A stretch of 64,000 nt of DNA, taken from positions 1 through 64,000 of the forward strand of contig MKVX01000008.1 of the NCBI GenBank assembly GCA_001899255.1. The letters run 5' to 3'. The stretch is from Rhizobiales bacterium 62-47 (GTDB lineage Bacteria > Pseudomonadota > Alphaproteobacteria > Rhizobiales > Xanthobacteraceae). Position numbers and translations under genes: made by a program. Below the pieces are notes generated by a model, which saw nothing but the letters and a program-made list of their open reading frames with translations, was not told the origin of the DNA and made no database searches. Positions 1 to 64,000 of the stretch are shown here, in pieces. Position 1 is the stretch's first letter; each line of letters begins with the position of its first letter.

Positions 1-288
1 TCCGCTCGGCACCCCCACGTCGTAATCAACACCTGCCACCGACCAACTCGGACGGACCGCATATCCATCCAGCAAGCCTGGGAACGACGGCCTCGCGTAG
101 GCTGCCAGTGCGAACTCTTCGCCGGCCGCCGGAGACAACGCCGGCGCGGTCTCTCGCGCATGGCTCAAGCCCGCATGCGACAGCAGCCAGGATCTGCCCT
201 TCCAATCGATCGGACCCGCAATCAGCAGCCAGCCGACCACGGCAGCTCCGGTTCCCGCAGCAAGACAGAACTTAACGAACGATGACAT
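1..288 (-). CDS. N-terminal part of a membrane-anchored or secreted hypothetical protein (cut by window edge)
   Basis: An uninterrupted minus-strand frame runs from ATG at 288 to base 1, giving the first 96 residues. The start MSSFVKFCLAAGTGAAVVGW looks like a short n-region followed by a hydrophobic segment, so a signal peptide or signal anchor is likely. After it comes an Ala/Pro-rich stretch and then the more ordered segment WSVAGVDYDVGVPSG. A second ATG lies two codons upstream at 294, but the GGA at 297-299 suits the 288 start better. It is divergent from the glycosyltransferase at 494 and lies at the edge of the polysaccharide locus, so a periplasmic or secreted role in EPS handling is a guess. 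The family is not recognised. Confidence 0.6.
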   Translation of the reverse strand, partial: MSSFVKFCLAAGTGAAVVGWLLIAGPIDWKGRSWLLSHAGLSHARETAPALSPAAGEEFALAAYARPSFPGLLDGYAVRPSWSVAGVDYDVGVPSG

Positions 289-493
289 CACCATTGTCCG
301 CACAATTAACTTCAATCGAAATGACGCCGCGTCGCTTCAGCATGAACCCAGGCCGCCCAACGTTCGCGGCGATCGGTCGGACGTTAGTAATAGCAGGCGA
401 TAATCTCGACACGGGACCGAACATTCTTGTCTTTGATTAGTGCGAGGTATATTTCTCGTCCCATAATATAGCCAGTATTTCGAGCGCAAAGAA

Positions 494-1570
494 ATGATCG
501 TATGCATAACAGAAGATCGTGCGTCTTTCTCAGCGCCTCTGAAGCTTTTACTTTTAAGCCTTGCCAAATACTGCCCGGATCTTCCTGTTCAGCTATTTTT
601 CCCTGCTGCTGACGCCAGTTTTCTTGAATTCCTGAAGCGACTGCCGCTCGTTACACTGAACTCCACGCCGCTTGCCCGTTCGACCGGTTGGAATGTGAAA
701 CCGGAGGCAATCTCAACGCTCCTCCATGCAGGACACGATGATGTGCTGTGGATCGATTCCGACATCATCGTCACGCGTGATTTTCGACATGAGTTCGCCG
801 GCCTGGACCCGCGAGTCCTCGTGGCCACGGAAGAAGCGCTCTGGGGCAATTATTCCGACGCGAATGCCTGGCGCGCACGCGCCTGGGGATTCAAGTTCGG
901 TCGTCAGCTTCCCTTCACAATCAATACCGGCGTCATGCGCGTCACACGATCGCACCTGCCTTTGCTCACGCGGTGGCAGGAATTGCTGGAGAGCGACGTC
1001 TACAAACAGGCACAGAGGCTTTCGACCGAAGATCGTCCGATGCACATGTTCGGCGATCAGGACGTCTTGACTGCGCTGCTTTCGAGTGCCGAATTTTCCG
1101 ACATCGAATTGAAAATTCTCAAACGCGGGTCCGGCATCGTCCAGTACTTCGGGCTTTCCGGCTACACCTGCGCCGAACGCTTTCAGAACATCTTGCACGG
1201 GCCACCGTACTTCATCCATTCCCAGGTCTTTAAGCCGTGGGTTAAATTCGCCGCCAAGCGTCAGATCGAGAACTCACGTGACTTCGTCGATACGCTCTAT
1301 CTTGATTTGTCGCCTTACACGCTGGCCGCTCAAGAATATAAAGCCGATTTGACAGAGCCGTGCACGTGGATGCAGCCGCAATCGACAACGGCGGCATTGT
1401 TGCGAGCAGTGGGATTTTGGTATGCCCCGCTTGTCGGCCTCCCGATCGCAATCCTGGCCGACATCGTCAAAAACGCCAATCTGTCGATTGCAAAGCGCTT
1501 CTATTTCAAGCGAAATTCCTTGCATGATCCGGCTGACTTGAAACGGTCGGCGGGAAACGCTCAGCAGTAA
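494..1570 (+). CDS. GT-A-fold glycosyltransferase-like protein
   Basis: The 358-aa protein begins MIVCITEDRASF and has a central DDVLWIDSDIIV segment. This is the hydrophobic strand plus DxD motif that binds the metal and nucleotide-sugar in GT-A enzymes. No membrane segment is obvious apart from a hydrophobic stretch near residues 300-325 (LVGLPIAILADIV), which could associate with the membrane. It probably adds a sugar to the lipid-linked EPS repeat unit in the cytoplasm. It is the first gene of a plus-strand run of glycosyltransferases (494-4865). The exact GT family and the sugar donor cannot be read from the sequence. Confidence 0.7.
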   Translation: MIVCITEDRASFSAPLKLLLLSLAKYCPDLPVQLFFPAADASFLEFLKRLPLVTLNSTPLARSTGWNVKPEAISTLLHAGHDDVLWIDSDIIVTRDFRHEFAGLDPRVLVATEEALWGNYSDANAWRARAWGFKFGRQLPFTINTGVMRVTRSHLPLLTRWQELLESDVYKQAQRLSTEDRPMHMFGDQDVLTALLSSAEFSDIELKILKRGSGIVQYFGLSGYTCAERFQNILHGPPYFIHSQVFKPWVKFAAKRQIENSRDFVDTLYLDLSPYTLAAQEYKADLTEPCTWMQPQSTTAALLRAVGFWYAPLVGLPIAILADIVKNANLSIAKRFYFKRNSLHDPADLKRSAGNAQQ

Positions 1571-1622
1571 TATCCTCTCCTGCTGCCGACACGTCAGCGT
1601 CATTGGGAACGCTATTGCTTGC

Positions 1623-2462
1623 ATGATATCGATCATTATTCCGGCGCATAACGAAGGTTCGGTCATCGCGAGGACACTCGGATCGGTGCTGCGGGGAGCC
1701 GATCAGGATGAGCTTGATGTTATCGTCGTCTGCAATGGATGCAGTGACGATACGGCATCGGTCGCAAGCAAGTTCTCACCAACCGTCAGGGTTCTCGAAA
1801 CGAGTACCGCAAGCAAAATCGCGGCACTGAATCTCGGCGACCAGGCCGCCCGATCTTTTCCGAGAATCTACCTGGATGCTGACGTTACGATCACCATCGA
1901 CACCGTCCGGGCTATCTCAGAGCGCCTGCAGAACGGGGTCCTGCTTGCGGCCCCAACGCCGGCATTCGATTTGAACGGATGCTCATGGCCGGTTCGGGCC
2001 TACTATGCCCTCCGGGCCCGGCTGCCATCGGCACGGCAGGGCGTTGGCGGCTCCGGCGTTTACGCGTTGTCGGAACAAGGCCGCGCCCGCTTCGGGGCGT
2101 TTCCCGATGTCGTCGCCGATGACACGTATGTCCGACTCCAATTCGCTCCCAGCGAACGCGAAACCATCCGTTCACTCACCTCAACTGTCTATGCTCCCCG
2201 GACCGTCCGGCATCTCACCCAGGTCAGAACCCGCACCTATTACGGCACCAAGGAGCTGCAACGCCGTTTCCCTGGCATTTTCCGGAACTCAGACAGCGCG
2301 AACCACCAAACCCTGCTGGGGCTCGCCGCCAACCCGCGACATTGGCTCGGTCTATCGATCTACCTTTGGGTTAACGCTGTCGCCCGTTTTCGCGCCCATG
2401 CCGCTCTGCGCCGCAAGGCTTTTCAGTGGCACCACGACCAGAGCTCACGGTCCGCCAGTTAA
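1623..2462 (+). CDS. family 2 glycosyltransferase
   Basis: The protein has 279 residues. The N-terminus MISIIIPAHNEGSVIARTL is the classical GT2 start, followed by VVCNGCSDDTA and the DxD-type segment IYLDADVTI near residue 82. The region GVGGSGVYAL / VVADDTYVRL contains the acceptor-side acidic residues (ADD) typical of GT2. It lacks the C-terminal transmembrane bundle of synthases such as BcsA or HasA, so it is more likely a single-sugar transferase for the EPS repeat unit. It lies 52 bp after the preceding gene and probably shares its transcript. Confidence 0.85.
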   Translation: MISIIIPAHNEGSVIARTLGSVLRGADQDELDVIVVCNGCSDDTASVASKFSPTVRVLETSTASKIAALNLGDQAARSFPRIYLDADVTITIDTVRAISERLQNGVLLAAPTPAFDLNGCSWPVRAYYALRARLPSARQGVGGSGVYALSEQGRARFGAFPDVVADDTYVRLQFAPSERETIRSLTSTVYAPRTVRHLTQVRTRTYYGTKELQRRFPGIFRNSDSANHQTLLGLAANPRHWLGLSIYLWVNAVARFRAHAALRRKAFQWHHDQSSRSAS

Positions 2463-2564
2463 TTTATTAAACTTATTTTAATCCATTTAAATGGAGCGTT
2501 GATTTTAAATTTTAAATGCGATTATAATCCGGACATTTCCAATAGCGACGATTTGAACGTGGAA

Positions 2565-3071
2565 ATGGCCCATTTATTGTCTGCCCAATCGGCCGCGGGA
2601 TCGGGTGCCAATTCGCGCCGCAGAGCCCCGAAGCTGCTCGCCGTCGCCTCCGGCGGGGGTCATTGGGTGCAATTGTTACGCGTCGCGAGCGCCTTTCAGG
2701 GGTGCGACGTAACCTATGTTTCGACGCACGCGTCCTACCGATCGCAGGTTCAGGGCCACAAATTCCTGACCGTCAGCGACTCCAGCCTTTCGACCAAATT
2801 GGGGTTGATCCGGACGGCAATCCAGCTCGCAGCCATCGTCTGGACCGAGAGACCGGACATCGTCGTCTCCACCGGAGCAGCGCCAGGCTACTTCGCGCTC
2901 CGACTGGGCCGGCTTTTCAAAGCCAGAACCATTTGGCTGGACAGCATTGCCAACGTCGAGAAGCTGTCTCTGTCCGGTGCCAAGATCGGCCGCCATGCCG
3001 ATCTCTGGCTGACTCAATGGCCTCACCTCGCCAAACCCGAGGGACCGCATTACGAAGGATCGGTAATATGA
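2565..3071 (+). CDS. Alg14/PssD-like glycosyltransferase subunit
   Basis: The protein carries the Alg14-type N-terminal motif PKLLAVASGGGHWVQLLRV, then DVTYVST and RPDIVVSTGAAPGYFAL. These fit the membrane-anchoring subunit of two-part GT28 enzymes (PssD in rhizobial EPS, EpsF in other loci). It recruits the catalytic Alg13/PssE-like partner, here encoded directly downstream with a four-base ATGA overlap. The frame is open back to a TTG at 2499, but the first ATG is 2565 and gives a more usual length (168 aa). The Shine-Dalgarno evidence is weak for both, so the start is uncertain. The 102 bp upstream is very AT-rich. Confidence 0.8.
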   Translation: MAHLLSAQSAAGSGANSRRRAPKLLAVASGGGHWVQLLRVASAFQGCDVTYVSTHASYRSQVQGHKFLTVSDSSLSTKLGLIRTAIQLAAIVWTERPDIVVSTGAAPGYFALRLGRLFKARTIWLDSIANVEKLSLSGAKIGRHADLWLTQWPHLAKPEGPHYEGSVI

Positions 3072-3565
3072 TCTTCGTGACCGTCGGCACGCAAATGCAT
3101 TTTGACCGCCTGATCTCCGCGGTCGACGAATGGGCCGGCACCGACACCTCAAGAACTGTCGTCGCTCAGGCCGGTCCGTCGACCTATCGCCCGAAGTTCA
3201 TCAAGAGCGTGCCGTTCATGTCCGCGCAGGATTTCCGCGATCACATGCATCAGGCGCGCGTCATCGTGAGCCACGCCGGCATGGGTTCTATCATCACGGC
3301 ACTTGAATTCGGCAAGCGCATCATCGTGATGCCGCGACGCGCCGACCAGGGCGAGCATCGGAACGACCATCAAATCGCGACAGCGAAATATTTCGGAAGC
3401 CAGGGTCATGTGCTGGTGGCCAGCGACAAAGAGGAATTGTTCCAGAAGTTGAGCCAATTCAGGAGTGGAGATACCGTCGAACCCATTAGTTCGACGGCTT
3501 CTCCGGCCTTGATCTCAACCCTGCGCAAATTCGTGGAGTCCGGTAGCGAACCGAGATCCCGTTGA
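3068..3565 (+). CDS. Alg13/PssE-like glycosyltransferase subunit
   Basis: The protein has 165 residues. It begins MIFVTVGTQMHFDRLISAV, the Alg13/GT28 C-terminal-domain signature. It also has VSHAGMGSIITAL and a basic MPRRADQGEHRNDHQ region, the usual UDP-sugar-binding loop of this family. The ATG overlaps the stop of the Alg14-like gene (ATGA at 3068-3071), so translation is almost certainly coupled. Together the two proteins would form one UDP-sugar-dependent glycosyltransferase at the inner membrane, as PssD/PssE do for the second sugar of rhizobial EPS. The sugar is not determined. Confidence 0.85.
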   Translation: MIFVTVGTQMHFDRLISAVDEWAGTDTSRTVVAQAGPSTYRPKFIKSVPFMSAQDFRDHMHQARVIVSHAGMGSIITALEFGKRIIVMPRRADQGEHRNDHQIATAKYFGSQGHVLVASDKEELFQKLSQFRSGDTVEPISSTASPALISTLRKFVESGSEPRSR

Positions 3566-3641
3566 CTCGAGGCTGAGATCCTGCAGGCAATGGCGGCGTC
3601 GGTTACAATCGCGAAGCTCGGACCGATAAAGCGCCCCCCGG

Positions 3642-4865
3642 ATGCAACCGCCGAACTCAGCATTGGAGAAACTGTCCTTGACGGCAAGCCTGAATGTCCT
3701 GCTGCCGGCACCGCTCACTGGACGCGGGCCAAGCTACACATGTGGCATGCTCGCTCGCTCGATGCATGGGCCTGAGCTATCTGTGACCGTCTTCGTGCCG
3801 CGCACTCGCGGCTTCAGCATAGCACCAGCGCAGGTCCACGAGGCGCTTCCGTTCTGGTTAAAGCGCGTGCCCTATCGATTGATCAATGCATACGGCGATC
3901 GCAAAACCGAGAGCGATTTTCTCGATGAGATGCGATTGCGCCGGAACGGTTCAGCCTGCGCCTACGTCTGGCCGGACACCTCATTGGCAACGGTGAGAGC
4001 TTTGCGGGACGCCGGCGTCACGGTGTTTCGCGAAATGATCAATTGCCACAGAGGGACCGCCAAAATCATCCTGGATGAGGCATATAAGCGTACAGGACTG
4101 CCTCCCCTCCACAGCATCGACGATCGTTCTGTCGAAAACGAGCAACGGGTATTGCAGGCCGTCGATCAGGTGTTCTGCCCGAACGCTTGCGTGGAAAGCT
4201 CACTTCTCGAGCATGGCGTTGAGCGACACAAGCTCCTTCCCGCAAGCTACGGCTGGGATCCCGCTCGCTTCAAAGGCGACAGCAAATTGCTTCCACCCGA
4301 CGATGGATTGACGGTCGTCTTTGCCGGAACGATCTGCACCAGGAAAGGCGCGCACCTTCTCCTGGACTACTGGGCGCGCAGCAAGGTCCGTGGCCGATTG
4401 GTCTTTGCCGGTGCCATCGAACCTTGCATTCGGGAGAAATGGGGTTCGCTGCTCGCACGAGACGATGTTCAGGTCATGGACTACGTTTCTGACGTTGGGG
4501 GCCTCTACCGCTCGGCCGACGTCTTCGCCTTTCCGACGCTGGAAGAAGGCGGCCCCCAGGTCACCTACGAAGCGGCAGGATGCGGCCTGCCCGCAATTAC
4601 AACGCCGATGGGCGCGGGACGCATTACCCGCCATGACCGCGAGGGTTTTGTCCTCGATCCATACGACGACAAGGGCTGGATCTCCGCGCTTCAGATGATG
4701 GCGGAAGATCGCTCAAAACGACAGGCGATGGCCGACGCCGCTCGCGAGCATGCCGACGCCTTTCAATGGACCGACGTTGCGAAGCGACGGCGCCAGCAAA
4801 TATTGGATCATATGTCGGGCGCAACGCCCGAACGAAATCGGACGCCGCTCGAAGCCCTTGTCTAG
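3642..4865 (+). CDS. family 4 glycosyltransferase
   Basis: This 407-aa GT-B enzyme has an N-terminal strand SLNVLLPAPLTGRGPSYTCG and a C-terminal half with LTVVFAGTICTRKGAHLLLD. It also has the GT4 E-x7-E motif in FPTLEEGGPQVTYEAAGCGL. The donor-binding C-domain is therefore intact. The ATG at 3642 has no clear ribosome site. An in-frame TTG at about 3675, preceded by GGAGA, would remove roughly the first dozen residues and start right before the first strand, so the start is uncertain. It ends the first plus-strand glycosyltransferase run and faces a convergent deacetylase gene. Confidence 0.85.
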   Translation: MQPPNSALEKLSLTASLNVLLPAPLTGRGPSYTCGMLARSMHGPELSVTVFVPRTRGFSIAPAQVHEALPFWLKRVPYRLINAYGDRKTESDFLDEMRLRRNGSACAYVWPDTSLATVRALRDAGVTVFREMINCHRGTAKIILDEAYKRTGLPPLHSIDDRSVENEQRVLQAVDQVFCPNACVESSLLEHGVERHKLLPASYGWDPARFKGDSKLLPPDDGLTVVFAGTICTRKGAHLLLDYWARSKVRGRLVFAGAIEPCIREKWGSLLARDDVQVMDYVSDVGGLYRSADVFAFPTLEEGGPQVTYEAAGCGLPAITTPMGAGRITRHDREGFVLDPYDDKGWISALQMMAEDRSKRQAMADAAREHADAFQWTDVAKRRRQQILDHMSGATPERNRTPLEALV

Positions 4866-4924
4866 GCCAACGGCACTCGCCACAGGCCGACGACGGACAG
4901 AACCGTCGTTACAACGAATTGCGA

Positions 4925-5635
4925 TCAGCGCCCAAGCTGCTTCATGCGTCGCACGATCGACCTTGAGAGCGATGCTTTGACCCGCAATCGCAGTTCATTG
5001 TTCAACCGATCGAAGAGCCTCCCATGCCGGACCGTCTCAACCAAACGCCCAGCATCTAAGCCGCCTTGCACCGAATAGCGCGGCGTTGGCCACGCCTTCG
5101 ACAGGCGAGCACTGCCGTCGCTCGAATAGACATCCCGATACCCGGCACGTCTCAAAGCGTTGAGCACCCGACGGTCATACAGCCCAAATGGGATTGCGGC
5201 GGACGCCACGGGACGCCCGACAACCTCCTCGAGGATCGATTTCGATCCCGACAACTCATCGGCAAGTTCGCGATCGTCAGCCCCTGTCCAGTCGACATGG
5301 TTCAGTCCATGAGAGCCGATCTGAAATCCCTCCCCGGCAAGTTCGCGTACCTGCGTCTGCGTCAAATAGCCCGGCTGTTGGAATTTTCCCGCCAATACGA
5401 AGAAGCTCGCCTCCAGGCTCCGCTTCCGGAGCTCCTGCGCAGCGATCTCATAATCGGAGCTATTGCCGTCATCGAAAGTGAGTTTGAAATCGACGACGTC
5501 CGAGTTCGATCGAACCAGATCAAGAACGTTCAGGAACTCGTGCCGGCTGATCCAGAACGGCCGCTCTCCGGCCTCATAAGGCCGAGACGCTTCGCCAATA
5601 CCGTGAAAATTAATGATGAAGGCTTGTTTTCGCAC
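4925..5635 (-). CDS. polysaccharide deacetylase (NodB-homology domain)
   Basis: The protein has 236 residues. It shows the carbohydrate-esterase-4 motifs in order: LTFDDGNSSD (motif 1, catalytic base and metal Asp), GSHGLNHVDW (motif 2, metal-binding His pair) and a later PFGLYD region. It begins MRKQAFIINFHGIG and shows no obvious signal peptide, so it may act on cytoplasmic lipid-linked intermediates. Its likely reaction is removal of N- or O-acetyl groups from an EPS sugar, in keeping with the amino-sugar genes further along the locus. It is convergent with the GT4 gene and divergent from the polymerase-like gene. Confidence 0.85.
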   Translation of the reverse strand: MRKQAFIINFHGIGEASRPYEAGERPFWISRHEFLNVLDLVRSNSDVVDFKLTFDDGNSSDYEIAAQELRKRSLEASFFVLAGKFQQPGYLTQTQVRELAGEGFQIGSHGLNHVDWTGADDRELADELSGSKSILEEVVGRPVASAAIPFGLYDRRVLNALRRAGYRDVYSSDGSARLSKAWPTPRYSVQGGLDAGRLVETVRHGRLFDRLNNELRLRVKASLSRSIVRRMKQLGR

Positions 5636-5758
5636 CTGCCGCTTCCGTCTGGCTGCAATTTCTGGATTGGTCTTCCTTGGATGAGAATCTCAGTTTGATT
5701 ATTTAGACGAGCAGACTAGAAATAGCTGAATAATTTGGCCGCTTCGGCGGATAGGATC

Positions 5759-7102
5759 ATGCCGCGGGTATTCCTCCCACCACAGCGCCAAATGCCGTTT
5801 CCGCGCACCGGACAGCCGGATAAGGCTCGGGGGTCCGCCCATAGCAAAAGCCCGCTGCCTCATATCATCTGCTTAGCGGTTGTTCTTCCCTATAGCGCAG
5901 CACTATTCATAGGCGATATCAAGCTAACGCCGATCAAGATCCTCCTTCTCCTTCTCACCGGTCCCGCAATCGCAAAGATGCTGTCGGGGGACAGGAGGCA
6001 GCCTCGCCAATTGATGGCATCAGACCTGTTCGCCCTGGTCACCGCACTACTGCTGCTGTTCATGCCTCTGATCGTCTCGGGTTCCAAGACGTTAACATCC
6101 TCGGTTTCGCAAACTCTCGAATTCTTTGGAAGTTACATCATTGGCCGGGCTTACTTTTTTACAAATGACTCCATTCGCGATCTTGCGAGGGCTCTCAAGG
6201 TCGTCACGCTCTTCGTGGTGGGCATGGGCCTTCTCGATATCATCACCCAGCACTTCCTGATCCACGAATTTGTGGCGTCGATTTTTCCGGTCGACGAGCA
6301 AATCGTCGTCTCCTCCGACCCACACTTTCATCGCCTGATCCTCGGCATGGACAGCCTCCGGGCTGCATCGACGTTCGATCATCCGATCCTGTTCGGATCG
6401 TTCTGCGCGATTCTGATTCCCATCCACCTTTATGCGCACGAGGACGCAACGAGCCGCCTGTTTTACGCACTGGTAAGCGCTGTCGGTTGCGTAATCGCGC
6501 TGTCATCGGCGCCACTCCTGGCACTCGCTGCAACGATCGCGATCTATTGTTATGACGCCATGATGCGTGGCGCCCGCTGGCGTTGGAAGCTTTTGATCTT
6601 CACGATACTTTTCGGTGTCGCTGCACTTTTCGTTCTCTCGGACAATCCATTGAGCTGGCTGTTCCGGAATCTCACGCTCGACCCTCAAACATCCTATTAC
6701 CGATTGTTGATCTGGAACGCAGCGATTGATCAGATCAGCAATAATTTCTGGCTTGGAGTTGGGACCAGTCCTACCGGAAATGCCATCCTGGACTCGTCGG
6801 TCGACAGCCTCTGGCTGGCCAAAGCCATCGTTTATGGCGTGCCGATGATCGTCACCCTCTTTCTGACTGGACTGGCCGCCGTCGTCCCGTTTCGAGGCCA
6901 GGCAAAGGTCCGCCGCAGCGACCCATTCCTGGATCGGATGTCGACCGCCTTCTCCCTCATGACAACGATCCTCTTCTTCATCTCGATGACCGTCTATTTC
7001 TGGAATGCCGTTTGGCTTTTTGCCTCGCTGTGTATCGGCATCCGCGTTTCGCTCAAGGAGCGCTGCCTTCTTGCGATGAGACAACATCGCCATTTCAAAT
7101 AA
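5759..7102 (+). CDS. polytopic membrane protein of the Wzy / O-antigen ligase type
   Basis: The product has about 447 aa and many hydrophobic segments (for example IICLAVVLPYSAALFIG and MASDLFALVTALLLLFMPL). A large loop contains RAASTFDHPILFG, and the late segment YRLLIWNAAIDQISNNFWLG is of a kind seen in polymerase and O-antigen-ligase proteins (an Arg-containing loop before an NxxxGxG turn). The probable role is polymerisation of flipped EPS repeat units in the inner membrane. The frame opens at a TTG (5735), but ATG 5759 is preferred. A second protein of this kind lies at 28389, so the division of labour is unknown. Confidence 0.75.
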   Translation: MPRVFLPPQRQMPFPRTGQPDKARGSAHSKSPLPHIICLAVVLPYSAALFIGDIKLTPIKILLLLLTGPAIAKMLSGDRRQPRQLMASDLFALVTALLLLFMPLIVSGSKTLTSSVSQTLEFFGSYIIGRAYFFTNDSIRDLARALKVVTLFVVGMGLLDIITQHFLIHEFVASIFPVDEQIVVSSDPHFHRLILGMDSLRAASTFDHPILFGSFCAILIPIHLYAHEDATSRLFYALVSAVGCVIALSSAPLLALAATIAIYCYDAMMRGARWRWKLLIFTILFGVAALFVLSDNPLSWLFRNLTLDPQTSYYRLLIWNAAIDQISNNFWLGVGTSPTGNAILDSSVDSLWLAKAIVYGVPMIVTLFLTGLAAVVPFRGQAKVRRSDPFLDRMSTAFSLMTTILFFISMTVYFWNAVWLFASLCIGIRVSLKERCLLAMRQHRHFK

Positions 7103-7217
7103 TCGGATGTCATCTGGAGCGGACGACCGAATGTCGCCGGCGTCCGAGACGGACAAGTGACCGTGCTTCAGCTGGGCTTGTAGCCGATATCGGATAACAT
7201 CATCACTGGGCGCGGAG

Positions 7218-8024
7218 TTACGGCTTGCGGAAGTAGATGCAATCCTGATCCGAATGATGGATTTCCGGACGAATACCCCTGCTGTTCAGGAAATCGTCGA
7301 CCGCCTTTCGGCAGCCGGAGAATGTTCCATAGTCGTCGATGATGATGAAGCCATTCGGCACGACCTTGTCATACAGATGGTCAAAGCAAACCTTGGTGGA
7401 ACTGTACCAATCTCCATCAACACGAAGCAGCGCGATCTTATCGATCGAAGTTACGGCGCGAGGAACCGTTTCCTCGAACCATCCCACATGAAAAATGAAC
7501 TGTTCGCGCGGCAACTCCAATTGCTCGACGAGAAACCGTTCTACAGCGGGCTGCGAAATGCCAGCGCACGCGCCGATCGCAACGAGATCGTCGTCCGAAC
7601 TGACGGAGTGGTTCTCGGCGTTGAAACCTTCAACGACTTCTTTGTCGTGTGAAGTGGGCTGAGGAAGTCCCTCGAATGAATCGAACAGATGAAAGCGCCG
7701 ACGCGGTCCAGCATTTTTCAGATGCGAGAGAGCCATCAAGCCCACGCAACCTCCGTTCCATACGCCGCACTCGGCCACGTCCCCGGCGAGACCTTCGGCA
7801 TCGATGGCCGCCACGGCATCGTAGGCGTCGAACAGCCGTGGCATCGGCAGCATGGTATTTGGAAGAACCTTGTAGACGGCGTGGACTTTGCCCGGTTGCA
7901 GGAACTTTCCGGCAGGAATATTCCGCGCATCTCTCAACATCTTGTAAGTCCGATGCAGAAAGACCGATCTTTTCGCCAGAGCCTTGGCATCAGCAGAGAG
8001 CATCGCTTTCCTCTCGGGCATCAT
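7218..8024 (-). CDS. TylF/MycF-type sugar O-methyltransferase
   Basis: The protein has 268 residues. It shows the SAM-binding GDVAECGVWNGGCVGLMA motif and FHLFDSFEGLPQPT. The metal-site region LLRVDGDWYSSTKVCFDHLY ... GFIIIDDYGTFSGCR is typical of macrocin O-methyltransferase (TylF) relatives, with the Asp residues that hold Mg2+. These enzymes O-methylate sugars. Here the substrate is most likely an EPS sugar or the terminal residue of the repeat unit. The gene stands alone on the minus strand and is divergent from the oxidoreductase at 8385 across an AT-rich spacer. Confidence 0.85.
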   Translation of the reverse strand: MMPERKAMLSADAKALAKRSVFLHRTYKMLRDARNIPAGKFLQPGKVHAVYKVLPNTMLPMPRLFDAYDAVAAIDAEGLAGDVAECGVWNGGCVGLMALSHLKNAGPRRRFHLFDSFEGLPQPTSHDKEVVEGFNAENHSVSSDDDLVAIGACAGISQPAVERFLVEQLELPREQFIFHVGWFEETVPRAVTSIDKIALLRVDGDWYSSTKVCFDHLYDKVVPNGFIIIDDYGTFSGCRKAVDDFLNSRGIRPEIHHSDQDCIYFRKP

Positions 8025-8384
8025 TGGGACTGCAACTCTTGTACGTCGTTCACCCCTTGGCGAACGTTCAATCGCGCAATTTCGCGAATCTCGCCGGTTG
8101 CTCGATTTAATTTCGGATCAGCTGAAATCGACAGACGATTGAATATTAATTACTGAAAATAACACAGAAAATCCAAAGATTACCTTTAACCAATTGATAT
8201 AGTTAATCTAATAGCGACTGGATGGCTGTGCACGCATGCCGAGCTTCCCTTAATTTATAAACCACAATATTCCAAAATCAAAATATTTAATTGCCAATAA
8301 ATAAAATCGAATATAATCCAAACAGCGTGATTACTCGACTGGTCCGAGCCAGTTCGTTCCGCAGCGTCAGCATGAAGGTTTAAA
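8025..8384. other. intergenic region, divergent promoter area
   Basis: No convincing gene is seen. The stretch 8130-8330 is strikingly AT-rich for this genome, with runs such as AATATTAATTACTG and AAATATTTAATTGCC. It separates two divergent genes, so both promoters must lie here, but no confident -35/-10 pair can be assigned by eye. The AT islands resemble those upstream of other genes in this locus. Confidence 0.5.
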
Positions 8385-9431
8385 ATGCAACATCTGCCCG
8401 TGGGAGTCGGTGTGGTTGGGTACGGCTATTGGGGACCCAACCTGGTTCGCAACTTTGCCTCGTCCGAAACCGCCAAGGTCATCCGCGTATGTGACTTCGA
8501 TGCTGGCCGGCTCGCAACTTGCCAACGGCACAATCCGACGGTGGGAACAACCACGGACTTCCAGGATCTCCTTAACGATCCTGCCGTTGAGGCCATAGCC
8601 GTCGCGACACCCACTCGTACGCATTACGATCTGGCCCTTGCTGCACTACGCGCCGGTAAGCATGTGCTCGTCGAAAAGCCGTTGGCGCCGACATCCAAGC
8701 AAGTTCGCCAGCTCATCGACGAAGCCAAACGCCGCAATCTGGTCCTGATGGTAGATCACACGTTTCTGTACACGCCGGCAGTGCAGAAAATCCAGCAGCT
8801 GATCTCCGAGAACGTCCTCGGCGATGTTTTCTACTACAACAGCAACCGTGCGAGCCTCGGACTCTTCCAGAACGACGTGAACGTGATCTGGGACCTGGCC
8901 GTCCATGACATCTCGATCATCCTTCACATCCTGAATGAAAAGCCAACGGCCGTTTCCGCGACCGGCGTCAGCCACGTTGCCGACATGCCCGAGAATATGG
9001 CGCATATCACGTTGTTCTTTGGAAGCAGCTGCGTCGCACACATCAGCGTCAACTGGCTTTCGCCGGTGAAGGTGCGGCAAATCTTCATTGGCGGCAGCCG
9101 CAAGATGATCGCGTATGACGATCTCGAGCCCGTTGATAAGATCAAGATTTACGATCGCGGAATCACGGTGAGCGATACGCCCGAGCGAGCGCACCAGTTG
9201 AAAATCGGATATCGCGCTGGCGATATGTGGGCGCCTCATATTCCGACTCGTGAAGCACTCAGCACGGAAATCGCTCACTTCGTCGATTGCATCCGCACCG
9301 GCTGCACCCCGATTTCAAGCGGCACTTCCGGCCTTCATACCATTGAGATCCTGGAAGCCGCTTCGCGATCAATCGCCGCGCAGGGGAAACCTGTCCGTAT
9401 CAATCATGACGAGCCGGCGTTGGCAGACTGA
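8385..9431 (+). CDS. Gfo/Idh/MocA-family NAD(P)-dependent sugar oxidoreductase (WbpB-like)
   Basis: The protein has 348 residues with an N-terminal Rossmann motif VGVVGYGYWGPNLVRNF and the family motif HVLVEKPLAP (Lys-Pro at about residues 98-100). The C-terminal domain has WDLAVHDISII, whose Asp/His placement fits the catalytic pair. With the acetyltransferase (12670) and aminotransferase (13328) it resembles the WbpB-WbpD-WbpE set, which builds 3-acetamido sugars from UDP-N-acetylglucosaminuronate. ATG 8385 is preceded by AAGGT at good spacing. The exact substrate is an inference from neighbours, and no UDP-sugar 6-dehydrogenase is present in the window. Confidence 0.82.
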   Translation: MQHLPVGVGVVGYGYWGPNLVRNFASSETAKVIRVCDFDAGRLATCQRHNPTVGTTTDFQDLLNDPAVEAIAVATPTRTHYDLALAALRAGKHVLVEKPLAPTSKQVRQLIDEAKRRNLVLMVDHTFLYTPAVQKIQQLISENVLGDVFYYNSNRASLGLFQNDVNVIWDLAVHDISIILHILNEKPTAVSATGVSHVADMPENMAHITLFFGSSCVAHISVNWLSPVKVRQIFIGGSRKMIAYDDLEPVDKIKIYDRGITVSDTPERAHQLKIGYRAGDMWAPHIPTREALSTEIAHFVDCIRTGCTPISSGTSGLHTIEILEAASRSIAAQGKPVRINHDEPALAD

Positions 9432-9642
9432 TCACGGCGCCGCCAGCGACGCCGAACAGGCAGAACATGGATGCGCTGAAGTCGCTAAAACGACTTCGGC
9501 GCTATCGTATTTGCCGTAAAGAATTCCAATGGACGGCTCTTCAGTACGCGCACTGACACGAAGCAGTCGTCTGGGGTAGTCCGAAATCGGACAGAGACCC
9601 GAGTCCCGGTCGCCACTCCCCCTGAATGCTCTTACGGTGTCT

Positions 9643-10863
9643 TTACTGCCCTGAGAATGACGGCCGCGTTTCACCGATCAGCGATAGATATTTCCGTCGC
9701 AGAAGTCGCGCACTCAAACCTCCGGCCGTGCAGACCGTATCCTTGAATCGGACAAACGGCGGTGATGGCTCCTCTATGGCAGAGAAATATTCCCGTTCCT
9801 GCAACTGTGCTGCGCGGCGCAAGCTAAATCTATCGAGCACGAGTTGACGCGCCGATTCGCTGAGTTCGCGCCGCAACCCGGGAGATTGAATCAACCGTTC
9901 CAACGCAAGCTGGAGGGCTTGCGCTCCAACGCCGCGCGAGCCGGGCCCACGGCCGTACCAGCCCTGCTTCAAGAAGGTCGGAAGCGTTTCGGGCGTGAGC
10001 AACTCGCTGAAGCCGTCTTCACCGATAACCACGAGAGGCTTTGCAAAAGCCAACCCACGGAGCGCCGACCCACCCATGCCAATGACAACATCAGCTCCCG
10101 CATAGGCCGGCCGAGGGTCCGCCATTTCGCCTGCGAGAGATACAACATCCCTGCCCGCAGCGGAATTTGCCTTCGCCGCCTGTGCCGCAACCCGATCACG
10201 CTCCGGTCCTCCGCCGACAATGACGAGTCGGACGCGATGACCGGCCTGAACGAGACCGCCGACCGCGTCACAAGCCAGCAATAAGCCCTCAAGCTTGAGC
10301 ACTGAAGCCAGCCGAGAAACGACGACCACCAGAACTTCATCGTCGGCGATGCCATGCTGATTTCGAAACGAGCGACCGTCCACAAGGGCCGGATCGTCGT
10401 AATCCGTGTCCACCGGAGGCTCAAGCAAGGTCACGCGACGATGACCCGCTGCAATAGCATCCTCCCGGATCTCCTCCGTACCGACGATCAGCGGCACCGT
10501 CCGCGGAAAGAACCAAACCACCGACATTGACATAACGGTGCCGACCAGGGGCGTGCGATGACGCAGAGCGGGCCCGAAGAAACCCTCAATGACCGTCGAC
10601 CATTCGTAGCCGTGCACCACGTCAATGTTCCGCTCGCGTACGAGCGACGTCAGCTTGCCGCAGACGTAAGCCGATGGAAAACCCCGAATGAAGGGAATTT
10701 CGATGTGCTCAAGACCGAGCTTGCGGACAAGTTCGACCATCGGTCCTTGCTCGGACAGCACGATGACCTCATGTCCCATGTCGCGAACCGCACCGGCCAA
10801 TTGCACGGCGTTGAGCTGCGATCCACCGATTTCCATGGTGTGCGGGTAGACGAGTATCCTCAT
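9643..10863 (-). CDS. family 4 glycosyltransferase
   Basis: This 406-aa GT-B protein begins MRILVYPHTMEIGGSQLNAV, the GGSQ/GGAE loop typical of GT4 N-domains. It has IDVVHGYEWS in the acceptor half and VVVVSRLASVLKLEGLL plus VRLVIVGGGPERD in the donor-binding half. The expected E-x7-E motif is weakened: the region reads ADVVIGMGGSALRGLAFAKP instead of EGFGL/E-type residues. This may indicate a divergent subgroup of the kind seen in capsule clusters. It is transcribed opposite to most of the locus and is divergent from the flippase gene. Confidence 0.82.
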   Translation of the reverse strand: MRILVYPHTMEIGGSQLNAVQLAGAVRDMGHEVIVLSEQGPMVELVRKLGLEHIEIPFIRGFPSAYVCGKLTSLVRERNIDVVHGYEWSTVIEGFFGPALRHRTPLVGTVMSMSVVWFFPRTVPLIVGTEEIREDAIAAGHRRVTLLEPPVDTDYDDPALVDGRSFRNQHGIADDEVLVVVVSRLASVLKLEGLLLACDAVGGLVQAGHRVRLVIVGGGPERDRVAAQAAKANSAAGRDVVSLAGEMADPRPAYAGADVVIGMGGSALRGLAFAKPLVVIGEDGFSELLTPETLPTFLKQGWYGRGPGSRGVGAQALQLALERLIQSPGLRRELSESARQLVLDRFSLRRAAQLQEREYFSAIEEPSPPFVRFKDTVCTAGGLSARLLRRKYLSLIGETRPSFSGQ

Positions 10864-11182
10864 GCGACGAGACCCAACGCTCGCGCTGGCCGAACGGCAC
10901 TGTACAATATTTTCATCGAACGCTTTTCAAATGACAGGATCGTCGTCAAATTACGAAAATTCATACTGTTGTGAATTTTTCGATTTTAAATTCATCCCCA
11001 TGTTAAAAGCAATGTCCGTAAGCGCTTCGAGCCAAGGCTTGCGGAGAATAGTAAATGGCAATTCCAAGCTCACGCGGCCGACCGTAATTGCTGTTGTTCC
11101 CTCATTTGAACCGTAATGCTGCCGTTTGCGTCAGAGCGATATCCTCTCGTTCCAAACCGGCACCAACCATACAAGCTGACCG
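10864..11182. other. intergenic region between divergent glycosyltransferase and flippase genes
   Basis: No gene is supported here. The segment around 10940-11000 is AT-rich (AAATTACGAAAATTC, GATTTTAAATTC) and probably holds the divergent promoters. Short open frames in this area have atypical composition and no ribosome sites. Confidence 0.45.
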
Positions 11183-12643
11183 ATGAACGATATCCATAAG
11201 GCGATCTTTTTCTCTGCCCTGGAGAAGTACGGCAGCTTCATCTTCTTTGTGTTTGCCACGGCAATCCTGGCGCGACTCCTCACCCCCGAAGAGTTCGGCA
11301 TATTTGCACTGGTTAACGCGATAACCACCATCGCCGCTTCTTACTTCCACGAATTCGGCGGCGCCAACTACATCATCCAGAAGGACAATCTCTCGGAACG
11401 CAACATCCGCACGGCATTCACCGTAACGTTCCTGACCTCTGCCTTCGTGGCCGTTCTTCTGCTGTCGCTGCGCGGCGTCGCCGCCCATTTCTTCTCGCAA
11501 GAAGGGTTGCGCCTCGGTTTGGCCGTTTGCGCAGTCAACTTCCTGCTCGTTCCCATATCTGTCGTGCTCACCGCGCTGTTACGTCGAGAGATGGCGTTCG
11601 GAACGCTGGGCCGATGCAACATCATCTCGAACATTGCCAACTCTTTGAGCTCGATAGCCCTCGCGGCGATCGGGTACAGCTACATGGCCCCGATCTACGG
11701 TATGCTGATCGGAACGGTGGTGTTAACCATCCTGCTCCTGATGCATGTCGGCAGCTTTCGAACGCTGAAGCCTAGCCTCGAAGGCTATCGTGAGGTCCTC
11801 GAATTCGGCGCTTACTCCGGCGCCGTCGTCATCATCAATGTGCTTTATCAGTGGTCGCCCCAGCTTTTTCTCGGGCGTATGCTGGATTTCTCCGCGGTCG
11901 GCCTCTACACGCGTGCCGTCAGCATCACGCAGGTTTTCGACAGGCTGGTTTTCCAGGTCTTGAACCCGATCATCATGCCTGCGGTATTCGCGCAAACCCG
12001 GAGCGGCGTAAAGCTGAAGGACACGTTTCTTTCGGCGATCGAATTACTGAGCGTGCTGCAATGGCCCTTCCTGATCTTTCTGGCGATCATGTCGCACACG
12101 ATCATCCTGTTGTGGCTGGGACCGACCTGGATCGAAATTGTTCCTCTGGTGCAATTGCTGAGCATAGCCTCGGTTTCGCTGGTCGCGGCTTCCTTGACCT
12201 ATCCCGTGCTGGTAGGCGTCGGGCGCATTCAGGATACCGTCATTTCATCGCTGATTTCGTTGCCTCCTTCGTTCATTGTCGTCCTGCTCGCATCGCATTA
12301 CGGCGCTGTCGCTGTCGCAGCATCCGCACTCATTACATTTCCGTTCCAGGCAGCCGTCGCACTTTACTTCATCGGCAAGCGGCTCGGGATCAGCCCCGGC
12401 GATCTGGCAAGGGCCGTCTTCAAGAGCAGCGCCGTTGCACTCATCACCTCGCTCGCTGTCCTGCTGAGCGTCGGATTGACGACATACGTTCATGCCGGCC
12501 CGATCGTCGAACTGATCTCCGCCAGCACGTTTGCCGCCGTCGGGTGGATCGTGGCGTTGTTCGCCACTAACCATAAGCTTCTCGAACAGCTGAAACTGGT
12601 GGCCCGAGGAATTGTCGGATTCGTTCGTATAAGATTAAGTTAG
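11183..12643 (+). CDS. Wzx-like oligosaccharide flippase (MOP superfamily)
   Basis: The 486-aa polytopic protein begins with HKAIFFSALEKYGSFIFFVF and ILARLLTPEEFGIFALVNAI, the N-terminal signature of PST/Wzx lipid-linked oligosaccharide translocases. It carries about a dozen hydrophobic segments across its length. It would flip undecaprenyl-diphosphate-linked EPS repeat units across the inner membrane before polymerisation by a Wzy-type protein. It heads a plus-strand run (11183-16639) that also carries the amino-sugar genes, with a 26-bp gap to the acetyltransferase. Confidence 0.88.
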   Translation: MNDIHKAIFFSALEKYGSFIFFVFATAILARLLTPEEFGIFALVNAITTIAASYFHEFGGANYIIQKDNLSERNIRTAFTVTFLTSAFVAVLLLSLRGVAAHFFSQEGLRLGLAVCAVNFLLVPISVVLTALLRREMAFGTLGRCNIISNIANSLSSIALAAIGYSYMAPIYGMLIGTVVLTILLLMHVGSFRTLKPSLEGYREVLEFGAYSGAVVIINVLYQWSPQLFLGRMLDFSAVGLYTRAVSITQVFDRLVFQVLNPIIMPAVFAQTRSGVKLKDTFLSAIELLSVLQWPFLIFLAIMSHTIILLWLGPTWIEIVPLVQLLSIASVSLVAASLTYPVLVGVGRIQDTVISSLISLPPSFIVVLLASHYGAVAVAASALITFPFQAAVALYFIGKRLGISPGDLARAVFKSSAVALITSLAVLLSVGLTTYVHAGPIVELISASTFAAVGWIVALFATNHKLLEQLKLVARGIVGFVRIRLS

Positions 12644-12669
12644 ATCCAATCAACCAAAGAGGACATTCG

Positions 12670-13161
12670 ATGCCGATCGGTAAAGACGTGAAGCTGGGAC
12701 AGGACGTCAAGATCTTCCATCCGGATCTGGTCAATCTTTATGGCTGCGCTGTCGGCGACGAATCCCGGATCGGCACATTCGTCGAGATTCAGGTTGGAGC
12801 GAAGATTGGCGCGCGCTGCAAGATTTCGTCTCATACCTTCATTTGTGAAGGCGTGACGATCGAGGACGAGGTTTTCATCGGCCACGGTGTCATGTTCACC
12901 AACGACAAGTTCCCAAGGGCGACCACTGAAGACGGCCGCCCGCAGGGACCGAGCGATTGGTCGGTCGAGGTTACGCGTGTTGGCCGCAGGGCATCGATCG
13001 GCTCGAACGCCACGATTCTGTGCGGAATTTCGATTGGTGAAGGCGCGACTGTCGGAGCCGGCGCGGTCGTCACGCGGAATGTCGCCCCCGGGGATGTCGT
13101 CGCTGGCGTTCCGGCGCGCTCGGTCAGATCTTCCGCCAACCGCACAGCGAAACGGGGCTGA
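12670..13161 (+). CDS. left-handed beta-helix (hexapeptide) N-acetyltransferase, WbpD/FdtC-like
   Basis: The protein has 163 residues built of hexapeptide repeats ([LIV]-G-x4), for example AVGDESRIGTFVEI, AKIGARCKI and VTIEDEVFIGHGVMF. It ends in the family tail SIGEGATVGAGAVVTRNV and VVAGVPAR. The HGVMFTNDKFPRA loop with its His and Asn matches enzymes that acetylate the 3-amino group of nucleotide sugars (WbpD, FdtC). The reaction would be acetyl-CoA plus UDP-3-amino sugar to UDP-3-acetamido sugar. It sits between the flippase and the aminotransferase that would supply its substrate. It is preceded by an AGAGGACATTCG ribosome site. Confidence 0.85.
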   Translation: MPIGKDVKLGQDVKIFHPDLVNLYGCAVGDESRIGTFVEIQVGAKIGARCKISSHTFICEGVTIEDEVFIGHGVMFTNDKFPRATTEDGRPQGPSDWSVEVTRVGRRASIGSNATILCGISIGEGATVGAGAVVTRNVAPGDVVAGVPARSVRSSANRTAKRG

Positions 13162-13327
13162 CCTTCGGAAAAGTGCCTGGAATTAACCGCACTACACGGA
13201 TTTCGGCGGCTGGGCGCCTTGCCTGATTTATTTGATTTGTTTATTTATATATTTATGATTTAATTTCACTGCCGATAATTAAATAAACCCGCCATCCTCA
13301 ACGGTCATTTTAGCTAGGATTAAATCC

Positions 13328-14437
13328 TTGATCCCTTTCCTCGACTTGAAAGCCCAGTATCAGCAAATGAAGCCGGAAATCGATGCCGCAGTGCTGCGCG
13401 CGATCGAGAGCACCCAGTTCGTCCAGGGGCCGGAGGTTGCGGCCTTTGAGAAGCGATTTGCGTCTTACAGCAGCGTCGAACATTGCCTGGCGGTCAACAG
13501 TGGAACGTCAGCGCTGCACCTCGCCTTGCTGGCCGCCGGCATAGGGCCAGGCGACGAAGTCATTACGGTATCGATGACGTTCGTGGCGACGACAGCCGCC
13601 ATTTTGTACAGCGGCGCCAAGCCCGTGTTCGTCGATGTCGATCCCAAGACATGGACCATGAACCCGGCGGCGATCGAAGCGGCGATCACGCCGCGGACGA
13701 AGGCCATTCTTCCCGTCCATCTGCATGGCCTCATGGCCGACATGGACGCGATCATGGCGATCGCGAAACGTCATGGCCTGATTGTGATCGAAGACGCAGC
13801 CCAGGCCCACGGCGCTGAATACAAGGGCCGTCGCGCAGGGTCGATTGGCGATCTCGGCTGCTTCAGCTTCTATCCCGGCAAGAACCTAGGCGCCTACGGT
13901 GAAGGCGGCGCGGTCGTGACCAATAATGCCGATCTCGCCAGGAAGATCTCGCTGTTGCGCGACTGGGGCCAGGAATCCAAATACAACCACGTCGTCCCTG
14001 GTTTCAACTACCGCATGGATGGCATTCAGGGCGCGATCCTGAACGTGAAGATGAACTACATCGAAGCCTGGACTGACGCTCGTCGCGCAGCCGCGCTCCG
14101 CTACGACGATCTGTTGGCAAAGCTGCCTTGCGGCCGGCCGACGCCGCCGGACCATAGCCGCCACGTGTACCACGTTTACGCAATCACCTTGGCGCAACGT
14201 GACGAAGCTCTGAAGTCACTCCAGAATGCGGGAATCGGCGTCGGAATTCACTACCCCGTCCCGGTGCATCTGCAGAAGGCCTATGCGGATCTCGGCTATC
14301 GAACCGGAGATTTGCCCGTCACGGAATCGCTCGCCAAGCAGTTCCTGTCACTCCCGATCTACGCAGAGCTCAAGCCAGAGCACATCGTGTCGGTCGTCAG
14401 CGAACTGGAACGCTTCCTGATCGCAAAGGCAGCATAA
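13328..14437 (+). CDS. DegT/DnrJ/EryC1/StrS aminotransferase (WbpE-like)
   Basis: This 369-aa PLP enzyme of the sugar aminotransferase family starts IPFLDLKAQYQQMKPEID. It has VNSGTSALHLALLAAGIGPGDEVIT and the PLP-phosphate region EDAAQAHGA. The Schiff-base Lys lies in FSFYPGKNLGAYGEGG. The start codon is TTG (13328), supported by AGGA at 13316-13319 and by the family's usual N-terminus. It most likely transaminates a 3-keto nucleotide sugar made by the 8385 oxidoreductase, giving the amine acetylated by the 12670 product. A 4-keto substrate cannot be excluded. Confidence 0.88.
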   Translation: MIPFLDLKAQYQQMKPEIDAAVLRAIESTQFVQGPEVAAFEKRFASYSSVEHCLAVNSGTSALHLALLAAGIGPGDEVITVSMTFVATTAAILYSGAKPVFVDVDPKTWTMNPAAIEAAITPRTKAILPVHLHGLMADMDAIMAIAKRHGLIVIEDAAQAHGAEYKGRRAGSIGDLGCFSFYPGKNLGAYGEGGAVVTNNADLARKISLLRDWGQESKYNHVVPGFNYRMDGIQGAILNVKMNYIEAWTDARRAAALRYDDLLAKLPCGRPTPPDHSRHVYHVYAITLAQRDEALKSLQNAGIGVGIHYPVPVHLQKAYADLGYRTGDLPVTESLAKQFLSLPIYAELKPEHIVSVVSELERFLIAKAA

Positions 14438-14495
14438 CAATCAGAATGACGCGACGATAACGTCATAGCCGACTGACCAGCAATAGGAGTGAACT

Positions 14496-15500
14496 GTGGC
14501 CGACCTGAAGGGAAAAAGAGTCCTGGTCACCGGCGGTGCCGGATTTATTGGCTCTCACATCGTAGATTTGCTGTGCGACGAAGGCTGCGCCGAGATCGTC
14601 GCCGTCGACAACATGATTCGAGGCCGGCCGGAAAATCTACAGCAATCACTCGGGAAAGGCCCGGTGCGATTGGTCAACGGCGATATACGCGACGGCAAAT
14701 TGATGGCGTCGCTAGTCAAGTCGTCCGACATCGTCTTTCATCAGGCTGCTCTGCGCATCACGCACTGCGCCGCCGAGCCGCGTCTTGCGATGGAAGTCAT
14801 GGTTCAGGCGACTTTCGACCTGCTGGAACTGTGCGTCCAGCACAAGATCGAAAAGGTCATCGCCGCCTCATCCGCCTCGGTTTACGGTATGGCCGACCAG
14901 TTCCCGACCACCGAGCACCAAAACCCATACGACAACCGAACGCTCTATGGCGCAGCCAAGGCCTTCAACGAAGGCCTGCTTCGCACCTTCAACGACATGC
15001 ATGGATTGGACTACGTCGCCTTCAGGTATTTCAATGTCTACGGCGACCGCATGGATATTCATGGGCGCTACACGGAAGTGCTGATCCGATGGATGGAGCG
15101 CCTCGAGGCCGGCCAGGCTCCGATCATCTTCGGCAACGGCCAGCAGACGATGGATTTCATCCACGTACGGGATATCGCGCGCGCGAATATTCTTGGTGCG
15201 AAAAGCAAGGCCAGCGACGAGGTCTTCAATGTTGCCAGCGGCACCGAGACTAGCCTCGCCCAGCTCGCCGCAGCGTTGACATCAGTGATGGGCCGTAGTG
15301 GCCTGACGCCGGAGTTCGCACCCGAGCGCTCCGTCAATCCAGTGCCTCGGCGCTTGGCGTCGACCGCCAAAGCTGAAGAGATGCTGGGATTCCGCTCCAC
15401 TATCGGCCTCGAGCAAGGCCTGAAGGAACTCGTGACGTGGTGGCGCCGCGAGCGAGCGCTGTTTGAGCCGGCCCGCAAGCAGGAGGCTATTGCCTCGTGA
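14496..15500 (+). CDS. NAD-dependent epimerase/dehydratase (extended SDR)
   Basis: The protein has 334 residues with the cofactor motif RVLVTGGAGFIGSHIVDLL at residues 8-26 and active-site Ser in ASSASVYG. The Tyr-x3-Lys motif is in TLYGAAKAFNEGLL. The segment YFNVYGDRMD and later MDFIHVRDIARA are characteristic of UDP-sugar 4-epimerases and GDP/dTDP-sugar modifying SDRs. The GTG start at 14496 is preceded by AATAGGAGTGAACT. It overlaps the next aminotransferase by four bases, so the pair probably acts in one pathway, such as making a keto or epimerised sugar for transamination. The substrate is unknown. Confidence 0.85.
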   Translation: MADLKGKRVLVTGGAGFIGSHIVDLLCDEGCAEIVAVDNMIRGRPENLQQSLGKGPVRLVNGDIRDGKLMASLVKSSDIVFHQAALRITHCAAEPRLAMEVMVQATFDLLELCVQHKIEKVIAASSASVYGMADQFPTTEHQNPYDNRTLYGAAKAFNEGLLRTFNDMHGLDYVAFRYFNVYGDRMDIHGRYTEVLIRWMERLEAGQAPIIFGNGQQTMDFIHVRDIARANILGAKSKASDEVFNVASGTETSLAQLAAALTSVMGRSGLTPEFAPERSVNPVPRRLASTAKAEEMLGFRSTIGLEQGLKELVTWWRRERALFEPARKQEAIAS

Positions 15501-16639
15501 TCCCCATCGCATTGCCATTCCTCGGTACTGACGAAGCCGACGCGGCACGCGAAGCCGTCTTATCCGGCTGGGTCTCGCAAGGACCTCAGGTTCTCGCTTT
15601 CGAGCGGGAATTTGCAGCCACGGTTGGCGCCTCATACGCAACGGCCGTCTCCAATTGCACGACAGCACTGCACCTCGCACTGGTTGCCGCGAATATCGGC
15701 CCGGGCGATGAAGTCATTACGGCGAGCCATTCCTTTATCGCGACCGCCAACTGCATCAAATACTGCGGTGGGACGCCTGTTTTCGTGGATGTCGATCCCG
15801 ATACTTACAACATTGATCCGGCCCGGGTGGCCGAGGCCATTACGCCACGCACGCGTGCCATTCTCGCGGTTCATCAGATGGGCATGCCGTGCGACCTGAC
15901 GGCATTACGCACCCTCGCAGAGCAACATGGCTTGATCCTGATTGAGGACGCAGCCTGTGCAGCCGGCAGCGAAATTCATATCGATGGCAAGTGGGACCGT
16001 GTCGGTAAAGCGCACGGACACATTACCTGTTTCTCGTTTCACCCGCGCAAGGTGATTACCACCGGCGAAGGTGGCATGCTGACGACGTCGAGCGCAGAGT
16101 TCGACCGCAAGTTCAAACTGCTGCGCCAGCACGGAATGAGCGTGCCCGACACGGTTCGGCACGGCTCGGCGCAAGTCATCTTCGAGGACTATCTCGAAGT
16201 CGGCTACAACTATCGAATGACCGACATGCAAGCAGCTATCGGCCGCAAACAACTCGGAAAGCTGCCCGACATCATCAGTCGCCGCCGTAAATTGGCAGAC
16301 GGTTATGCCGAGCTGCTAGGAAACATTGAGGGCCTGCGGCTGCCGTTCGAGCCTGAATGGGCTCGTTCCAATTGGCAAAGCTACTGCGTCCGACTGCCGG
16401 ATCGAGCCGATCAGCGCACGGTCATGCAAAGCATGCTCGACCAGGGTATCGCGACACGGCGCGGCATCATGTGCTCGCATCGTGAGATGCCGTATCGCGA
16501 CCAGGTCAAACACGACCTGACACAGTCGGAACTGGCGCAGGATCGCTGTATCTTGTTGCCACTCTATGCGCAGATGACCGAAGACGATCAGGTCCGTGTC
16601 GCCGACACACTCACCAAAGAGCTGAAGCGCTTGTCCTGA
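15497..16639 (+). CDS. second DegT/DnrJ/EryC1/StrS aminotransferase
   Basis: The protein has 380 residues. It shows SNCTTALHLALVAANIGPGDEVIT, EDAACAAGSEI and the PLP-Lys in CFSFHPRKVITTGEGG. The FHPRKxxTTGEGG form and GYNYRMTDMQAA are typical of perosamine-synthase/4-keto-sugar aminotransferase relatives, unlike the FYPGKNLGAYGEGG form of the 13328 enzyme, so the two probably act on different keto sugars. The start is GTG overlapping the SDR stop (GTGA at 15497-15500), indicating translational coupling. It is the last gene of the run before a hairpin. Confidence 0.87.
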   Translation: MIPIALPFLGTDEADAAREAVLSGWVSQGPQVLAFEREFAATVGASYATAVSNCTTALHLALVAANIGPGDEVITASHSFIATANCIKYCGGTPVFVDVDPDTYNIDPARVAEAITPRTRAILAVHQMGMPCDLTALRTLAEQHGLILIEDAACAAGSEIHIDGKWDRVGKAHGHITCFSFHPRKVITTGEGGMLTTSSAEFDRKFKLLRQHGMSVPDTVRHGSAQVIFEDYLEVGYNYRMTDMQAAIGRKQLGKLPDIISRRRKLADGYAELLGNIEGLRLPFEPEWARSNWQSYCVRLPDRADQRTVMQSMLDQGIATRRGIMCSHREMPYRDQVKHDLTQSELAQDRCILLPLYAQMTEDDQVRVADTLTKELKRLS

Positions 16640-16651
16640 TCCATTTGCTGA

Positions 16652-16679
16652 ACGGCAATCCTCCTGAGAGGGTTGCCGT
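16652..16679 (+). terminator. hairpin after the amino-sugar operon
   Basis: ACGGCAA pairs with TTGCCGT and an inner CCTC with GAGG around a CTGA loop, starting 13 bp after the aminotransferase stop. There is no strong T-run, so it may be a weak terminator or an RNA 3'-end stabiliser. The rest of the gap to 17060 contains no gene I can support. Confidence 0.55.
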
Positions 16680-17006
16680 CAGTCAATTGTTCAGATCCGC
16701 AGCAACGCGCTTCGGGCGGGGCTGAATAATGTGCGCTCCACGGCATCAAGGCTAGTGGCGCCCTGCCCGACAAACATAACTTCCTCAAATATTGATCATC
16801 TCTGGCGTCTTGCGACACTTCGGGGCCAGCCGCAACGACTTGAGCAGGACGCTCCGCCCCGCGTCCCTATCGCTGGTCAGCAACCTCTATTGCAGCGAAT
16901 TCCCTTTCTTCGGGAACGCACGGCTAAGGCTTGGCTGCCACCTACGCCCGCCACCGGCCGCCATACGCGCGTCATCCAATCCCGTTGCCCCGCCTCAAAC
17001 GCAATC

Positions 17007-17037
17007 GCCCGCCTGCCGTATTCAACGGCAAGCGGGC
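17007..17037 (-). terminator. hairpin downstream of the type I secretion operon
   Basis: GCCCGC pairs with GCGGGC and an inner TGCCGT with ACGGCA. It lies 24 bp past the minus-strand stop of the HlyD-type gene. It has no long T-run, so termination strength is uncertain. Confidence 0.5.
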
Positions 17038-17060
17038 CTGACCGTGGAGGCGGCCTGCAA

Positions 17061-18494
17061 TCAGTATTCGCGGATGCTCTCGTCCAGTCCGCGTAGCAAC
17101 GGATACAGGAAGTAGGAAATCACCCGCCGGCTTCCGACCTTCAGTTCAGCCGTCACGGCCATGCCGGGCATCAGCTGCATGCGTTCGGGCTGGCGGCGCA
17201 ACTTGCTCTCCGACACGTCGACCAGGACACGATAGTAAGGAGCGGTCGTCTTGCGCACGGCGTCAGACTTGGCATCCGGCGTGAACGCATCGTTGCTCAC
17301 GACTCTGACGGTTCCGGACCCCGTCCCGAACTTCTGGAACGGAAACGCTTCGAACTTGATCCGAACCGGTTGACCGACCTCGATCTGACCGATATCGCGG
17401 CCTTCGACGTTGACCTCCGCCTGGAGCTTGTCGTCGCGCGGCACCAGCACAAATAACGTCTCGGCTTCCCGCGCCACAGAGCCGACCGTTCGATTGCCGA
17501 TCTCAAGCACGATCGCATCGGCCGGCGCCGTCAGCACGATGAGCTTGCGGCGCAGTTCTGCTTTCTTCAGATCTTCCGCCGCTCCATTGCGCTTCGCCAG
17601 TGTTTCGACAAGATCCTGGTAGGCCGTACGACGGAAGTCCTCGAGGAATACCTGCCGATCGGCTGTCGCTTTCTCGACGCGGTGCGCGTAGTCGACCTGA
17701 TTGCCTCTTACCCGCGACAGATTGCTCTCAACATCGAGGCGGGCATCACGGGAAAGCAGGAAATTGAGGCGCGAGCCGACTTCCTTGTCCATCAACGTGC
17801 TGCGCATCGATTCGATCGACTTCATCGTCTCGAGGCGTTGCACCAACACCGTCTCTTCATTTTGGCTGGTCTTCAGATTGGCCTGGGCACTCGCAATCTG
17901 CGCATCGAAATTGCTCAGCTGCGCCTGGTTGAATGTGCGACGTTGGGAAAACAGCTTGCTCTGCAACACCTCATCGGGATTGGCGCTGTCCTTGACCACA
18001 TAGTCGTAGCCGCCCAGTTCAGCGCGAAGCCGCTCGATGGTTGCGTCCAGCGCCGCCACGCGAATCTGGAGCTGATCGAGATCGGCTTGAGAGAACGTCG
18101 GATCGAGGGTGGCGAGCGGATCGCCACGATTGACCACATCGCCAACGCGGACATGAATTTGGCGTACGACCGAAGTTTCGAGCGGCTGCACGACGAGGTT
18201 CGGCCGCGTCGTGATCAATTTGCCCTGCGCGGTGACGATCATGTCCACACGGGAGACAGAGGCCCAAACAATCGCTGCGGCAATCAGCGCCACAACGCAA
18301 TAGAGCGTCATGCGGGCGATCCGCGGCGGCGTTCGCTGCTCGATCTCAAGCGCATCGGACTGGAATTCACTGACAATCGGTTTCAAGGGCGGCGTACTTC
18401 TGACGACCGATCGTTTGCGACGGCTGTTATCGTTTGAGACCGGATGGCCCGTACTCATCACACGCAGCTCCGGCTTGTTGTTTGAATCGGTCAT
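17061..18494 (-). CDS. HlyD-family type I secretion membrane-fusion protein
   Basis: The 477-aa adaptor has a basic cytoplasmic tail, then one transmembrane segment (LYCVVALIAAAIVWASV, about residues 62-78). A lipoyl/barrel half-motif GKLITTRPNLVVQPLETSVV follows, then a long coiled-coil hairpin (about 120-300), a second lipoyl half IVLTAPADAIVLEIGN and the C-terminal MPGMAVTAELKVG typical of HlyD/LapC. It links the inner-membrane ABC exporter to a TolC-like channel, which is not encoded here. ATG 18494 overlaps the exporter stop by four bases. The open frame continues upstream to 18929, but that part is the antisense-frame shadow of the exporter. Confidence 0.92.
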   Translation of the reverse strand: MTDSNNKPELRVMSTGHPVSNDNSRRKRSVVRSTPPLKPIVSEFQSDALEIEQRTPPRIARMTLYCVVALIAAAIVWASVSRVDMIVTAQGKLITTRPNLVVQPLETSVVRQIHVRVGDVVNRGDPLATLDPTFSQADLDQLQIRVAALDATIERLRAELGGYDYVVKDSANPDEVLQSKLFSQRRTFNQAQLSNFDAQIASAQANLKTSQNEETVLVQRLETMKSIESMRSTLMDKEVGSRLNFLLSRDARLDVESNLSRVRGNQVDYAHRVEKATADRQVFLEDFRRTAYQDLVETLAKRNGAAEDLKKAELRRKLIVLTAPADAIVLEIGNRTVGSVAREAETLFVLVPRDDKLQAEVNVEGRDIGQIEVGQPVRIKFEAFPFQKFGTGSGTVRVVSNDAFTPDAKSDAVRKTTAPYYRVLVDVSESKLRRQPERMQLMPGMAVTAELKVGSRRVISYFLYPLLRGLDESIREY

Positions 18495-20722
18495 GCTACG
18501 TGCCTCATCTGCTGGTTCCACAGATGGCGATACATCGAACATTTGGTCAGGAGCCGGTCGTGCCGGTCGATATCGATGACACGGCCACGATCGATCACCA
18601 GTGTCGCATCGGCATCTGCCAGCATCGACAGTCGATGCGAGACGATGATCACCGTCCGCCCCGCCGCGATCCGCCGCAGATTGCGGCGAATGATCATCTC
18701 GCTTTCGGAGTCCAACGCGCTCGTCGCTTCGTCGAGGATCAGAATGCGAGGATTCACGATCAGCGCGCGGGCAATTGCCAGCCGCTGCTTCTGGCCGCCG
18801 GACAGGTTGGAGGCATTTTCCTCCAGCATGGTGTCGAACCCGCGCGGCAGCCGTTCGATGAACTCGTCGGCGCCGGCAAGCTGGGCGGCCTGCACGACTT
18901 CCGCGAAGGTGGCATCCCGCTTGACGCAAGCGATATTCTCGCGAACCGTGCCGCGGAACAGGAAGTTATCCTGCAGCACCAGACCAAGGTTTCTGCGCAG
19001 ATGCGCGAGATCGAGCTCGCGCGCATCGTACCCATCGATACGCAGCAACCCTTGTTGCGCTGGATAGAGACCCGAAATCAACCGCGTGAGCGTCGTCTTG
19101 CCGGATCCGCTTCGTCCAACAATGCCAAACACCTTGCCGGGCTCGATCGCGAACGAGACATCATCCAGCGCCAGTGATCCCTCGGGACCATAGCGGAAGG
19201 ACACGTTCTCGAATTCGATCTTGCCTTCCAGGGCGGGTCGCAAGCCTTCTCGCGTACCGTCCTGCTCCGACTTCTGGTTCATGACTTCTCCCAGCATTTT
19301 TACCGAGAGCGCCACTTCCTGGTACTCATGAACCATCGTGACCATCTGCACCAGCGGGCCGGAGACCCGGCTGGCCAGCATGTTGAAAGCGACCAGCGCG
19401 CCGATCGTCATCTCGCCGCTGAACACGTCCAGGGCGCCGAGCGCAATGATTCCGAGCGTCATCAGTTTTTCAAGCAACCCGGTCACGGACTGGGCGCCGG
19501 CGGATATCTTTTCGACGCCGAAACGCATCGACGTCGACTGCGCGCAACGATCGTCCCACGACCGGCCCTGCAGCGGCTCCATCGCCAAGGACTTGACCGT
19601 CCGCATTCCGTGAACGGTTTCGACGAGCAGCGCCTGACGTGCGGCCTCAGCCTCGTAAAGAGCCAGCAAACGGCGCCGGAACGGCCCCATCAGCATGGCA
19701 ACGATCGCACCGCTCAATGCCGTGAACGCCAACACCACACAGGTCAACTTCACGCTGTACAGCGCAAGAACCGGGATGAAGACAAAGAGCGACACCGTAT
19801 CGAGCATCGTCAGGAAAAGCCGGCCGGTCAAAAATTCCCGGATGCGCGCGGCTTGTTGCATATGCTTCACCAGCACACCGGCCGAGATGTGCTCGAAGAA
19901 CGCGATCGGCAATCCGAGAAGATGGCCGAACGTCTTTGTGGCGACGCGAATGTCGACCTTGTTGGTCGCGTAGAGCATCAGGTAGCGACGCAGGAAACTG
20001 AAGATCGCATCGAACACCAACGCGGCAGTGGCGCCGATGGCGAGCACGTACAACGTCGTAAAGCTCTCGTGGACAAGAACCTTGTCAATTACGAGCTGGA
20101 AAAAAATCGGAAGGATCAGGCCCAGCGCATAGAGCAGGAGCGCCGCCACGGCGACGTCCGCGAACAATCGCCATTCGCGCAACAGTTCTGGCACGAACCA
20201 TCGGAATCCAAACGTTCCATGCGCGCCAAGGAGATTGTGGTTGCGCTTTACGAGGAAGACCTCGCCGTTCCAGTTCGAACAGAACCGCTCTTTATCGATG
20301 ACAATCGGCTCGTTCTGCCGTTCGGCCAGCGGATCGACGAGTTGCACGAGCTGCTCGCCTTCCGGTCCCTCGCCCGTCGCAGTGACGATAACCCAGTTTC
20401 CGTTGTTGAGCTGCGCAACGGCCGGATAGGCTTCGCCGAGATCGGATAACGTCGCCCAATCCATCTTGGCGATGCGGGCGCGCAACCCGACTTCCTTGGC
20501 CATGCGCAACATCAACGCCGGGGGAACCGGCCCGTCGCCCACGGCATAGGTGTGCCTCAATCGGTCCGACGATACGTCGAGGCCATGATGCGATGCGATT
20601 CGCGCGAGGCATTCCAGCGCAGTAGACGTTCCCTCGTTCGGATTATCCGAAGGGACGTTGTCGCCCGTCACCTCAGCGGACGAATCGTTCTGTTCGATTT
20701 CAGCGGAAGTTTGATGAGACAT
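18491..20722 (-). CDS. type I secretion ABC exporter with degenerate C39-like domain (HlyB/LapB type)
   Basis: The protein has 743 residues. Residues about 30-155 resemble the C39 peptidase-like domain. TALECLARIA occupies the catalytic-Cys helix, but the catalytic Cys position aligns with Thr and the His position is lost in NNGNWVIV, so it is a non-cleaving substrate-docking domain as in HlyB. A six-helix membrane domain follows. The ATPase has Walker A GRSGSGKTTL (about 533), signature LSGGQKQR (about 635) and Walker B ILILDEATSALD. It would export the adhesin encoded two genes upstream in one step from the cytoplasm. Start overlaps the 112-aa gene's end by 23 bp. Confidence 0.92.
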   Translation of the reverse strand: MSHQTSAEIEQNDSSAEVTGDNVPSDNPNEGTSTALECLARIASHHGLDVSSDRLRHTYAVGDGPVPPALMLRMAKEVGLRARIAKMDWATLSDLGEAYPAVAQLNNGNWVIVTATGEGPEGEQLVQLVDPLAERQNEPIVIDKERFCSNWNGEVFLVKRNHNLLGAHGTFGFRWFVPELLREWRLFADVAVAALLLYALGLILPIFFQLVIDKVLVHESFTTLYVLAIGATAALVFDAIFSFLRRYLMLYATNKVDIRVATKTFGHLLGLPIAFFEHISAGVLVKHMQQAARIREFLTGRLFLTMLDTVSLFVFIPVLALYSVKLTCVVLAFTALSGAIVAMLMGPFRRRLLALYEAEAARQALLVETVHGMRTVKSLAMEPLQGRSWDDRCAQSTSMRFGVEKISAGAQSVTGLLEKLMTLGIIALGALDVFSGEMTIGALVAFNMLASRVSGPLVQMVTMVHEYQEVALSVKMLGEVMNQKSEQDGTREGLRPALEGKIEFENVSFRYGPEGSLALDDVSFAIEPGKVFGIVGRSGSGKTTLTRLISGLYPAQQGLLRIDGYDARELDLAHLRRNLGLVLQDNFLFRGTVRENIACVKRDATFAEVVQAAQLAGADEFIERLPRGFDTMLEENASNLSGGQKQRLAIARALIVNPRILILDEATSALDSESEMIIRRNLRRIAAGRTVIIVSHRLSMLADADATLVIDRGRVIDIDRHDRLLTKCSMYRHLWNQQMRHVA

Positions 20723-21038
20723 TGGGTGATCGCGGGTTCGAGGGCGAGGACGAGTCTGAACGATCGCTGGCGGGATTGATGTGCGGCGCTTCAGCCGCCA
20801 TTCGCGGCGCGTTGCGCTTTACTACGCCCGCGTCGACCAAACCCTGCAATGCGTTCTGCATCACCTCGACCGAGTTAGCGAAACCCTCGATCGAAAAAAT
20901 CACTCTTTGACGAAATACTTTTTTGGGCGCGTTGTTGGCATCGCGCTCCGTCGGAGAAAGACTAACAAGATCGACCCGGACGATAGAGCCGCCCACGGTG
21001 ATTTCGTCTACGCCGTCCGTATAGATCTCAACGTGCAT
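20700..21038 (-). CDS. small conserved-looking protein of the type I secretion operon
   Basis: The protein has 112 residues. It begins MHVEIYTDGVDEITVGGSIV, then RVDLVSLSPTERD and FRQRVIFSIEGFANSVEVMQ, which read as a compact beta-rich domain with a final helix. It ends in a Ser/Pro/Asn-rich disordered tail. The ATG has a good GAGGA site and lies 9 bp after the adhesin stop. The 3' end overlaps the exporter gene by 23 bp. It has no signal peptide or membrane segment, so it is a cytoplasmic accessory. It faintly resembles small DUF3467-like proteins, but I cannot confirm this. A chaperone or regulatory role in adhesin export is an inference from position. Confidence 0.75.
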   Translation of the reverse strand: MHVEIYTDGVDEITVGGSIVRVDLVSLSPTERDANNAPKKVFRQRVIFSIEGFANSVEVMQNALQGLVDAGVVKRNAPRMAAEAPHINPASDRSDSSSPSNPRSPNVSSNFR

Positions 21039-21047
21039 GGCATCCTC

Positions 21048-23708
21048 CTATGATGTCAACTGTGCTTTGAACAGGACATCGACACCGTAACCGGTCGAGT
21101 TGTAGCTGTTCGTGGGAAACAGACTTGAATTGCCGTAAGCGTAAACACCGTTGCCGCCGCTGCTCGATGTTCCCGGCGCAATCAGCATCCCGCTGGTGTG
21201 ATCGGTCGCAAAGAAATTCGGATCGGCCGAATAATTACCATCGGTATGGTACGAGGCGACATAGGTCGTTCCTGCTGTCACAGCGACAGGGCTTGCGAAA
21301 TCGACCTGCTGCCAGCCGCTGGCTGTTTCATTGGTGAACGTCGCCGTCGCTAGCAGCGTACCCGTCGAGCTCCAGAGATTGGCGACGTGAGTCCCGATGT
21401 TATCCGGCCCCTTGTAGAATTTCAGGCCAGTGATTTCGCCATTCGCAGTGGTCTCGAACTTGAAGCCGAGCTCGACCGAATTGGGATCGTTCACAGACGC
21501 AACAGCCGGCACTGAAGACGAACCGAAGAGCGATTGCGTCGACAGGTCGCCGACTAACAGATTTACTGTGCCGGTGCCGACGCCGCCTCCACCATCCGTA
21601 ACGGAGTAGGTGAAACCCGCAGCTCCCTGATAGCCCGCCGTGGGCACAAACGTGATCTGATGGGTAACCGGGTCGTAAGACACGGTGCCGTTCGTTGCGC
21701 CGCTCACGCCGGCGAGCGATAGCGGCAGATTGTTGGGGCTGCTGTCATTGGCGAGCAGCGTCGCATCTGAAATCGCGATCGTACCGTTTTCGCCCACCAG
21801 CAGGCCGCCATCGTTCTGCACGACCGGAGCCGGCAACAGCTTGCTGTAAACGACGTCCACCCAATAATTGGCATTGTTGAAAGTGCTGGTCGGAAACGCG
21901 CTGCTCGACCCATAGGCATAAACGCTGCCGATGGCCGTCAAGTCGGCATTAGTGAGCGGGCTTGCGAAATAGTTTGCGTCGGCCGAGTAGTTGCCGTCGG
22001 TGTGATATGACGCCGTGTACGTCGATCCGGCCGTAATGAGCACGGGCGTCGAGAAATTGACTTGCTGCCATCCCGAGGCCGTTTCGGTGGTGAATGTCGC
22101 GGTCGCGAGCAACGTTCCCGACGAACTCCAAAGATTTGCGACGTGGGTGCCGATATTGTCCGGCCCCTTGTAGAATCGCAGTCCGCTGATCAGACCATCC
22201 GCAGTTGCCGTGAATTGAACGCCAAGTTCGACGGAGCTCGGATCGTTGGCCGTCACCACGCTCGGGATGCTGCCGGCGCCAAAGAGACTCTCGTCCGCTA
22301 TGGCATAGAGGCTCACATTGGCCGATGCGGTCATGCCGTTCGCATCGGTGATAGAATATTTGAAGCTGCTCATCCCGCTGTAGCCAGCCGTCGGGATAAA
22401 GCTCACGCTCTGCGTCAACGGATCATACGATACCGATCCGTTGGTCGGGTCGCTCACGCCGGTAATCGTAAAGGCGGCTCCACTGACACTCGTGTCATTG
22501 GCAATCAAAGTCGACGTGGAAATCGTGATTGCACCGTGCCTGACAACGAAGCCGATATCGTCCTTCGCCGTGGGCGCCGCCGGGATCGTAACAACCGGGG
22601 GCGTACCGGTAGGCGGCGCGGTGAACGTCTGGGTCGGCGAATTTGAAGTTGACGAAACGTTCGACAAGAACGGCACGAGCCGCGTGGCCAGGGAGGTCCC
22701 GCCTTCATTGTTGGGTTGCACGACTGTCAGCCGGGGTGTGGCCGGCGCAGTAAAGTTCTGCAGATCGCCCTGCTGCGCAGAAAATTTGAGGAACGTCCCT
22801 GCAAGAGGCGGACTGCTTGATCCGATATGGCGCGGGGGCTGCTGAGTTCCATCGATCGAAGACGTGGTTTCGGGCGAAGCCGCATCCTTCTCAGTCAGCT
22901 TCGGCTGCACCGATGGTTCGCTCGTCGTGTTCCTGGACTGATCGTTATCCCGAACTGCCGCAACGTTGGCGTTAAGCTCCTTGTGCGGTGGCATATCGCC
23001 GGATTTGGTCGCCGCTTGGTCGACAGGAGCGGCAGTCGCCGACAAGCCCATTGATGAAAGGGCGGCGCCAACCAGCAAAGCCGTCGCAAGCGGCTCGATC
23101 GCGGAGTCGCCGATCGATGGGGCAGTCAAAGCTGCCGTCGCCACCGCGACATCCGGGCCTACGACAATCAGGATCGATTCGTGCGCGATTTGCTGAGAGG
23201 ACCGGAACGCCCGATAGCGCAATAGCGAGATTTGACCGGCGGCCGCGCGCGCTGGCACAAAGAGCAACGTCGATAGCTGCGATGGGCTAATGACCTGCCC
23301 TGCGGCCAACCGCGTGACGCCATCCGCCAGCACAACCGTGCCATTCGCTGGCAGTTCCGTAATGAGAATGTCGAGATGCCCATCGCCGCGAAGCGACGGC
23401 GGCGCATCGCCAAGCCTGGCGGGACCGGCGTTCTGCGCAACGTACAGTTGCGACCGCTCGACGTGATGAGCCGCGATATCGCCGTCGCTCAGCCATTCAA
23501 GTTCCTGAAGCTCTGAAATAGTCGCGGCGTCGCCGATCCGCAGTTCACGACCGCCACCCCGGCGCCGCACGACACCCGCTAGGGGCAAGGTCGCCACGGT
23601 CACACTCAGTTCGTCCGCGGAATAAGCCGGCGACGTCTCCAGCGATACATTACCTCGAACACCGGGATTTGCGGTGTTGGGCCAGTCGGTTATGGCGTGA
23701 TGCAACAT
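21048..23708 (-). CDS. large secreted adhesin-like protein with cadherin-like and DUF4082 repeats
   Basis: The protein has about 886 residues and no N-terminal signal peptide, as expected of a type I secretion substrate. The N-terminal 200 residues are a distinct domain (SLETSPAYSADELSVTVATL onward). A low-complexity Pro/Thr/Ser linker follows at about 300-380. Next come two tandem units, each a cadherin/Ig-like domain (DANGMTASANVSLY type; YSVTDGGGGVGTGTVNLLVG) and a DUF4082 domain (VELGxxF...GLxFYKGPDNIGTHVANLWSS). ATG 23708 has GGAAG at good spacing; an ATG at 23741 gives 11 more residues without a ribosome site. It is the first gene of the operon and the presumed cargo, probably cell-surface or EPS-bound. 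Confidence 0.85.
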   Translation of the reverse strand: MLHHAITDWPNTANPGVRGNVSLETSPAYSADELSVTVATLPLAGVVRRRGGGRELRIGDAATISELQELEWLSDGDIAAHHVERSQLYVAQNAGPARLGDAPPSLRGDGHLDILITELPANGTVVLADGVTRLAAGQVISPSQLSTLLFVPARAAAGQISLLRYRAFRSSQQIAHESILIVVGPDVAVATAALTAPSIGDSAIEPLATALLVGAALSSMGLSATAAPVDQAATKSGDMPPHKELNANVAAVRDNDQSRNTTSEPSVQPKLTEKDAASPETTSSIDGTQQPPRHIGSSSPPLAGTFLKFSAQQGDLQNFTAPATPRLTVVQPNNEGGTSLATRLVPFLSNVSSTSNSPTQTFTAPPTGTPPVVTIPAAPTAKDDIGFVVRHGAITISTSTLIANDTSVSGAAFTITGVSDPTNGSVSYDPLTQSVSFIPTAGYSGMSSFKYSITDANGMTASANVSLYAIADESLFGAGSIPSVVTANDPSSVELGVQFTATADGLISGLRFYKGPDNIGTHVANLWSSSGTLLATATFTTETASGWQQVNFSTPVLITAGSTYTASYHTDGNYSADANYFASPLTNADLTAIGSVYAYGSSSAFPTSTFNNANYWVDVVYSKLLPAPVVQNDGGLLVGENGTIAISDATLLANDSSPNNLPLSLAGVSGATNGTVSYDPVTHQITFVPTAGYQGAAGFTYSVTDGGGGVGTGTVNLLVGDLSTQSLFGSSSVPAVASVNDPNSVELGFKFETTANGEITGLKFYKGPDNIGTHVANLWSSTGTLLATATFTNETASGWQQVDFASPVAVTAGTTYVASYHTDGNYSADPNFFATDHTSGMLIAPGTSSSGGNGVYAYGNSSLFPTNSYNSTGYGVDVLFKAQLTS

Positions 23709-23741
23709 AAGAGGCTTCCGAAAATCGCCATACGGAGGCAT

Positions 23742-24300
23742 GCCGAATGGTATTTTCGATTTAACTCGGATTTAATTTTATCGTCAATTTAATTATTACG
23801 TTTTAAATGCTATCGTAAACAGGACGGGGAAGATGGTGGCCGGGCCGGCAGATACCAAATGTGCCCCGATCCATCCCCTTGGCCGGCTTACGCAATTGCC
23901 GGAGTGTTGTTCCCCGTAGTTATCCACAGGCGCCCGGAATTCGCACCTCCTCGAGGCTAACAGCACAAACAGCTGCGGTCCGGACTCAATAACCGATCTT
24001 TTGCTGACTTTTGGGCGCTCGATGGCGTTCGGTCGGGTTAGAAGTTACTGCGAGAGGCCGGGGGCAAAAAAACCGATTAGAACTCAATGCGGTAGCCGAC
24101 ACGATCGCGCCCGGCCGACGGTTCAAACGTTTACATTAATTTTAAATCTTAGCCGGTTAAATTTAATCGCCCACTTTCTTTATTATAGACTCTGGTATTA
24201 AATGTCGTCGTCGCCGGCCGGGTCTGGGCCAGCATTTTGTGCATTGCACGTCAGCCGATGATGGCAAGTGCTGTCGCTCGCGAAAATATTGGGCTAGCTG
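23742..24300. other. long divergent intergenic region between adhesin and copolymerase genes
   Basis: This is 559 bp without a supported gene. Its two ends (23755-23820 and 24120-24200) are AT islands with repeated TTTAAT/ATTAAAT words. The middle is GC-rich. A perfect DnaA-box-like TTATCCACA occurs once at 23920-23928. The region must contain the promoters of the secretion operon (minus) and the copolymerase (plus). The size and AT islands suggest heavy regulation. Confidence 0.55.
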
Positions 24301-26631
24301 ATGCTTCATAGCAATTTTCTACCGAGCGACAGAGCGCGGGCATTGCTGGAGGGAGGCTTAGCTCAGGACCAGGCCGAAGGCGGTGGCATCGGCGATCTCG
24401 TCAGCTACCTGTTCGGCTTCCTGAAGCGGCAATATGCGGTCATTCTATTCACGACGGCTCTCGCGCTGTCGGCCAGCGTCATTTACCTGAAGACCACGCC
24501 CCCGACATACACCGGAAAGGTCAAAGTCCTTTTCGGTAATCCGAAGACGCAATTCGTGCAGCAGCAGTCGATCGTCGCCGAAGCGCCGATCGATATGACG
24601 CAGATCGAGACCCAACTCGAAATCCTGAGATCGAAAACGATCGCGCTGGCTGTTATCAATCAGCTCAAGCTCGCTGAGGACCCGACGTTCAAATCGTCAG
24701 AGCGATCGTTCCGATCGCTCTGGCAGAGAATCCGCGGCGTTCCAGCTCCGCAACAGCCCCCACAGGACACCGATCAAGCGGCATCGGAAGATGCACTCGT
24801 CAATGCTTTCCGCGAACGGCTCTCGGCGAATCGAGTCGGCGCAAGCAACGTCATCGAAATCAGCTTCAACGCCAATAGCGCGCAACGTGCCGCCGAAATC
24901 GCCAACGCAGTTGCCAACGCCTACATCTCCGATCAGTTGAATTCGAAATTTGAGGCCAATCGCACGGCAACGACGTGGTTGCAGGATCGGCTGCGGGAAC
25001 TCGGACAACAAGCCCAGACCGCGGAACGCGCCGTCAACGTCTATAAATCGGAAAACAACATCGTCGTCACTGGCGGCAAGCCGATCGACGATCAACTGGT
25101 CACCGATTTGAACAGCCGGTTGGTCGCCGCCCGCGCGCAGACCGCGGATAACCTGGCCCGCCTCAACCGGTTCGAATCCATCCTTCGCTCGAATTCGGCG
25201 GACTCCGCCTCGATCGGCAATCTCGACGCGTCGGGTTCCGATGCGCTGAGCAACCCGATCATCAACAATCTTCGCCAACAGTACCTCGAATATTCGCGAC
25301 GCGAGACGGAATGGTCGGCTCGGTTTGGCCGTGACCATCTGGCGGTCGTCAATCTTCGCACCCGCATGCGCGACATCCGCACCTCAATTCTTGACGAAGT
25401 GCGGCGTCTCGCGGAAACGAGCAGAAGCGATTACGAAGTTGCCAAGCAACGCCAGGAATCGGTTGAAAAGCAACTTGCTCAGGCTGTTTCGCAGTCGCGG
25501 ACAACCAATTCGGCCGAACTGACGCTTCGCGAGTTGGAAACGCGCGCCAAGAGCTATCGCAGCCTCTACGATAGCTTCCTGCAGCGATACATGGGTTCGA
25601 TTCAGCAGGAATCGTTCCCGATCTCGGAGGCACGGATTTTGTCTCCCGCCTCGCCTCCGCTCAACAAGACGAAGCCCAAAGGGCTACTGGTGCTCGCGCT
25701 AGGCTTGTTCGGAGGGATCGCGATAGGCGGCGGTCTCGGGTTGCTCCGCGATATCATGGACCGCGTATTCCGCACGACATCGCAGGTGGAATCGATCCTC
25801 CACTTGCCCTGTCTGTCGCTGGTGCCGCGCGTGAAGGACATCGCCGTGCCGAAAGGTCCGCCGGCTCGCGTCGCGTCACACGACCAGACTTTCAATCCGC
25901 GGGCGATCCACCGAAAGGCCGGAATTTTTTGGGCGGCGACGACGATGCCGCTTTCGCGTTTTGCCGAGTCGATCCGCTCGATCAAGCTGGCGATCGATTT
26001 GAATCCGACCAAGACGTCGAACAAGATTGTCGGCATCACGTCGTCTTTGCCGAACGAAGGAAAGTCCACCCTCTCGGCGTCGCTCGCGCAACTCATCGGC
26101 CATGCCGGCAAGCGCGTCATTATCGTCGACTGCGACCTGAAGAACCCATCTTTGTCAGCCGAGTTGGCGCCGACCGCCACTGCCGGCCTCATTGAAGTGA
26201 TCTCAGGCGCCCGTACGCTGGAAGAAACGATCTGGAAGGATCAGAAGACCAACCTCGAGTTCCTGCCGGCCGTGAAGCGAACCCCGCTTTTCCACACCAG
26301 CGAAATTCTATCCAGCGAGCAGACCCGGAAGCTGTTCGACAAGCTGCGGACGATGTACGATTACGTCATCGTCGATCTGCCGCCGCTGGCGCCCGTTGTT
26401 GACGTTCGTGCAACGACACCGCTGATCGATTGTTTCATTCTGGTCGTCGAATGGGGACGCACCAAGATCGACGTAGTCCAACACGCTCTTCATACGGCCC
26501 CCAATGTCTACGAGACCTTGATCGGCACCGTCCTCAACAAGACGGATATGAAGGCTATGAAGCGCTACGACGGCTATCACAACGATTATTATCACAATGA
26601 ATACTACACGCGGTACGGCTACGCCGATTGA
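24301..26631 (+). CDS. Wzc/ExoP-like polysaccharide copolymerase with BY-kinase domain
   Basis: The protein has 776 residues. TM1 lies near residues 43-63 (YAVILFTTALALSASVIYL), followed by a Wzz-type periplasmic domain with long coiled coil (about 200-430) and TM2 at about 461-483 (GLLVLALGLFGGIAIGG). The cytoplasmic tyrosine kinase has Walker A SLPNEGKST (about 583-591), Walker A' VIIVDCDLKNP (about 606) and Walker B YVIVDLPPLAP (about 688). The last 22 residues contain eight Tyr, the autophosphorylation cluster. It controls EPS chain length and export together with the Wza-like protein directly downstream. Confidence 0.93.
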   Translation: MLHSNFLPSDRARALLEGGLAQDQAEGGGIGDLVSYLFGFLKRQYAVILFTTALALSASVIYLKTTPPTYTGKVKVLFGNPKTQFVQQQSIVAEAPIDMTQIETQLEILRSKTIALAVINQLKLAEDPTFKSSERSFRSLWQRIRGVPAPQQPPQDTDQAASEDALVNAFRERLSANRVGASNVIEISFNANSAQRAAEIANAVANAYISDQLNSKFEANRTATTWLQDRLRELGQQAQTAERAVNVYKSENNIVVTGGKPIDDQLVTDLNSRLVAARAQTADNLARLNRFESILRSNSADSASIGNLDASGSDALSNPIINNLRQQYLEYSRRETEWSARFGRDHLAVVNLRTRMRDIRTSILDEVRRLAETSRSDYEVAKQRQESVEKQLAQAVSQSRTTNSAELTLRELETRAKSYRSLYDSFLQRYMGSIQQESFPISEARILSPASPPLNKTKPKGLLVLALGLFGGIAIGGGLGLLRDIMDRVFRTTSQVESILHLPCLSLVPRVKDIAVPKGPPARVASHDQTFNPRAIHRKAGIFWAATTMPLSRFAESIRSIKLAIDLNPTKTSNKIVGITSSLPNEGKSTLSASLAQLIGHAGKRVIIVDCDLKNPSLSAELAPTATAGLIEVISGARTLEETIWKDQKTNLEFLPAVKRTPLFHTSEILSSEQTRKLFDKLRTMYDYVIVDLPPLAPVVDVRATTPLIDCFILVVEWGRTKIDVVQHALHTAPNVYETLIGTVLNKTDMKAMKRYDGYHNDYYHNEYYTRYGYAD

Positions 26632-26849
26632 CGGGGCCTTTGCCGTAACTGCGGTCGTCTAGATAACCCGCCCGATCCGTTTAATGCTCCTAGTAGCGTC
26701 CGGGAGGCCTCGTCCCGGACGGCAAAAGTGTGGCGTCGCCGCAACACCCGGAATCTCTATTTAATTTGCCTGGCGTGATTCGCTGGTTTGAATCAGCCAA
26801 GGATGTCAACATGCTACGAGCATATCCGGATTAGGCTTGGGGGACTCTC

Positions 26850-28100
26850 CTGTTCAGACTTAAGCACAGCTTGGCGAAGGCCGCGATTCTGATTTCAGCG
26901 TTGTCCGGCGCCGGATGCTCCATCATGCCTGCGAGTGGACCGCAGAGCATGGATGTACGCACTGCACAGGTGGCACAGCCTGAAAGCTTACCCTATGCGC
27001 CGGTGAAGCTGACCCCCGAGGTCGTCAGCATCCTGGGGCGCTATACACCCCGGATTTCCTCTGCGTTTGCGGACAGAACGCCGCCGAAAGCATTCCGTTT
27101 CGGCATCGGCGACACCGTCAGCGTCACGATCTTCGAGGCGACCGCCGGTGGCTTGTTCATCCCGGCCGAAGCCGGCGTTCGCCCCGGCAACTATGTGACG
27201 ATTCCGAACCAGGCCGTCGACAACAACGGCAATATTACCGTCCCCTACGCCGGTGCCGTTCTGGCCAAGGGCCGCACGCCGGCGGAAATCCAACGGGCCA
27301 TCGTGGACGCCCTGAAGAGCCGCGCCATTGAGCCTCAGGTCGTAGTTTCTCTTGTCGACCAGAAGACCTCGTTGGTCAGCGTGCTCGGTGACGTCCGTAC
27401 GGCGGGACGGTTTCCGGCCAGCCCCGCGGGTGAGCGAATTCTGGACGCGATCGCCCGCGCCGGCGGCCCGATGAGCCAAGGTTACGACATCTGGGTGACC
27501 CTCGAGCGCCAAGGACACCGCGCCAGCGTTCCGTTTGGTGCGCTGCTTTATGAACCCGCCAACAACATCTACGTGCTGCCGAATGACGTGATCTACGTCT
27601 TCAGCCAGCCGCAGACCTTCGTGGCGTTCGGCGCCAGCGGTGGAAACCAGGGCCAATACAAGTTTGATGCCTGGCGGATCACCCTCGCGGAGGCCGTCGG
27701 CAAGCATGGCGGTCTGGCGGACCAGCAAGCCGATCCCGGCTCGGTCTTCCTCTATCGTGGGGAAACCCGCGAGGTGGCGCAGAAACTCGGCGTCGATATT
27801 ACCCATTTCGAAGGGCCGATTATCCCGATCGTCTACATCGTCAATCTGCGCGATCCATCGGGGTACTTCCTGGCGCAGACGTTCGAGATGCGGAACAAGG
27901 ACGTTCTCTATATTTCGAACGCCGCTTCTGTTGAGACCACGAAGTTCCTGAACTTCCTGCGGACCATCATGGCGACGGCCAATGACCCGATCATCTACGC
28001 GACCAATGGCTATGCCCTGAAGTCGGCAATCAATGGCGGCTCGACCACGATCATTACGACGCCGACGCCGATCACCGGCGGAGCCGCAGCCGCGCACTAG
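26850..28100 (+). CDS. Wza-like outer-membrane polysaccharide export lipoprotein
   Basis: With a CTG start at 26850 the protein is 416 aa and begins with a complete lipoprotein signal: MFRLKHSLAKAAILISALSG followed by AGC, where Cys23 would be lipidated. A GGGGGA ribosome site at 26839-26844 is correctly spaced for CTG. The first usual start codon is TTG 26871, which lacks a ribosome site and the charged n-region. The mature part has the poly-export domain (FRFGIGDTVSVTIFEATAGG) and SLBB-type segments (VSVLGDVRTAGRFPASPAGE). It forms the outer-membrane exit pore of the Wzx/Wzy route with the Wzc-like protein. Confidence 0.9.
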   Translation: MFRLKHSLAKAAILISALSGAGCSIMPASGPQSMDVRTAQVAQPESLPYAPVKLTPEVVSILGRYTPRISSAFADRTPPKAFRFGIGDTVSVTIFEATAGGLFIPAEAGVRPGNYVTIPNQAVDNNGNITVPYAGAVLAKGRTPAEIQRAIVDALKSRAIEPQVVVSLVDQKTSLVSVLGDVRTAGRFPASPAGERILDAIARAGGPMSQGYDIWVTLERQGHRASVPFGALLYEPANNIYVLPNDVIYVFSQPQTFVAFGASGGNQGQYKFDAWRITLAEAVGKHGGLADQQADPGSVFLYRGETREVAQKLGVDITHFEGPIIPIVYIVNLRDPSGYFLAQTFEMRNKDVLYISNAASVETTKFLNFLRTIMATANDPIIYATNGYALKSAINGGSTTIITTPTPITGGAAAAH

Positions 28101-28108
28101 TCGTAGAA

Positions 28109-28137
28109 GCATTTCCCGGCCACCGGCCGGGAAATGC
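28109..28137 (+). terminator. strong hairpin after the Wza-like gene
   Basis: GCATTTCCCGGCC pairs perfectly with GGCCGGGAAATGC around a three-base loop, 8 bp after the stop. There is no long T-run. The 250 bp that follow include an AT island at 28220-28280 that probably carries the next promoter. Confidence 0.65.
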
Positions 28138-28388
28138 CAGCTTCCAGACCTTGAGGTCTCCAGCCCCAATCAATGCGCGCCCGCCTGTCGCGGGCCTTCA
28201 CGCGCACATAATTGAATCTGTCGTTGCGAATTTAATCTATATTATATATTATTGTTATTTAATTTAAAAATAACCCCGTGATTTGTCGATATGATTCCAG
28301 TTGGCGTGCCCCCCTTCCGCGACAGCCCGTGTAACGGCTATTTTCCTCATCAGGTGGATCGCTTTGATCGGGTCTGTGGTGGCACCCT

Positions 28389-29723
28389 ATGATTGTTGCA
28401 TTCGGCGCACTGGGTACCCTGCTCGTCCTCATCCCGGCCCTGATTGCGGCTGGGAATGTCCTGATTTGCGGGTTGGCGTCCGCCGTCGCGGCGGTCGGAA
28501 TTATCGCGATTGCCGTCGCTCAGCCGGCGACCGACATCGACCGCTTTTTCGAGCTTCTGAAGCCAGCCGCTCTGGCCTGCTTGCTCATTCCCTGCATCTG
28601 GATCCTGTTGCAGGTCATTCCTTTTGTCGGTGGCACTCTCGCCAATTCCGCGTGGTCAACCGCGTCTGGAGCTCTCGGGCGCCCGATGAGCGGTTCGGTC
28701 ACCATTGACACCGGCGCCAGCGTCCTCGCTCTGTGCCGCTATCTCACTGCGGTGGCCATCCTGTTGTTGGGCGTCACTGTCGCCATCAACCGGCAGCGCG
28801 CCGCCACCCTGCTGACCATCTCGACAGCCATAGCGGTCGCAGCGTCGCTTGAATTGATCGTTGTGGAAATGGATTTTGCTCCCATAGCGCATCTGTCCCG
28901 CCGCACTGATGTTGCGAATATCGCAATGATCGGGTTGATCGTTTCATGCGCTTCGGCGGTACAGGCTTTCGAAAACCTTCGCGCGCGCAAGGGCAAACCG
29001 CGCGATGCAAGATCTCCTCTGCCATTGGCGCTGACTGCTTCACTGGCCGCGAGTGCCATCTGCCTCTTTGCAATTCTCGCGAGCTCCGATTCGATTGTTT
29101 TTGCAGCCATCTTTGGTGCGGGCATCGTACTTGGCGCTTACGCCATTCGCCGGCTGCGCCTGGCTCTTTGGGGGCAGATCGGGCTTGCCTCTATGGCGGC
29201 CGTAGCGATCATTGGTCTTCTCGCCACAGCACCGGCGAAGGACACTGACCTGACGCTCAGTCTGACGAAGCCCAGCCAATTTGCGTCGATCGAGCGAATG
29301 CTGTCCGATGTGAAATGGACCGGAGCCGGCGCCGGAACATTCGACGCGCTCGTCCCTATCTATCGCGACATCGACGAAGCCGACCTGCACGACAATGCTT
29401 CGACGGCAGCTATCGTTGCGATCGAGATGGGACGGCCATTCCTGTGGGTCAGCGTCGTCCTTTTACTGTTTGCTGCCGCCCTGCTTTTCAAACGCGCTTT
29501 GGCGCGCGGGCGAGACTATGTTTACGCGAGCACAGGTGCGGGATGCATCGTCGCGCTTCTCATCTCTTCCTTCACGACCAACGGGGCCCTCGGCCCGACA
29601 ACATCGCTCATGGCCAGCGTCATTTGCGGCGTTGCAATTGCGCAGAGCCTCGGCGTAGGCAAGCGTCGCAACGAGTGGTCGATGGAAGACAACACCAGGG
29701 CGCAAGATGGCCAACGTGAGTGA
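28389..29723 (+). CDS. polytopic membrane protein of the O-antigen ligase / polymerase type
   Basis: The 444-aa product has roughly ten hydrophobic segments, beginning MIVAFGALGTLLVLIPALIA. Near residues 310-350 it has WTGAGAGTFDALVPIYR and LHDNASTAAIVAIEMGRPFL. This matches the GxGxGxF...HN/D...xExG pattern of Wzy_C / O-antigen-ligase proteins, whose periplasmic loop holds the catalytic residues. It could polymerise EPS or transfer it to an acceptor. It is the second such protein in the locus (see 5759) and overlaps the next gene by 17 bp. Confidence 0.72.
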   Translation: MIVAFGALGTLLVLIPALIAAGNVLICGLASAVAAVGIIAIAVAQPATDIDRFFELLKPAALACLLIPCIWILLQVIPFVGGTLANSAWSTASGALGRPMSGSVTIDTGASVLALCRYLTAVAILLLGVTVAINRQRAATLLTISTAIAVAASLELIVVEMDFAPIAHLSRRTDVANIAMIGLIVSCASAVQAFENLRARKGKPRDARSPLPLALTASLAASAICLFAILASSDSIVFAAIFGAGIVLGAYAIRRLRLALWGQIGLASMAAVAIIGLLATAPAKDTDLTLSLTKPSQFASIERMLSDVKWTGAGAGTFDALVPIYRDIDEADLHDNASTAAIVAIEMGRPFLWVSVVLLLFAAALLFKRALARGRDYVYASTGAGCIVALLISSFTTNGALGPTTSLMASVICGVAIAQSLGVGKRRNEWSMEDNTRAQDGQRE

Positions 29724-30429
29724 TAGTGTGCCTATGGATGCCAGATTTTCCGCGCGAGCCATGATGCGCGCCGGCCTTTTCGTGCTCGCAATCATCCTCG
29801 CGATACAAGCTATCTGGATTCTTTATGCCGAAGCCTACCGGCTCAATCGGGACCAGCCGTTGATGGGTTCGACCGCCGGGACCATCGCGCGAGCGGATCA
29901 GGAGCGCGCATTCAAGGCGGCCTCCCTCGCTTTCATCCGCGGTGATCTCTGGGCTGAGAGCGCGATTGCCTATGCCGGACAAATCGGGACTGACCGCGCG
30001 TCTCTGGTCGATCCGAACGATCCCCAGAAAGAAAAAGCGCGCGTAAGCATGCTCCAAACCCTGCGATATTCGCCGCATCGGGGGGATATCTGGCTCTTGT
30101 TGGCAGCGGCGGCTGACCGCAATGGATGGCAGGGCTTTCAGCCTGGCGCGCTCATCAAGGTCTCATATTACACGGCACCAAATGAGACCGCTCTGTTTCC
30201 ACTACGGCTGGCCACCGCACTTCAGCTCAAGAATGGGTTAGGCGACGAAGAACTCCGGGAGCTTGTCCGGCGCGATATCCGGATCATCCTGACGCACGAT
30301 CCGGCTCTCAAGCCTGCGTTGGCGCAAGCCTACAAGACCGCTTCAGCGGCCGGGAAAATGTTCCTGGAGCAAACGATCAGCGAAATCGACCCAAGCTATG
30401 TCAGCGTCGTGCGAACCAAACTGCCCTGA
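29707..30429 (+). CDS. membrane-anchored hypothetical protein paired with the polymerase-like gene
   Basis: The protein has 240 residues with one N-terminal membrane anchor (LFVLAIILAIQAIWILYA, about 24-41). The periplasmic part is alpha-helical and contains a WLLLAAAADRNGW segment and repeated Ala/Leu-rich helices, reminiscent of a TPR-like scaffold. The start lies 17 bp inside the polymerase-like gene, so expression is coupled. A role as a partner of that membrane protein is inferred from the overlap. The family is not recognised. Confidence 0.7.
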   Translation: MANVSDSVPMDARFSARAMMRAGLFVLAIILAIQAIWILYAEAYRLNRDQPLMGSTAGTIARADQERAFKAASLAFIRGDLWAESAIAYAGQIGTDRASLVDPNDPQKEKARVSMLQTLRYSPHRGDIWLLLAAAADRNGWQGFQPGALIKVSYYTAPNETALFPLRLATALQLKNGLGDEELRELVRRDIRIILTHDPALKPALAQAYKTASAAGKMFLEQTISEIDPSYVSVVRTKLP

Positions 30430-30441
30430 TCGCTTTTCCAG

Positions 30442-30723
30442 TCAGGTCGCCCGGTCAGAGCGATGACGCGCCTGTACGCGCGGCTTGGCAACCGCAGATC
30501 CCCGCGCCTCCACCGTACTCCGGAAATAGATACCAGCGAGATATCCTAGCTGAATCACGACCAGCAGCTGCAGCGCCCAAAAGCCTGAGCTCAACCCCAG
30601 AACGGCGGCGACGCTTACGCACTCGATCAAAACAAGCGCGACCATCACCAGCAGAATCTGAACGGAGAAAACCGAACCCGCGATTGCCCCTGCAAAAAAA
30701 TGGAGTACGGCCGCGATTATCAA
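30442..30723 (-). CDS. small membrane protein, three predicted TM segments
   Basis: The protein has 93 residues with hydrophobic segments AAVLHFFAGAIAGSVFSVQI, ILLVMVALVLIECVSVAAVL and WALQLLVVIQLGYLAGIYF, then a basic tail. The start is TTG 30723, well supported by AGGGGGT about 5 bp upstream. It is convergent with the 29707 gene and divergent from the initiating transferase. Small membrane proteins near rhizobial EPS genes can be regulators of the ExoX/SyrA type, but no specific motif proves that here. Confidence 0.65.
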   Translation of the reverse strand: MIIAAVLHFFAGAIAGSVFSVQILLVMVALVLIECVSVAAVLGLSSGFWALQLLVVIQLGYLAGIYFRSTVEARGSAVAKPRVQARHRSDRAT

Positions 30724-30896
30724 AGCTACCCCCTACGCCGAACGGATTCGACGCTAGCGGCAAGCGGTTAACGAAAATTAAATAGGAGATTTACAATTAA
30801 ATAAAATCAAATTAAGCGCTACTTGCAAATTATCCAGCAATATAATAGCTTAATTCTAAATTAACCCAGAATACTATTCGGCTGAATTAATTTGAA

Positions 30897-32357
30897 ATGA
30901 ACCCCGCCAAACAGCAGATCGGGTTGGAGCTTCCAGATCGCGTCGCGGTTCGCGGCCTGAGCGACCGCAAATGGCCTATTCGCTACGATGCGATCGAACG
31001 CCTGGCGATCGTTCTGGACTTCGTATCGATCGTTTCCGCCGCAGCGCTATCGGTGTGGCTGTTCGGCCTTAAATCCTCCAGCAGCGGTTTCGATCTCGGG
31101 AAGTATCTCGGCCCCGCGGTGCTCGTTTCGGTTCTCTTTGTTTCAGTGATGAAGTTGCGCGAACTTTATAAGCCGACTGATTTGCTGAACTTCAAAAGCC
31201 AGTTTTGGGCCACCTTTCTGGCGTGGTTGGGCGTGTTCTTTTTCCTTGCAGCGACCGTTTCGACCTTCGCGCTCGAGCAACATATTGCGCACGATATCGT
31301 CATTTCCTTCCTGCTGATCGGCTTCACGATTCTTACTGTCAACCGCTGGATGTTGAAGGACATCATTCGGCGAGGCCTGGCCGAGCGGCGCTTTGCCGGC
31401 CGGAACGTGGTACTGCTGACCGATCAATCCCAAAAGAACGATCCGGCTATCGTTGACGCTTTGGCAGACCTTGGCTTTGCGATCGAGCAGCACTTCGTGC
31501 TGTCCCCTTCGGACAAGACCCGTAACCATGACAAGACGATCGCGCGGATCATCGAATATACGCGGAGCTCCGATATCGAGGAGATCGTCGTAGGCGCAGA
31601 TCCGAACTTCTGGCCTGAGCTGAACGATATTCTTGCGCAGCTGCGCGTGCTGCCCATTCCAGTGAATTTCGTCCCCACCGGAATCACTTCGAAAATACTT
31701 CGCCAGCCGATCCGTGAATTCGGAAGCGCCATTTGCATCGAATTGCAACGTGGGCCGCTAACCTCGACGGATCTCATCCTAAAGCGCGGTATCGATGTCG
31801 TCGTCTCGGGCCTGGCCCTGTTTGCCCTGCTCCCGTTGCTGGCAATCGTTGCCGTCGCCATCAAGCTCGACTCTCCCGGCCCCGTCCTCTTCAGGCAACA
31901 ACGTTGCGGCTTCAATGGCCGTCGATTCGCGATCCGGAAATTCCGTACGATGTCGGTGCTCGAAGAGGGCCCCACGATCGTGCAGGCTCAGTTCGCGGAC
32001 AAGCGTGTGACGCGCCTGGGTACGTGGTTGCGCCGAACCAGTATCGACGAACTGCCCCAGCTATTGAATGTTCTCGACGGAACGATGTCGTTGGTTGGTC
32101 CGCGACCTCATGCGGTCGCTCACGACAATCAGTTCGACCAAGCGGTCAGCAATTACGCCTTCCGGCGACGGGTCAAACCCGGGCTGACGGGATGGGCTCA
32201 GATAAAGGGCTGCCGAGGACCGACTCCCACGTCTGCAGCGGTTGAAGAGCGGGTTTCGTACGATCTTTGGTACATCGAGAACTGGAGCTTCCTGCTCGAT
32301 CTCGTGATCCTGATGAAGACGCCCCTCGAGATTTTGCGCGGCCGGAATGCGTACTAG
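30897..32357 (+). CDS. initiating undecaprenyl-phosphate sugar phosphotransferase (WcaJ/ExoY-type PGT)
   Basis: The protein has 486 residues. The N-terminal half has four to five hydrophobic helices and a nucleotide-binding-like domain (residues about 150-250). A membrane re-entrant helix ([20 protein letters not shown]) follows, then the catalytic polyprenol phosphoglycosyltransferase domain with [33 protein letters not shown] and [15 protein letters not shown]. The DE pair in SIDELPQ is the catalytic dyad of this family. It loads the first sugar-1-phosphate onto undecaprenyl phosphate and so starts every EPS repeat unit. An AT-rich 170-bp promoter region precedes it. Confidence 0.93.
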
Positions 32358-32390
32358 TCGCGTGGACAGGTTGGAATTGTTGGAAATGAA

Positions 32391-32567
32391 TCAATCGTCG
32401 TTTCGCTGCAAGGCTTCTGCGATTTGCTTGAGGACGGCGTCGGTGTCCGGCTTGGGCACCAGTGGAACCTTCCGGTCGGCCTCGCGGCGCTCTTCACGGG
32501 CTTCCTTGCGGTTACCCACCGCGACGGTCTCGAGCTCCGCCTCAATACGATTCCAATCACGGCTCAC
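32391..32567 (-). CDS. small charged helical protein (58 aa)
   Basis: A GTG at 32567 preceded by GGGAGG at optimal spacing opens a 58-codon frame. The product is highly charged: SRDWNRIEAELETVAVGNRK, then KEAREERREADRKVPLVPKP, ending IAEALQRNDD. It reads as two soluble amphipathic helices joined by a Pro-rich turn, with no membrane or secretion signal. It is convergent with the initiating transferase (33 bp apart). The composition and ribosome site support a real small gene. The function is unknown. Confidence 0.6.
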   Translation of the reverse strand: MSRDWNRIEAELETVAVGNRKEAREERREADRKVPLVPKPDTDAVLKQIAEALQRNDD

Positions 32568-32856
32568 GACGGCCCTCCCACGTACGGCTGGTCGATTGCA
32601 GAGATTACGCCAATCGGCACTGCCGAACTCATCGTTCTCACGTCTTGGTTAACGATATGGGGTCAATTTGAAGGTCATTCGGCGCCACACCAAACCAACC
32701 GTCCGCTGTAGAAATTAAATAAGAGACCGTAATTGTATTTAAATGTCATAATGTGCCTCGGTACTGGAGATGATTCGGCCGGGGCGATGGAAGTTGGGGG
32801 ACTTCTCGTGAGGATGAACAGCCAGCTACGTCGCAACGACGCGGGAGATCGGCTCG
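32568..32856. other. upstream region of the first H-NS-family gene
   Basis: This contains an AT island at 32713-32755 (GAAATTAAATAAGAG, GTATTTAAATGTCATAATG) that could hold a promoter. A TTGGGGGAC element at 32794-32802 is followed by a short upstream frame. Confidence 0.5.
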
Positions 32857-32864
32857 ATGAGTGA
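32808..32864 (+). CDS. possible 18-aa upstream reading frame leading into the H-NS-family gene
   Basis: GTG at 32808 (or ATG 32814) lies 5 bp after TTGGGGGAC and opens an 18-codon frame. Its TGA at 32862-32864 overlaps the ATG of the H-NS-family gene (32857). The overlap would allow translational coupling. The peptide has no amino-acid bias that points to attenuation. It could also be chance. Confidence 0.3.
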   Translation: MRMNSQLRRNDAGDRLDE

Positions 32865-33324
32865 TCCCGCAGCCTCAGAAGTAGGCGATGCTTCAGTTCG
32901 AAGTCACCACAACTATCAAGATCGCGAGACCGCGATGCGTAAACCGATCCTGCCAGATTTTGGTTCTCTTCAATTCGATGAGCTCTGGCTCATCCATGAA
33001 GAGCTGACCAAGATTTTGTCGGACCGGATCATCGCGGAAAAACGCGAACTTGAGAGCCGCCTGGCAAAACTGAATCAAGTCGATGTGGCCGGCGTGCTGG
33101 AAACTTCAGCGCCTCATGCAGCCGATGAGCGCGCACCGCGGCGCAAATATCCGAAGGTGCTGCCAAAGTATTTTAATCCACAATTGCCCTCCGAGACCTG
33201 GTCCGGAAGGGGTAAACAGCCGCGCTGGCTGGTGGCAGCTCTCAAGTCAGGGCACAAGCTGAGCGAATTCGAGATTGTTGATCCAGCCCGGCGCAAGACA
33301 GAGAAAGACTACTCGCGCGGTTAA
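32857..33324 (+). CDS. H-NS-family nucleoid-associated protein (copy 1)
   Basis: The protein has 155 residues. An N-terminal coiled-coil oligomerisation region (FDELWLIHEELTKILSDRI ... KRELESRLAKLN) is followed by a linker. The C-terminal H-NS DNA-binding core is YPKVLPKYFNPQLPSETWSG and RGKQPRWLVAALKSG. This core inserts into AT-rich minor grooves and silences transcription. Compared with copy 2 (38330) it has about 26 extra N-terminal residues. ATG 32935 (MRKPILPDFG) would give the normal family length, so the start is uncertain. Its stop overlaps the convergent small gene's stop within TTAA. It may regulate the EPS and peptide loci around it. Confidence 0.88.
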   Translation: MSDPAASEVGDASVRSHHNYQDRETAMRKPILPDFGSLQFDELWLIHEELTKILSDRIIAEKRELESRLAKLNQVDVAGVLETSAPHAADERAPRRKYPKVLPKYFNPQLPSETWSGRGKQPRWLVAALKSGHKLSEFEIVDPARRKTEKDYSRG

Positions 33325-33662
33325 TTCGCGCCGGTTTTCTTTCCCAGGCTCCGTGATCGTACTGTCGAAGTCGACGCTTGTTGAATTGCTGGTAACGGAG
33401 ATGTCCGCCACAACGCATTGTCGTGCGCGGACACCAACTCGGCTTCGATCGCTGTCCTATTGTCAACAGAGCCTCGTTCGAGACACTCTCTGATCATCCC
33501 CACCTCGACCAGAAGCACGCCCCAGAGCGAAATCTGCGTGGCAAGAATTGCAGGCGTCGGCTTCGTTGCAACCAGTTCAGCGAGCCGCGCCTGAACCTCG
33601 CGAATCGTGCTGAAGGACTTGAACAACACGTTATCTCGCGCCCTCGTGGGATGCGTCGCCAT
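33321..33662 (-). CDS. small helical hypothetical protein, paralog A
   Basis: The protein has 113 residues. ATG 33662 has AGAGG at good spacing. The middle reads as a helical hairpin: FSTIREVQARLAELVATK, then TPAILATQISLWGVLLVEVG and MIRECLERGS. The second helix resembles that of the 37473 gene product: P-A-x-L-x-x-Q-I-x-L-x-x-x-L-L in both. It has no signal peptide. Its stop shares TTAA with the convergent H-NS-family gene. The function is unknown, but the spread of two related copies around the peptide genes suggests they belong to the same module. Confidence 0.6.
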   Translation of the reverse strand: MATHPTRARDNVLFKSFSTIREVQARLAELVATKPTPAILATQISLWGVLLVEVGMIRECLERGSVDNRTAIEAELVSAHDNALWRTSPLPAIQQASTSTVRSRSLGKKTGAN

Positions 33663-34025
33663 ACCGAGCCTCTTGCTGAGCTATCGTCGATCTCCCCCGG
33701 TAGACGCACCCATTGTCGGGTTGGTTCAAACCCGCCCGCAGAAGCCGTTCACGAATTGGAGATTTTTGCGCGAGCGTCCCGTCAACGACAACCGAACCAC
33801 GTAACGTCGATGGCGATGGCGATATGTCGTCTCACTTAAATTCCGGGCGCCTGGAAACAATTCAACCGTCCGACTGCTCAGCAGGTTCCTGCGCACGCGG
33901 GCAAGTTGCTCCACGCAGGCCGCACAAATGCGCCGTGACACGAATACAGGTTTGCTGAGATGAAGAACCAATCGCACGCGCGCGCGAAATACCAACGCCC
34001 TCCGATGTCAAGCAACACACAAGCA
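33663..34025. other. region without a supported gene
   Basis: Several short frames exist on both strands, but none has a convincing ribosome site or protein-like composition. The stretch lies between paralog A and the terminator of the peptide gene. Confidence 0.4.
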
Positions 34026-34052
34026 AACGGCCCGCTTACAAGGCGGGCCGTT
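34026..34052 (-). terminator. terminator downstream of the precursor-like peptide gene
   Basis: AACGGCCCGC pairs perfectly with GCGGGCCGTT around a seven-base loop. Read on the minus strand the stem runs into TTTGCTTG. It lies about 119 bp after the peptide gene's stop, so that transcript carries a long 3' UTR. Confidence 0.65.
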
Positions 34053-34170
34053 CGAAACCTCATCGGCTTGTGCGCAAAATCCCAGCGGTGCCTTCACAAC
34101 ATAAATTGCTTGAAACCCAAACGAGCCGCAGCGAAAGGCAACCGAGAGATTCTTCGAAAATAGCGGAATA

Positions 34171-34425
34171 TCAGAAGAGCTTGTCGAACCAGTTCTCAAG
34201 CCACTTCCAAAAATCCCAATCCCTTGGTCCAGGATTGCCCGGATTGCTTCCGCTACCGCCACCAGAGCCGGCAATCGCATCCGAATTGAGCGACGTCGAT
34301 AACAACACCGTTAACGCCGGAGGCGTTACAACCGCAAACTTGCCACACGCAGCAAGGAACTTGCGGCGGTCGTCATCAATGGGAGAATTGGCATCGTTGC
34401 GCGTATCGTTGATCTGATCGGTCAT
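34171..34425 (-). CDS. precursor-like small protein with twin-arginine leader and aromatic C-terminus
   Basis: The protein has 84 residues in four parts: an acidic/Asn-rich head (MTDQINDTRNDANSPIDD), then DRRKFLAACGKFAVVTPP and ALTVLLSTSLNSDAIA, which look like a Tat-type RRxFL motif with a short hydrophobic stretch broken by PP. A Gly/Ser linker (GSGGGSGSNPGNPGPR) follows, and the last 15 residues DWDFWKWLENWFDKLF-like are very rich in Trp and Phe. Three Trp are spaced along an amphipathic helix. It is divergent from a PqqD-kinase fusion across 138 bp of AT-rich DNA. It may be a modified or exported peptide handled by those enzymes; this is inference from context. Confidence 0.72.
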   Translation of the reverse strand: MTDQINDTRNDANSPIDDDRRKFLAACGKFAVVTPPALTVLLSTSLNSDAIAGSGGGSGSNPGNPGPRDWDFWKWLENWFDKLF

Positions 34426-34563
34426 GTCTATGGACCTTAATATAATTTAATCCAGCAAGCATTTTTCTGCATTTAATTTATGTCTCTTTAATGCAGAATG
34501 TCAAGATTTTCACCATCCGATTTGCACTGATTTAAATAGAGCGCGAAGCACACTTTTCAGTGA
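34426..34563. promoter_or_regulatory. AT-rich divergent promoter region of the peptide locus
   Basis: The region carries AATATAATTTAATCC, CATTTAATTTATG and CTGATTTAAATAG. It is far more AT-rich than flanking coding DNA and is bracketed at a distance by two H-NS-family genes. It must contain promoters for both the peptide (minus) and kinase (plus) genes. Exact -35/-10 boxes are not assigned. Confidence 0.5.
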
Positions 34564-35766
34564 ATGATGACTCATTCCCGTCCTGATATTGAAGGGTTTA
34601 ATAGCAGCATGAGAGCTTTCGACGAGAGCGCCACGGACCAATTCGACGTTAACCAAGTCGCTCATGATCTGCGTTTTCGGCCAGTTTCCAGCGTGTCGTT
34701 CGCTCTGCTGGATGATCGGCCCGTGCTGTTCAGCGAAGCCGCTCAGCAATTATACGAGCTGAACCCGACAGCAGCCTACATCTGGTGCGGCTTGCTCGAA
34801 GAAAAGCCGACGCAAGAGATCCTGGACGGGCTGGAAGAATCTGGAGTTGAGCCGCGAGCGGCGCGATCCTTCGTGCAAGGTGCACTGCGTAACTGGCTCG
34901 AGTTGGGGTTGATCGAGCTAAGCTGGGATTTGGGTGATGCATTTAGCCGCATTATACGTATCGGCCGGTCCAACGTGCTTATTCGTGCCGCCAATCAATC
35001 GCTATTGGATCAACTCACGTCATTGTTCGACCAAACATCATCCCAAGAGGGCGACGTCCAGGACACCTATGAAATTTGCCAGGTTGGTGCCCTCACCTAC
35101 ATGTTGCATAACGAGCGTTGCGTACTGCGCTGCAAGCCCGACGAACTGGTCCCTGCGTTCAAAGCCCACCTTACGGCGCAGATCATTCAAAGAAACTCGC
35201 CGAGTGTCGCATTCCATGCTGCCTGCCTCCTTCATCGAGGGAGGGGCCTGCTCATTAGCGGGCCGCCGGGCGCCGGAAAATCGACCCTGACGATGCACTT
35301 GATGGATGCAGGCCTGCAATATGCGTCGGACGATATCGTTCTGATCGCGCCCAATGGCGAGGCAATGGGTGTGCCGTTTGTGCCGACGTTAAAATCAGGC
35401 TCGTGGCCTATCATCGAGAGGCTACGGCCTGATCTTGCCGGATTTCCAATGCACCGGCGAGCGGATGGCAAACAGGTGCGATATCTCAAGCCGCAACAGC
35501 CTATGTATGCCGGCAAATTTCCATTGAACTGGATCGTCTTTCTCGAGCGAGGCTCCGCAACGGCTGCCAGACTGGAGCCGCTTGGCCAGCTCGAAACCAT
35601 GAAGCTGTGGATCGACGCAACCTATTCGCCCGAGGGGCGTTTGAGTGTCGAAGCTTTTCATTCCATCAAGCGAGCGCTGACCGATGCAAAATCGTTTCGG
35701 CTTCACTATGCCGATGCAGCGAATGCCAAAGATATTCTGATTGGTCTTTGCAATGACCCGTCATAG
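34564..35766 (+). CDS. PqqD-like domain fused to HprK-related kinase
   Basis: The protein has 400 residues. Residues about 35-120 (FRPVSSVSFALLDDRPVLFS, YELNPTAAYIWCGLLEE) match the PqqD fold that binds leader peptides. The C-terminal half is HprK-like: HAACLLHRGRGLLISGPPGA then GKST, a Walker A at about 233-243. It also has the strand YASDDIVLIAPNGEAMGVPF, in which DD is the HPr-kinase metal/catalytic region. HprK-type kinases associated with peptide clusters phosphorylate Ser of a precursor. It is the divergent neighbour of the peptide gene and overlaps the nucleotidyltransferase gene. The fusion of recognition and kinase domains suggests one enzyme that binds and modifies the peptide. Confidence 0.82.
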   Translation: MMTHSRPDIEGFNSSMRAFDESATDQFDVNQVAHDLRFRPVSSVSFALLDDRPVLFSEAAQQLYELNPTAAYIWCGLLEEKPTQEILDGLEESGVEPRAARSFVQGALRNWLELGLIELSWDLGDAFSRIIRIGRSNVLIRAANQSLLDQLTSLFDQTSSQEGDVQDTYEICQVGALTYMLHNERCVLRCKPDELVPAFKAHLTAQIIQRNSPSVAFHAACLLHRGRGLLISGPPGAGKSTLTMHLMDAGLQYASDDIVLIAPNGEAMGVPFVPTLKSGSWPIIERLRPDLAGFPMHRRADGKQVRYLKPQQPMYAGKFPLNWIVFLERGSATAARLEPLGQLETMKLWIDATYSPEGRLSVEAFHSIKRALTDAKSFRLHYADAANAKDILIGLCNDPS

Positions 35767-36826
35767 TCGCGCGCTTATCCCACTCTGCGATTGTCTTAGA
35801 GGCTCCCTCCCCAAAGACCCGGATTGGATGGCGATCCTGGGCCTTGCCAATCAAACGCTCACCACGACGTCTTTGATGCCGTTCGTGGAACAGTTTAGCG
35901 ACTCCATTCCGGCTGACGTAACCCAGTACGTTCGCGAACTGTTTGAACGCAACCTAATGCGGAACAGGCTGCTTGCTGCGCAGTTGGAAGAAGCCATTGG
36001 ATCGCTCAATCAAGTCGGCGTCACCCCCATTCTGTTGAAGGGGGCCGCCATGTTGGCATTGGCCCCTCGGACAAAAAGCGCCACGAAACTGATGGCGGAC
36101 CTCGATATCGCGGTCTCTCCCGATGAAACCCAAACCGCTGCAGATGCGCTTTCGCGCATCGGATATCAACTGCACGCGGAAGCGACGCCCGGTGGGCAGA
36201 AATGGTACACAGATTGGAAGCGGAGCCGTGATGTCGGCATGATCGATTTGCACGGCGGGCTACCGGGTCCGGCATACTTCTATCGCGACATGGGCGACAC
36301 CAGCCGTTATTGCGAATTGGTGACTGTCGGGTCCGGCTCAGCCTACGTCCCAACCGCGGCCTTTCATGTCCTCATCATCACCATTCACGATCAATTCCAG
36401 GATTATGACTATTGGCTCGGAAATATTGATCTGCGCCATCTACTGGATCTGCGCGATCTCATCCAATCGTCGGATGGATTCGATTGGGATCTGTTGCGTT
36501 CGCTGACACCCGATGCCCTTGCCAGAAATGCACTCGAAACGCAGCTGATCTCGCTGTTTTCCTTGCTCGGAGTCGATATTCCGGATGAGCTGCGCGCGCG
36601 CTGGATACCTCGCTTGCAACACCTGCGACGCGTTTATCAGGCCCGGATCCCCATGCTGCGAACAGCCTTCCTTCCACTCGCTGTGTTGGACTACAGCAAC
36701 TATCGCCAAGGCGTCGCCGCCAGCCAGCGACAGGCCGATAGTCACCGCATCGACAAGGCCACTCCTGCAAGGGCTACCTCGCGGTTGGTAACGCTGTCGC
36801 GACGCCAACACTATGGGAAAGTATAA
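35753..36826 (+). CDS. nucleotidyltransferase-fold protein (NTP_transf_5 type)
   Basis: The product has about 357 aa. The core is GVTPILLKGAAMLALAPRTK followed by KLMADLDIAVSPDE. This is the KG...R...ADxDI pattern of the uncharacterised nucleotidyltransferase family found beside HprK-like kinases and lasso-peptide or EPS genes. Later parts are helical (HVLIITIHDQFQDYDYWLGN, DLRHLLDLRDLI). ATG 35753 lies 14 bp inside the kinase gene, so the two are co-translated. The substrate is unknown; transfer of a nucleotide to a peptide or to a small molecule is possible. The C-terminal 40 residues are basic. Confidence 0.78.
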   Translation: MTRHSRALIPLCDCLRGSLPKDPDWMAILGLANQTLTTTSLMPFVEQFSDSIPADVTQYVRELFERNLMRNRLLAAQLEEAIGSLNQVGVTPILLKGAAMLALAPRTKSATKLMADLDIAVSPDETQTAADALSRIGYQLHAEATPGGQKWYTDWKRSRDVGMIDLHGGLPGPAYFYRDMGDTSRYCELVTVGSGSAYVPTAAFHVLIITIHDQFQDYDYWLGNIDLRHLLDLRDLIQSSDGFDWDLLRSLTPDALARNALETQLISLFSLLGVDIPDELRARWIPRLQHLRRVYQARIPMLRTAFLPLAVLDYSNYRQGVAASQRQADSHRIDKATPARATSRLVTLSRRQHYGKV

Positions 36827-36842
36827 GCGCGTAGAATCTTGA

Positions 36843-36860
36843 CGATGCCATTCGGGCATC
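36843..36860 (+). terminator. small hairpin between convergent genes
   Basis: GATGCC pairs with GGCATC around a TTC-containing loop, 17 bp after the nucleotidyltransferase stop and 35 bp before the convergent gene's stop. It has no T-run, so it is weak evidence for a terminator. Confidence 0.3.
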
Positions 36861-36894
36861 GCCCCGTCTCCACTCCGAAACGCGCGACGTATCG

Positions 36895-37263
36895 CTATAT
36901 GTCAGGAAACTGCTGGTTGAACGTCGCACGCAGTGACTTGAGGCGCTCAATGTGCTGCGAGAGTTGCGCCAACCGTCGCTGGCCATTGGAAATTTCGTCG
37001 TTGAACGCATCCTGATGTCGGCTATCTGAAGCATCGCGCGTGAGATACTCATCGCTCTCATTGCCATGCGTGACAGCCGCGCGTGCCAGTACTTCGTCAA
37101 TTCGGCCGTTGAGGCCTGACCATTCTGCCGTCGCGGCAGCCAGCGCCGTCTCGATCGACGTCAACACCGGCTTCAATCGTTCGGCGTCGGTACTTTCATC
37201 GCGGGCGGCCGAGCGAGCCTTGAAACGTTTGCCGCGATGCGCCCCCAACAATGTCTCGAACAT
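36895..37263 (-). CDS. coiled-coil-like hypothetical protein
   Basis: The protein has 122 residues from ATG 37263 (a TTG at 37284 would add seven). It starts MFETLLGAHRGKRFKARSAA, then a helix-rich body (RLKPVLTSIETALAAATAEW, EVLARAAVTHGNESDEYL) and GQRRLAQLSQHIERLKSLRA with heptad-like spacing. No signal peptide or membrane segment. Codon use and composition look genuine. It is convergent with the nucleotidyltransferase gene and on the same strand as paralog B. The function is unknown. Confidence 0.65.
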   Translation of the reverse strand: MFETLLGAHRGKRFKARSAARDESTDAERLKPVLTSIETALAAATAEWSGLNGRIDEVLARAAVTHGNESDEYLTRDASDSRHQDAFNDEISNGQRRLAQLSQHIERLKSLRATFNQQFPDI

Positions 37264-37472
37264 TCCCAATGGTCCAATCCGCAAAGGCTACGTCGTGACT
37301 GACGGAGGCTGATAAGACCGAGGCGGCGCGTTGACGATATCGTCGTCCTGGGACACCTCGAACCAGCGAATCATAACGACCGACTCAGCCGTCCTCATAT
37401 CGTACTTCCACGGAAGCTGCTCAAGAAAGCCTGACGATAGCAATCACCATCGGCTCAAAATCAACCCGGATG

Positions 37473-37727
37473 CTACCGCAAGCGCCTCAGTTGCCGGCGA
37501 CGGCGGGTCCCAAACGGGATGCCATTCTGATGTGCTGACGACGGCCTGCGGACCCGATCGCGAACGATCGCGAGGTCCCTCAGTAACTTACGACACAAGG
37601 CAATTTGCTGAACCAAAGCGGCTGGGGAGGAAGGATGACTGGACAGGGACACGATCTTTGCATTCGCGGTGCGAATGCGCGCGAGAGAATTGGCCACATG
37701 CCCCCTTTTTGCGGCGCGCGTATCCAT
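37473..37727 (-). CDS. small helical hypothetical protein, paralog B
   Basis: The protein has 84 residues from ATG 37727, which has an excellent TTGGAGGTCGCG ribosome site. The helix SSPAALVQQIALCRKLLRDL then AIVRDRVRR resembles that of the 33321 product (TPAILATQISLWGVLLVEVG). It ends in a very basic tail (GTRRRRQLRRLR), which could bind nucleic acid. It lies between the coiled-coil protein and the second H-NS-family gene. The function is unknown. Confidence 0.62.
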   Translation of the reverse strand: MDTRAAKRGHVANSLARIRTANAKIVSLSSHPSSPAALVQQIALCRKLLRDLAIVRDRVRRPSSAHQNGIPFGTRRRRQLRRLR

Positions 37728-37739
37728 CGCGACCTCCAA

Positions 37740-38329
37740 TCAAATTAAAAATAATTCCTTGGTCAGAAATAAAACGGATCGCAGTTTATTCGACCTCCGA
37801 AAATTTAACAACGCATCCATCCGAACGCCTTGATATACCGCAAAAAGCCGGCATCACATTCATCCAACTGGATAAAATCACTTTGCCCCGCGCGCTGTGC
37901 GAAGAGGTGGCAAATGCCAGCTCATCTCACGAATCATCGTCCCGCACCAATAGCTCAATTTCTTAAATGACTTGATCCTGCCTCTTGAGAGAAAGGACAC
38001 GACAGGAGATCGACATCGTCTTGATCAATTTCTCGATATCAGACCATGACTTGAAGCGGCGAGTCCGAGACTCGCAAATTCAAACAATCAGCACTGCTCA
38101 CGGACTGATGAGCAATCGACGCTGATGATTCATATCTCAAGGCATCCATTTCAACGCGTCGTATCAAAATACTGATGGCAAACGTGAAATGCCGCCTGAC
38201 GGGCAGCGAACATCACTGCCTCAGACGGCATCGCCTGAACTGGTTTGGAAAATAAGCATACAGAAACATAGACCGCGACGGGCGAACATCATCGCGGGAA
38301 ACTATCCACGTTACGCAAAAACGTTCAGA
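37740..38329. other. 590 bp without a supported gene
   Basis: The area is AT-richer than coding DNA. An open plus-strand frame through 37966 has a protein-like tail (GITFIQLDKITLPRALCEEV) but no ribosome site or plausible upstream part, so it may be a gene remnant. No terminator or repeat stands out. Confidence 0.4.
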
Positions 38330-38698
38330 TCAGCCGCGACGGCCTTTCGCGCGGGGGGTTTCGACAATCTTGAAATCGTCGATCTTGCGACCCGACTTGA
38401 TAGCTGCAGCCAGCCAACGCGGCTGCTTGCCCCTGCCCGACCACGTTTCGGTTGGAATCTTGGGATTTCGATACTTGGGAAGAACGCGGGGATATTTACG
38501 ACGAGTCTTGCCGACCTCGCCACGCAGCCTCAAATCGGTGCCGTCGCCCTGGACGTTTAAACCGCGCGTCAACACAGCCAGCCGTTTTTCGAGTTCGAGC
38601 TTTTCAGCTGCAATTCGCACTGAGAGCAATTTGCTGAGCTCTTCGTGAAGCGACCACAGTTCATCCATGGCCATGGCTTCGAGATCAATTTTGCCCAT
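38330..38698 (-). CDS. H-NS-family nucleoid-associated protein (copy 2)
   Basis: The protein has 122 residues, the normal size for alphaproteobacterial H-NS relatives. N-terminal oligomerisation helix: AMDELWSLHEELSKLLSVRI. C-terminal DNA-binding core: YPRVLPKYRNPKIPTETWSG and RGKQPRWLAAAIKSGRK. It is clearly related to copy 1 at 32857 (same YPxVLPKYxNPxxPxETWSG core). The ATG at 38698 is preceded by GAGGAGGGTAG. About 450 bp of non-coding DNA lies upstream, beginning with an AT island. It probably acts as a silencer of AT-rich acquired DNA nearby. Confidence 0.9.
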   Translation of the reverse strand: MGKIDLEAMAMDELWSLHEELSKLLSVRIAAEKLELEKRLAVLTRGLNVQGDGTDLRLRGEVGKTRRKYPRVLPKYRNPKIPTETWSGRGKQPRWLAAAIKSGRKIDDFKIVETPRAKGRRG

Positions 38699-39143
38699 CT
38701 ACCCTCCTCGCCCCACGATTCGAATTATTCGGGCAGCTATTAAATAATAATCCCCGACCTATTGAATCGCAACCCTGCGCAACTATTTCCACCGCTGTTC
38801 AAATCGCGTGCAAAATTCAAAATGATGCTGAAAACAGCTCATTTAATCGCGCGCTCTTTCAACTTTTTTCAGCCGCACGGCGGCCACATTGACTGCGGAA
38901 CAGCGGCCTAATCGTTGTCCTATCTAGCTACTTGGCTTCGAGTGCCGCGCCCGTAGCATTTCCGCTCGATCACACGGAAACACACCCGATCTTGGACGCA
39001 GTGACAGCGCGAGCTTAGATTGGTCGAATCACGACACACCACGGAGTGCAAATTCGCACCGCAGCACGCTTGATTCTGCCATCTTTTTGGCGCGACTTTA
39101 ATGGGGAAGTGATTCTAGTCAGGCAAGTTGCTTGGGGGACATC
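38699..39143. other. intergenic region upstream of H-NS copy 2
   Basis: The part next to the H-NS gene (38730-38850) is AT-rich (TATTAAATAATAATCC) and likely carries its promoter. No gene is supported. A TTGGGGGAC element lies at 39132-39140, just before the plus-strand miniprotein. Confidence 0.45.
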
Positions 39144-39257
39144 ATGGAAATGCTGGGGGCAATCGGCTACAGCGCGATGCTGGCTTGGACACCGTCGCTT
39201 TTGTTACTGGCCTACCTGCTGATCGATCTTCCTGAAGTGTCAGAGAACATTCGCTAA
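39144..39257 (+). CDS. 37-aa single-TM miniprotein
   Basis: ATG 39144 follows GGGGGA (39134-39139) at optimal spacing. The peptide MEMLGAIGYSAMLAWTPSLL then LLAYLLIDLPEVSENIR has one hydrophobic helix followed by an acidic/polar C-terminus. The last 18 bp overlap the 3' end of a convergent miniprotein gene. The ribosome site makes it credible despite its size. The function is unknown. Confidence 0.55.
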   Translation: MEMLGAIGYSAMLAWTPSLLLLAYLLIDLPEVSENIR

Positions 39258-39359
39258 TCGCTGCACGCCCCAGACGATGAGTGTCAGCCACGCAACGGTC
39301 GAGAGCGTGGAGAGGGTGAGAAACGTCGCGATAAACAACTTGTCTTTCATCTTGTTCAT
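39240..39359 (-). CDS. 39-aa single-TM miniprotein, convergent with the previous one
   Basis: ATG 39359 has CAGGGTCAGCA upstream. The peptide starts MNKMKDKLFIATFLTLSTLS and continues TVAWLTLIVWGVQRLANVL: a basic n-region and one long hydrophobic segment. Orientation would be N-in by the positive-inside rule. It converges with and overlaps the 37-aa gene by 18 bp. The function is unknown; a membrane-active or regulatory miniprotein is possible. Confidence 0.55.
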   Translation of the reverse strand: MNKMKDKLFIATFLTLSTLSTVAWLTLIVWGVQRLANVL

Positions 39360-39719
39360 TGCTGACCCTGACGAAACGTCCCGCCGATTAGTATTTCAAC
39401 CGGCAAAAAAGGTTCATAGCCAACTTCTGTTGCGTACGGTTTTCTCGGCCTGGCGCGATGACGTCGAATCCTCCCTCGCCTCCCTCGAGAACCCGCTGAC
39501 AAACCGCATGTCATAAACCCGGCCCAAGCCAACGCGTTGCACATCCCCTTCGAGAATTTGGATGCTCGCCTCGCGGGAATTAAATCCAGAGATCACCTTC
39601 CGATAGTGACGGATCGCGAGCTCGCGCCGCTGCGATCTCGCGGCTTAAAAAAGAAGATAGGGAAGACGTCTGTCGACCGGCTCCCGTGGACATCACCGAA
39701 CACTGGACACGGGAAATAA
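39360..39719. other. 360 bp without a supported gene, adjacent to tRNA-Lys
   Basis: Only short frames without ribosome sites are seen. No integrase remnant or duplicated tRNA end is visible. Confidence 0.4.
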
Positions 39720-39795
<76 letters not shown>

Positions 39796-39965
39796 GGAAC
39801 CATCCGGCAATACCTTGCGGGGTGGGCGTCGTTTAGCAAAGCGAACCCCCGATGTCCAGCAAGGTTGTCCGGATTTCCCTGCGAAAATCGGTGGAGATTC
39901 AACGAAAGAACCGCCTTGCGACAAGGCGGCCTTCCGCTGCGGCTGATGAGGCGACCGTTTGGCCC

Positions 39966-40529
39966 TCAAAGCTTCCCGGAGCCCTCGTCACGGTCCTGGT
40001 CGGGACCGCCACGACGACCCATGCGGTCGGCCCCGTCATCGCCATGGTGCCGATGTTGCTGCCAGCCTTCACCACCAAATCGGCCGTCCATCCGGGTGAG
40101 GAATGCCAGCCGTCGCTTTTGCCCCTCGTCCAGCGTCTTGTAGAGCGGATCCGCGGCATCCGCGATCTTCTTCAAAGCGGCTGCAGTGGCCGCCATGTTG
40201 TCCGCGCGGTCACGCAGACGCGTCACCGGGTCGGCCCTCTGTGCCTGCGAGTCCTGGTCCTCGCGGGCCTTCATCCTGGCATTGGCGCGATCGATCCGCA
40301 GCTTGGCAAACTCCCGGACTGCAGTCTCGACGGGCGGCCAAAGCTTGTCCTGATCCGGCGTCAGCTTCAGCCCCGCCTTGACGGCGGCAATCCGGGCGTC
40401 CGTGAACGCCGCCCGATCTTCCGGATTCATGCGGGTATGATGATGGTCCCAGGATCGATGCTTGGCATAGACCGTGGTGCTGCCGGCGATTGCCAGGGCG
40501 GCAACACCGGCGAGGATGGCTTTGTTCAT
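39966..40529 (-). CDS. Spy/CpxP-family (LTxxQ) periplasmic protein
   Basis: The protein has 187 residues. Signal peptide MNKAILAGVAALAIAGSTTV-YA. The helical body has one LTPDQ motif (GLKLTPDQDKLWPPVETAV) and a second helical half around DEGQKRRLAFLTRM, as in Spy/CpxP proteins. It is His- and Arg-rich near both ends (HHHTR, HRHHGDD), suggesting metal contact. Such proteins act as periplasmic chaperones or stress sensors. It has a GAGGTTGCG ribosome site and lies alone on the minus strand. Confidence 0.82.
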   Translation of the reverse strand: MNKAILAGVAALAIAGSTTVYAKHRSWDHHHTRMNPEDRAAFTDARIAAVKAGLKLTPDQDKLWPPVETAVREFAKLRIDRANARMKAREDQDSQAQRADPVTRLRDRADNMAATAAALKKIADAADPLYKTLDEGQKRRLAFLTRMDGRFGGEGWQQHRHHGDDGADRMGRRGGPDQDRDEGSGKL

Positions 40530-40647
40530 CGCAACCTCCTTTACAAGGTTGCGCGAGGATGCGAGCCAATTCGCCGCCGTTCAACTTAAGCTTTTGACAC
40601 GTTGATTAAGGACTGTTCATCCAAGTCAACGCATCAAGCCGCCGCCC

Positions 40648-41973
40648 CTACAGCATACCGAGCGCACGTGGCAGCCACAGCGAGATCTCCGGAATGTAGG
40701 TCACGACGCCGAGGAAAATCAGCATCGTCAGCAGCCACGGCCACACCGCGACTGTCAGCTCCGTAATTCCCATCTTGGCTATGCCCGACGCGACATACAG
40801 GTTGAGTCCAACCGGCGGATGGCACATGCCGACCTCCATGTTGACGACCATCAGGATGCCGAGATGCACCGGGTGAATGCCAAGGCTGACCGCAACCGGA
40901 AACAGGATCGGCGCCATGATTAGCACGATCGATGAGGCTTCCATGAAGTTACCGCATACCAACAGCAGCACGTTCACGATCAACAGGAATACGATCCAGT
41001 CGACGCCAATCGAAGTGATCCAGTTGGTGATGTGCTGCGGAATATTCTCATTCGCCATAAGGAACGAGAACAGCACAGCGTTAGTGATGATGTAGAGGAT
41101 CATCGCGCTCATGTTGGCAGAGCCGAGCAGAACCTTCGGTACATCCTTGAGCGACATGTCGCGATAGACGAACACCGCGATAACGAACGCGTACACTGCG
41201 CTGACGGCAGCCGCCTCAGTCGGCGTGAACAGACCGGCATAGATGCCACCGAGCACGATGACGATCAGCAACAGACCCCAGACACATTTGCGGAATGCGG
41301 CAACGCGCTCGGCGAAGCTGGCCCGCGGCAACCGCGGATAGTCATACTTCCAAGCACGGTAAAACGTGGTAAGGCCCAGCAGCGTTGCCAACATAACGCC
41401 GGGAATGACACCCGCCATGAACATCTGACCGACCGACGCCGACGAAACGCGATGCCCGGCTGGATCGAGCGCGATGCTACCGCCGGTGGCCACGCAGTAG
41501 ATCACCATCACGATCGATGGCGGAATCAGGATGCCGAGTGCACCGGATGTCGTGATGACGCCGGCGCCGAACCGCTTCGGAAAACCCTGATTGACCATGG
41601 CCGGCAGCATGATCGAACCGATGGCAATAACCGTGGCCGGCGACGAGCCGGAAATCGCAGCGAACAGCGCACAAGCCATCACGCCCGCCAGTCCCAAACC
41701 GCCATACCAATGCCCAACCATCGAGGTCGCAAAATTGATCATGCGCCGCGCGACACCACCGTGGGTCAGGAAATTGCCCGCGAGAATGAAAAACGGAATC
41801 GCCATGATTTCGAAATTGTCGATACCGGTGAACAGTTTCAGCGCAACGGATTCCGTCGGCACATTGGTCATCGTATAAATGAACGTCAGCACCGTCATGC
41901 CGAGCGCAATCGAGATCGGCATGCCCGTCAGCATGAAAGCGATGAGCAATCCGAAGATAAAGATGCTGCTCAT
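40648..41973 (-). CDS. dctM: TRAP transporter large permease (DctM family)
   Basis: The 441-aa protein has about 12 hydrophobic segments. Family landmarks are GMPISIALGMTVLTF near the start, FFILAGNFLTHGGVARRM, SGSSPATVIAIGSIM and GILIPPSIVMVIY, and in the C-half MEVGMCHPPVGLNLYVASGI. It forms the Na+-driven translocation channel with the small subunit (41970), whose stop overlaps this start by four bases. The substrate is set by the binding protein at 42676, probably a dicarboxylate or related organic acid. Confidence 0.93.
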   Translation of the reverse strand: MSSIFIFGLLIAFMLTGMPISIALGMTVLTFIYTMTNVPTESVALKLFTGIDNFEIMAIPFFILAGNFLTHGGVARRMINFATSMVGHWYGGLGLAGVMACALFAAISGSSPATVIAIGSIMLPAMVNQGFPKRFGAGVITTSGALGILIPPSIVMVIYCVATGGSIALDPAGHRVSSASVGQMFMAGVIPGVMLATLLGLTTFYRAWKYDYPRLPRASFAERVAAFRKCVWGLLLIVIVLGGIYAGLFTPTEAAAVSAVYAFVIAVFVYRDMSLKDVPKVLLGSANMSAMILYIITNAVLFSFLMANENIPQHITNWITSIGVDWIVFLLIVNVLLLVCGNFMEASSIVLIMAPILFPVAVSLGIHPVHLGILMVVNMEVGMCHPPVGLNLYVASGIAKMGITELTVAVWPWLLTMLIFLGVVTYIPEISLWLPRALGML

Positions 41974-42548
41974 CGCGTGACTCCCGCAGCGCCGACGCCG
42001 GGTTCTTGGACGTCGATCCCCTCAACGTGAGAATGATCGTGATGCGGTAGTTCACCAGTACGCCAATAGGCATAAGCGACTTGGAGGAAGCGGAAACACA
42101 TCAAGTAGGATCCGAGCGGAATGCACAGGTAGACAATCCAGCTTGGGATCTCCATGTCCGGCGTCACCTGATCGGTGAACATCAGACCATAAACGAACTT
42201 GGCGCCCATCGACCCGATCACAAAGGTGAAGAACGCGCCGCACAGCAGCCCGAAAGTGACAACAATATTGCGCCACGGCGATTTGAGCTGATTGACGACA
42301 ACGTCGACACCGACGTGGATGCCGGTGCGCACACCGTAAGCCGCACCGAACTTTGCGACCCACACGAACATGTAAATGCAAAGCTCCTGCGCCCATGAGA
42401 GGTTGATGGGAAACAGGATCGGATACAGAAATGGCACTCCCAGCAAATAGCGGTGCGCTACCGCTATGAAGATGATCAAGGTTGCAAGCGCCATCAGCGT
42501 CGCAATCAGGATCTCCTCAAGTCGATCGAGGATGCGAAGAAACATCAA
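41970..42548 (-). CDS. dctQ: TRAP transporter small permease (DctQ family)
   Basis: The 192-aa protein has four hydrophobic helices, for example ILIATLMALATLIIFIAVAH and FGLLCGAFFTFVIGSMGAKF. The WAQELCIYMFVWVAKFGAAY segment is the DctQ signature, followed by the amphipathic RTGIHVGVDVVV region. It joins the large permease and overlaps its start (ATGA). A strong hairpin lies between it and the binding-protein gene. Confidence 0.9.
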   Translation of the reverse strand: MMFLRILDRLEEILIATLMALATLIIFIAVAHRYLLGVPFLYPILFPINLSWAQELCIYMFVWVAKFGAAYGVRTGIHVGVDVVVNQLKSPWRNIVVTFGLLCGAFFTFVIGSMGAKFVYGLMFTDQVTPDMEIPSWIVYLCIPLGSYLMCFRFLQVAYAYWRTGELPHHDHSHVEGIDVQEPGVGAAGVTR

Positions 42549-42635
42549 TGTCCCCTGTGCGGATCAGGTGATCGCATCATTTGCGATCTGACCGTGCGCC
42601 CACCGCTATCGTATCCACTGCGGCTTCTTGTAGTG

Positions 42636-42668
42636 GCGAGTCCCGGGCCTCTAGCTCCCGGGACTCGC
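42636..42668 (-). terminator. strong hairpin between dctP and dctQ
   Basis: GCGAGTCCCGGG pairs perfectly (12 bp) with CCCGGGACTCGC, just after the dctP stop on the minus strand. It lacks a T-run. In transporter operons such a hairpin usually protects the binding-protein message or partly terminates, which gives more binding protein than permease. That role is inferred. Confidence 0.65.
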
Positions 42669-42675
42669 GGATGTT

Positions 42676-43677
42676 TCACATGCCGCCGCGGCCAGTCTCT
42701 TTAAGGAATTCGTCGATCAAAGGCTGACCGACGCGCGATGCGACGTCCTTGTAGACGGGCATCATCGCCTTGCGCATGGCGGCATCCTGCTCCGGCGTCA
42801 GCTTGATAAGCTCGGTCTTGCCCGACTTGCGCATTTCTTCAAGCGCATCGTCATTTTCCTTGGCCGACTGACCGTTGCCGTACGCTGTCGCTTCCTTCAT
42901 CGCCTTTTCAAGCTGCGTACGGATATCGGCGGGCAGGCCATCCCAGAACTTCTTGTTCACCACCACTACGTAGCCGATGTAACCGTGGTTCGTAACCGTG
43001 GTGTACTTCTGCACTTCATGCATTTTCTGGGTGTACATGTTCGATGGCGTATTCTCCTGACCATCGACCACGCCGGTCTGCAGCGCTTGATAGACTTCCG
43101 AGAACGCCATCACCTGCGGGACCGCACCCAGTGCGCGGAATTGAGCCTCCAGCACCTTCGAGGACTGAATGCGGAACTTCAGCCCCTTATAGTCCTCCGG
43201 TGCCACCAATTTCTTGTTAGCGCTCATCTCCTTGAAGCCGTTGTCCCAATAGGCCAAGCCGGTCATGCCCTTGGCGTCGAGCAACTTGAGAAGCTTTGTA
43301 CCAAGCGGGCCATCGGTCACTTTCCGCAGGGCATTCAAGTCCGGAAGAATGTAGGGCAAATCGAACACTTCGAATTGCTTCACGCCGATCGGACCAAACT
43401 TGGAGTTCGACGGCGCCAGCATTTGCACCGCGCCAAGCTGCAGCGCTTCCAGTTCTTCCTTGTCTTTATACAGTTGCGAGTTCGGGTAGACCTCGACCTT
43501 CACCTTGCCGTCGGTGTACTTGTCCGCAAGTTCAGCGAACTTTTGGGCTGCAAGGCCCTTGGGTGTGTTCGGCGCGACGACATGGCTGAATTTGATGATG
43601 ATCGGATCGGCCGCATTCGCAGGTCCGACCAAAGCGAGTGTCGCAAGCGATGCGATCGCGAGTGCAAATTTACGCAT
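42676..43677 (-). CDS. dctP: TRAP transporter solute-binding protein (DctP family)
   Basis: The product has 333 residues from ATG 43677, which has an ideal GGGAGGTGG ribosome site (the frame is open 75 bp further, without support). Signal peptide MRKFALAIASLATLALVGPA-NAA. The mature part has IIIKFSHVVAPNTPKGLAAQ, the DctP motif around GAVQMLAPSNSKF, and AYWDNGFKEMSANKKL with FRIQSSKVLEAQFRALGAVP, where the conserved Arg binds the ligand carboxylate. It delivers the organic acid to DctQM. Confidence 0.92.
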   Translation of the reverse strand: MRKFALAIASLATLALVGPANAADPIIIKFSHVVAPNTPKGLAAQKFAELADKYTDGKVKVEVYPNSQLYKDKEELEALQLGAVQMLAPSNSKFGPIGVKQFEVFDLPYILPDLNALRKVTDGPLGTKLLKLLDAKGMTGLAYWDNGFKEMSANKKLVAPEDYKGLKFRIQSSKVLEAQFRALGAVPQVMAFSEVYQALQTGVVDGQENTPSNMYTQKMHEVQKYTTVTNHGYIGYVVVVNKKFWDGLPADIRTQLEKAMKEATAYGNGQSAKENDDALEEMRKSGKTELIKLTPEQDAAMRKAMMPVYKDVASRVGQPLIDEFLKETGRGGM

Positions 43678-43802
43678 TCCACCTCCCAAAGTTTCTTCGA
43701 GCCAAACCAGAAAATTGGCACTGGTCCGACCAATACAGACACTTTTCTCCAAAGGCTATTGCCCGTTGGCAGGGTGCCCCCAGATTTTGTGTTGCAACGC
43801 AA

Positions 43803-43825
43803 AACGCGGCGCCAAGCGCCGCGTT
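43803..43825 (-). terminator. intrinsic terminator of leuA
   Basis: AACGCGGCG pairs with CGCCGCGTT around CCAAG-type loop. On the minus strand the stem runs directly into TTTTG. It lies 40 bp after the leuA stop. Confidence 0.75.
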
Positions 43826-43865
43826 CAAGCTTGTCTCAATTCTATTGTCGCAGCTTTGCTCTCTA

Positions 43866-45428
43866 TCAACTCGCAGCAGCTGCCGCAGGCACGTCGCGTT
43901 GCCGCTTCATCACGATCTTGTTGAGTGCGCCCAAATAAGCTTTCGCCGAGGCAACCAACGTGTCGGGATCGGCCGCACGTGCGGCCATCGACCGGCCTTC
44001 ATGTGCCAACCGCACGGAGACCTCCGCCTGCGCGTCGGTTCCCTCGGTTACAGCGTGAACCTGATAGAGTTCCAGCTTGGCCTCATGTGGCACCAGTGCC
44101 TTGATGCAGTTGAAGACCGCATCCACCGGACCGTTGCCCTCCGCTTCCTCGATCTTGGTCTGGCCATCGATATCCAGCTTCATCGTCGCGCGTTGCGGGC
44201 CGTGCGTGCCAGCAATCACCGTCAACGATGTCAGCTTGATGCGATCATGTGACGCAGCCATTTCCTGATCGACCAGCGCCTCGATATCCTCGTCGTAGAT
44301 GTCCTTCTTGCGATCCGCCAGCGCCTTCATGCGCGCGAAGGCATCTTCCAGCTGATTGGCGCCGAGCTTGTAGCCCATCTCCTCCAGCTTATGGACGAAG
44401 GCATGGCGGCCCGAATGCTTGCCCAACACCAGAGACGATTGCTTCAGGCCAACCATCTCCGGACGCATGATCTCATAGGTCGACGCATCCTTGAGCACGC
44501 CATCCTGATGGATGCCGCTCTCATGCGCGAAGGCATTACGGCCAACGATCGCTTTGTTGTACTGCACCGGGAACGAGGTCGCCGCCGAGACCATCTTCGA
44601 TGCGCGCGTCAGCATCGTGGTGTCGATCTTGTTCCAGTACGGAAACTTGTCGTTACGCACGTTGATGGCCATCACGATCTCTTCGAGCGCGGCATTTCCT
44701 GCCCGCTCGCCGATGCCGTTGATGGTGCATTCGACCTGACGCGCACCACCGGCGATACCTGCCAGCGAATTCGCCACAGCCATGCCGAGATCGTTGTGAC
44801 AATGCACCGAGAACACTGCCTTGTCCGAGTTCGGCACGCGCTCGATCAGCGTGCGCATGAAATCGGTGTATTCCTGCGGCACGGTGTAGCCGACCGTGTC
44901 GGGAATATTCACGGTGGTGGCGCCGGCCTTGATCACCGCTTCGACGATACGGCACAGGAAATCCATGTCGCTGCGCGTACCGTCTTCGGCCGACCATTCA
45001 ACGTCATCGATCTGATTGCGTGCCCGCGTCACGTTGGCGATCGAGGTCTCGATCACCTGTTCCGGCGTCATGTTCAGCTTGACGCGCATGTGCAGGGGCG
45101 ACGTCGCGATCACGGTGTGGACACGGCCGCGCTTGGCGAATTTCACCGCCTCGGCGCAACGGTCGATATCCTTTGGATGCGCACGCGACAGGCCGGCGAT
45201 CACCGCGTTCTTCGAACGGCGGGCAATCTCGCTGACGGCCTGAAAATCACCTTCCGAGGTGATCGGGAAGCCGGCCTCGATCACGTCGACGCCCATGTCA
45301 TCCAGCATTTCGGCGACCTCGAGCTTCTCCTCGAAGGTCATGGTCGCGCCGGGGCACTGCTCGCCGTCACGCAAGGTGGTATCGAATATGATGACGCGGT
45401 CCTTGTCGGACTTGGCTGTAGCGGTCAT
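43866..45428 (-). CDS. leuA: 2-isopropylmalate synthase
   Basis: The protein has 520 residues. The TIM-barrel start has IIFDTTLRDGEQCPGATMTF (metal/catalytic RDGEQ) and the barrel motif FSVHCHNDLGMAVANSLAGI. NAFAHESGIHQDGVLKD follows, and the C-terminal regulatory LeuA dimer domain is from about residue 390. It condenses acetyl-CoA with 2-oxoisovalerate in the first committed step of leucine synthesis and is feedback-inhibited by leucine through the C-domain. It is preceded by a Leu-rich leader peptide and paired stems, so expression is probably controlled by leucyl-tRNA charging. AAAGGA precedes the ATG. Confidence 0.96.
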   Translation of the reverse strand: MTATAKSDKDRVIIFDTTLRDGEQCPGATMTFEEKLEVAEMLDDMGVDVIEAGFPITSEGDFQAVSEIARRSKNAVIAGLSRAHPKDIDRCAEAVKFAKRGRVHTVIATSPLHMRVKLNMTPEQVIETSIANVTRARNQIDDVEWSAEDGTRSDMDFLCRIVEAVIKAGATTVNIPDTVGYTVPQEYTDFMRTLIERVPNSDKAVFSVHCHNDLGMAVANSLAGIAGGARQVECTINGIGERAGNAALEEIVMAINVRNDKFPYWNKIDTTMLTRASKMVSAATSFPVQYNKAIVGRNAFAHESGIHQDGVLKDASTYEIMRPEMVGLKQSSLVLGKHSGRHAFVHKLEEMGYKLGANQLEDAFARMKALADRKKDIYDEDIEALVDQEMAASHDRIKLTSLTVIAGTHGPQRATMKLDIDGQTKIEEAEGNGPVDAVFNCIKALVPHEAKLELYQVHAVTEGTDAQAEVSVRLAHEGRSMAARAADPDTLVASAKAYLGALNKIVMKRQRDVPAAAAAS

Positions 45429-45451
45429 TGAAAAATCCTTTGGTCAAGAGC

Positions 45452-45543
45452 GCCGTCTGGCAGGCGCATGAGGGGTCTGGTGATCTCGCGTAACCCCTGA
45501 GTGCCCAGGCGCTATAGCCCAGACGGCCCTCAGGGGCCGATAA
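45452..45543 (-). promoter_or_regulatory. leuA leader attenuator stems
   Basis: On the minus strand GCCGTCTGG (45519-45527) is perfectly complementary to CCAGACGGC (45452-45460), just before the leuA ribosome site. Just upstream, at the end of the leader peptide, GGCCC and GGGCC form a competing hairpin, and AGGGGT/ACCCCT can pair inside the loop. Mutually exclusive pairings around a Leu-codon run are the hallmark of leader-peptide attenuation. No T-run follows the downstream stem, so control could act on translation or by another route. Confidence 0.65.
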
Positions 45544-45685
45544 GAAGCAGAAGCTCGCCAAGAAGGAGAGACGATGCCAGCGGGGCAGCCGAAATCGCGC
45601 CGACTGGCGCGGACGGAATCGTGACCGGAATCGCGGCATAGGCCGCCTTCCCGCCCGTTCCATGCTTTTCGCTGCGAATCATCAT
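45530..45685 (-). CDS. Leu-rich leader peptide of leuA
   Basis: The frame has 51 codons from ATG 45685 (AAGG 7 bp upstream; an ATG at 45691 is two codons earlier). It ends with APLASSLLLGELLLLIGP and TGA. Seven of the last twelve codons before IGP are Leu, mainly CTT. Placing such a run just before alternative RNA stems directly upstream of leuA matches leu operon leader peptides. Ribosome stalling at Leu codons when leucyl-tRNA is scarce would favour the anti-attenuating fold. It lies in another frame from a longer 98-codon open frame in the same place. Confidence 0.72.
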   Translation of the reverse strand: MMIRSEKHGTGGKAAYAAIPVTIPSAPVGAISAAPLASSLLLGELLLLIGP

Positions 45686-45877
45686 CGGCATACCTTCAGG
45701 CGGCTATCCTTGGCCAAAACCATTGACGGTCGGTTGCCAAGGTAACCCCTCAGCCCCGCTTTTTAGCGGCAATAGGCGAATGCCGCAACGGCAAACAGCG
45801 GTGTTGGCGGGACCTCCGCGCTCCTCCGTGAGTCCTGGGTTGGGGCGCCGACAGCAGCCGGGTAGGTCCTATCGGCG

Positions 45878-46831
45878 CTATTTCGCGCTAGCGGACGTAG
45901 CAACGGTCTTTTTCGGAGCCCCCTTCGACGTGGCCTTCCCCTCGTTCTCAAGGGCCACGCGCACCTTCTTGAACTCCTCAAGCGTAGCTTTGTCCACTTT
46001 TGGAAATTGCAGGTCGAGCCTATCCAGCGCCTGAACGATCACCGAGCCGATGACCACGCGCGCAAACCATTTGCGATCCGCAGGCACCACATACCAGGGC
46101 GCGTCCGCGCTCGAGGTATGACGGATCACGTCCTGATAAGCCGCCTGGTAGCGGTCCCAGGCCTTGCGTTCGACGATGTCACCCAGCGAGAATTTCCAGT
46201 TCTTGGCCTGATCGTCGAGACGATCGAGAAAGCGCCTGCGCTGTTCGTCCTTGGAAACATTGAGAAAGAACTTCAGCACCACCGTACCGTTGCGGGACAG
46301 ATAACGCTCGAAGGCGCGGATGTCCTCGAACCGCTCGCGCCAGATGTTCTTCGTCACCAGTTTCGGCGGGAGTCGCTCTGCGGAAAGCACGTGCGGATGC
46401 ACGCGAACGACCAGACATTCTTCGTAGTAGGATCGGTTGAAGATGCCGATGCGTCCCCGCTCCGGCAATCGGCACGCCGCCCGCCACATGAAGTCATGGT
46501 CCAGTTCTTCCGACGAGGGCTGTTTGAACGAATGGACGTCGCAACCCTGCGGATTGACTCCCTCGAATACGCTTTCGATGGCACTGTCCTTGCCTGCAGC
46601 ATCCATGCCCTGAAAGATCAGCAGCAACGACCAGCGGTCTTGCGCGTATAGCCTTTCCTGCAAATCGCTCAGACGCGCGCGGTTCGCCTCGATGATCTCC
46701 TTGCCCTCGCTCTTCACAAGATCGCCATTCGCGTCTCGCTTGAACAGTTTCAGGTGAAACTCCTTCGACCCGTCAACGCGAAACGGCTCGACGTAGGATT
46801 GCAGTTGCGACGATAGCGAGGACTTACTCAT
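45878..46831 (-). CDS. ppk2: polyphosphate kinase 2 family protein
   Basis: The product has 317 residues from ATG 46831 (an ATG ten codons upstream is possible). The PPK2 core shows Walker A LLIFQGMDAAGKDSAIES, HSFKQPSSEELDHDFMWR, and the lid/Walker B region RIGIFNRSYYEECLVVRVHP, followed by DRKWFARVVIGSVIVQALD. It transfers phosphate between polyphosphate and nucleotides, usually to nucleoside mono- or diphosphates. The single PPK2 domain suggests a one-domain enzyme; the direction and nucleotide preference cannot be read. The C-terminal tail is Lys/Ala-rich. Confidence 0.9.
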   Translation of the reverse strand: MSKSSLSSQLQSYVEPFRVDGSKEFHLKLFKRDANGDLVKSEGKEIIEANRARLSDLQERLYAQDRWSLLLIFQGMDAAGKDSAIESVFEGVNPQGCDVHSFKQPSSEELDHDFMWRAACRLPERGRIGIFNRSYYEECLVVRVHPHVLSAERLPPKLVTKNIWRERFEDIRAFERYLSRNGTVVLKFFLNVSKDEQRRRFLDRLDDQAKNWKFSLGDIVERKAWDRYQAAYQDVIRHTSSADAPWYVVPADRKWFARVVIGSVIVQALDRLDLQFPKVDKATLEEFKKVRVALENEGKATSKGAPKKTVATSASAK

Positions 46832-46888
46832 TTGGGCACCGCCTTGCGTTCCCGCTGCCAATACCGGAAGGTCTCTCAGATGGTCGGA

Positions 46889-47596
46889 TCAAGCAACGTT
46901 TTTCAACACCGTCTCGATGTACCTCGTTACGAAAATCGGCATTGCTGAAGTCATGTCCTCGCGATGGCGCACCAGATGCATCCCCGCCAGTTCGGGCGAT
47001 CGTTGTTGCGCAAGATTGACCTCTATCCGCTGTCGCAGGACATCACCCGACCAAGGCGAGTCCAGCAGCCGCATCATGGCAATCGAGCCACCGGAAACCA
47101 CGCAATCCCAGTATGGAGCCGCCTGATAGTCCGCGATCGTCAACCCTGTTTCCTCGGTGACTTCCCGCGCGACGCTACCGGCGATGTCAACCGTTGTTCC
47201 GTCGAGATCATCGAGGTCCGGCGTCCCCGACGGGAAATAAACCTTGCCGGCGTTCGCCGTGTGCGCCGCCATCTCGCCCAGGACGAACACGCCGTCGCTG
47301 CTGCGCAGCGCGCCCATTCCGAAGCCATTGAACACCGTGTCATCGGGACACCCCCAATCTCGCCACGCGAGAAAGCTGGCAAAGTCGGTCTCGAAGTAGC
47401 GAGCGGAAAAACAATCTGACGCAAAGTTCGGGTCGCAGGCGAGCAACACCCGGCCATTCCACAACTGCGGGATCTCTCGTTGCCTCGCCAAAAAGTACGC
47501 TGTGATTTCCGCACGCCTTTCCTCGGCGAAAGCCCATCGCCGCGGCTCCAATGTCAGGTCGAGCCGCGTCACCCTATGAATTGTCGGAAGCATCAA
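46889..47596 (-). CDS. Nudix hydrolase family protein
   Basis: The protein has 235 residues. The Nudix box is GSVAREVTEETGLTI, preceded by the Gly-rich start (DLDDLDGTTVDIAG), so the key REVTEE residues that bind metal are present. N-terminal 90 residues include the family-typical FFRSxYF-like FSARYFETDFASFLAWRDWG. It probably hydrolyses a nucleoside diphosphate linked to another group; the substrate is unknown. It lies 4 bp upstream of the binding-protein gene's stop on the same strand, an unusual order that suggests read-through. Confidence 0.82.
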   Translation of the reverse strand: MMLPTIHRVTRLDLTLEPRRWAFAEERRAEITAYFLARQREIPQLWNGRVLLACDPNFASDCFSARYFETDFASFLAWRDWGCPDDTVFNGFGMGALRSSDGVFVLGEMAAHTANAGKVYFPSGTPDLDDLDGTTVDIAGSVAREVTEETGLTIADYQAAPYWDCVVSGGSIAMMRLLDSPWSGDVLRQRIEVNLAQQRSPELAGMHLVRHREDMTSAMPIFVTRYIETVLKNVA

Positions 47597-47600
47597 ATCT

Positions 47601-48629
47601 CTATTTCGCGCCGGCTCCCGCCGACCGGCCTGCCCGCTCGACGAATGCGTTGGTGTAAGTCTTGCTCACATCGATATTCGCCTTGGCAACGTCAGGTGAG
47701 CTTTCGCTGAACACCGCAAGCACAGCCGCGGCGCCCTTGGGGTCCATGGCGCCGGTCTCCGAATACATCGGCAGCGTGTTCTTGAGCGCGGCGAGATAGA
47801 GTTCCTTGTTCTTGCCGACGATTTCCGGAGGCATCTTGGCCATGATGTCTTCCGGCGAATGCCCATGGATCCATTTCAGCGTATTGACGATGGCATTGGT
47901 CAGCGCCTGCGCTTCCTTCTCATGGGCTTTGATCCAGGCCGTGGTGCTGTAAAGCGCCCCGCCCGGGTACTCGCCTCCAAATACGTCCAGCGTATCCTTC
48001 TGCGTGCGCGTATCGCTGAGAATGCGCAAATCCTTGTGACTGCCCTGCAGCACGGTGACTGATGGATCCAGCATCACCGCGGCATCGATCTGGCCCTGCT
48101 CCATCGCGGCGACCGCCGTCGCACCCAGCCCGACGCCGATCACCGCCACGCCCGCCGGATCGAGACCGTTCTTCTTCAACAAATACTTGAGAAAGAAATC
48201 GGTCGAGGAGCCCGGCGCGCTGACGCCTACCTTCTTGCCGGCGAGATCCTTGATCGACTTGATCTCCGCGGTGTGCTTGGGCGACACCACCAGGACAAGC
48301 CCGGGATAGCGATCGTAGACGACGAAAGCCTGCATCTCCTGCTTCTTGGCTGCGAGATTGACGCAATGATCGAAATAGCCGGACACCACATCGGCGCTAC
48401 CGCCAAGCACAGCCTTCAGTGCATCGGAGCCGCCCTTGAGATCGACCAGTTCGACGCTCAATCCGGCCTTGTCGAATTCTCCGAGTTGCTTCGCCAGCAC
48501 GGTCGGCAGGTAGCACAGACAGGCACCGCCGCCGACGGCCACCGTCACCTTGCTTTGCGCTGCAGCAGCACTGGACAGCAGCAACAACGCCATCAATGGC
48601 GCAACAAGCCTGCCGAAAATCGCCCGCAT
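47601..48629 (-). CDS. NitT/TauT-type ABC transporter substrate-binding protein
   Basis: The product has 342 residues from ATG 48629 (GGAGGAAACC site). Signal peptide MRAIFGRLVAPLMALLLLSS-AAAAQ. NMT1/SsuA-like fold: VAVGGGACLCYLPTVLAKQL, VELVDLKGGSDALKAVLGGS, ADVVSGYFDHCVNLAAKKQE and KVGVSAPGSSTDFFLKYLLK. The ligand may be a sulfonate, nitrate, riboflavin/thiamine precursor or aromatic acid. The matching permease and ATPase genes are at 49342 and 50127, beyond an inserted cupin gene. Confidence 0.88.
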   Translation of the reverse strand: MRAIFGRLVAPLMALLLLSSAAAAQSKVTVAVGGGACLCYLPTVLAKQLGEFDKAGLSVELVDLKGGSDALKAVLGGSADVVSGYFDHCVNLAAKKQEMQAFVVYDRYPGLVLVVSPKHTAEIKSIKDLAGKKVGVSAPGSSTDFFLKYLLKKNGLDPAGVAVIGVGLGATAVAAMEQGQIDAAVMLDPSVTVLQGSHKDLRILSDTRTQKDTLDVFGGEYPGGALYSTTAWIKAHEKEAQALTNAIVNTLKWIHGHSPEDIMAKMPPEIVGKNKELYLAALKNTLPMYSETGAMDPKGAAAVLAVFSESSPDVAKANIDVSKTYTNAFVERAGRSAGAGAK

Positions 48630-48782
48630 GGTTTCCTCCATGGTGTTTGGTTGGCGAGCACCATAGAGGAGCGCCTCCGTCTTGAGAAGCAGGCTCGATC
48701 CGTTTGGATGCGGACCCTAGGCGAAAGTCGTTTGCTGAAGTAGCATTAAGTCACAACAAAATTATGAATGGGGAGAAACACC

Positions 48783-49232
48783 ATGAATCGGACTGTTGCC
48801 GCGTTATCGATTGCTGCTGCGTTCGCTGCCGGCTGCGGCGTCACGCATTTCCTGCGGCCAGCGCTCGCGGCCGAAAACATCACCGCGCAGGTCATTCACG
48901 TTCCCGAACTGGTGGGCGATGCGCTTGGCCCCGCCTCGGCCACCGGCTTTCGTTCCAAGATGTTCGTGAGCGCGGACGGCGCGACCATCTCGGTGCAGGA
49001 CGGCAACGTACCGCGGCACATGCATCCCAACACCAACGAGATCCAATACATCCTCGAAGGGACAGGGACTGTCTGGCTTGGCGACAAGGAGGTCCAGGTG
49101 AAACCCGGTGATCTGATCGTCATCCCGAAGGGCACGCCCCATGCCGGCACCAAGCCTGAGGGACGGCCGTTCAAAGCCATCGCGATCAAGACGCCGCCAC
49201 AGGCGCCCGACGACACCAAGATGCTGCCGTAA
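48783..49232 (+). CDS. exported cupin-domain protein
   Basis: The product has 149 residues from ATG 48783, with GGGGAGAA well placed. Signal sequence MNRTVAALSIAAAFAAGCGV leading to ALAAE; a Cys at 18 is not in a clean lipobox. One small cupin barrel follows, with metal motif 1 GNVPRHMHPNTNEIQYILEG and motif 2 region PGDLIVIPKGTPHAG. It is a periplasmic metal-binding protein, enzyme or sensor of unknown substrate. It is transcribed against the ABC genes on either side. Confidence 0.85.
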   Translation: MNRTVAALSIAAAFAAGCGVTHFLRPALAAENITAQVIHVPELVGDALGPASATGFRSKMFVSADGATISVQDGNVPRHMHPNTNEIQYILEGTGTVWLGDKEVQVKPGDLIVIPKGTPHAGTKPEGRPFKAIAIKTPPQAPDDTKMLP

Positions 49233-49268
49233 CGTTGGCATCCAGCATTCGCCAATACAGATCGCCAG

Positions 49269-49293
49269 CATGGCCGGGTTCGTCCCGGCCATG
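49269..49293. terminator. bidirectional hairpin between cupin and permease genes
   Basis: CATGGCCGGG pairs perfectly with CCCGGCCATG around TTCGT. It lies between convergent stops and resembles the similar ATGGCCGGG hairpin at 60425, so the palindrome is probably a recurrent element in this genome. Confidence 0.6.
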
Positions 49294-49341
49294 AACGTTT
49301 GGACCTGCCTGTCCATTGAGCAGGCTGACTTTATCGGACAC

Positions 49342-50130
49342 TCAAATCCGGCTTCCCGCCGCATCCGGCCGCCACACCAGCAGACGCCGCTCGACGAGCG
49401 TCACCCCGATATCGATCAGGATGACGAAGGCGGACAGCACGAACATGCCCGCGAACACACCTGCAACATCGAACACGCCTTCGGCCTGCTGGATCAAATA
49501 GCCGAGACCGGCGGCCGAGCCGAGATACTCGCCGACAACAGCGCCGACCACGGCAAAGCCGACCGAGGTGTGCAGCGACGAGAACATCCACGACAGCGCC
49601 GACGGCCAATAGACATGGCGCATCAACTGGCGCTCGTTCATGCCGAGCATGCGGCCATTGGCCAGAACCGTGCCGCTGACTTCCTTGACGCCCTGATAGA
49701 CGTTGAAGAAGACGATGAAGAACACCAGCGTGACGCCGAGCGCCACCTTCGACCATATGCCCAGCCCGAGCCACAGCGTGAAGATTGGCGCCAGGACGAC
49801 GCGCGGCAACGCGTTTGCCATCTTCACATAGGGATCGAAGATTGCCGCTATCCTCGGCTGGCGCGCAAACCAAAACCCGAACAATACGCCGCCAAGCGAG
49901 CCGATCACGAAAGCCAGGATAGATTCCCACAACGTGATCGCCAGATGTTTCCAGATCGTGCCGGCGACGAACCAGGCTACGATCTGTGCACCGACATCGA
50001 CCGGATTGGAAAAGAAGAACGGCGGCAATATCATCCGGCCGAAGATCGGCACGGTACTGAACAGTTGCCACAGCCCGACAATGACCACGGCGACCAACAG
50101 TTGGCAGAGCAGCAGATGAAGCCTGTTCAT
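49342..50130 (-). CDS. ABC transporter permease (NitT/TauT type)
   Basis: The product has 262 residues from ATG 50130, which overlaps the ATPase stop by four bases. About six TM helices (LLLCQLLVAVVIVGLWQLF near the start). It has the EAA-loop region ANGRMLGMNERQLMRHVYWP that docks to the ATPase, and ALPRVVLAPIFTLWLGLGIW. It forms the channel for the ligand captured by the 47601 product. Confidence 0.92.
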   Translation of the reverse strand: MNRLHLLLCQLLVAVVIVGLWQLFSTVPIFGRMILPPFFFSNPVDVGAQIVAWFVAGTIWKHLAITLWESILAFVIGSLGGVLFGFWFARQPRIAAIFDPYVKMANALPRVVLAPIFTLWLGLGIWSKVALGVTLVFFIVFFNVYQGVKEVSGTVLANGRMLGMNERQLMRHVYWPSALSWMFSSLHTSVGFAVVGAVVGEYLGSAAGLGYLIQQAEGVFDVAGVFAGMFVLSAFVILIDIGVTLVERRLLVWRPDAAGSRI

Positions 50131-50984
50131 GGCGCAGCTCCGGCGACCTGCGAAGACTGCACGTAACCTTTCATCACTTCGTCTTTCAATACCGACCAAA
50201 TCTCACGATGCAGGGCGTGAAACTCCTTTTCGAGCCGGATCTCGAAAATGTCGCGTGGCCGCGCCAGAGGCACCCGCCAGTCGCCGATGATACGGGCCTG
50301 CGGCCCAGCCGACATGATGACGACGCGATCCGCCAACGCGATCGCCTCCTCGAGATCATGGGTGACGAACAGCACGGCCTTGCGATCCGCCGACCATAGC
50401 TCCAGCAGCAGGTTGCCCATGATCTGCCGGGTCTGTGCATCGAGCGGGCCGAACGGCTCGTCCATCAGCAGGATCTTCGGATTGCGGATCAGCACCTGCG
50501 CGAGGCCGATGCGCTTGCGCTGGCCGCCGGACAGCATGTGCGGATAGCGATTGCCGAACGCGCCCAGCCCCACCGACGCAAGCCAGCCCTCGGCGCGTTG
50601 ACGGGCATCCGCCTGACGCACCCCAGCGATCTCGAGTCCAATGGCGATATTCTCGATGGCGGTCTTCCAAGGGAATAACGCCTCGGCCTGAAACAGGTAG
50701 CCGGCGTCACGGTTGAGTCCCGTCAGCGGCTGACCGAAAATGCGTACAGCTCCACCTGCCGGCCGCAACAACCCCGCGGCGATGTTCAGCAGAGTGGATT
50801 TTCCGCAGCCCGTCGGCCCGACAATGGCGACGAATTCGCCATCCTTGACTGCCAAATTGGCTTGCTCCACAGCAGTGTAGACGCGGGCATCGGCGAGATG
50901 GAACGCCACGGTCGCATCGTCAAGCTCAACCGCCCAAGGCGTCGCGGCGGTTCCTGCCTGCACGCCGTCCTCCCCGTTCAACAT
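50127..50984 (-). CDS. ABC transporter ATP-binding protein (NitT/TauT type)
   Basis: The product has 285 residues from ATG 50984. Walker A FVAIVGPTGCGKSTLLNIAA, Q-loop LFQAEALFPW, signature MLSGGQRKRIGLAQ, Walker B ILLMDEPFGPLDAQT and H-loop FVTHDLEEAI are all intact. The open frame extends 44 codons upstream, but that part overlaps the promoter and start of the divergent 51098 gene and is unlikely to be translated. Confidence 0.92.
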   Translation of the reverse strand: MLNGEDGVQAGTAATPWAVELDDATVAFHLADARVYTAVEQANLAVKDGEFVAIVGPTGCGKSTLLNIAAGLLRPAGGAVRIFGQPLTGLNRDAGYLFQAEALFPWKTAIENIAIGLEIAGVRQADARQRAEGWLASVGLGAFGNRYPHMLSGGQRKRIGLAQVLIRNPKILLMDEPFGPLDAQTRQIMGNLLLELWSADRKAVLFVTHDLEEAIALADRVVIMSAGPQARIIGDWRVPLARPRDIFEIRLEKEFHALHREIWSVLKDEVMKGYVQSSQVAGAAP

Positions 50985-51097
50985 ACTTTGCGGCGCAACC
51001 GCACCGAGTCGTGCGCGAGAATTCACCGCCTTGCCGCAACTTGCAAGCCTCTGGTGATCTTGGTCCGATGAAAGCGCTGTGATAGTGCAGATGTTGC

Positions 51098-51883
51098 ATG
51101 AGCGACGCACCGCCACTGATCGCGTTCGAGCACGTCTGTAAAAACTTCGATAGCGTCCGCGCCGTCGACGATGTCTCGCTGACGGTGGCGGCCGGTGAAT
51201 TTCTCGCCATCGTCGGCAGCTCCGGCTCCGGCAAAACCACGCTACTGCGCCTCGCCAACCGCTTGATCGTGCCGGACCACGGCACCGTGCGCATCGGCGG
51301 CGAGGACGTGGCGACCACTGACCCGATCGCGCTGCGGCGGCGGATCGGCTACGTCTTCCAGAGCGGCGGCCTGTTTCCTCACATGACAGTCGCGGACAAT
51401 ATCGGCATCACGCCACGGCTGCTGCGCTGGCCGACAGCGGACATTGCCGCCCGCGTCGATGAGTTGATGGGGCTGGTGCGGCTTGACGACCAGGCCCATC
51501 GCGGACGCCTGCCGCATGAACTGTCCGGCGGCCAACGGCAGCGCGTCGGGGTCGCGCGGGCCTTGGCGGCAAAGCCGCGCATCGTGCTGATGGACGAGCC
51601 GTTCGGCGCACTCGATCCCCTCACCCGCACCGCGCTCGGCGAAGACTATCGCGCGCTGCATGATCGTCTCGGCCTCACCACTGTGATGATCACACACGAT
51701 ATGACGGAGGCGGTGCTGCTTGCAGACCGTATCGCCGTAATGCGCGGCGGACGCATCCTCGCGCACGGAACGCCGGCCGAGTTGATGCAATCAGGTGATG
51801 CGTACGTCGGCGAGCTATTGCAAACGCCGCGGCGACAGGCCGAACGATTGCAGGCGCTCTTGCCGCGGGATGCGGCGACATGA
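51098..51883 (+). CDS. osmoprotectant ABC transporter ATP-binding protein (OpuCA/ProV type)
   Basis: The protein has 261 residues. Walker A FLAIVGSSGSGKTTLLRLAN, Q-loop VFQSGGLFPHMT, signature ELSGGQRQRVGVARAL, Walker B IVLMDEPFGALDPLTRT and ITHDMTEAVLLADRIAV. The GALDPxTR form and the fused permease/binding partner downstream fit quaternary-ammonium (betaine/choline) transporters. It lacks the CBS domains of ProV. The stop overlaps the next gene's ATG by four bases. Confidence 0.9.
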   Translation: MSDAPPLIAFEHVCKNFDSVRAVDDVSLTVAAGEFLAIVGSSGSGKTTLLRLANRLIVPDHGTVRIGGEDVATTDPIALRRRIGYVFQSGGLFPHMTVADNIGITPRLLRWPTADIAARVDELMGLVRLDDQAHRGRLPHELSGGQRQRVGVARALAAKPRIVLMDEPFGALDPLTRTALGEDYRALHDRLGLTTVMITHDMTEAVLLADRIAVMRGGRILAHGTPAELMQSGDAYVGELLQTPRRQAERLQALLPRDAAT

Positions 51884-53439
51884 ACATCTGGTCCGACCCA
51901 CGCTGGGCCGATGCCCTCGCCCATTTGCCGGACTATCTCGGTAACCACATTCGCGTCAGCCTGACAGCACTGGCTCTGGGGTTGCTGGTCAGCCTGCCGC
52001 TGGCTTTGATTGCGCGTCACCGGCCCGCGCTGCGCGGCGCGCTGCTCGGCTTCGCGTCAGTCGTGCAAACCGTGCCGGGGCTGGCGCTGCTGGCTTTGTT
52101 CTATCCCTTGCTGCTGGCGTTGGCCGCGCTATCGGCACAATGGCTCGGTATCAACTTCTCGGCGTTCGGCTTTCTGCCGGCGGTGCTGGCGCTGGCGCTC
52201 TATTCGATGCTGCCGGTGCTGCGCAATGCCATCACCGGCCTGCAGGGTATCGATGGCAGCATTCTCGAAGCGGCACAGGGCGTCGGCATGACGCCACGGC
52301 AATCGCTGGTGATGGTCGAGTTGCCGCTGGCGCTGCCAGTGATCATGGCCGGCATCCGCACGGCGGCAGTCTGGGTGATCGGCACCGCGACGTTGTCAAC
52401 GCCGATCGGCCAGACCAGCCTCGGCAACTACATCTTCGCGGGATTGCAAACGCAGAACTGGGTCTTCGTGCTGTTCGGCTGCATCACCGCCGCCGTTTTG
52501 GCGTTGCTGGTCGATCAATTGCTGGCACTGATCGAAGCTGGCCTGCGCAATCGCAACCGCGTTCGCACCGCAATCGGCGTTGCCGGTGTTGTCGCGCTGG
52601 TGATCGCAACTCTGACGCCATCGTTGTCGCGCAGCCAGCAATCCTATGTGGTCGGCGCCAAGACGTTCACCGAACAATACATCCTCGCATCCCTGATCGC
52701 GCAGCGCCTGCAAGCGGCAGGATTGCCGGCGACCGAGCGCACCGGATTGGGCTCCAACGTGATCTTCGACGCGCTGGTGGCAGGCAATATCGACGTCTAT
52801 ATCGATTACTCCGGCACGCTGTGGGCTAATCAACTGCATCACTCAGACATCAAGCCGCGCGCCGCGCTGCTTGCCGATCTTAAGACTGAGTTGACGCAAC
52901 GGCGCGTCACGCTGCTCGGCGAGCTCGGTTTCGAGAATGCCTACGCGTTGGTGATGCCAAGAAAGCGCGCTGATACGCTTGGTATCCGCTCGATTGCCGA
53001 TCTGGCGACACAGGCGGGCAGCATGTCGATCGCCGGCGATTACGAATTCTTCTCGCGCCCGGAATGGCGCAGCATTCGCGCGGCTTATGGTCTGAACTTC
53101 CGTCAACAACGGCAGATGCAGCCCGATTTCATGTACGCCGCAGTCGCTTCCGGCGAGGTGGACGTCATCGCCGGCTACACCAGCGATGGCCTGATCGCGA
53201 AATACGATCTGGTCGTGCTCGACGATCCGAAGCAGGCGATTCCGCCCTACGACGCCGTGGTGCTGCTGTCACCGAAGCGCGCCGAGGATGCGAAGCTGCG
53301 CCACGCGCTACAGCCGCTGCTCGGCGCCATCGACATCAAGACGATGCGCGAGGCCAACCTGCGCGCCAGCGGCAACGATGCGGTCTCCTCAGCGGCGGAC
53401 GTCGCCAAGTGGCTGTGGAACAAAATCCAGAAGCCATAA
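51880..53439 (+). CDS. osmoprotectant ABC transporter permease fused to substrate-binding domain
   Basis: The protein has 519 residues. Residues about 20-225 form a five- to six-helix BPD permease (VSLTALALGLLVSLPLALIA; EAAQGVGMTPRQSLVMVELP is the ATPase-docking loop). After a last TM (about 226-246) comes an OpuAC-type binding domain (VVGAKTFTEQYILASLIAQR, GNIDVYIDYSGTLWANQL). The domain would sit at the outer face of the inner membrane. It imports glycine betaine, choline or a related compound with the 51098 ATPase. Confidence 0.92.
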   Translation: MNIWSDPRWADALAHLPDYLGNHIRVSLTALALGLLVSLPLALIARHRPALRGALLGFASVVQTVPGLALLALFYPLLLALAALSAQWLGINFSAFGFLPAVLALALYSMLPVLRNAITGLQGIDGSILEAAQGVGMTPRQSLVMVELPLALPVIMAGIRTAAVWVIGTATLSTPIGQTSLGNYIFAGLQTQNWVFVLFGCITAAVLALLVDQLLALIEAGLRNRNRVRTAIGVAGVVALVIATLTPSLSRSQQSYVVGAKTFTEQYILASLIAQRLQAAGLPATERTGLGSNVIFDALVAGNIDVYIDYSGTLWANQLHHSDIKPRAALLADLKTELTQRRVTLLGELGFENAYALVMPRKRADTLGIRSIADLATQAGSMSIAGDYEFFSRPEWRSIRAAYGLNFRQQRQMQPDFMYAAVASGEVDVIAGYTSDGLIAKYDLVVLDDPKQAIPPYDAVVLLSPKRAEDAKLRHALQPLLGAIDIKTMREANLRASGNDAVSSAADVAKWLWNKIQKP

Positions 53440-53440
53440 A

Positions 53441-53476
53441 AAAGGCCAGCCACCTTGCGGCGGCTGGCCTCGTTTT
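53441..53476. terminator. bidirectional terminator between the osmoprotectant operon and ilvC
   Basis: AGGCCAGCC pairs with GGCTGGCCT. The plus side runs into CGTTTTG, and the minus side runs into six T residues. It can serve both converging transcripts. Confidence 0.8.
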
Positions 53477-53580
53477 GATTAAGGGTGGGCGCCTTGGTTC
53501 TCGCTCTTGGCGAGCAATGCGCCCTTCTTGATCGTCGAGATCGTGCCTGCACGATCTCGCACTAAAACGTGGATCAAGCC

Positions 53581-54615
<1,035 letters not shown>

Positions 54616-54775
54616 TCAGGCGGGCGCGATTGCCCGGATAGTTGCGTTTTCGGGTGAGATCGGGCCCCCGCAGCGGCAGCGGCCCGGCTGAAAATTCCGC
54701 CGTTGTCTAGAACATTTTGCCGCGAAGGGGAAATCGGTTTTGCGCATGGCCAGTCTCTGTTCCGGGTGTCCCGTG

Positions 54776-55381
54776 TCAGCCCTCGGTCAGCACCGGGTAG
54801 AGCGAGGCCAATAGTAGCCCGGCCATCACCCAGTTGAAGGCGCGAATGGCGGCTGGCGACCTCACCAGCGATTGCAGCGAGGCGCCGAACAGCGTCCACG
54901 CCACCGACGACGACAGGCCGAGCACCAGCAGCAGGAGCGCCATGGTCAGGATATTCCAGGGATAGCTCGCCAGCGCGGCGTAGGCGGTGATGGTGCCGAT
55001 GGCGATCACCCAGCCCTTGACGTTGATCCACTGGAACAGCGCCGCCTGCCAGAACGTCAGCGGCTGCGGTGATGTGTCGCCGGTTGTCATCGGCCCTGCC
55101 CGGGCGATACAGACGGCGAGATATACGAGATAGGCCGCGCCGGCATATTTCAGGATCGACTGCAGCAGCGGGTAGCTGGAGAACACCGCGCCAAGGCCGA
55201 GACCAACCACCGCGACGAGGAATGCGAAGCCGAGGCTGACACCGACGACATGCGGCAACGTCCGGCGCAAACCGAAGTTGAGGCCGGACGCCAGCAGCAT
55301 CACGTTATTCGGACCCGGCGTATAGAGGCCGACGATCGCGAACACAATGAAAGCCATCAGCAACTGCTGGGATGCGACCAT
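54776..55381 (-). CDS. LysE/RhtB-family amino-acid exporter
   Basis: The 201-aa protein has five to six hydrophobic helices and the LysE signature VGLYTPGPNNVMLLASGLNF near residues 18-37. LPHVVGVSLGFAFLVAVVGL follows. This family exports amino acids such as Lys, Thr, homoserine or branched-chain amino acids. Its place between ilvH and ilvC hints at export of a branched-chain amino acid or intermediate, but the family alone does not decide this. A 38-bp gap follows ilvH. Confidence 0.88.
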   Translation of the reverse strand: MVASQQLLMAFIVFAIVGLYTPGPNNVMLLASGLNFGLRRTLPHVVGVSLGFAFLVAVVGLGLGAVFSSYPLLQSILKYAGAAYLVYLAVCIARAGPMTTGDTSPQPLTFWQAALFQWINVKGWVIAIGTITAYAALASYPWNILTMALLLLVLGLSSSVAWTLFGASLQSLVRSPAAIRAFNWVMAGLLLASLYPVLTEG

Positions 55382-55418
55382 CGCGCACTCACGCTATCGG
55401 GGATCGGACTGACGACCG

Positions 55419-55961
55419 TCACATGCCATCCGGCCCGCGGCCGATCGCAGCAACCCCGGTGCGTGAGACCTCGACGAGTCCAAGCGGCCGCATCAGATCG
55501 ATGAACTGATTGATCTTCGACGTGCTGCCGGTGATCTCGAACACGAAGCTCTCGTTGGTTGCATCGACCACGCGGGCGCGAAAAACCTCCGCCAGCCGCA
55601 TCGCCTCGATGCGCTGGTCGCCGGCACCCTTCACCTTGACCATGCCCAGTTCACGCTCGATGGAGCGCCCGGTCAGTGTCATGTCGACGACCTGATAGAC
55701 CGGGATCATGCGATCGAGCTGATGCTTGATCTGCTGAATCACCATCGGCGTCCCGGTGGTGACGATAGTGATGCGCGATACATGTTTCAGGCTCTCGGTC
55801 TCCGATACCGTGAGACTTTCGATGTTGTAGCCGCGACCCGAGAACAGGCCGATGACACGCGCGAGCACACCGGGCTCGTTGGCGACCAGCACCGACAAGG
55901 TGTGGGTCTCGTTCGGATCATGGCGCTCTTCCATGAAGTAGGCGGAAGCAGGCTGATTCAT
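55419..55961 (-). CDS. ilvH: acetolactate synthase regulatory subunit
   Basis: The protein has 180 residues. N-terminal ACT domain LSVLVANEPGVLARVIGLFS and GRGYNIESLTVSETE, the valine-binding fold. The C-terminal domain (about 90-170) stabilises the dimer. It confers feedback inhibition on the catalytic subunit encoded upstream at 56097. A palindromic repeat lies in the 135-bp gap between them. Confidence 0.95.
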   Translation of the reverse strand: MNQPASAYFMEERHDPNETHTLSVLVANEPGVLARVIGLFSGRGYNIESLTVSETESLKHVSRITIVTTGTPMVIQQIKHQLDRMIPVYQVVDMTLTGRSIERELGMVKVKGAGDQRIEAMRLAEVFRARVVDATNESFVFEITGSTSKINQFIDLMRPLGLVEVSRTGVAAIGRGPDGM

Positions 55962-55985
55962 CGACTTTGCTTTCCTGTCTAAGCC

Positions 55986-56088
55986 GTCATCCTGAGGTGG
56001 CCGCGGCAGCGGCCCTCGAAAGGCGACGGCGTTATCTCAGTCATCCTTCGAGGCTCAGGCTTCGCCTTCGCACCTCAGGATGACGTTC
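55986..56088. repeat. REP-like intergenic palindrome pair
   Basis: Two related elements lie in the ilvB-ilvH gap: GTCATCCTGAGGTG ... CCTCGAAAGG and TCATCCTTCGAGGCTC ... CACCTCAGGATGAC. The outer GTCATCCTGAGGTG is the exact reverse complement of the final CACCTCAGGATGAC, so the whole can fold as one long palindrome. Such CATCCTGAGG elements are common intergenic repeats in Bradyrhizobium/Rhodopseudomonas genomes (general knowledge, not checked). Confidence 0.7.
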
Positions 56089-56096
56089 ATTCACAC

Positions 56097-57875
<1,779 letters not shown>

Positions 57876-57924
57876 GGATCTCTCCGGATGCGCCCGCTGG
57901 CGCGGCTTGTCGAATGAAGTCCAA

Positions 57925-57998
57925 AATAAAAAAGGGCCCGAGAGGCCCTTCGCACACCGCCCGAATTCGGGATGACGTCAGCCACCCCCGGCGGTGTG
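57925..57998 (-). promoter_or_regulatory. ilvB transcription attenuator with intrinsic terminator
   Basis: On the minus strand CACACCGCC (57990-57998, the His-Thr-Ala codons of the leader peptide) is perfectly complementary to GGCGGTGTG (57953-57961). Directly after it AAGGGCC and GGCCCTT form a stem followed by six T residues (57925-57951), a textbook terminator about 50 bp upstream of ilvB. Pairing of the two nine-base segments, or its loss when a ribosome stalls on the preceding Val/Ile codons, should decide termination. The exact antiterminator partner is not resolved. Confidence 0.78.
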
Positions 57999-58043
57999 CC
58001 AAGGTACGACGATAATTACGAGGCTGGTAATTTTATTGCGCAT
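57978..58043 (-). CDS. branched-chain leader peptide of ilvB
   Basis: A 21-codon frame from ATG 58043 reads MRNKITSLVIIVVPWHTAGG and one more Gly. Six consecutive regulatory codons (Leu-Val-Ile-Ile-Val-Val) lie in the middle, and the final codons form one arm of the attenuator stem. The arrangement matches ilv leader peptides that sense Val, Ile and Leu tRNA charging. It is too short for routine gene finders. Confidence 0.75.
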   Translation of the reverse strand: MRNKITSLVIIVVPWHTAGGG

Positions 58044-58144
58044 GGATCGCCGTAACTTCCCGAAGGTTGCGCGGGTTATAGAACCCTGATTTCGTCAGGT
58101 CAACACCGCTTTCGAGCGAGAATAACCACTTCCAACCTCCCTCG

Positions 58145-59059
58145 CTATTGTGAAATCGCGCGGGCGAGCCATGCAGGAGCAGCTTCCGGCTGCAGCCAGG
58201 TGAACTCCGGAAGCTGATGGCGGAACCAGGTAAATTGCCGCTTGGCGTAGCGTCGGGTGTCTTGCCGCCCCTCCGCAGCCGCCTCATCCAGAGAAAGTTC
58301 GCCGGCCAGATGGCGGATCAGCGCCGGCACGCCATGGGCTTTCATCGCGGGCAACAGCGGATCGAGCCGCCGTGCCGCCAGTTGCGCCACTTCCTCCAGC
58401 GCCCCAGCCCGCAGCATGGCATCGAAACGCCGGTCGATGCGGTCGTAGAGAATGTCGCGTTCAGGGGCGAGAAACACCGCAACCACCTCACCGGGCGGCA
58501 AAAGCGGCGGCAACCCCTCTCCATGCCATTCCAGCAGCGAGCGCCCGGTCGCCTCGATCACCTCGAGCGCCCTCGCGATGCGGGTTCGATCCCGGGGCTG
58601 CAACCGTTCGGCCGAAACCGGATCGCGCTTTCGGAGTTCGGCATGAAGCGCCTCGGGGCCGAGTGTCTGCAGCCGCGCTCGCACATTCTCGCGAACCGCC
58701 GAGGGCACCGGCGGCACCGCCGACAAGCCTCGTGTCAACGCCTTGAAGTAGAGCCCCGAACCGCCGACGAAGATCGGCAATTGCCCCTGCGCCCTCGCCT
58801 CCGCCAACGCCTTGGCAGCATCGGCAACCCAGGCTCCGGCGGAGAAGTTCACCGCCGCATCGACGTGGCCGTAAAGCCGGTGCAGCACCCGCGCCTCGTC
58901 CTCCAGCGACGGGCGCGCGGTGATGACCCGCAGATCACGATAAACCTGCATGGAGTCGGTATTGACGATCACGCCGTTAGCGGCCTCGGCCAGCTCAATC
59001 GCCAGCGCCGACTTGCCGCTCGCGGTCGGCCCTGCGATAAGCACCGCATTCTTCTTCAT
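58145..59059 (-). CDS. miaA: tRNA dimethylallyltransferase
   Basis: The protein has 304 residues. P-loop [20 protein letters not shown] at residues 5-24, then [20 protein letters not shown] (catalytic Asp), [15 protein letters not shown] and the [15 protein letters not shown]-terminal signature. It isopentenylates A37 of tRNAs reading UNN codons. It is divergent from serB with a 15-bp gap between start codons, so promoters overlap or lie inside the genes. Confidence 0.96.
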
Positions 59060-59074
59060 TGACCGTGATCCTTG

Positions 59075-59968
59075 ATGTCTCTCGTCGCAACGCTCATCTG
59101 CAATCCCGCCAATCCCGCGCTCGACTCCACCGTGGTAGAAGCTGCGCGGGCTATTCTAGCTTCATCCGGTCCAGCGATCTGGCTGTCTGACGAGGTCGCG
59201 GTCGATATCCCGTTCACCAGCACCGATGACGTCAAAACCATAGCCGATCACCTGCGCGCCGCGCGTGGTGACCTGCCGATCGACATTGTCGTGCAGCCTC
59301 AGGCAGACCGGCGCAAGAAGCTTCTGCTCGCCGACATGGATTCCACCATGATCGGCCAGGAATGTATCGACGAATTGGCTGATTTTGCCGGTCTGAAAGC
59401 TCATGTCGCGCGCATCACCGAGCGCGCCATGCGCGGCGAGATCGCTTTTGAACCGGCGCTGCGTGAGCGGGTCGCCCTTCTCAAGGGGTTGCCGGTGGAT
59501 GTCGTCGACGAAACGCTGCAAGACCGCATCACGCTGACGCCCGGGGGGCGTGAATTGGTCGGGACCATGCGGGCCCATGGCGCCTATACCTGTCTCGTGT
59601 CGGGCGGCTTCACGCTATTCACCGAGAAGGTCGGGGCAATGATCGGCTTTCAGGAAAATCGCGCCAATACCTTGCTCGTCGAAGATGGCAAGCTCTCCGG
59701 CGCAGTCGTCGAACCGATTCTCGGCCGTGAGGCGAAGCTGGCAACGCTGGTCGAACTGCGCGAGGCATTCGATCTGGATAACCTCGATACGCTGGTGGTC
59801 GGCGACGGCGCCAACGATCTCGGCATGATCCAGCAAGCCGGCATGGGTATCGCCTACCACGCCAAGCCCGCGGTCGCCGCAGCCGCGACCATGCGGATCG
59901 ATCATGGTGATCTCACCGCGCTCCTGTACGCACAGGGCTACAAGCGCAGCGAATTTGTAACCGTTTAA
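59075..59968 (+). CDS. serB: phosphoserine phosphatase
   Basis: The protein has 297 residues from ATG 59075 (a TTG directly before it is not needed). N-terminal ACT-like region (about 1-80). The HAD core has [20 protein letters not shown] (nucleophile Asp in DxDST), LVSGGFTLF (Ser motif) and [20 protein letters not shown] (metal Asp). It removes phosphate from L-3-phosphoserine, the last step of serine synthesis. Confidence 0.95.
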
Positions 59969-60034
59969 GACGCCCGGCATCCAACCGATGATTCAGGCAA
60001 GGCGCACCCTACCGCGCGGAGTATCTCGGGAGCC

Positions 60035-60397
60035 ATGACGATGCACGTCACCATCTATCACAATCCAAGGTGTAGCAATTCACGCGGCGCACTGGACCTC
60101 ATTCGCAACGCCGGCATCGAGCCGGAAATCGTCGAATATCTGAAAGCACCGCCGACGCGCGAACGACTCGGGCAGCTTCTCGCACGCGGCAACATGTCGG
60201 CGCGCGACATCGTGAGAGACAAGGAACCGCTCTTCCAGGAATTGAAACTGGACGACCCGTCGGTAACCGACGAGATGCTGCTGGATGCCATCGTCGCCCA
60301 TCCTGTCCTGATGCAGCGCCCGCTGGTTGTGACCCCCAACGGCGTGCGCATCTGCCGCCCACCGGACCAGGTGCTGGACCTGCTGGCAGCGCACTGA
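60035..60397 (+). CDS. arsC: ArsC-family arsenate reductase (glutaredoxin type)
   Basis: The protein has 120 residues. VTIYHNPRCSNSRGALDLIR holds the catalytic Cys followed by the anion-binding loop. PLVVTPNGVRICRPPDQVLD provides the Arg typical of ArsC (RP before the last helix). It likely reduces arsenate with glutathione/glutaredoxin, although some family members of this size are YffB-like with other roles. GGGAGCC precedes ATG 60035. No arsR or arsB is nearby, so a detoxification operon is not evident. Confidence 0.85.
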   Translation: MTMHVTIYHNPRCSNSRGALDLIRNAGIEPEIVEYLKAPPTRERLGQLLARGNMSARDIVRDKEPLFQELKLDDPSVTDEMLLDAIVAHPVLMQRPLVVTPNGVRICRPPDQVLDLLAAH

Positions 60398-60424
60398 ACA
60401 CGTAGACAATGGTTATCAGACACC

Positions 60425-60452
60425 AAAATGGCCGGGTCGCCCCGGCCATTTT
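60425..60452. terminator. bidirectional terminator between arsC and degP
   Basis: AAAATGGCCGGG pairs with CCCGGCCATTTT, so each side ends in a T-run. It separates converging genes and shares its core with the hairpin at 49269. Confidence 0.82.
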
Positions 60453-60475
60453 CATTGCAACGTGCGTCGCGAACG

Positions 60476-61978
60476 TTACTGCAGGCTCAGCGCCACGAAG
60501 CGCAGTTCGCCTTCACTATTCGACACCAGCAGCAGCACGGACTTCTTGCCGTCCTTCCGGAGCTGATCGACGCGCTTCTTGACATCGTCGGCATTCGACA
60601 CCGCCTCCTGCGCTACCTCGACGATGACGTCGCCGGCGCTCAGGCGCTTTTGTGCTGCATCCGAATTGTCATCGACATTGGTGATGACAACACCCTTCAC
60701 CGACTCCTTGATCTTGTAGCGACCGCGCAGATCCTTGCTGATATTAGCAAGGTCGAGACCGAGAGCCTTCTGCGTCGGTGTCTTGTCGACGTTGTCGTTG
60801 GATTTGGTCGACACCGCGACCGGTTTGACGCCATCGTCGAGGCGTCCGAGCGTCACCTTCTTGGTCTGCTCGGCCCCCTTGCGAACGATAATGACATCGA
60901 CCGTTTTGCCGACGGCGGTATCGGCAACGACGCGCGACAGATCCTTCGGCTCCTTGACATCCTTCCCATCGAATCTGACGACGACGTCGCCGGGCTCGAT
61001 GCCGGCAGGCTTGGCCGGACCCTTGTCGTCCACACCGGCAACCAGCGCACCGCGCGCCGGCTTTACGCCGAGGCTCTCAGCAATTTCATCGGTCACCTGC
61101 TGAATGCGAACTCCGAGCCAGCCACGACGAACTTCCTTGAACTGACGCAGCTGGTCGACGACCGCCGCCACGGTCTTCGACGGCACGGCAAAGCCGATGC
61201 CGATCGAACCACCGGAGGGTGAAATGATCGCGGTGTTAACGCCGACCACCTCGCCATTCAGATTGAAGAGCGGGCCTCCCGAATTGCCGCGATTGATCGC
61301 GGCGTCGGTCTGGATGTAGCTGTCATAAGGGCCGGAGTTGATGTCGCGATTGCGCGCCGAGACGATACCGGCCGTCACGGTGCCTCCGAGGCTGAACGGG
61401 TTGCCGATCGCAATTACCCACTCACCCAGCCGCAGTGCATCGGAATCACCGAACTTCACCGCGGTGAGCGGTTTCTCTGGCTTGAACTTCAACACTGCGA
61501 GATCGGTCTTCTTGTCGACCCCGACCAGTTCAGCGCGCGCCTTGCTGCCGTCATTGAGGATGACATTGATCTCGTCGGCGTCGGCGATGACGTGATTGTT
61601 GGTCACCACGAAGCCGGCCGTGTCGATAATGAAGCCGGACCCAAGCGAGTTGACTTTACGCGAGCCCGGACCACCGCCGCCCTTTTCACCATTTGGGCCG
61701 CGCCGGTTCTTGAAGAAATCCTCGAAAAACTCTTCGAACGGCGAGCCCGGCGGCAGTTGTGGCATTGAGCCCTTGCTTTCGCCTCCAGCCTTGGCTTCGA
61801 CATTCTGCGTCGTCGAGATATTGACGACCGCGTCGATCACCTTCTCGGCCACATCCGCGATGCCTTCGGGTCCTCGTGCAAAAGCCGGCGCCGATAACAT
61901 GGCACCCGCAGCACCGAGACACATTGCCGTCACCAGCGGTCGCAGCCGCAAGCCCAGCGTTTGGATCGCTCCGGTCAT
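60476..61978 (-). CDS. degP: Do-family periplasmic serine protease (DegP/MucD)
   Basis: The product has 500 residues from ATG 61978 (GGAG upstream; a TTG 15 codons earlier is less likely). Signal peptide ending near APAFARG. The trypsin-like domain has catalytic His in VVTNNHVIADADE, Asp in KKTDLAVLKF and Ser in INRGNSGGPLFN. Two PDZ domains follow (about 280-370 and 400-500). It degrades misfolded envelope proteins. It lies in the hflK-hflC-DUF2065-degP order usual for Rhizobiales. Confidence 0.94.
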   Translation of the reverse strand: MTGAIQTLGLRLRPLVTAMCLGAAGAMLSAPAFARGPEGIADVAEKVIDAVVNISTTQNVEAKAGGESKGSMPQLPPGSPFEEFFEDFFKNRRGPNGEKGGGGPGSRKVNSLGSGFIIDTAGFVVTNNHVIADADEINVILNDGSKARAELVGVDKKTDLAVLKFKPEKPLTAVKFGDSDALRLGEWVIAIGNPFSLGGTVTAGIVSARNRDINSGPYDSYIQTDAAINRGNSGGPLFNLNGEVVGVNTAIISPSGGSIGIGFAVPSKTVAAVVDQLRQFKEVRRGWLGVRIQQVTDEIAESLGVKPARGALVAGVDDKGPAKPAGIEPGDVVVRFDGKDVKEPKDLSRVVADTAVGKTVDVIIVRKGAEQTKKVTLGRLDDGVKPVAVSTKSNDNVDKTPTQKALGLDLANISKDLRGRYKIKESVKGVVITNVDDNSDAAQKRLSAGDVIVEVAQEAVSNADDVKKRVDQLRKDGKKSVLLLVSNSEGELRFVALSLQ

Positions 61979-62204
61979 ATTTGAAAGGTCTCCTGCAATA
62001 GGCCCAGAAAGCTCTGAATTCAAAACTAGGGGTTAGACAATGAGGCCGAAAGCGGTCCCGGCGCAAGCGCTCCGAACGATATGGCGGCCTTTTCGCAGCT
62101 CATTCAACCGTATCGATTGCGGCAAAATGACGGGCAGCAGCTTTCACGATATCGTAGCGCCGGCCGCACCCACTGCTCGCAACGGTCGCGGGTGATGGCT
62201 CCCG

Positions 62205-62405
62205 CTATCGCCGGATGATCCAGATCAGGATCAGGCCGACCACCGCCGATCCGATGCCGGTAAGACGGAGGATGTTGTCCGGCGTCGCCACCACGCTGGT
62301 CATGGCTCGCCGCATCCAACCCGGCATGGCCGCGAACAGCAATCCTTCGATGACAAACAGCACACCTACACCGATGAGGAAGTCGGCGAACGCTATGGAC
62401 CCCAT
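62205..62405 (-). CDS. DUF2065 (YjeT-like) small membrane protein
   Basis: The product has 66 residues from ATG 62405 (GGGAGG 10 bp upstream; a longer frame to 62465 starts without support). Two hydrophobic helices: IAFADFLIGVGVLFVIEGLL and LRLTGIGSAVVGLILIWIIR, joined by FAAMPGWMRRAM. The size and pattern match YjeT proteins, which regularly sit next to hflC. The function is unknown. Confidence 0.85.
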   Translation of the reverse strand: MGSIAFADFLIGVGVLFVIEGLLFAAMPGWMRRAMTSVVATPDNILRLTGIGSAVVGLILIWIIRR

Positions 62406-62518
62406 CGGACAGCAACCTCCCGCAATCGCATGACCGCCAGCGGATCCGGGCGAGCAAATGCTCACCTCGGGAGACTCGCGTGCTTGGCGCGATTAGAGCC
62501 TATACAGCCCCGATGTCA

Positions 62519-62554
62519 AAGCGGCCCGCGCGAAGACCTTCGCGCGGGCCGCTT
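62519..62554 (-). terminator. long hairpin after hflC
   Basis: AAGCGGCCCGCGCGAAG and CTTCGCGCGGGCCGCTT form a 17-bp perfect stem, 29 bp past the hflC stop on the minus strand, followed by TTTGAC. It separates hflKC from the DUF2065-degP pair. Confidence 0.8.
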
Positions 62555-62583
62555 CAGGGTCTTAAATCGCCCGGCTCTCTGCG

Positions 62584-63495
62584 CTATCTGGCCGAGGCGC
62601 CTTGCGACGGGGGCGCGGCAGATGAATTACCCATCGGATTGCTGAAGAAGCGGAAGAAATCGGAATCCGGACGCAATACGAAGCGGGTGTCATTGCTCCT
62701 GAGACCGTTTTCGTAAGCCGTCATCGACCGGTAGAACGCAAAGAAAGCCGGATCCTGACCGTAGGATTCCGCGAACAGCCGGTTCCGCTCTCCGTCACCC
62801 TGACCTCGAATCTGCTCGGCCTGGGAGTTGGCGTCCGCGATAATGACGGTCGCTTCACGATCCGCCTTCGAGCGGATTTCCTGCGCCTTCTGACCACCCT
62901 GGGCGCGGAACTCGGCGGCTTCGCGCTGGCGTTCGGTCTGCATGCGCTGATAGACGGCCTGACTGTTCTGTTCGGGAAGATCAGCGCGGCGGATACGAAC
63001 GTCCACCACCGAAATCCCGTAGCCCTGTGCCTCACGGTCGAGCTGAGCGCGGATCTTGCCCATCAACGAGTCGCGTTCGTCGCGCACCACCTGAATAAAG
63101 GTAGCCTCACCAAGCACGCGGCGCAGCGCCGAGTTCAACAGCGTCGCCAATTGAACGTTGGCGGCCTGAATCGAACCGATGCTCTGATAGAACCGCAGCG
63201 CATCCTTGATGCGATAGCGCGCGAAGGCATCGACAACCAGCCGCTTCTGATCGGATGCGATGACTTCCTGTGCAGGATTCTCAAGGTCGAGAATTCGCTT
63301 GTCGAGCGAGATCACCGTATCGACAAACGGCGCCTTGAAATGCAGGCCCGGGTTGGTCACTACGCGCACCGGCTCGCCAAGGCGAACCAGCAACACCTGC
63401 TCGGTTTCGCGCACGGTGAACAGCGAGCTATAGCCAATGACAATGACGGCGAGCAGCACCAGCAGCGCGACGACCCCTGAAACTCCGGTTCTCAT
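62584..63495 (-). CDS. hflC: HflC, SPFH-domain modulator of FtsH
   Basis: The protein has 303 residues. One N-terminal TM (VVALLVLLAVIVIGYSSLF, about 8-26) and the SPFH/band-7 domain (VRETEQVLLVRLGEPVRVVT ...). A helical region of DREATVIIADANSQAEQIRG type follows, and FFAFYRSMTAYENGL near the C-terminus. With HflK it forms the large periplasmic cage that controls FtsH proteolysis. ATG 63495 overlaps the hflK stop by four bases. Confidence 0.96.
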   Translation of the reverse strand: MRTGVSGVVALLVLLAVIVIGYSSLFTVRETEQVLLVRLGEPVRVVTNPGLHFKAPFVDTVISLDKRILDLENPAQEVIASDQKRLVVDAFARYRIKDALRFYQSIGSIQAANVQLATLLNSALRRVLGEATFIQVVRDERDSLMGKIRAQLDREAQGYGISVVDVRIRRADLPEQNSQAVYQRMQTERQREAAEFRAQGGQKAQEIRSKADREATVIIADANSQAEQIRGQGDGERNRLFAESYGQDPAFFAFYRSMTAYENGLRSNDTRFVLRPDSDFFRFFSNPMGNSSAAPPSQGASAR

Positions 63496-64000
63496 CGGTT
63501 GCCTCCGCTCTGCGACTGGGGTGCTGCCGGCTGACTGCGACGCGGCGACAATTCATTGAGCGGCAGGTAGGGCACGACACCCTGCGAGTTGCCACTATCC
63601 ATCACCAGTTTCTCGGAGTTGCCGAGAATGCGCTCCATGGTTTCGAGATAAATACGTTCGCGCGTCACGCCGGGCGCCTTCTTGTATTCCTCATAGACTT
63701 TGAGGAAACGCGCGCTCTGGCCCTTGGCTTCCGCAACGGCCTGCTCCTTGTAGCCTTCGGCATTCTGGGTGATCTGCGAAGCACGACCGCGCGCATCGGG
63801 AACGACGCGGTTGGCATACGTCTGCGCTTCGTTCTGCAGCCGCTCGAGGTCGGCACGCGCCGCCTGGACGTCGCGGAACGCATCGATGACCTGCGAAGGC
63901 GGATCGACCTTCTGCAACTGCACCTGCTGCACCAGCACGCCGGCGCCATAGCCGTCGAGAATCTTCTGCATCATCTCCTGCACGGCCGTCTCGGTCGTCG
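63492..64000 (-). CDS. hflK: HflK C-terminal part (cut by window edge)
   Basis: The last 168 residues of HflK are present: TETAVQEMMQKILDGYGAGV, VQLQKVDPPSQVIDAFRDVQ, a coiled-coil AEGYKEQAVAEAKGQSARFL and LETMERILGNSEKLVMDSGN. The tail is Pro/Gln/Ser-rich. The gene continues to the right of the window, so its start and N-terminal TM are not visible. It overlaps hflC by four bases. Confidence 0.95.
   Translation of the reverse strand, partial: TTETAVQEMMQKILDGYGAGVLVQQVQLQKVDPPSQVIDAFRDVQAARADLERLQNEAQTYANRVVPDARGRASQITQNAEGYKEQAVAEAKGQSARFLKVYEEYKKAPGVTRERIYLETMERILGNSEKLVMDSGNSQGVVPYLPLNELSPRRSQPAAPQSQSGGNR

Follow-up and report, generated by a model that had tools for sequence, protein, structure and literature searches.

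What does a kinase that carries its own peptide-recognition domain act on, and what is the role of the nucleotidyltransferase (NTase) encoded next to it? This question is raised by a locus of Rhizobiales bacterium 62-47, located in a stretch of 64,000 nucleotides (contig MKVX01000008.1, positions 1 to 64,000; hereafter, the window), where the genes for the two enzymes lie beside that of a small twin-arginine protein (Table 1).

The cassette and its enzymes

The initial annotation described an 84-aa twin-arginine protein divergent from a PqqD-fronted kinase, and this description was borne out, with all three open reading frames where it had placed them. The overlap of the kinase and NTase genes also stands, at 14 bases, with the proposed NTase start at TTG 35741 giving way to ATG 35753, which best fits the relatives in the alignment.

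Table 1. Features of the cassette and of the upstream exporter in the window
Feature	Position	Strand	Details
Small precursor-like protein	34171..34425	-	84 aa; leader residues 1-53, conserved Ser54, then variable core
Twin arginine R20-R21 of the small-protein leader	34363..34368	-	121/121 members (anchor accepts only RR or RK)
A50-I-A52 (signal-peptidase-like AxA), then G53 and S54, the candidate phospho-acceptor	34264..34278	-	
C-terminal amphipathic segment W70-F84 of the small protein	34174..34218	-	Hydrophobic-moment shuffle test
RRE(PqqD)-HprK-type kinase fusion	34564..35766	+	400 aa; profile matches and alignment
PqqD/RRE domain, kinase residues ~36-120	34669..34923	+	PF05402 at residues 54-117; profile matches TfuB1 6jx3, TbiB1 5v1u
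HprK-type kinase domain, residues 196-392	35149..35739	+	Invariant residues in 35-sequence alignment
NTP_transf_5 nucleotidyltransferase (NTase)	35753..36826	+	357 aa; PF14907; K96-G97 and D116-x-D118 invariant in alignment of relatives
Type I ABC exporter with C39-peptidase-like domain	18491-20722		PF03412, PF00664, PF00005 matches

The PqqD part of the kinase scores 27.2 bits against PF05402 (gathering threshold 23.4) and matches the PDB sequences of TfuB1 (E=9e-9) and TbiB1 (E=6e-7), both of them lasso-peptide B1 proteins; the kinase sequence contains an RRE-type recognition domain, as in RiPP-type systems, and this domain is a putative leader binder. The kinase domain matches HprK entries, with TIGR04352 as the best HprK-type match (66 bits, against a curated cut-off of 200), and H218, G236, G238, K239, T241, D256, K277 and R299 are invariant among the aligned sequences. 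The NTase scores 92.4 bits against PF14907, and in both enzymes the residues expected in the active sites are conserved. An extra domain apparently fused to the Amaricoccus kinase was judged from its sequence to be an open frame in GC-rich DNA.

A family of small proteins with a common leader

The small protein matches nothing in Pfam or NCBIfam at E<=1. Nevertheless, comparison of 121 unique members, from which two small proteins lacking the RR anchor were left out, revealed a common 36-residue leader (RRxFL...PP...AxA-x-S, with RRKFL at residues 20-24 in the window) followed by hypervariable cores. Among paralogues from the same genome (40 pairs), identity is 0.89 in the leader and 0.34 in the core, and codon differences in the leader comprise 651 synonymous versus 149 nonsynonymous changes; the leader is under purifying selection. 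This pattern, a conserved leader joined to a variable core as in RiPP-type systems, is that of precursor peptides. Each genome with paralogues has a single kinase match but as many as six small genes, so that the small proteins very probably are the substrate family of the kinase. We found no covariation specific to leader and RRE: leader divergence correlates about equally with that of the RRE (r = 0.69), the kinase domain (0.69) and the NTase (0.70), with partial correlations of at most 0.23.

The initial annotation proposed the small protein as the substrate of both enzymes and conservation of its gene beside the kinase as the check, and this check did not refute it. Within 248 genomes of the same GTDB family, the small protein is found in 20 and the kinase (E<=1e-10) in 25, with 19 in common (Fisher p=2.7e-22), and in 17 of these 19 the two genes are no more than ~2 kb apart. 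In a class-wide sample of 385 genomes, the small protein accompanies the kinase in 9 of the 10 genomes that match it at E<1e-40, the tenth genome having a truncated RR peptide beside the kinase at a contig end. Of the 35 kinase genes of this sample, 28 have a twin-arginine small protein no farther than ~1.5 kb away (many judged by eye), and the other 7 lack such a protein nearby. The 12 plasmid records examined, part of 29 matching the kinase, include 11 with the small protein (one weak, E=3e-4); a core motif searched alone in plasmids gave no match. The arrangement across 72 loci, which represent 66 distinct small proteins and were mostly picked via the small protein, is downstream on the same strand in 35, upstream divergent in 24, upstream on the same strand in 12, and other in 1. 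Thus, the genes of the cassette stay together despite varying order and strand, and the trio recurs across Alphaproteobacteria more than expected by chance. The carriers include the well-studied symbionts Sinorhizobium meliloti, Mesorhizobium and Bradyrhizobium, so that the system is testable in tractable laboratory strains.

Small genes also occur apart from the kinase. Orphan copies distant from any kinase make up 32 of 92 long loci, and of the 16 class-sample genomes in which the small protein is matched, 6 show no kinase at E<=1e-20: in three the small-protein match is at E<1e-6 (G377, which is 100% complete, G385 and G557), and in three it is weak and falls in long open reading frames (G438, G520 and G534). 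A third leader type is not kinase-specific, given that 8 of its 14 fetched loci (L209, L210, L212, L215, L218 and L220-L222) encode Cys-containing cores with no kinase match nearby. Besides small proteins, the best-recurring neighbor of orphans is a response regulator (6 of 49 loci).

With respect to the modified residue, the position of Ser54 ranks first among the conserved hydroxyl positions counted, being Ser in 116 and Ser or Thr in 118 of the 121 members, compared with 117 for T15 and 116 for S26. Members encoded at kinase loci have Ser here in 70 of 73 cases and orphans in 46 of 48, and Ser54 is our favored candidate phospho-acceptor. In the window protein, the C-terminal segment W70-F84 has an amphipathic moment of 0.59, reached by 26 of 5000 shuffles; similar tails are seen in Bradyrhizobium, Rhodopseudomonas and Tardiphaga members.

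Proposed modification, export and alternative readings

We propose, with moderate confidence, that the cassette serves to modify peptides. Its kinase would bind the conserved leader through the N-terminal RRE domain and, through the HprK-type domain, phosphorylate a Ser or Thr of the precursor, most likely Ser54 just past the AxA motif. The NTase, provided that it acts on the peptide at all, might then place a second group on that phosphate, either a nucleotide or, as reported for pseudomycoidin, a sugar. The leader would double as a twin-arginine (Tat) signal; the modified precursor would be exported, and the general signal peptidase would cleave it behind AIA. A single kinase and NTase pair would serve several precursors scattered over the genome, with a common leader and different cores.

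An RRxFL(K) motif, an uncharged hydrophobic run and an AxA motif together give the typical appearance of a Tat signal. In all 121 leaders, RR is followed by an uninterrupted uncharged stretch of 13 residues or more (median 19, mean hydropathy 1.19), the genome encodes TatC, and the small proteins of the HPr-rel-A-type loci discussed below likewise carry RR and AxA. Tat models score poorly, however, on the 26 leaders submitted to them (TIGR01409 in 2, best E=0.21; PF10518 in 1), and conservation of the leader extends well beyond RR and hydrophobicity. Furthermore, in three related genomes of one genus (L191-L193), 7 of 10 small open reading frames terminate exactly at the Ser54 equivalent, leaving no secreted core, so that a cut after AxA would release almost nothing (one of the ten, ending in Arg, was set aside); a fourth genome of this genus, G249, has a different small open reading frame that ends in GDGSFE. 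Alternatively, then, the small protein could be modified as a full-length protein at the conserved Ser, with the hydrophobic stretch acting only as a helix recognized by the RRE or as an anchor in the membrane; the product would then remain in the cell or membrane. Given the combined Tat-like features, we consider this scenario rather unlikely.

Export via Tat and cleavage by the general signal peptidase would also account for the fact that no dedicated protease or exporter was seen. Their absence, from which the initial annotation concluded that the system looks minimal, fits the immediate surroundings, where part of the open reading frames was scanned, but not for the window at large, which contains a type I ABC exporter 14 kb upstream; a Tat-type signal with a signal-peptidase site explains the lack at least as well as a minimal system. 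The domain matches of this exporter (Table 1) would fit bacteriocin-style processing and export of the peptide. Yet the exporter has an HlyD-type protein of its own and a cadherin/DUF4082 protein next to it, is absent from the recurring neighbors of the cassette among the 28 largest groups listed, and no double-glycine leader is apparent by eye in the small protein, all of which makes this route highly improbable.

The surroundings also bear on the coupling to exopolysaccharide (EPS) suggested initially. The window cassette adjoins WcaJ-, Wzz- and Poly_export-type genes, rmlC and rmlD are found in 9 of 60 kinase loci, and at least one of seven EPS markers occurs in 20 of the 60 fetched kinase loci versus 1 of 32 orphan loci; this comparison is not independent, and related Mesorhizobium loci account for most of the 20. 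The two enzymes could have as their substrate a polysaccharide or a lipid-linked sugar from the adjacent EPS pathway, with the small protein as a regulator or surface partner. However, the coupling is partial, 40 of the 60 kinase loci having none of the seven markers; no sugar substrate is needed where the kinase has a leader-binding domain and the precursors share a conserved leader; and hypervariable tails would hardly be expected of a regulator. We therefore regard a sugar substrate as improbable and retain the peptide as the one that, we infer, the enzymes act on.

Relationship to known systems

A nearly invariant leader with a wildly varying tail, encoded together with a kinase and an NTase, points to an undescribed family of modified, probably exported peptides. 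We found no published description of either the window-type cassette or the HPr-rel-A system, and the combination of an RRE-kinase fusion, signal-peptide-like leaders and one enzyme pair for many dispersed precursors is new among the literature found. Widespread kinase and NTase genes, named in databases without a known target, thereby gain a candidate family of substrates, together with alignments and residues that can be tested.

One of the closest parallels is HPr-rel-A, defined by HprK-related kinase A (TIGR04352) and a PqqD chaperone (TIGR04353). Both systems combine a PqqD-type domain and an HprK-type kinase with an adjacent NTase-profile match, and a twin-arginine small protein lies upstream in all 3 verified HPr-rel-A loci (L161-L163), as well as in five similar, unverified loci (L164-L168). 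Nevertheless, the window kinase does not belong to this family: against the TIGR04352 cut-off of 200, it scores 66 bits and three relatives 73.6, 67.1 and 75.4, whereas the verified controls score 291, 292 and 331. In the verified loci the PqqD chaperone stands alone (TIGR04353, 55-60 bits, cut-off 35), but in the cassette PqqD is fused to the kinase, and the window kinase has no TIGR04353 match at E<=1; the leaders and small proteins differ as well. As a possible but doubtful extension, HprK-family kinases with an RRE might mark a wide group of alphaproteobacterial phosphopeptides exported via Tat. Two further clades would branch from it alongside the window cassette and the HPr-rel-A loci, with a common modification at the Ser or Thr just past AxA that the NTase would build up into a phospho-sugar or nucleotide. 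The Ser-ending clade could then yield a modified amino acid or dipeptide made on a carrier peptide.

The enzymes are also reminiscent of those of phosphorylated and phosphoglycosylated lasso peptides. According to PMC8498205, HprK homologues phosphorylate precursor peptides of the paeninodin and pseudomycoidin type, an NTase adds hexoses to the phosphate of pseudomycoidin, and the lasso B1 protein is an RRE. In the cassette, however, the RRE is fused to the kinase, the leader is Tat-like, and few members end in Ser (7 of 121). A lasso cluster was rejected: PF13471 (Transglut_core3, the B2 peptidase type) has 0 matches in the genome, and PF00733 (Asn_synthase, the cyclase type) has 3, all of them on C18 and C7 and outside the contig of the cassette, C8. 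Bufferins and other MNIO RiPPs offer a further parallel, since their precursors bear a signal peptide, which may double as a portion of the recognition sequence (PMC12452194). Those signals are of the Sec rather than the Tat type (the word 'Tat' has 0 occurrences in that paper), and the modification there depends on an oxidative enzyme, in contrast to the kinase and NTase of the cassette.

Cassette genes and their domains

The three open reading frames proposed in the initial annotation were recovered as described, and their positions are collected in the table below together with those of neighbouring features. The small protein matched nothing in Pfam or NCBIfam at E<=1, and the kinase scored 66 bits against TIGR04352 (cut-off 200). 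The kinase profile, built from 30 kinases and run against PDB sequences, related the front domain to TfuB1 (E=9e-9) and TbiB1 (E=6e-7), both lasso-peptide B1 proteins, and the kinase domain to the HprK entries 3tqf, 1ko7, and 1jb1. H218, G236, G238, K239, T241, D256, K277, and R299 are invariant in all 35 aligned kinases, as are K96, G97, D116, and D118 among the aligned nucleotidyltransferases (NTases; 19 in one alignment, 26 in another). Because the expected residues, whose roles are presumably those known from their families, are invariant, both enzymes look active. Literature searches, in which subscription journals are thinly covered so that absence is not proven, turned up no publication that mentions HPr-rel-A or an HprK-related kinase by name, and none joining RiPP, signal peptide, precursor, twin-arginine, and leader peptide.

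Cassette and neighbouring features in the window
Feature	Position	Strand	Matches and remarks
Type I secretion set: HlyD-type protein, ABC exporter with C39-like domain, cadherin/DUF4082 repeat protein	17061-23741	-	
H-NS-type protein, flanking cassette	32857-33324	+	PF00816
Lower-GC segment	34000-40000		GC 0.53-0.56; ends near tRNA-Lys gene
Small protein	34171-34425	-	twin-arginine ORF
Kinase	34564-35766	+	PF05402 (PqqD), 27.2 bits (gathering 23.4); HprK-type matches
NTase	start ATG 35753		PF14907, 92.4 bits; start by alignment with NTase relatives
H-NS-type protein, flanking cassette	38330-38698	-	PF00816
tRNA-Lys gene	39720-39795		

Co-occurrence of the small protein and the kinase

Among 41 genomes (the window genome and 40 relatives), the small protein was found in the window genome alone, being absent from all 7 genomes of the same genus. 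This genome encodes a second copy, an orphan on a different contig (L002), which is 71% identical to the window protein over residues 6-63 and differs in the core. In the sample of 248 genomes of the family (small-protein profile A2 at E<=1e-3, kinase at E<=1e-10), the small protein was detected in 20 genomes, the kinase in 25, and both in 19 (p=2.7e-22). The refuting condition named in the initial annotation, a small gene not conserved beside the kinase in relatives, did not arise: 19 of the 20 small-protein genomes carry the kinase, with the small gene, by coordinates, within ~2 kb in 17 of these 19 and the nearest one ~50 and ~62 kb away in G047 and G183. All 19 kinases at E<1e-16 belong to small-protein genomes, one of which, G133, has a weak small-protein match (E=8e-4). 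G259, the single small-protein genome lacking a kinase match, has a completeness of 77% and is split into 680 contigs. Six genomes have the kinase only, namely, G257 with a broken copy and G045, G234, G242, G247, and G249 with distant kinases, for which larger adjoining stretches also contain twin-arginine small ORFs. The G257 locus (L187, contig C22) is a decayed cassette, with a stop in the RRE fragment, the NTase in pieces, and no small-protein match. Each of the 25 genomes has one kinase match; small-protein matches reach six (G141).

In the class sample of 385 genomes (small-protein profile A7; kinase profile A3 at E<=1e-20), the small protein was found in 16 genomes and the kinase profile in 34. 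Kinase matches at E<1e-40 spanning the RRE into the kinase domain occur in 10 genomes (split over two contigs in G632), 9 of which have a small-protein match, weak in G496 (E=2e-5); in G576, the remaining genome, the kinase is adjoined at a contig end by a twin-arginine peptide that is truncated (E=5e-4). Counting against the pairing, 6 of the 16 small-protein genomes have no kinase match (10 do): G377 (100% complete), G385, and G557 encode the small protein at E<1e-6, and the matches in G438, G520, and G534 are weak and lie inside long ORFs.

A scan of genome contigs yielded 155 relatives; the best 79 of the 155, Alphaproteobacteria by title except for two loci of one unclassified bacterium, were picked via the small protein and are no test of co-occurrence. 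Such a test is offered by the 12 plasmid-record loci picked via the kinase (of 29 matching records), in which the small protein is clear in 10, weak in L014 (E=3e-4), and lacking in L015. The 72 loci with both genes comprise 66 distinct small proteins, encoded downstream on the same strand (35), upstream and divergent (24), upstream on the same strand (12), or otherwise (1). Neighbour clustering of 60 kinase loci plus the window, with a 100-aa lower limit that left out most small proteins, gave a kinase group spanning 22 genus-level labels and an NTase group spanning 20 (labelling was manual, with MAG labels and the window counted in); the next group, a sugar transferase, spanned 6.

Upstream twin-arginine small proteins, recognised by eye and later aligned, also occur in L161-L163, three loci that pass the HPr-rel-A models TIGR04352 and TIGR04353, and in L164-L168; in the similarly arranged L160 and L170, none was seen at first and one was found in larger stretches (L199, L200). 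A third leader type, with a variable Ser position, lies beside further kinases (L171-L175, L177-L179, L195). Overall, 28 of 35 kinase genes in the class sample (36 match rows, one gene being split over two contigs) have a twin-arginine small protein within ~1.5 kb, a lead rather than a controlled count because many were identified by visual inspection and some of them went into profiles A8 and A9; the other 7 are in G047, G342, G496 (first gene), G490, G459, G561, and G291. A9 matched 14 of 289 genomes, 7 at E<1e-10, 6 of them its own members. A8 matched 38 of 385, and 8 of 14 loci fetched with it have no kinase match. In these 8 loci (L209, L210, L212, L215, L218, and L220-L222), where the 8.6-12 kb retrieved contain no kinase match, the twin-arginine small proteins have a related leader and Cys-containing cores and sometimes lie in tandem; they may have a different modifying enzyme as partner. 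G342 has three adjacent small genes with twin-arginine leaders and Cys-rich cores (L182, 5430-6488, minus strand); the 12 kb retrieved there contain no kinase match, and a kinase lies on another contig. Among 49 orphan loci, 6 have a response-regulator gene near the small gene (L031, L034, L046, L096, L102, L124).

Leader, core and candidate acceptor

Across 121 unique small proteins, counted ungapped from the first Arg of the RR (2 lacking this anchor were excluded), the leader is nearly uniform: F4 116, G9 120, P16 116, P17 120, L23 119, A31 118, A33 114, S35 116, and G36 105, with no conservation past about position 38. Core types include NNGxGNGGGDGSPNGKxDxxR, GNGWGDKNHIHxGPPGQ, and His-, Gly-, Lys/Arg-, Thr-, or Pro-rich tails; the window protein and Bradyrhizobium relatives have an amphipathic tail. 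Averaged over 40 pairs from within the same genome, identity is 0.89 for leaders and 0.34 for cores (shuffled cores, 0.23), and leader codon differences are synonymous in 651 cases vs 149 nonsynonymous; the S. meliloti 4H41 pair L048/L042 shows 22 synonymous and 0 nonsynonymous changes in 35 codons. This identity contrast and synonymous excess mark the leaders as translated, old sequences held by strong purifying selection, which is what a single enzyme having to recognise all of them would lead one to expect. Leader distance correlates equally with RRE, kinase, and NTase distances (r 0.69, 0.69, and 0.70; partials at most 0.23; 40 loci) and thus singles out no domain.

Position 35, Ser54 in the window protein, carries Ser or Thr in 118 of 121 members, more than any other hydroxyl position in the count, but is closely followed by T15 (117), S26 (116), S29 (114), T20 (113), and T25 (112). 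Ser itself occupies it in 70 of 73 kinase-locus members and 46 of 48 orphans, and the second residue after AxA is Ser in 5 and Thr in 3 of 8 aligned HPr-rel-A-type small proteins, gaps disregarded. Of 10 small ORFs in L191-L193 (three genomes of one genus), 7 have the matching Ser as their last residue, 2 stop three residues past it, and 1 lacks it; a fourth genome of this genus, G249, has a small ORF of a different type (L194). Following the RR, each of the 121 leaders contains an uncharged stretch of 13 or more residues (median 19; mean hydropathy 1.19), and TatC is present in the window genome, but curated Tat models match the leaders only weakly. Export of the small protein is a good guess rather than a result, and precursors ending at the Ser count against a simple secreted-core model.

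Genomic context and known systems

The cassette segment may have been gained horizontally, judging by its low GC, the tRNA-Lys edge, and the absence of the small protein from the 7 same-genus genomes. Some Tardiphaga/Bradyrhizobiaceae kinase loci contain H-NS-type genes similar to the window pair. The coupling to EPS suggested in the initial annotation finds a counterpart in markers (seven queries) present in 20 of 60 kinase loci vs a single one of the 32 orphan loci (p=0.0006), although the loci are not independent; counting the window and, by annotation, Leisingera, about 8 genera are represented. Both rmlC and rmlD occur in 9 of the 60 kinase loci, of Bradyrhizobium type.

A lasso cluster was ruled out, since Transglut_core3 (lasso B2 type) has no match in the whole genome and the three Asn_synthase matches all lie on contigs other than that of the cassette. 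Pseudomycoidin is reported to carry a sugar on phosphate (PMC8498205); the EPS context would be compatible with such a modification here, although only suggestively. In the same publication, lasso kinases are reported to modify a C-terminal Ser, an acceptor resembling the Ser at which the L191-L193 small ORFs end (PMC8498205).
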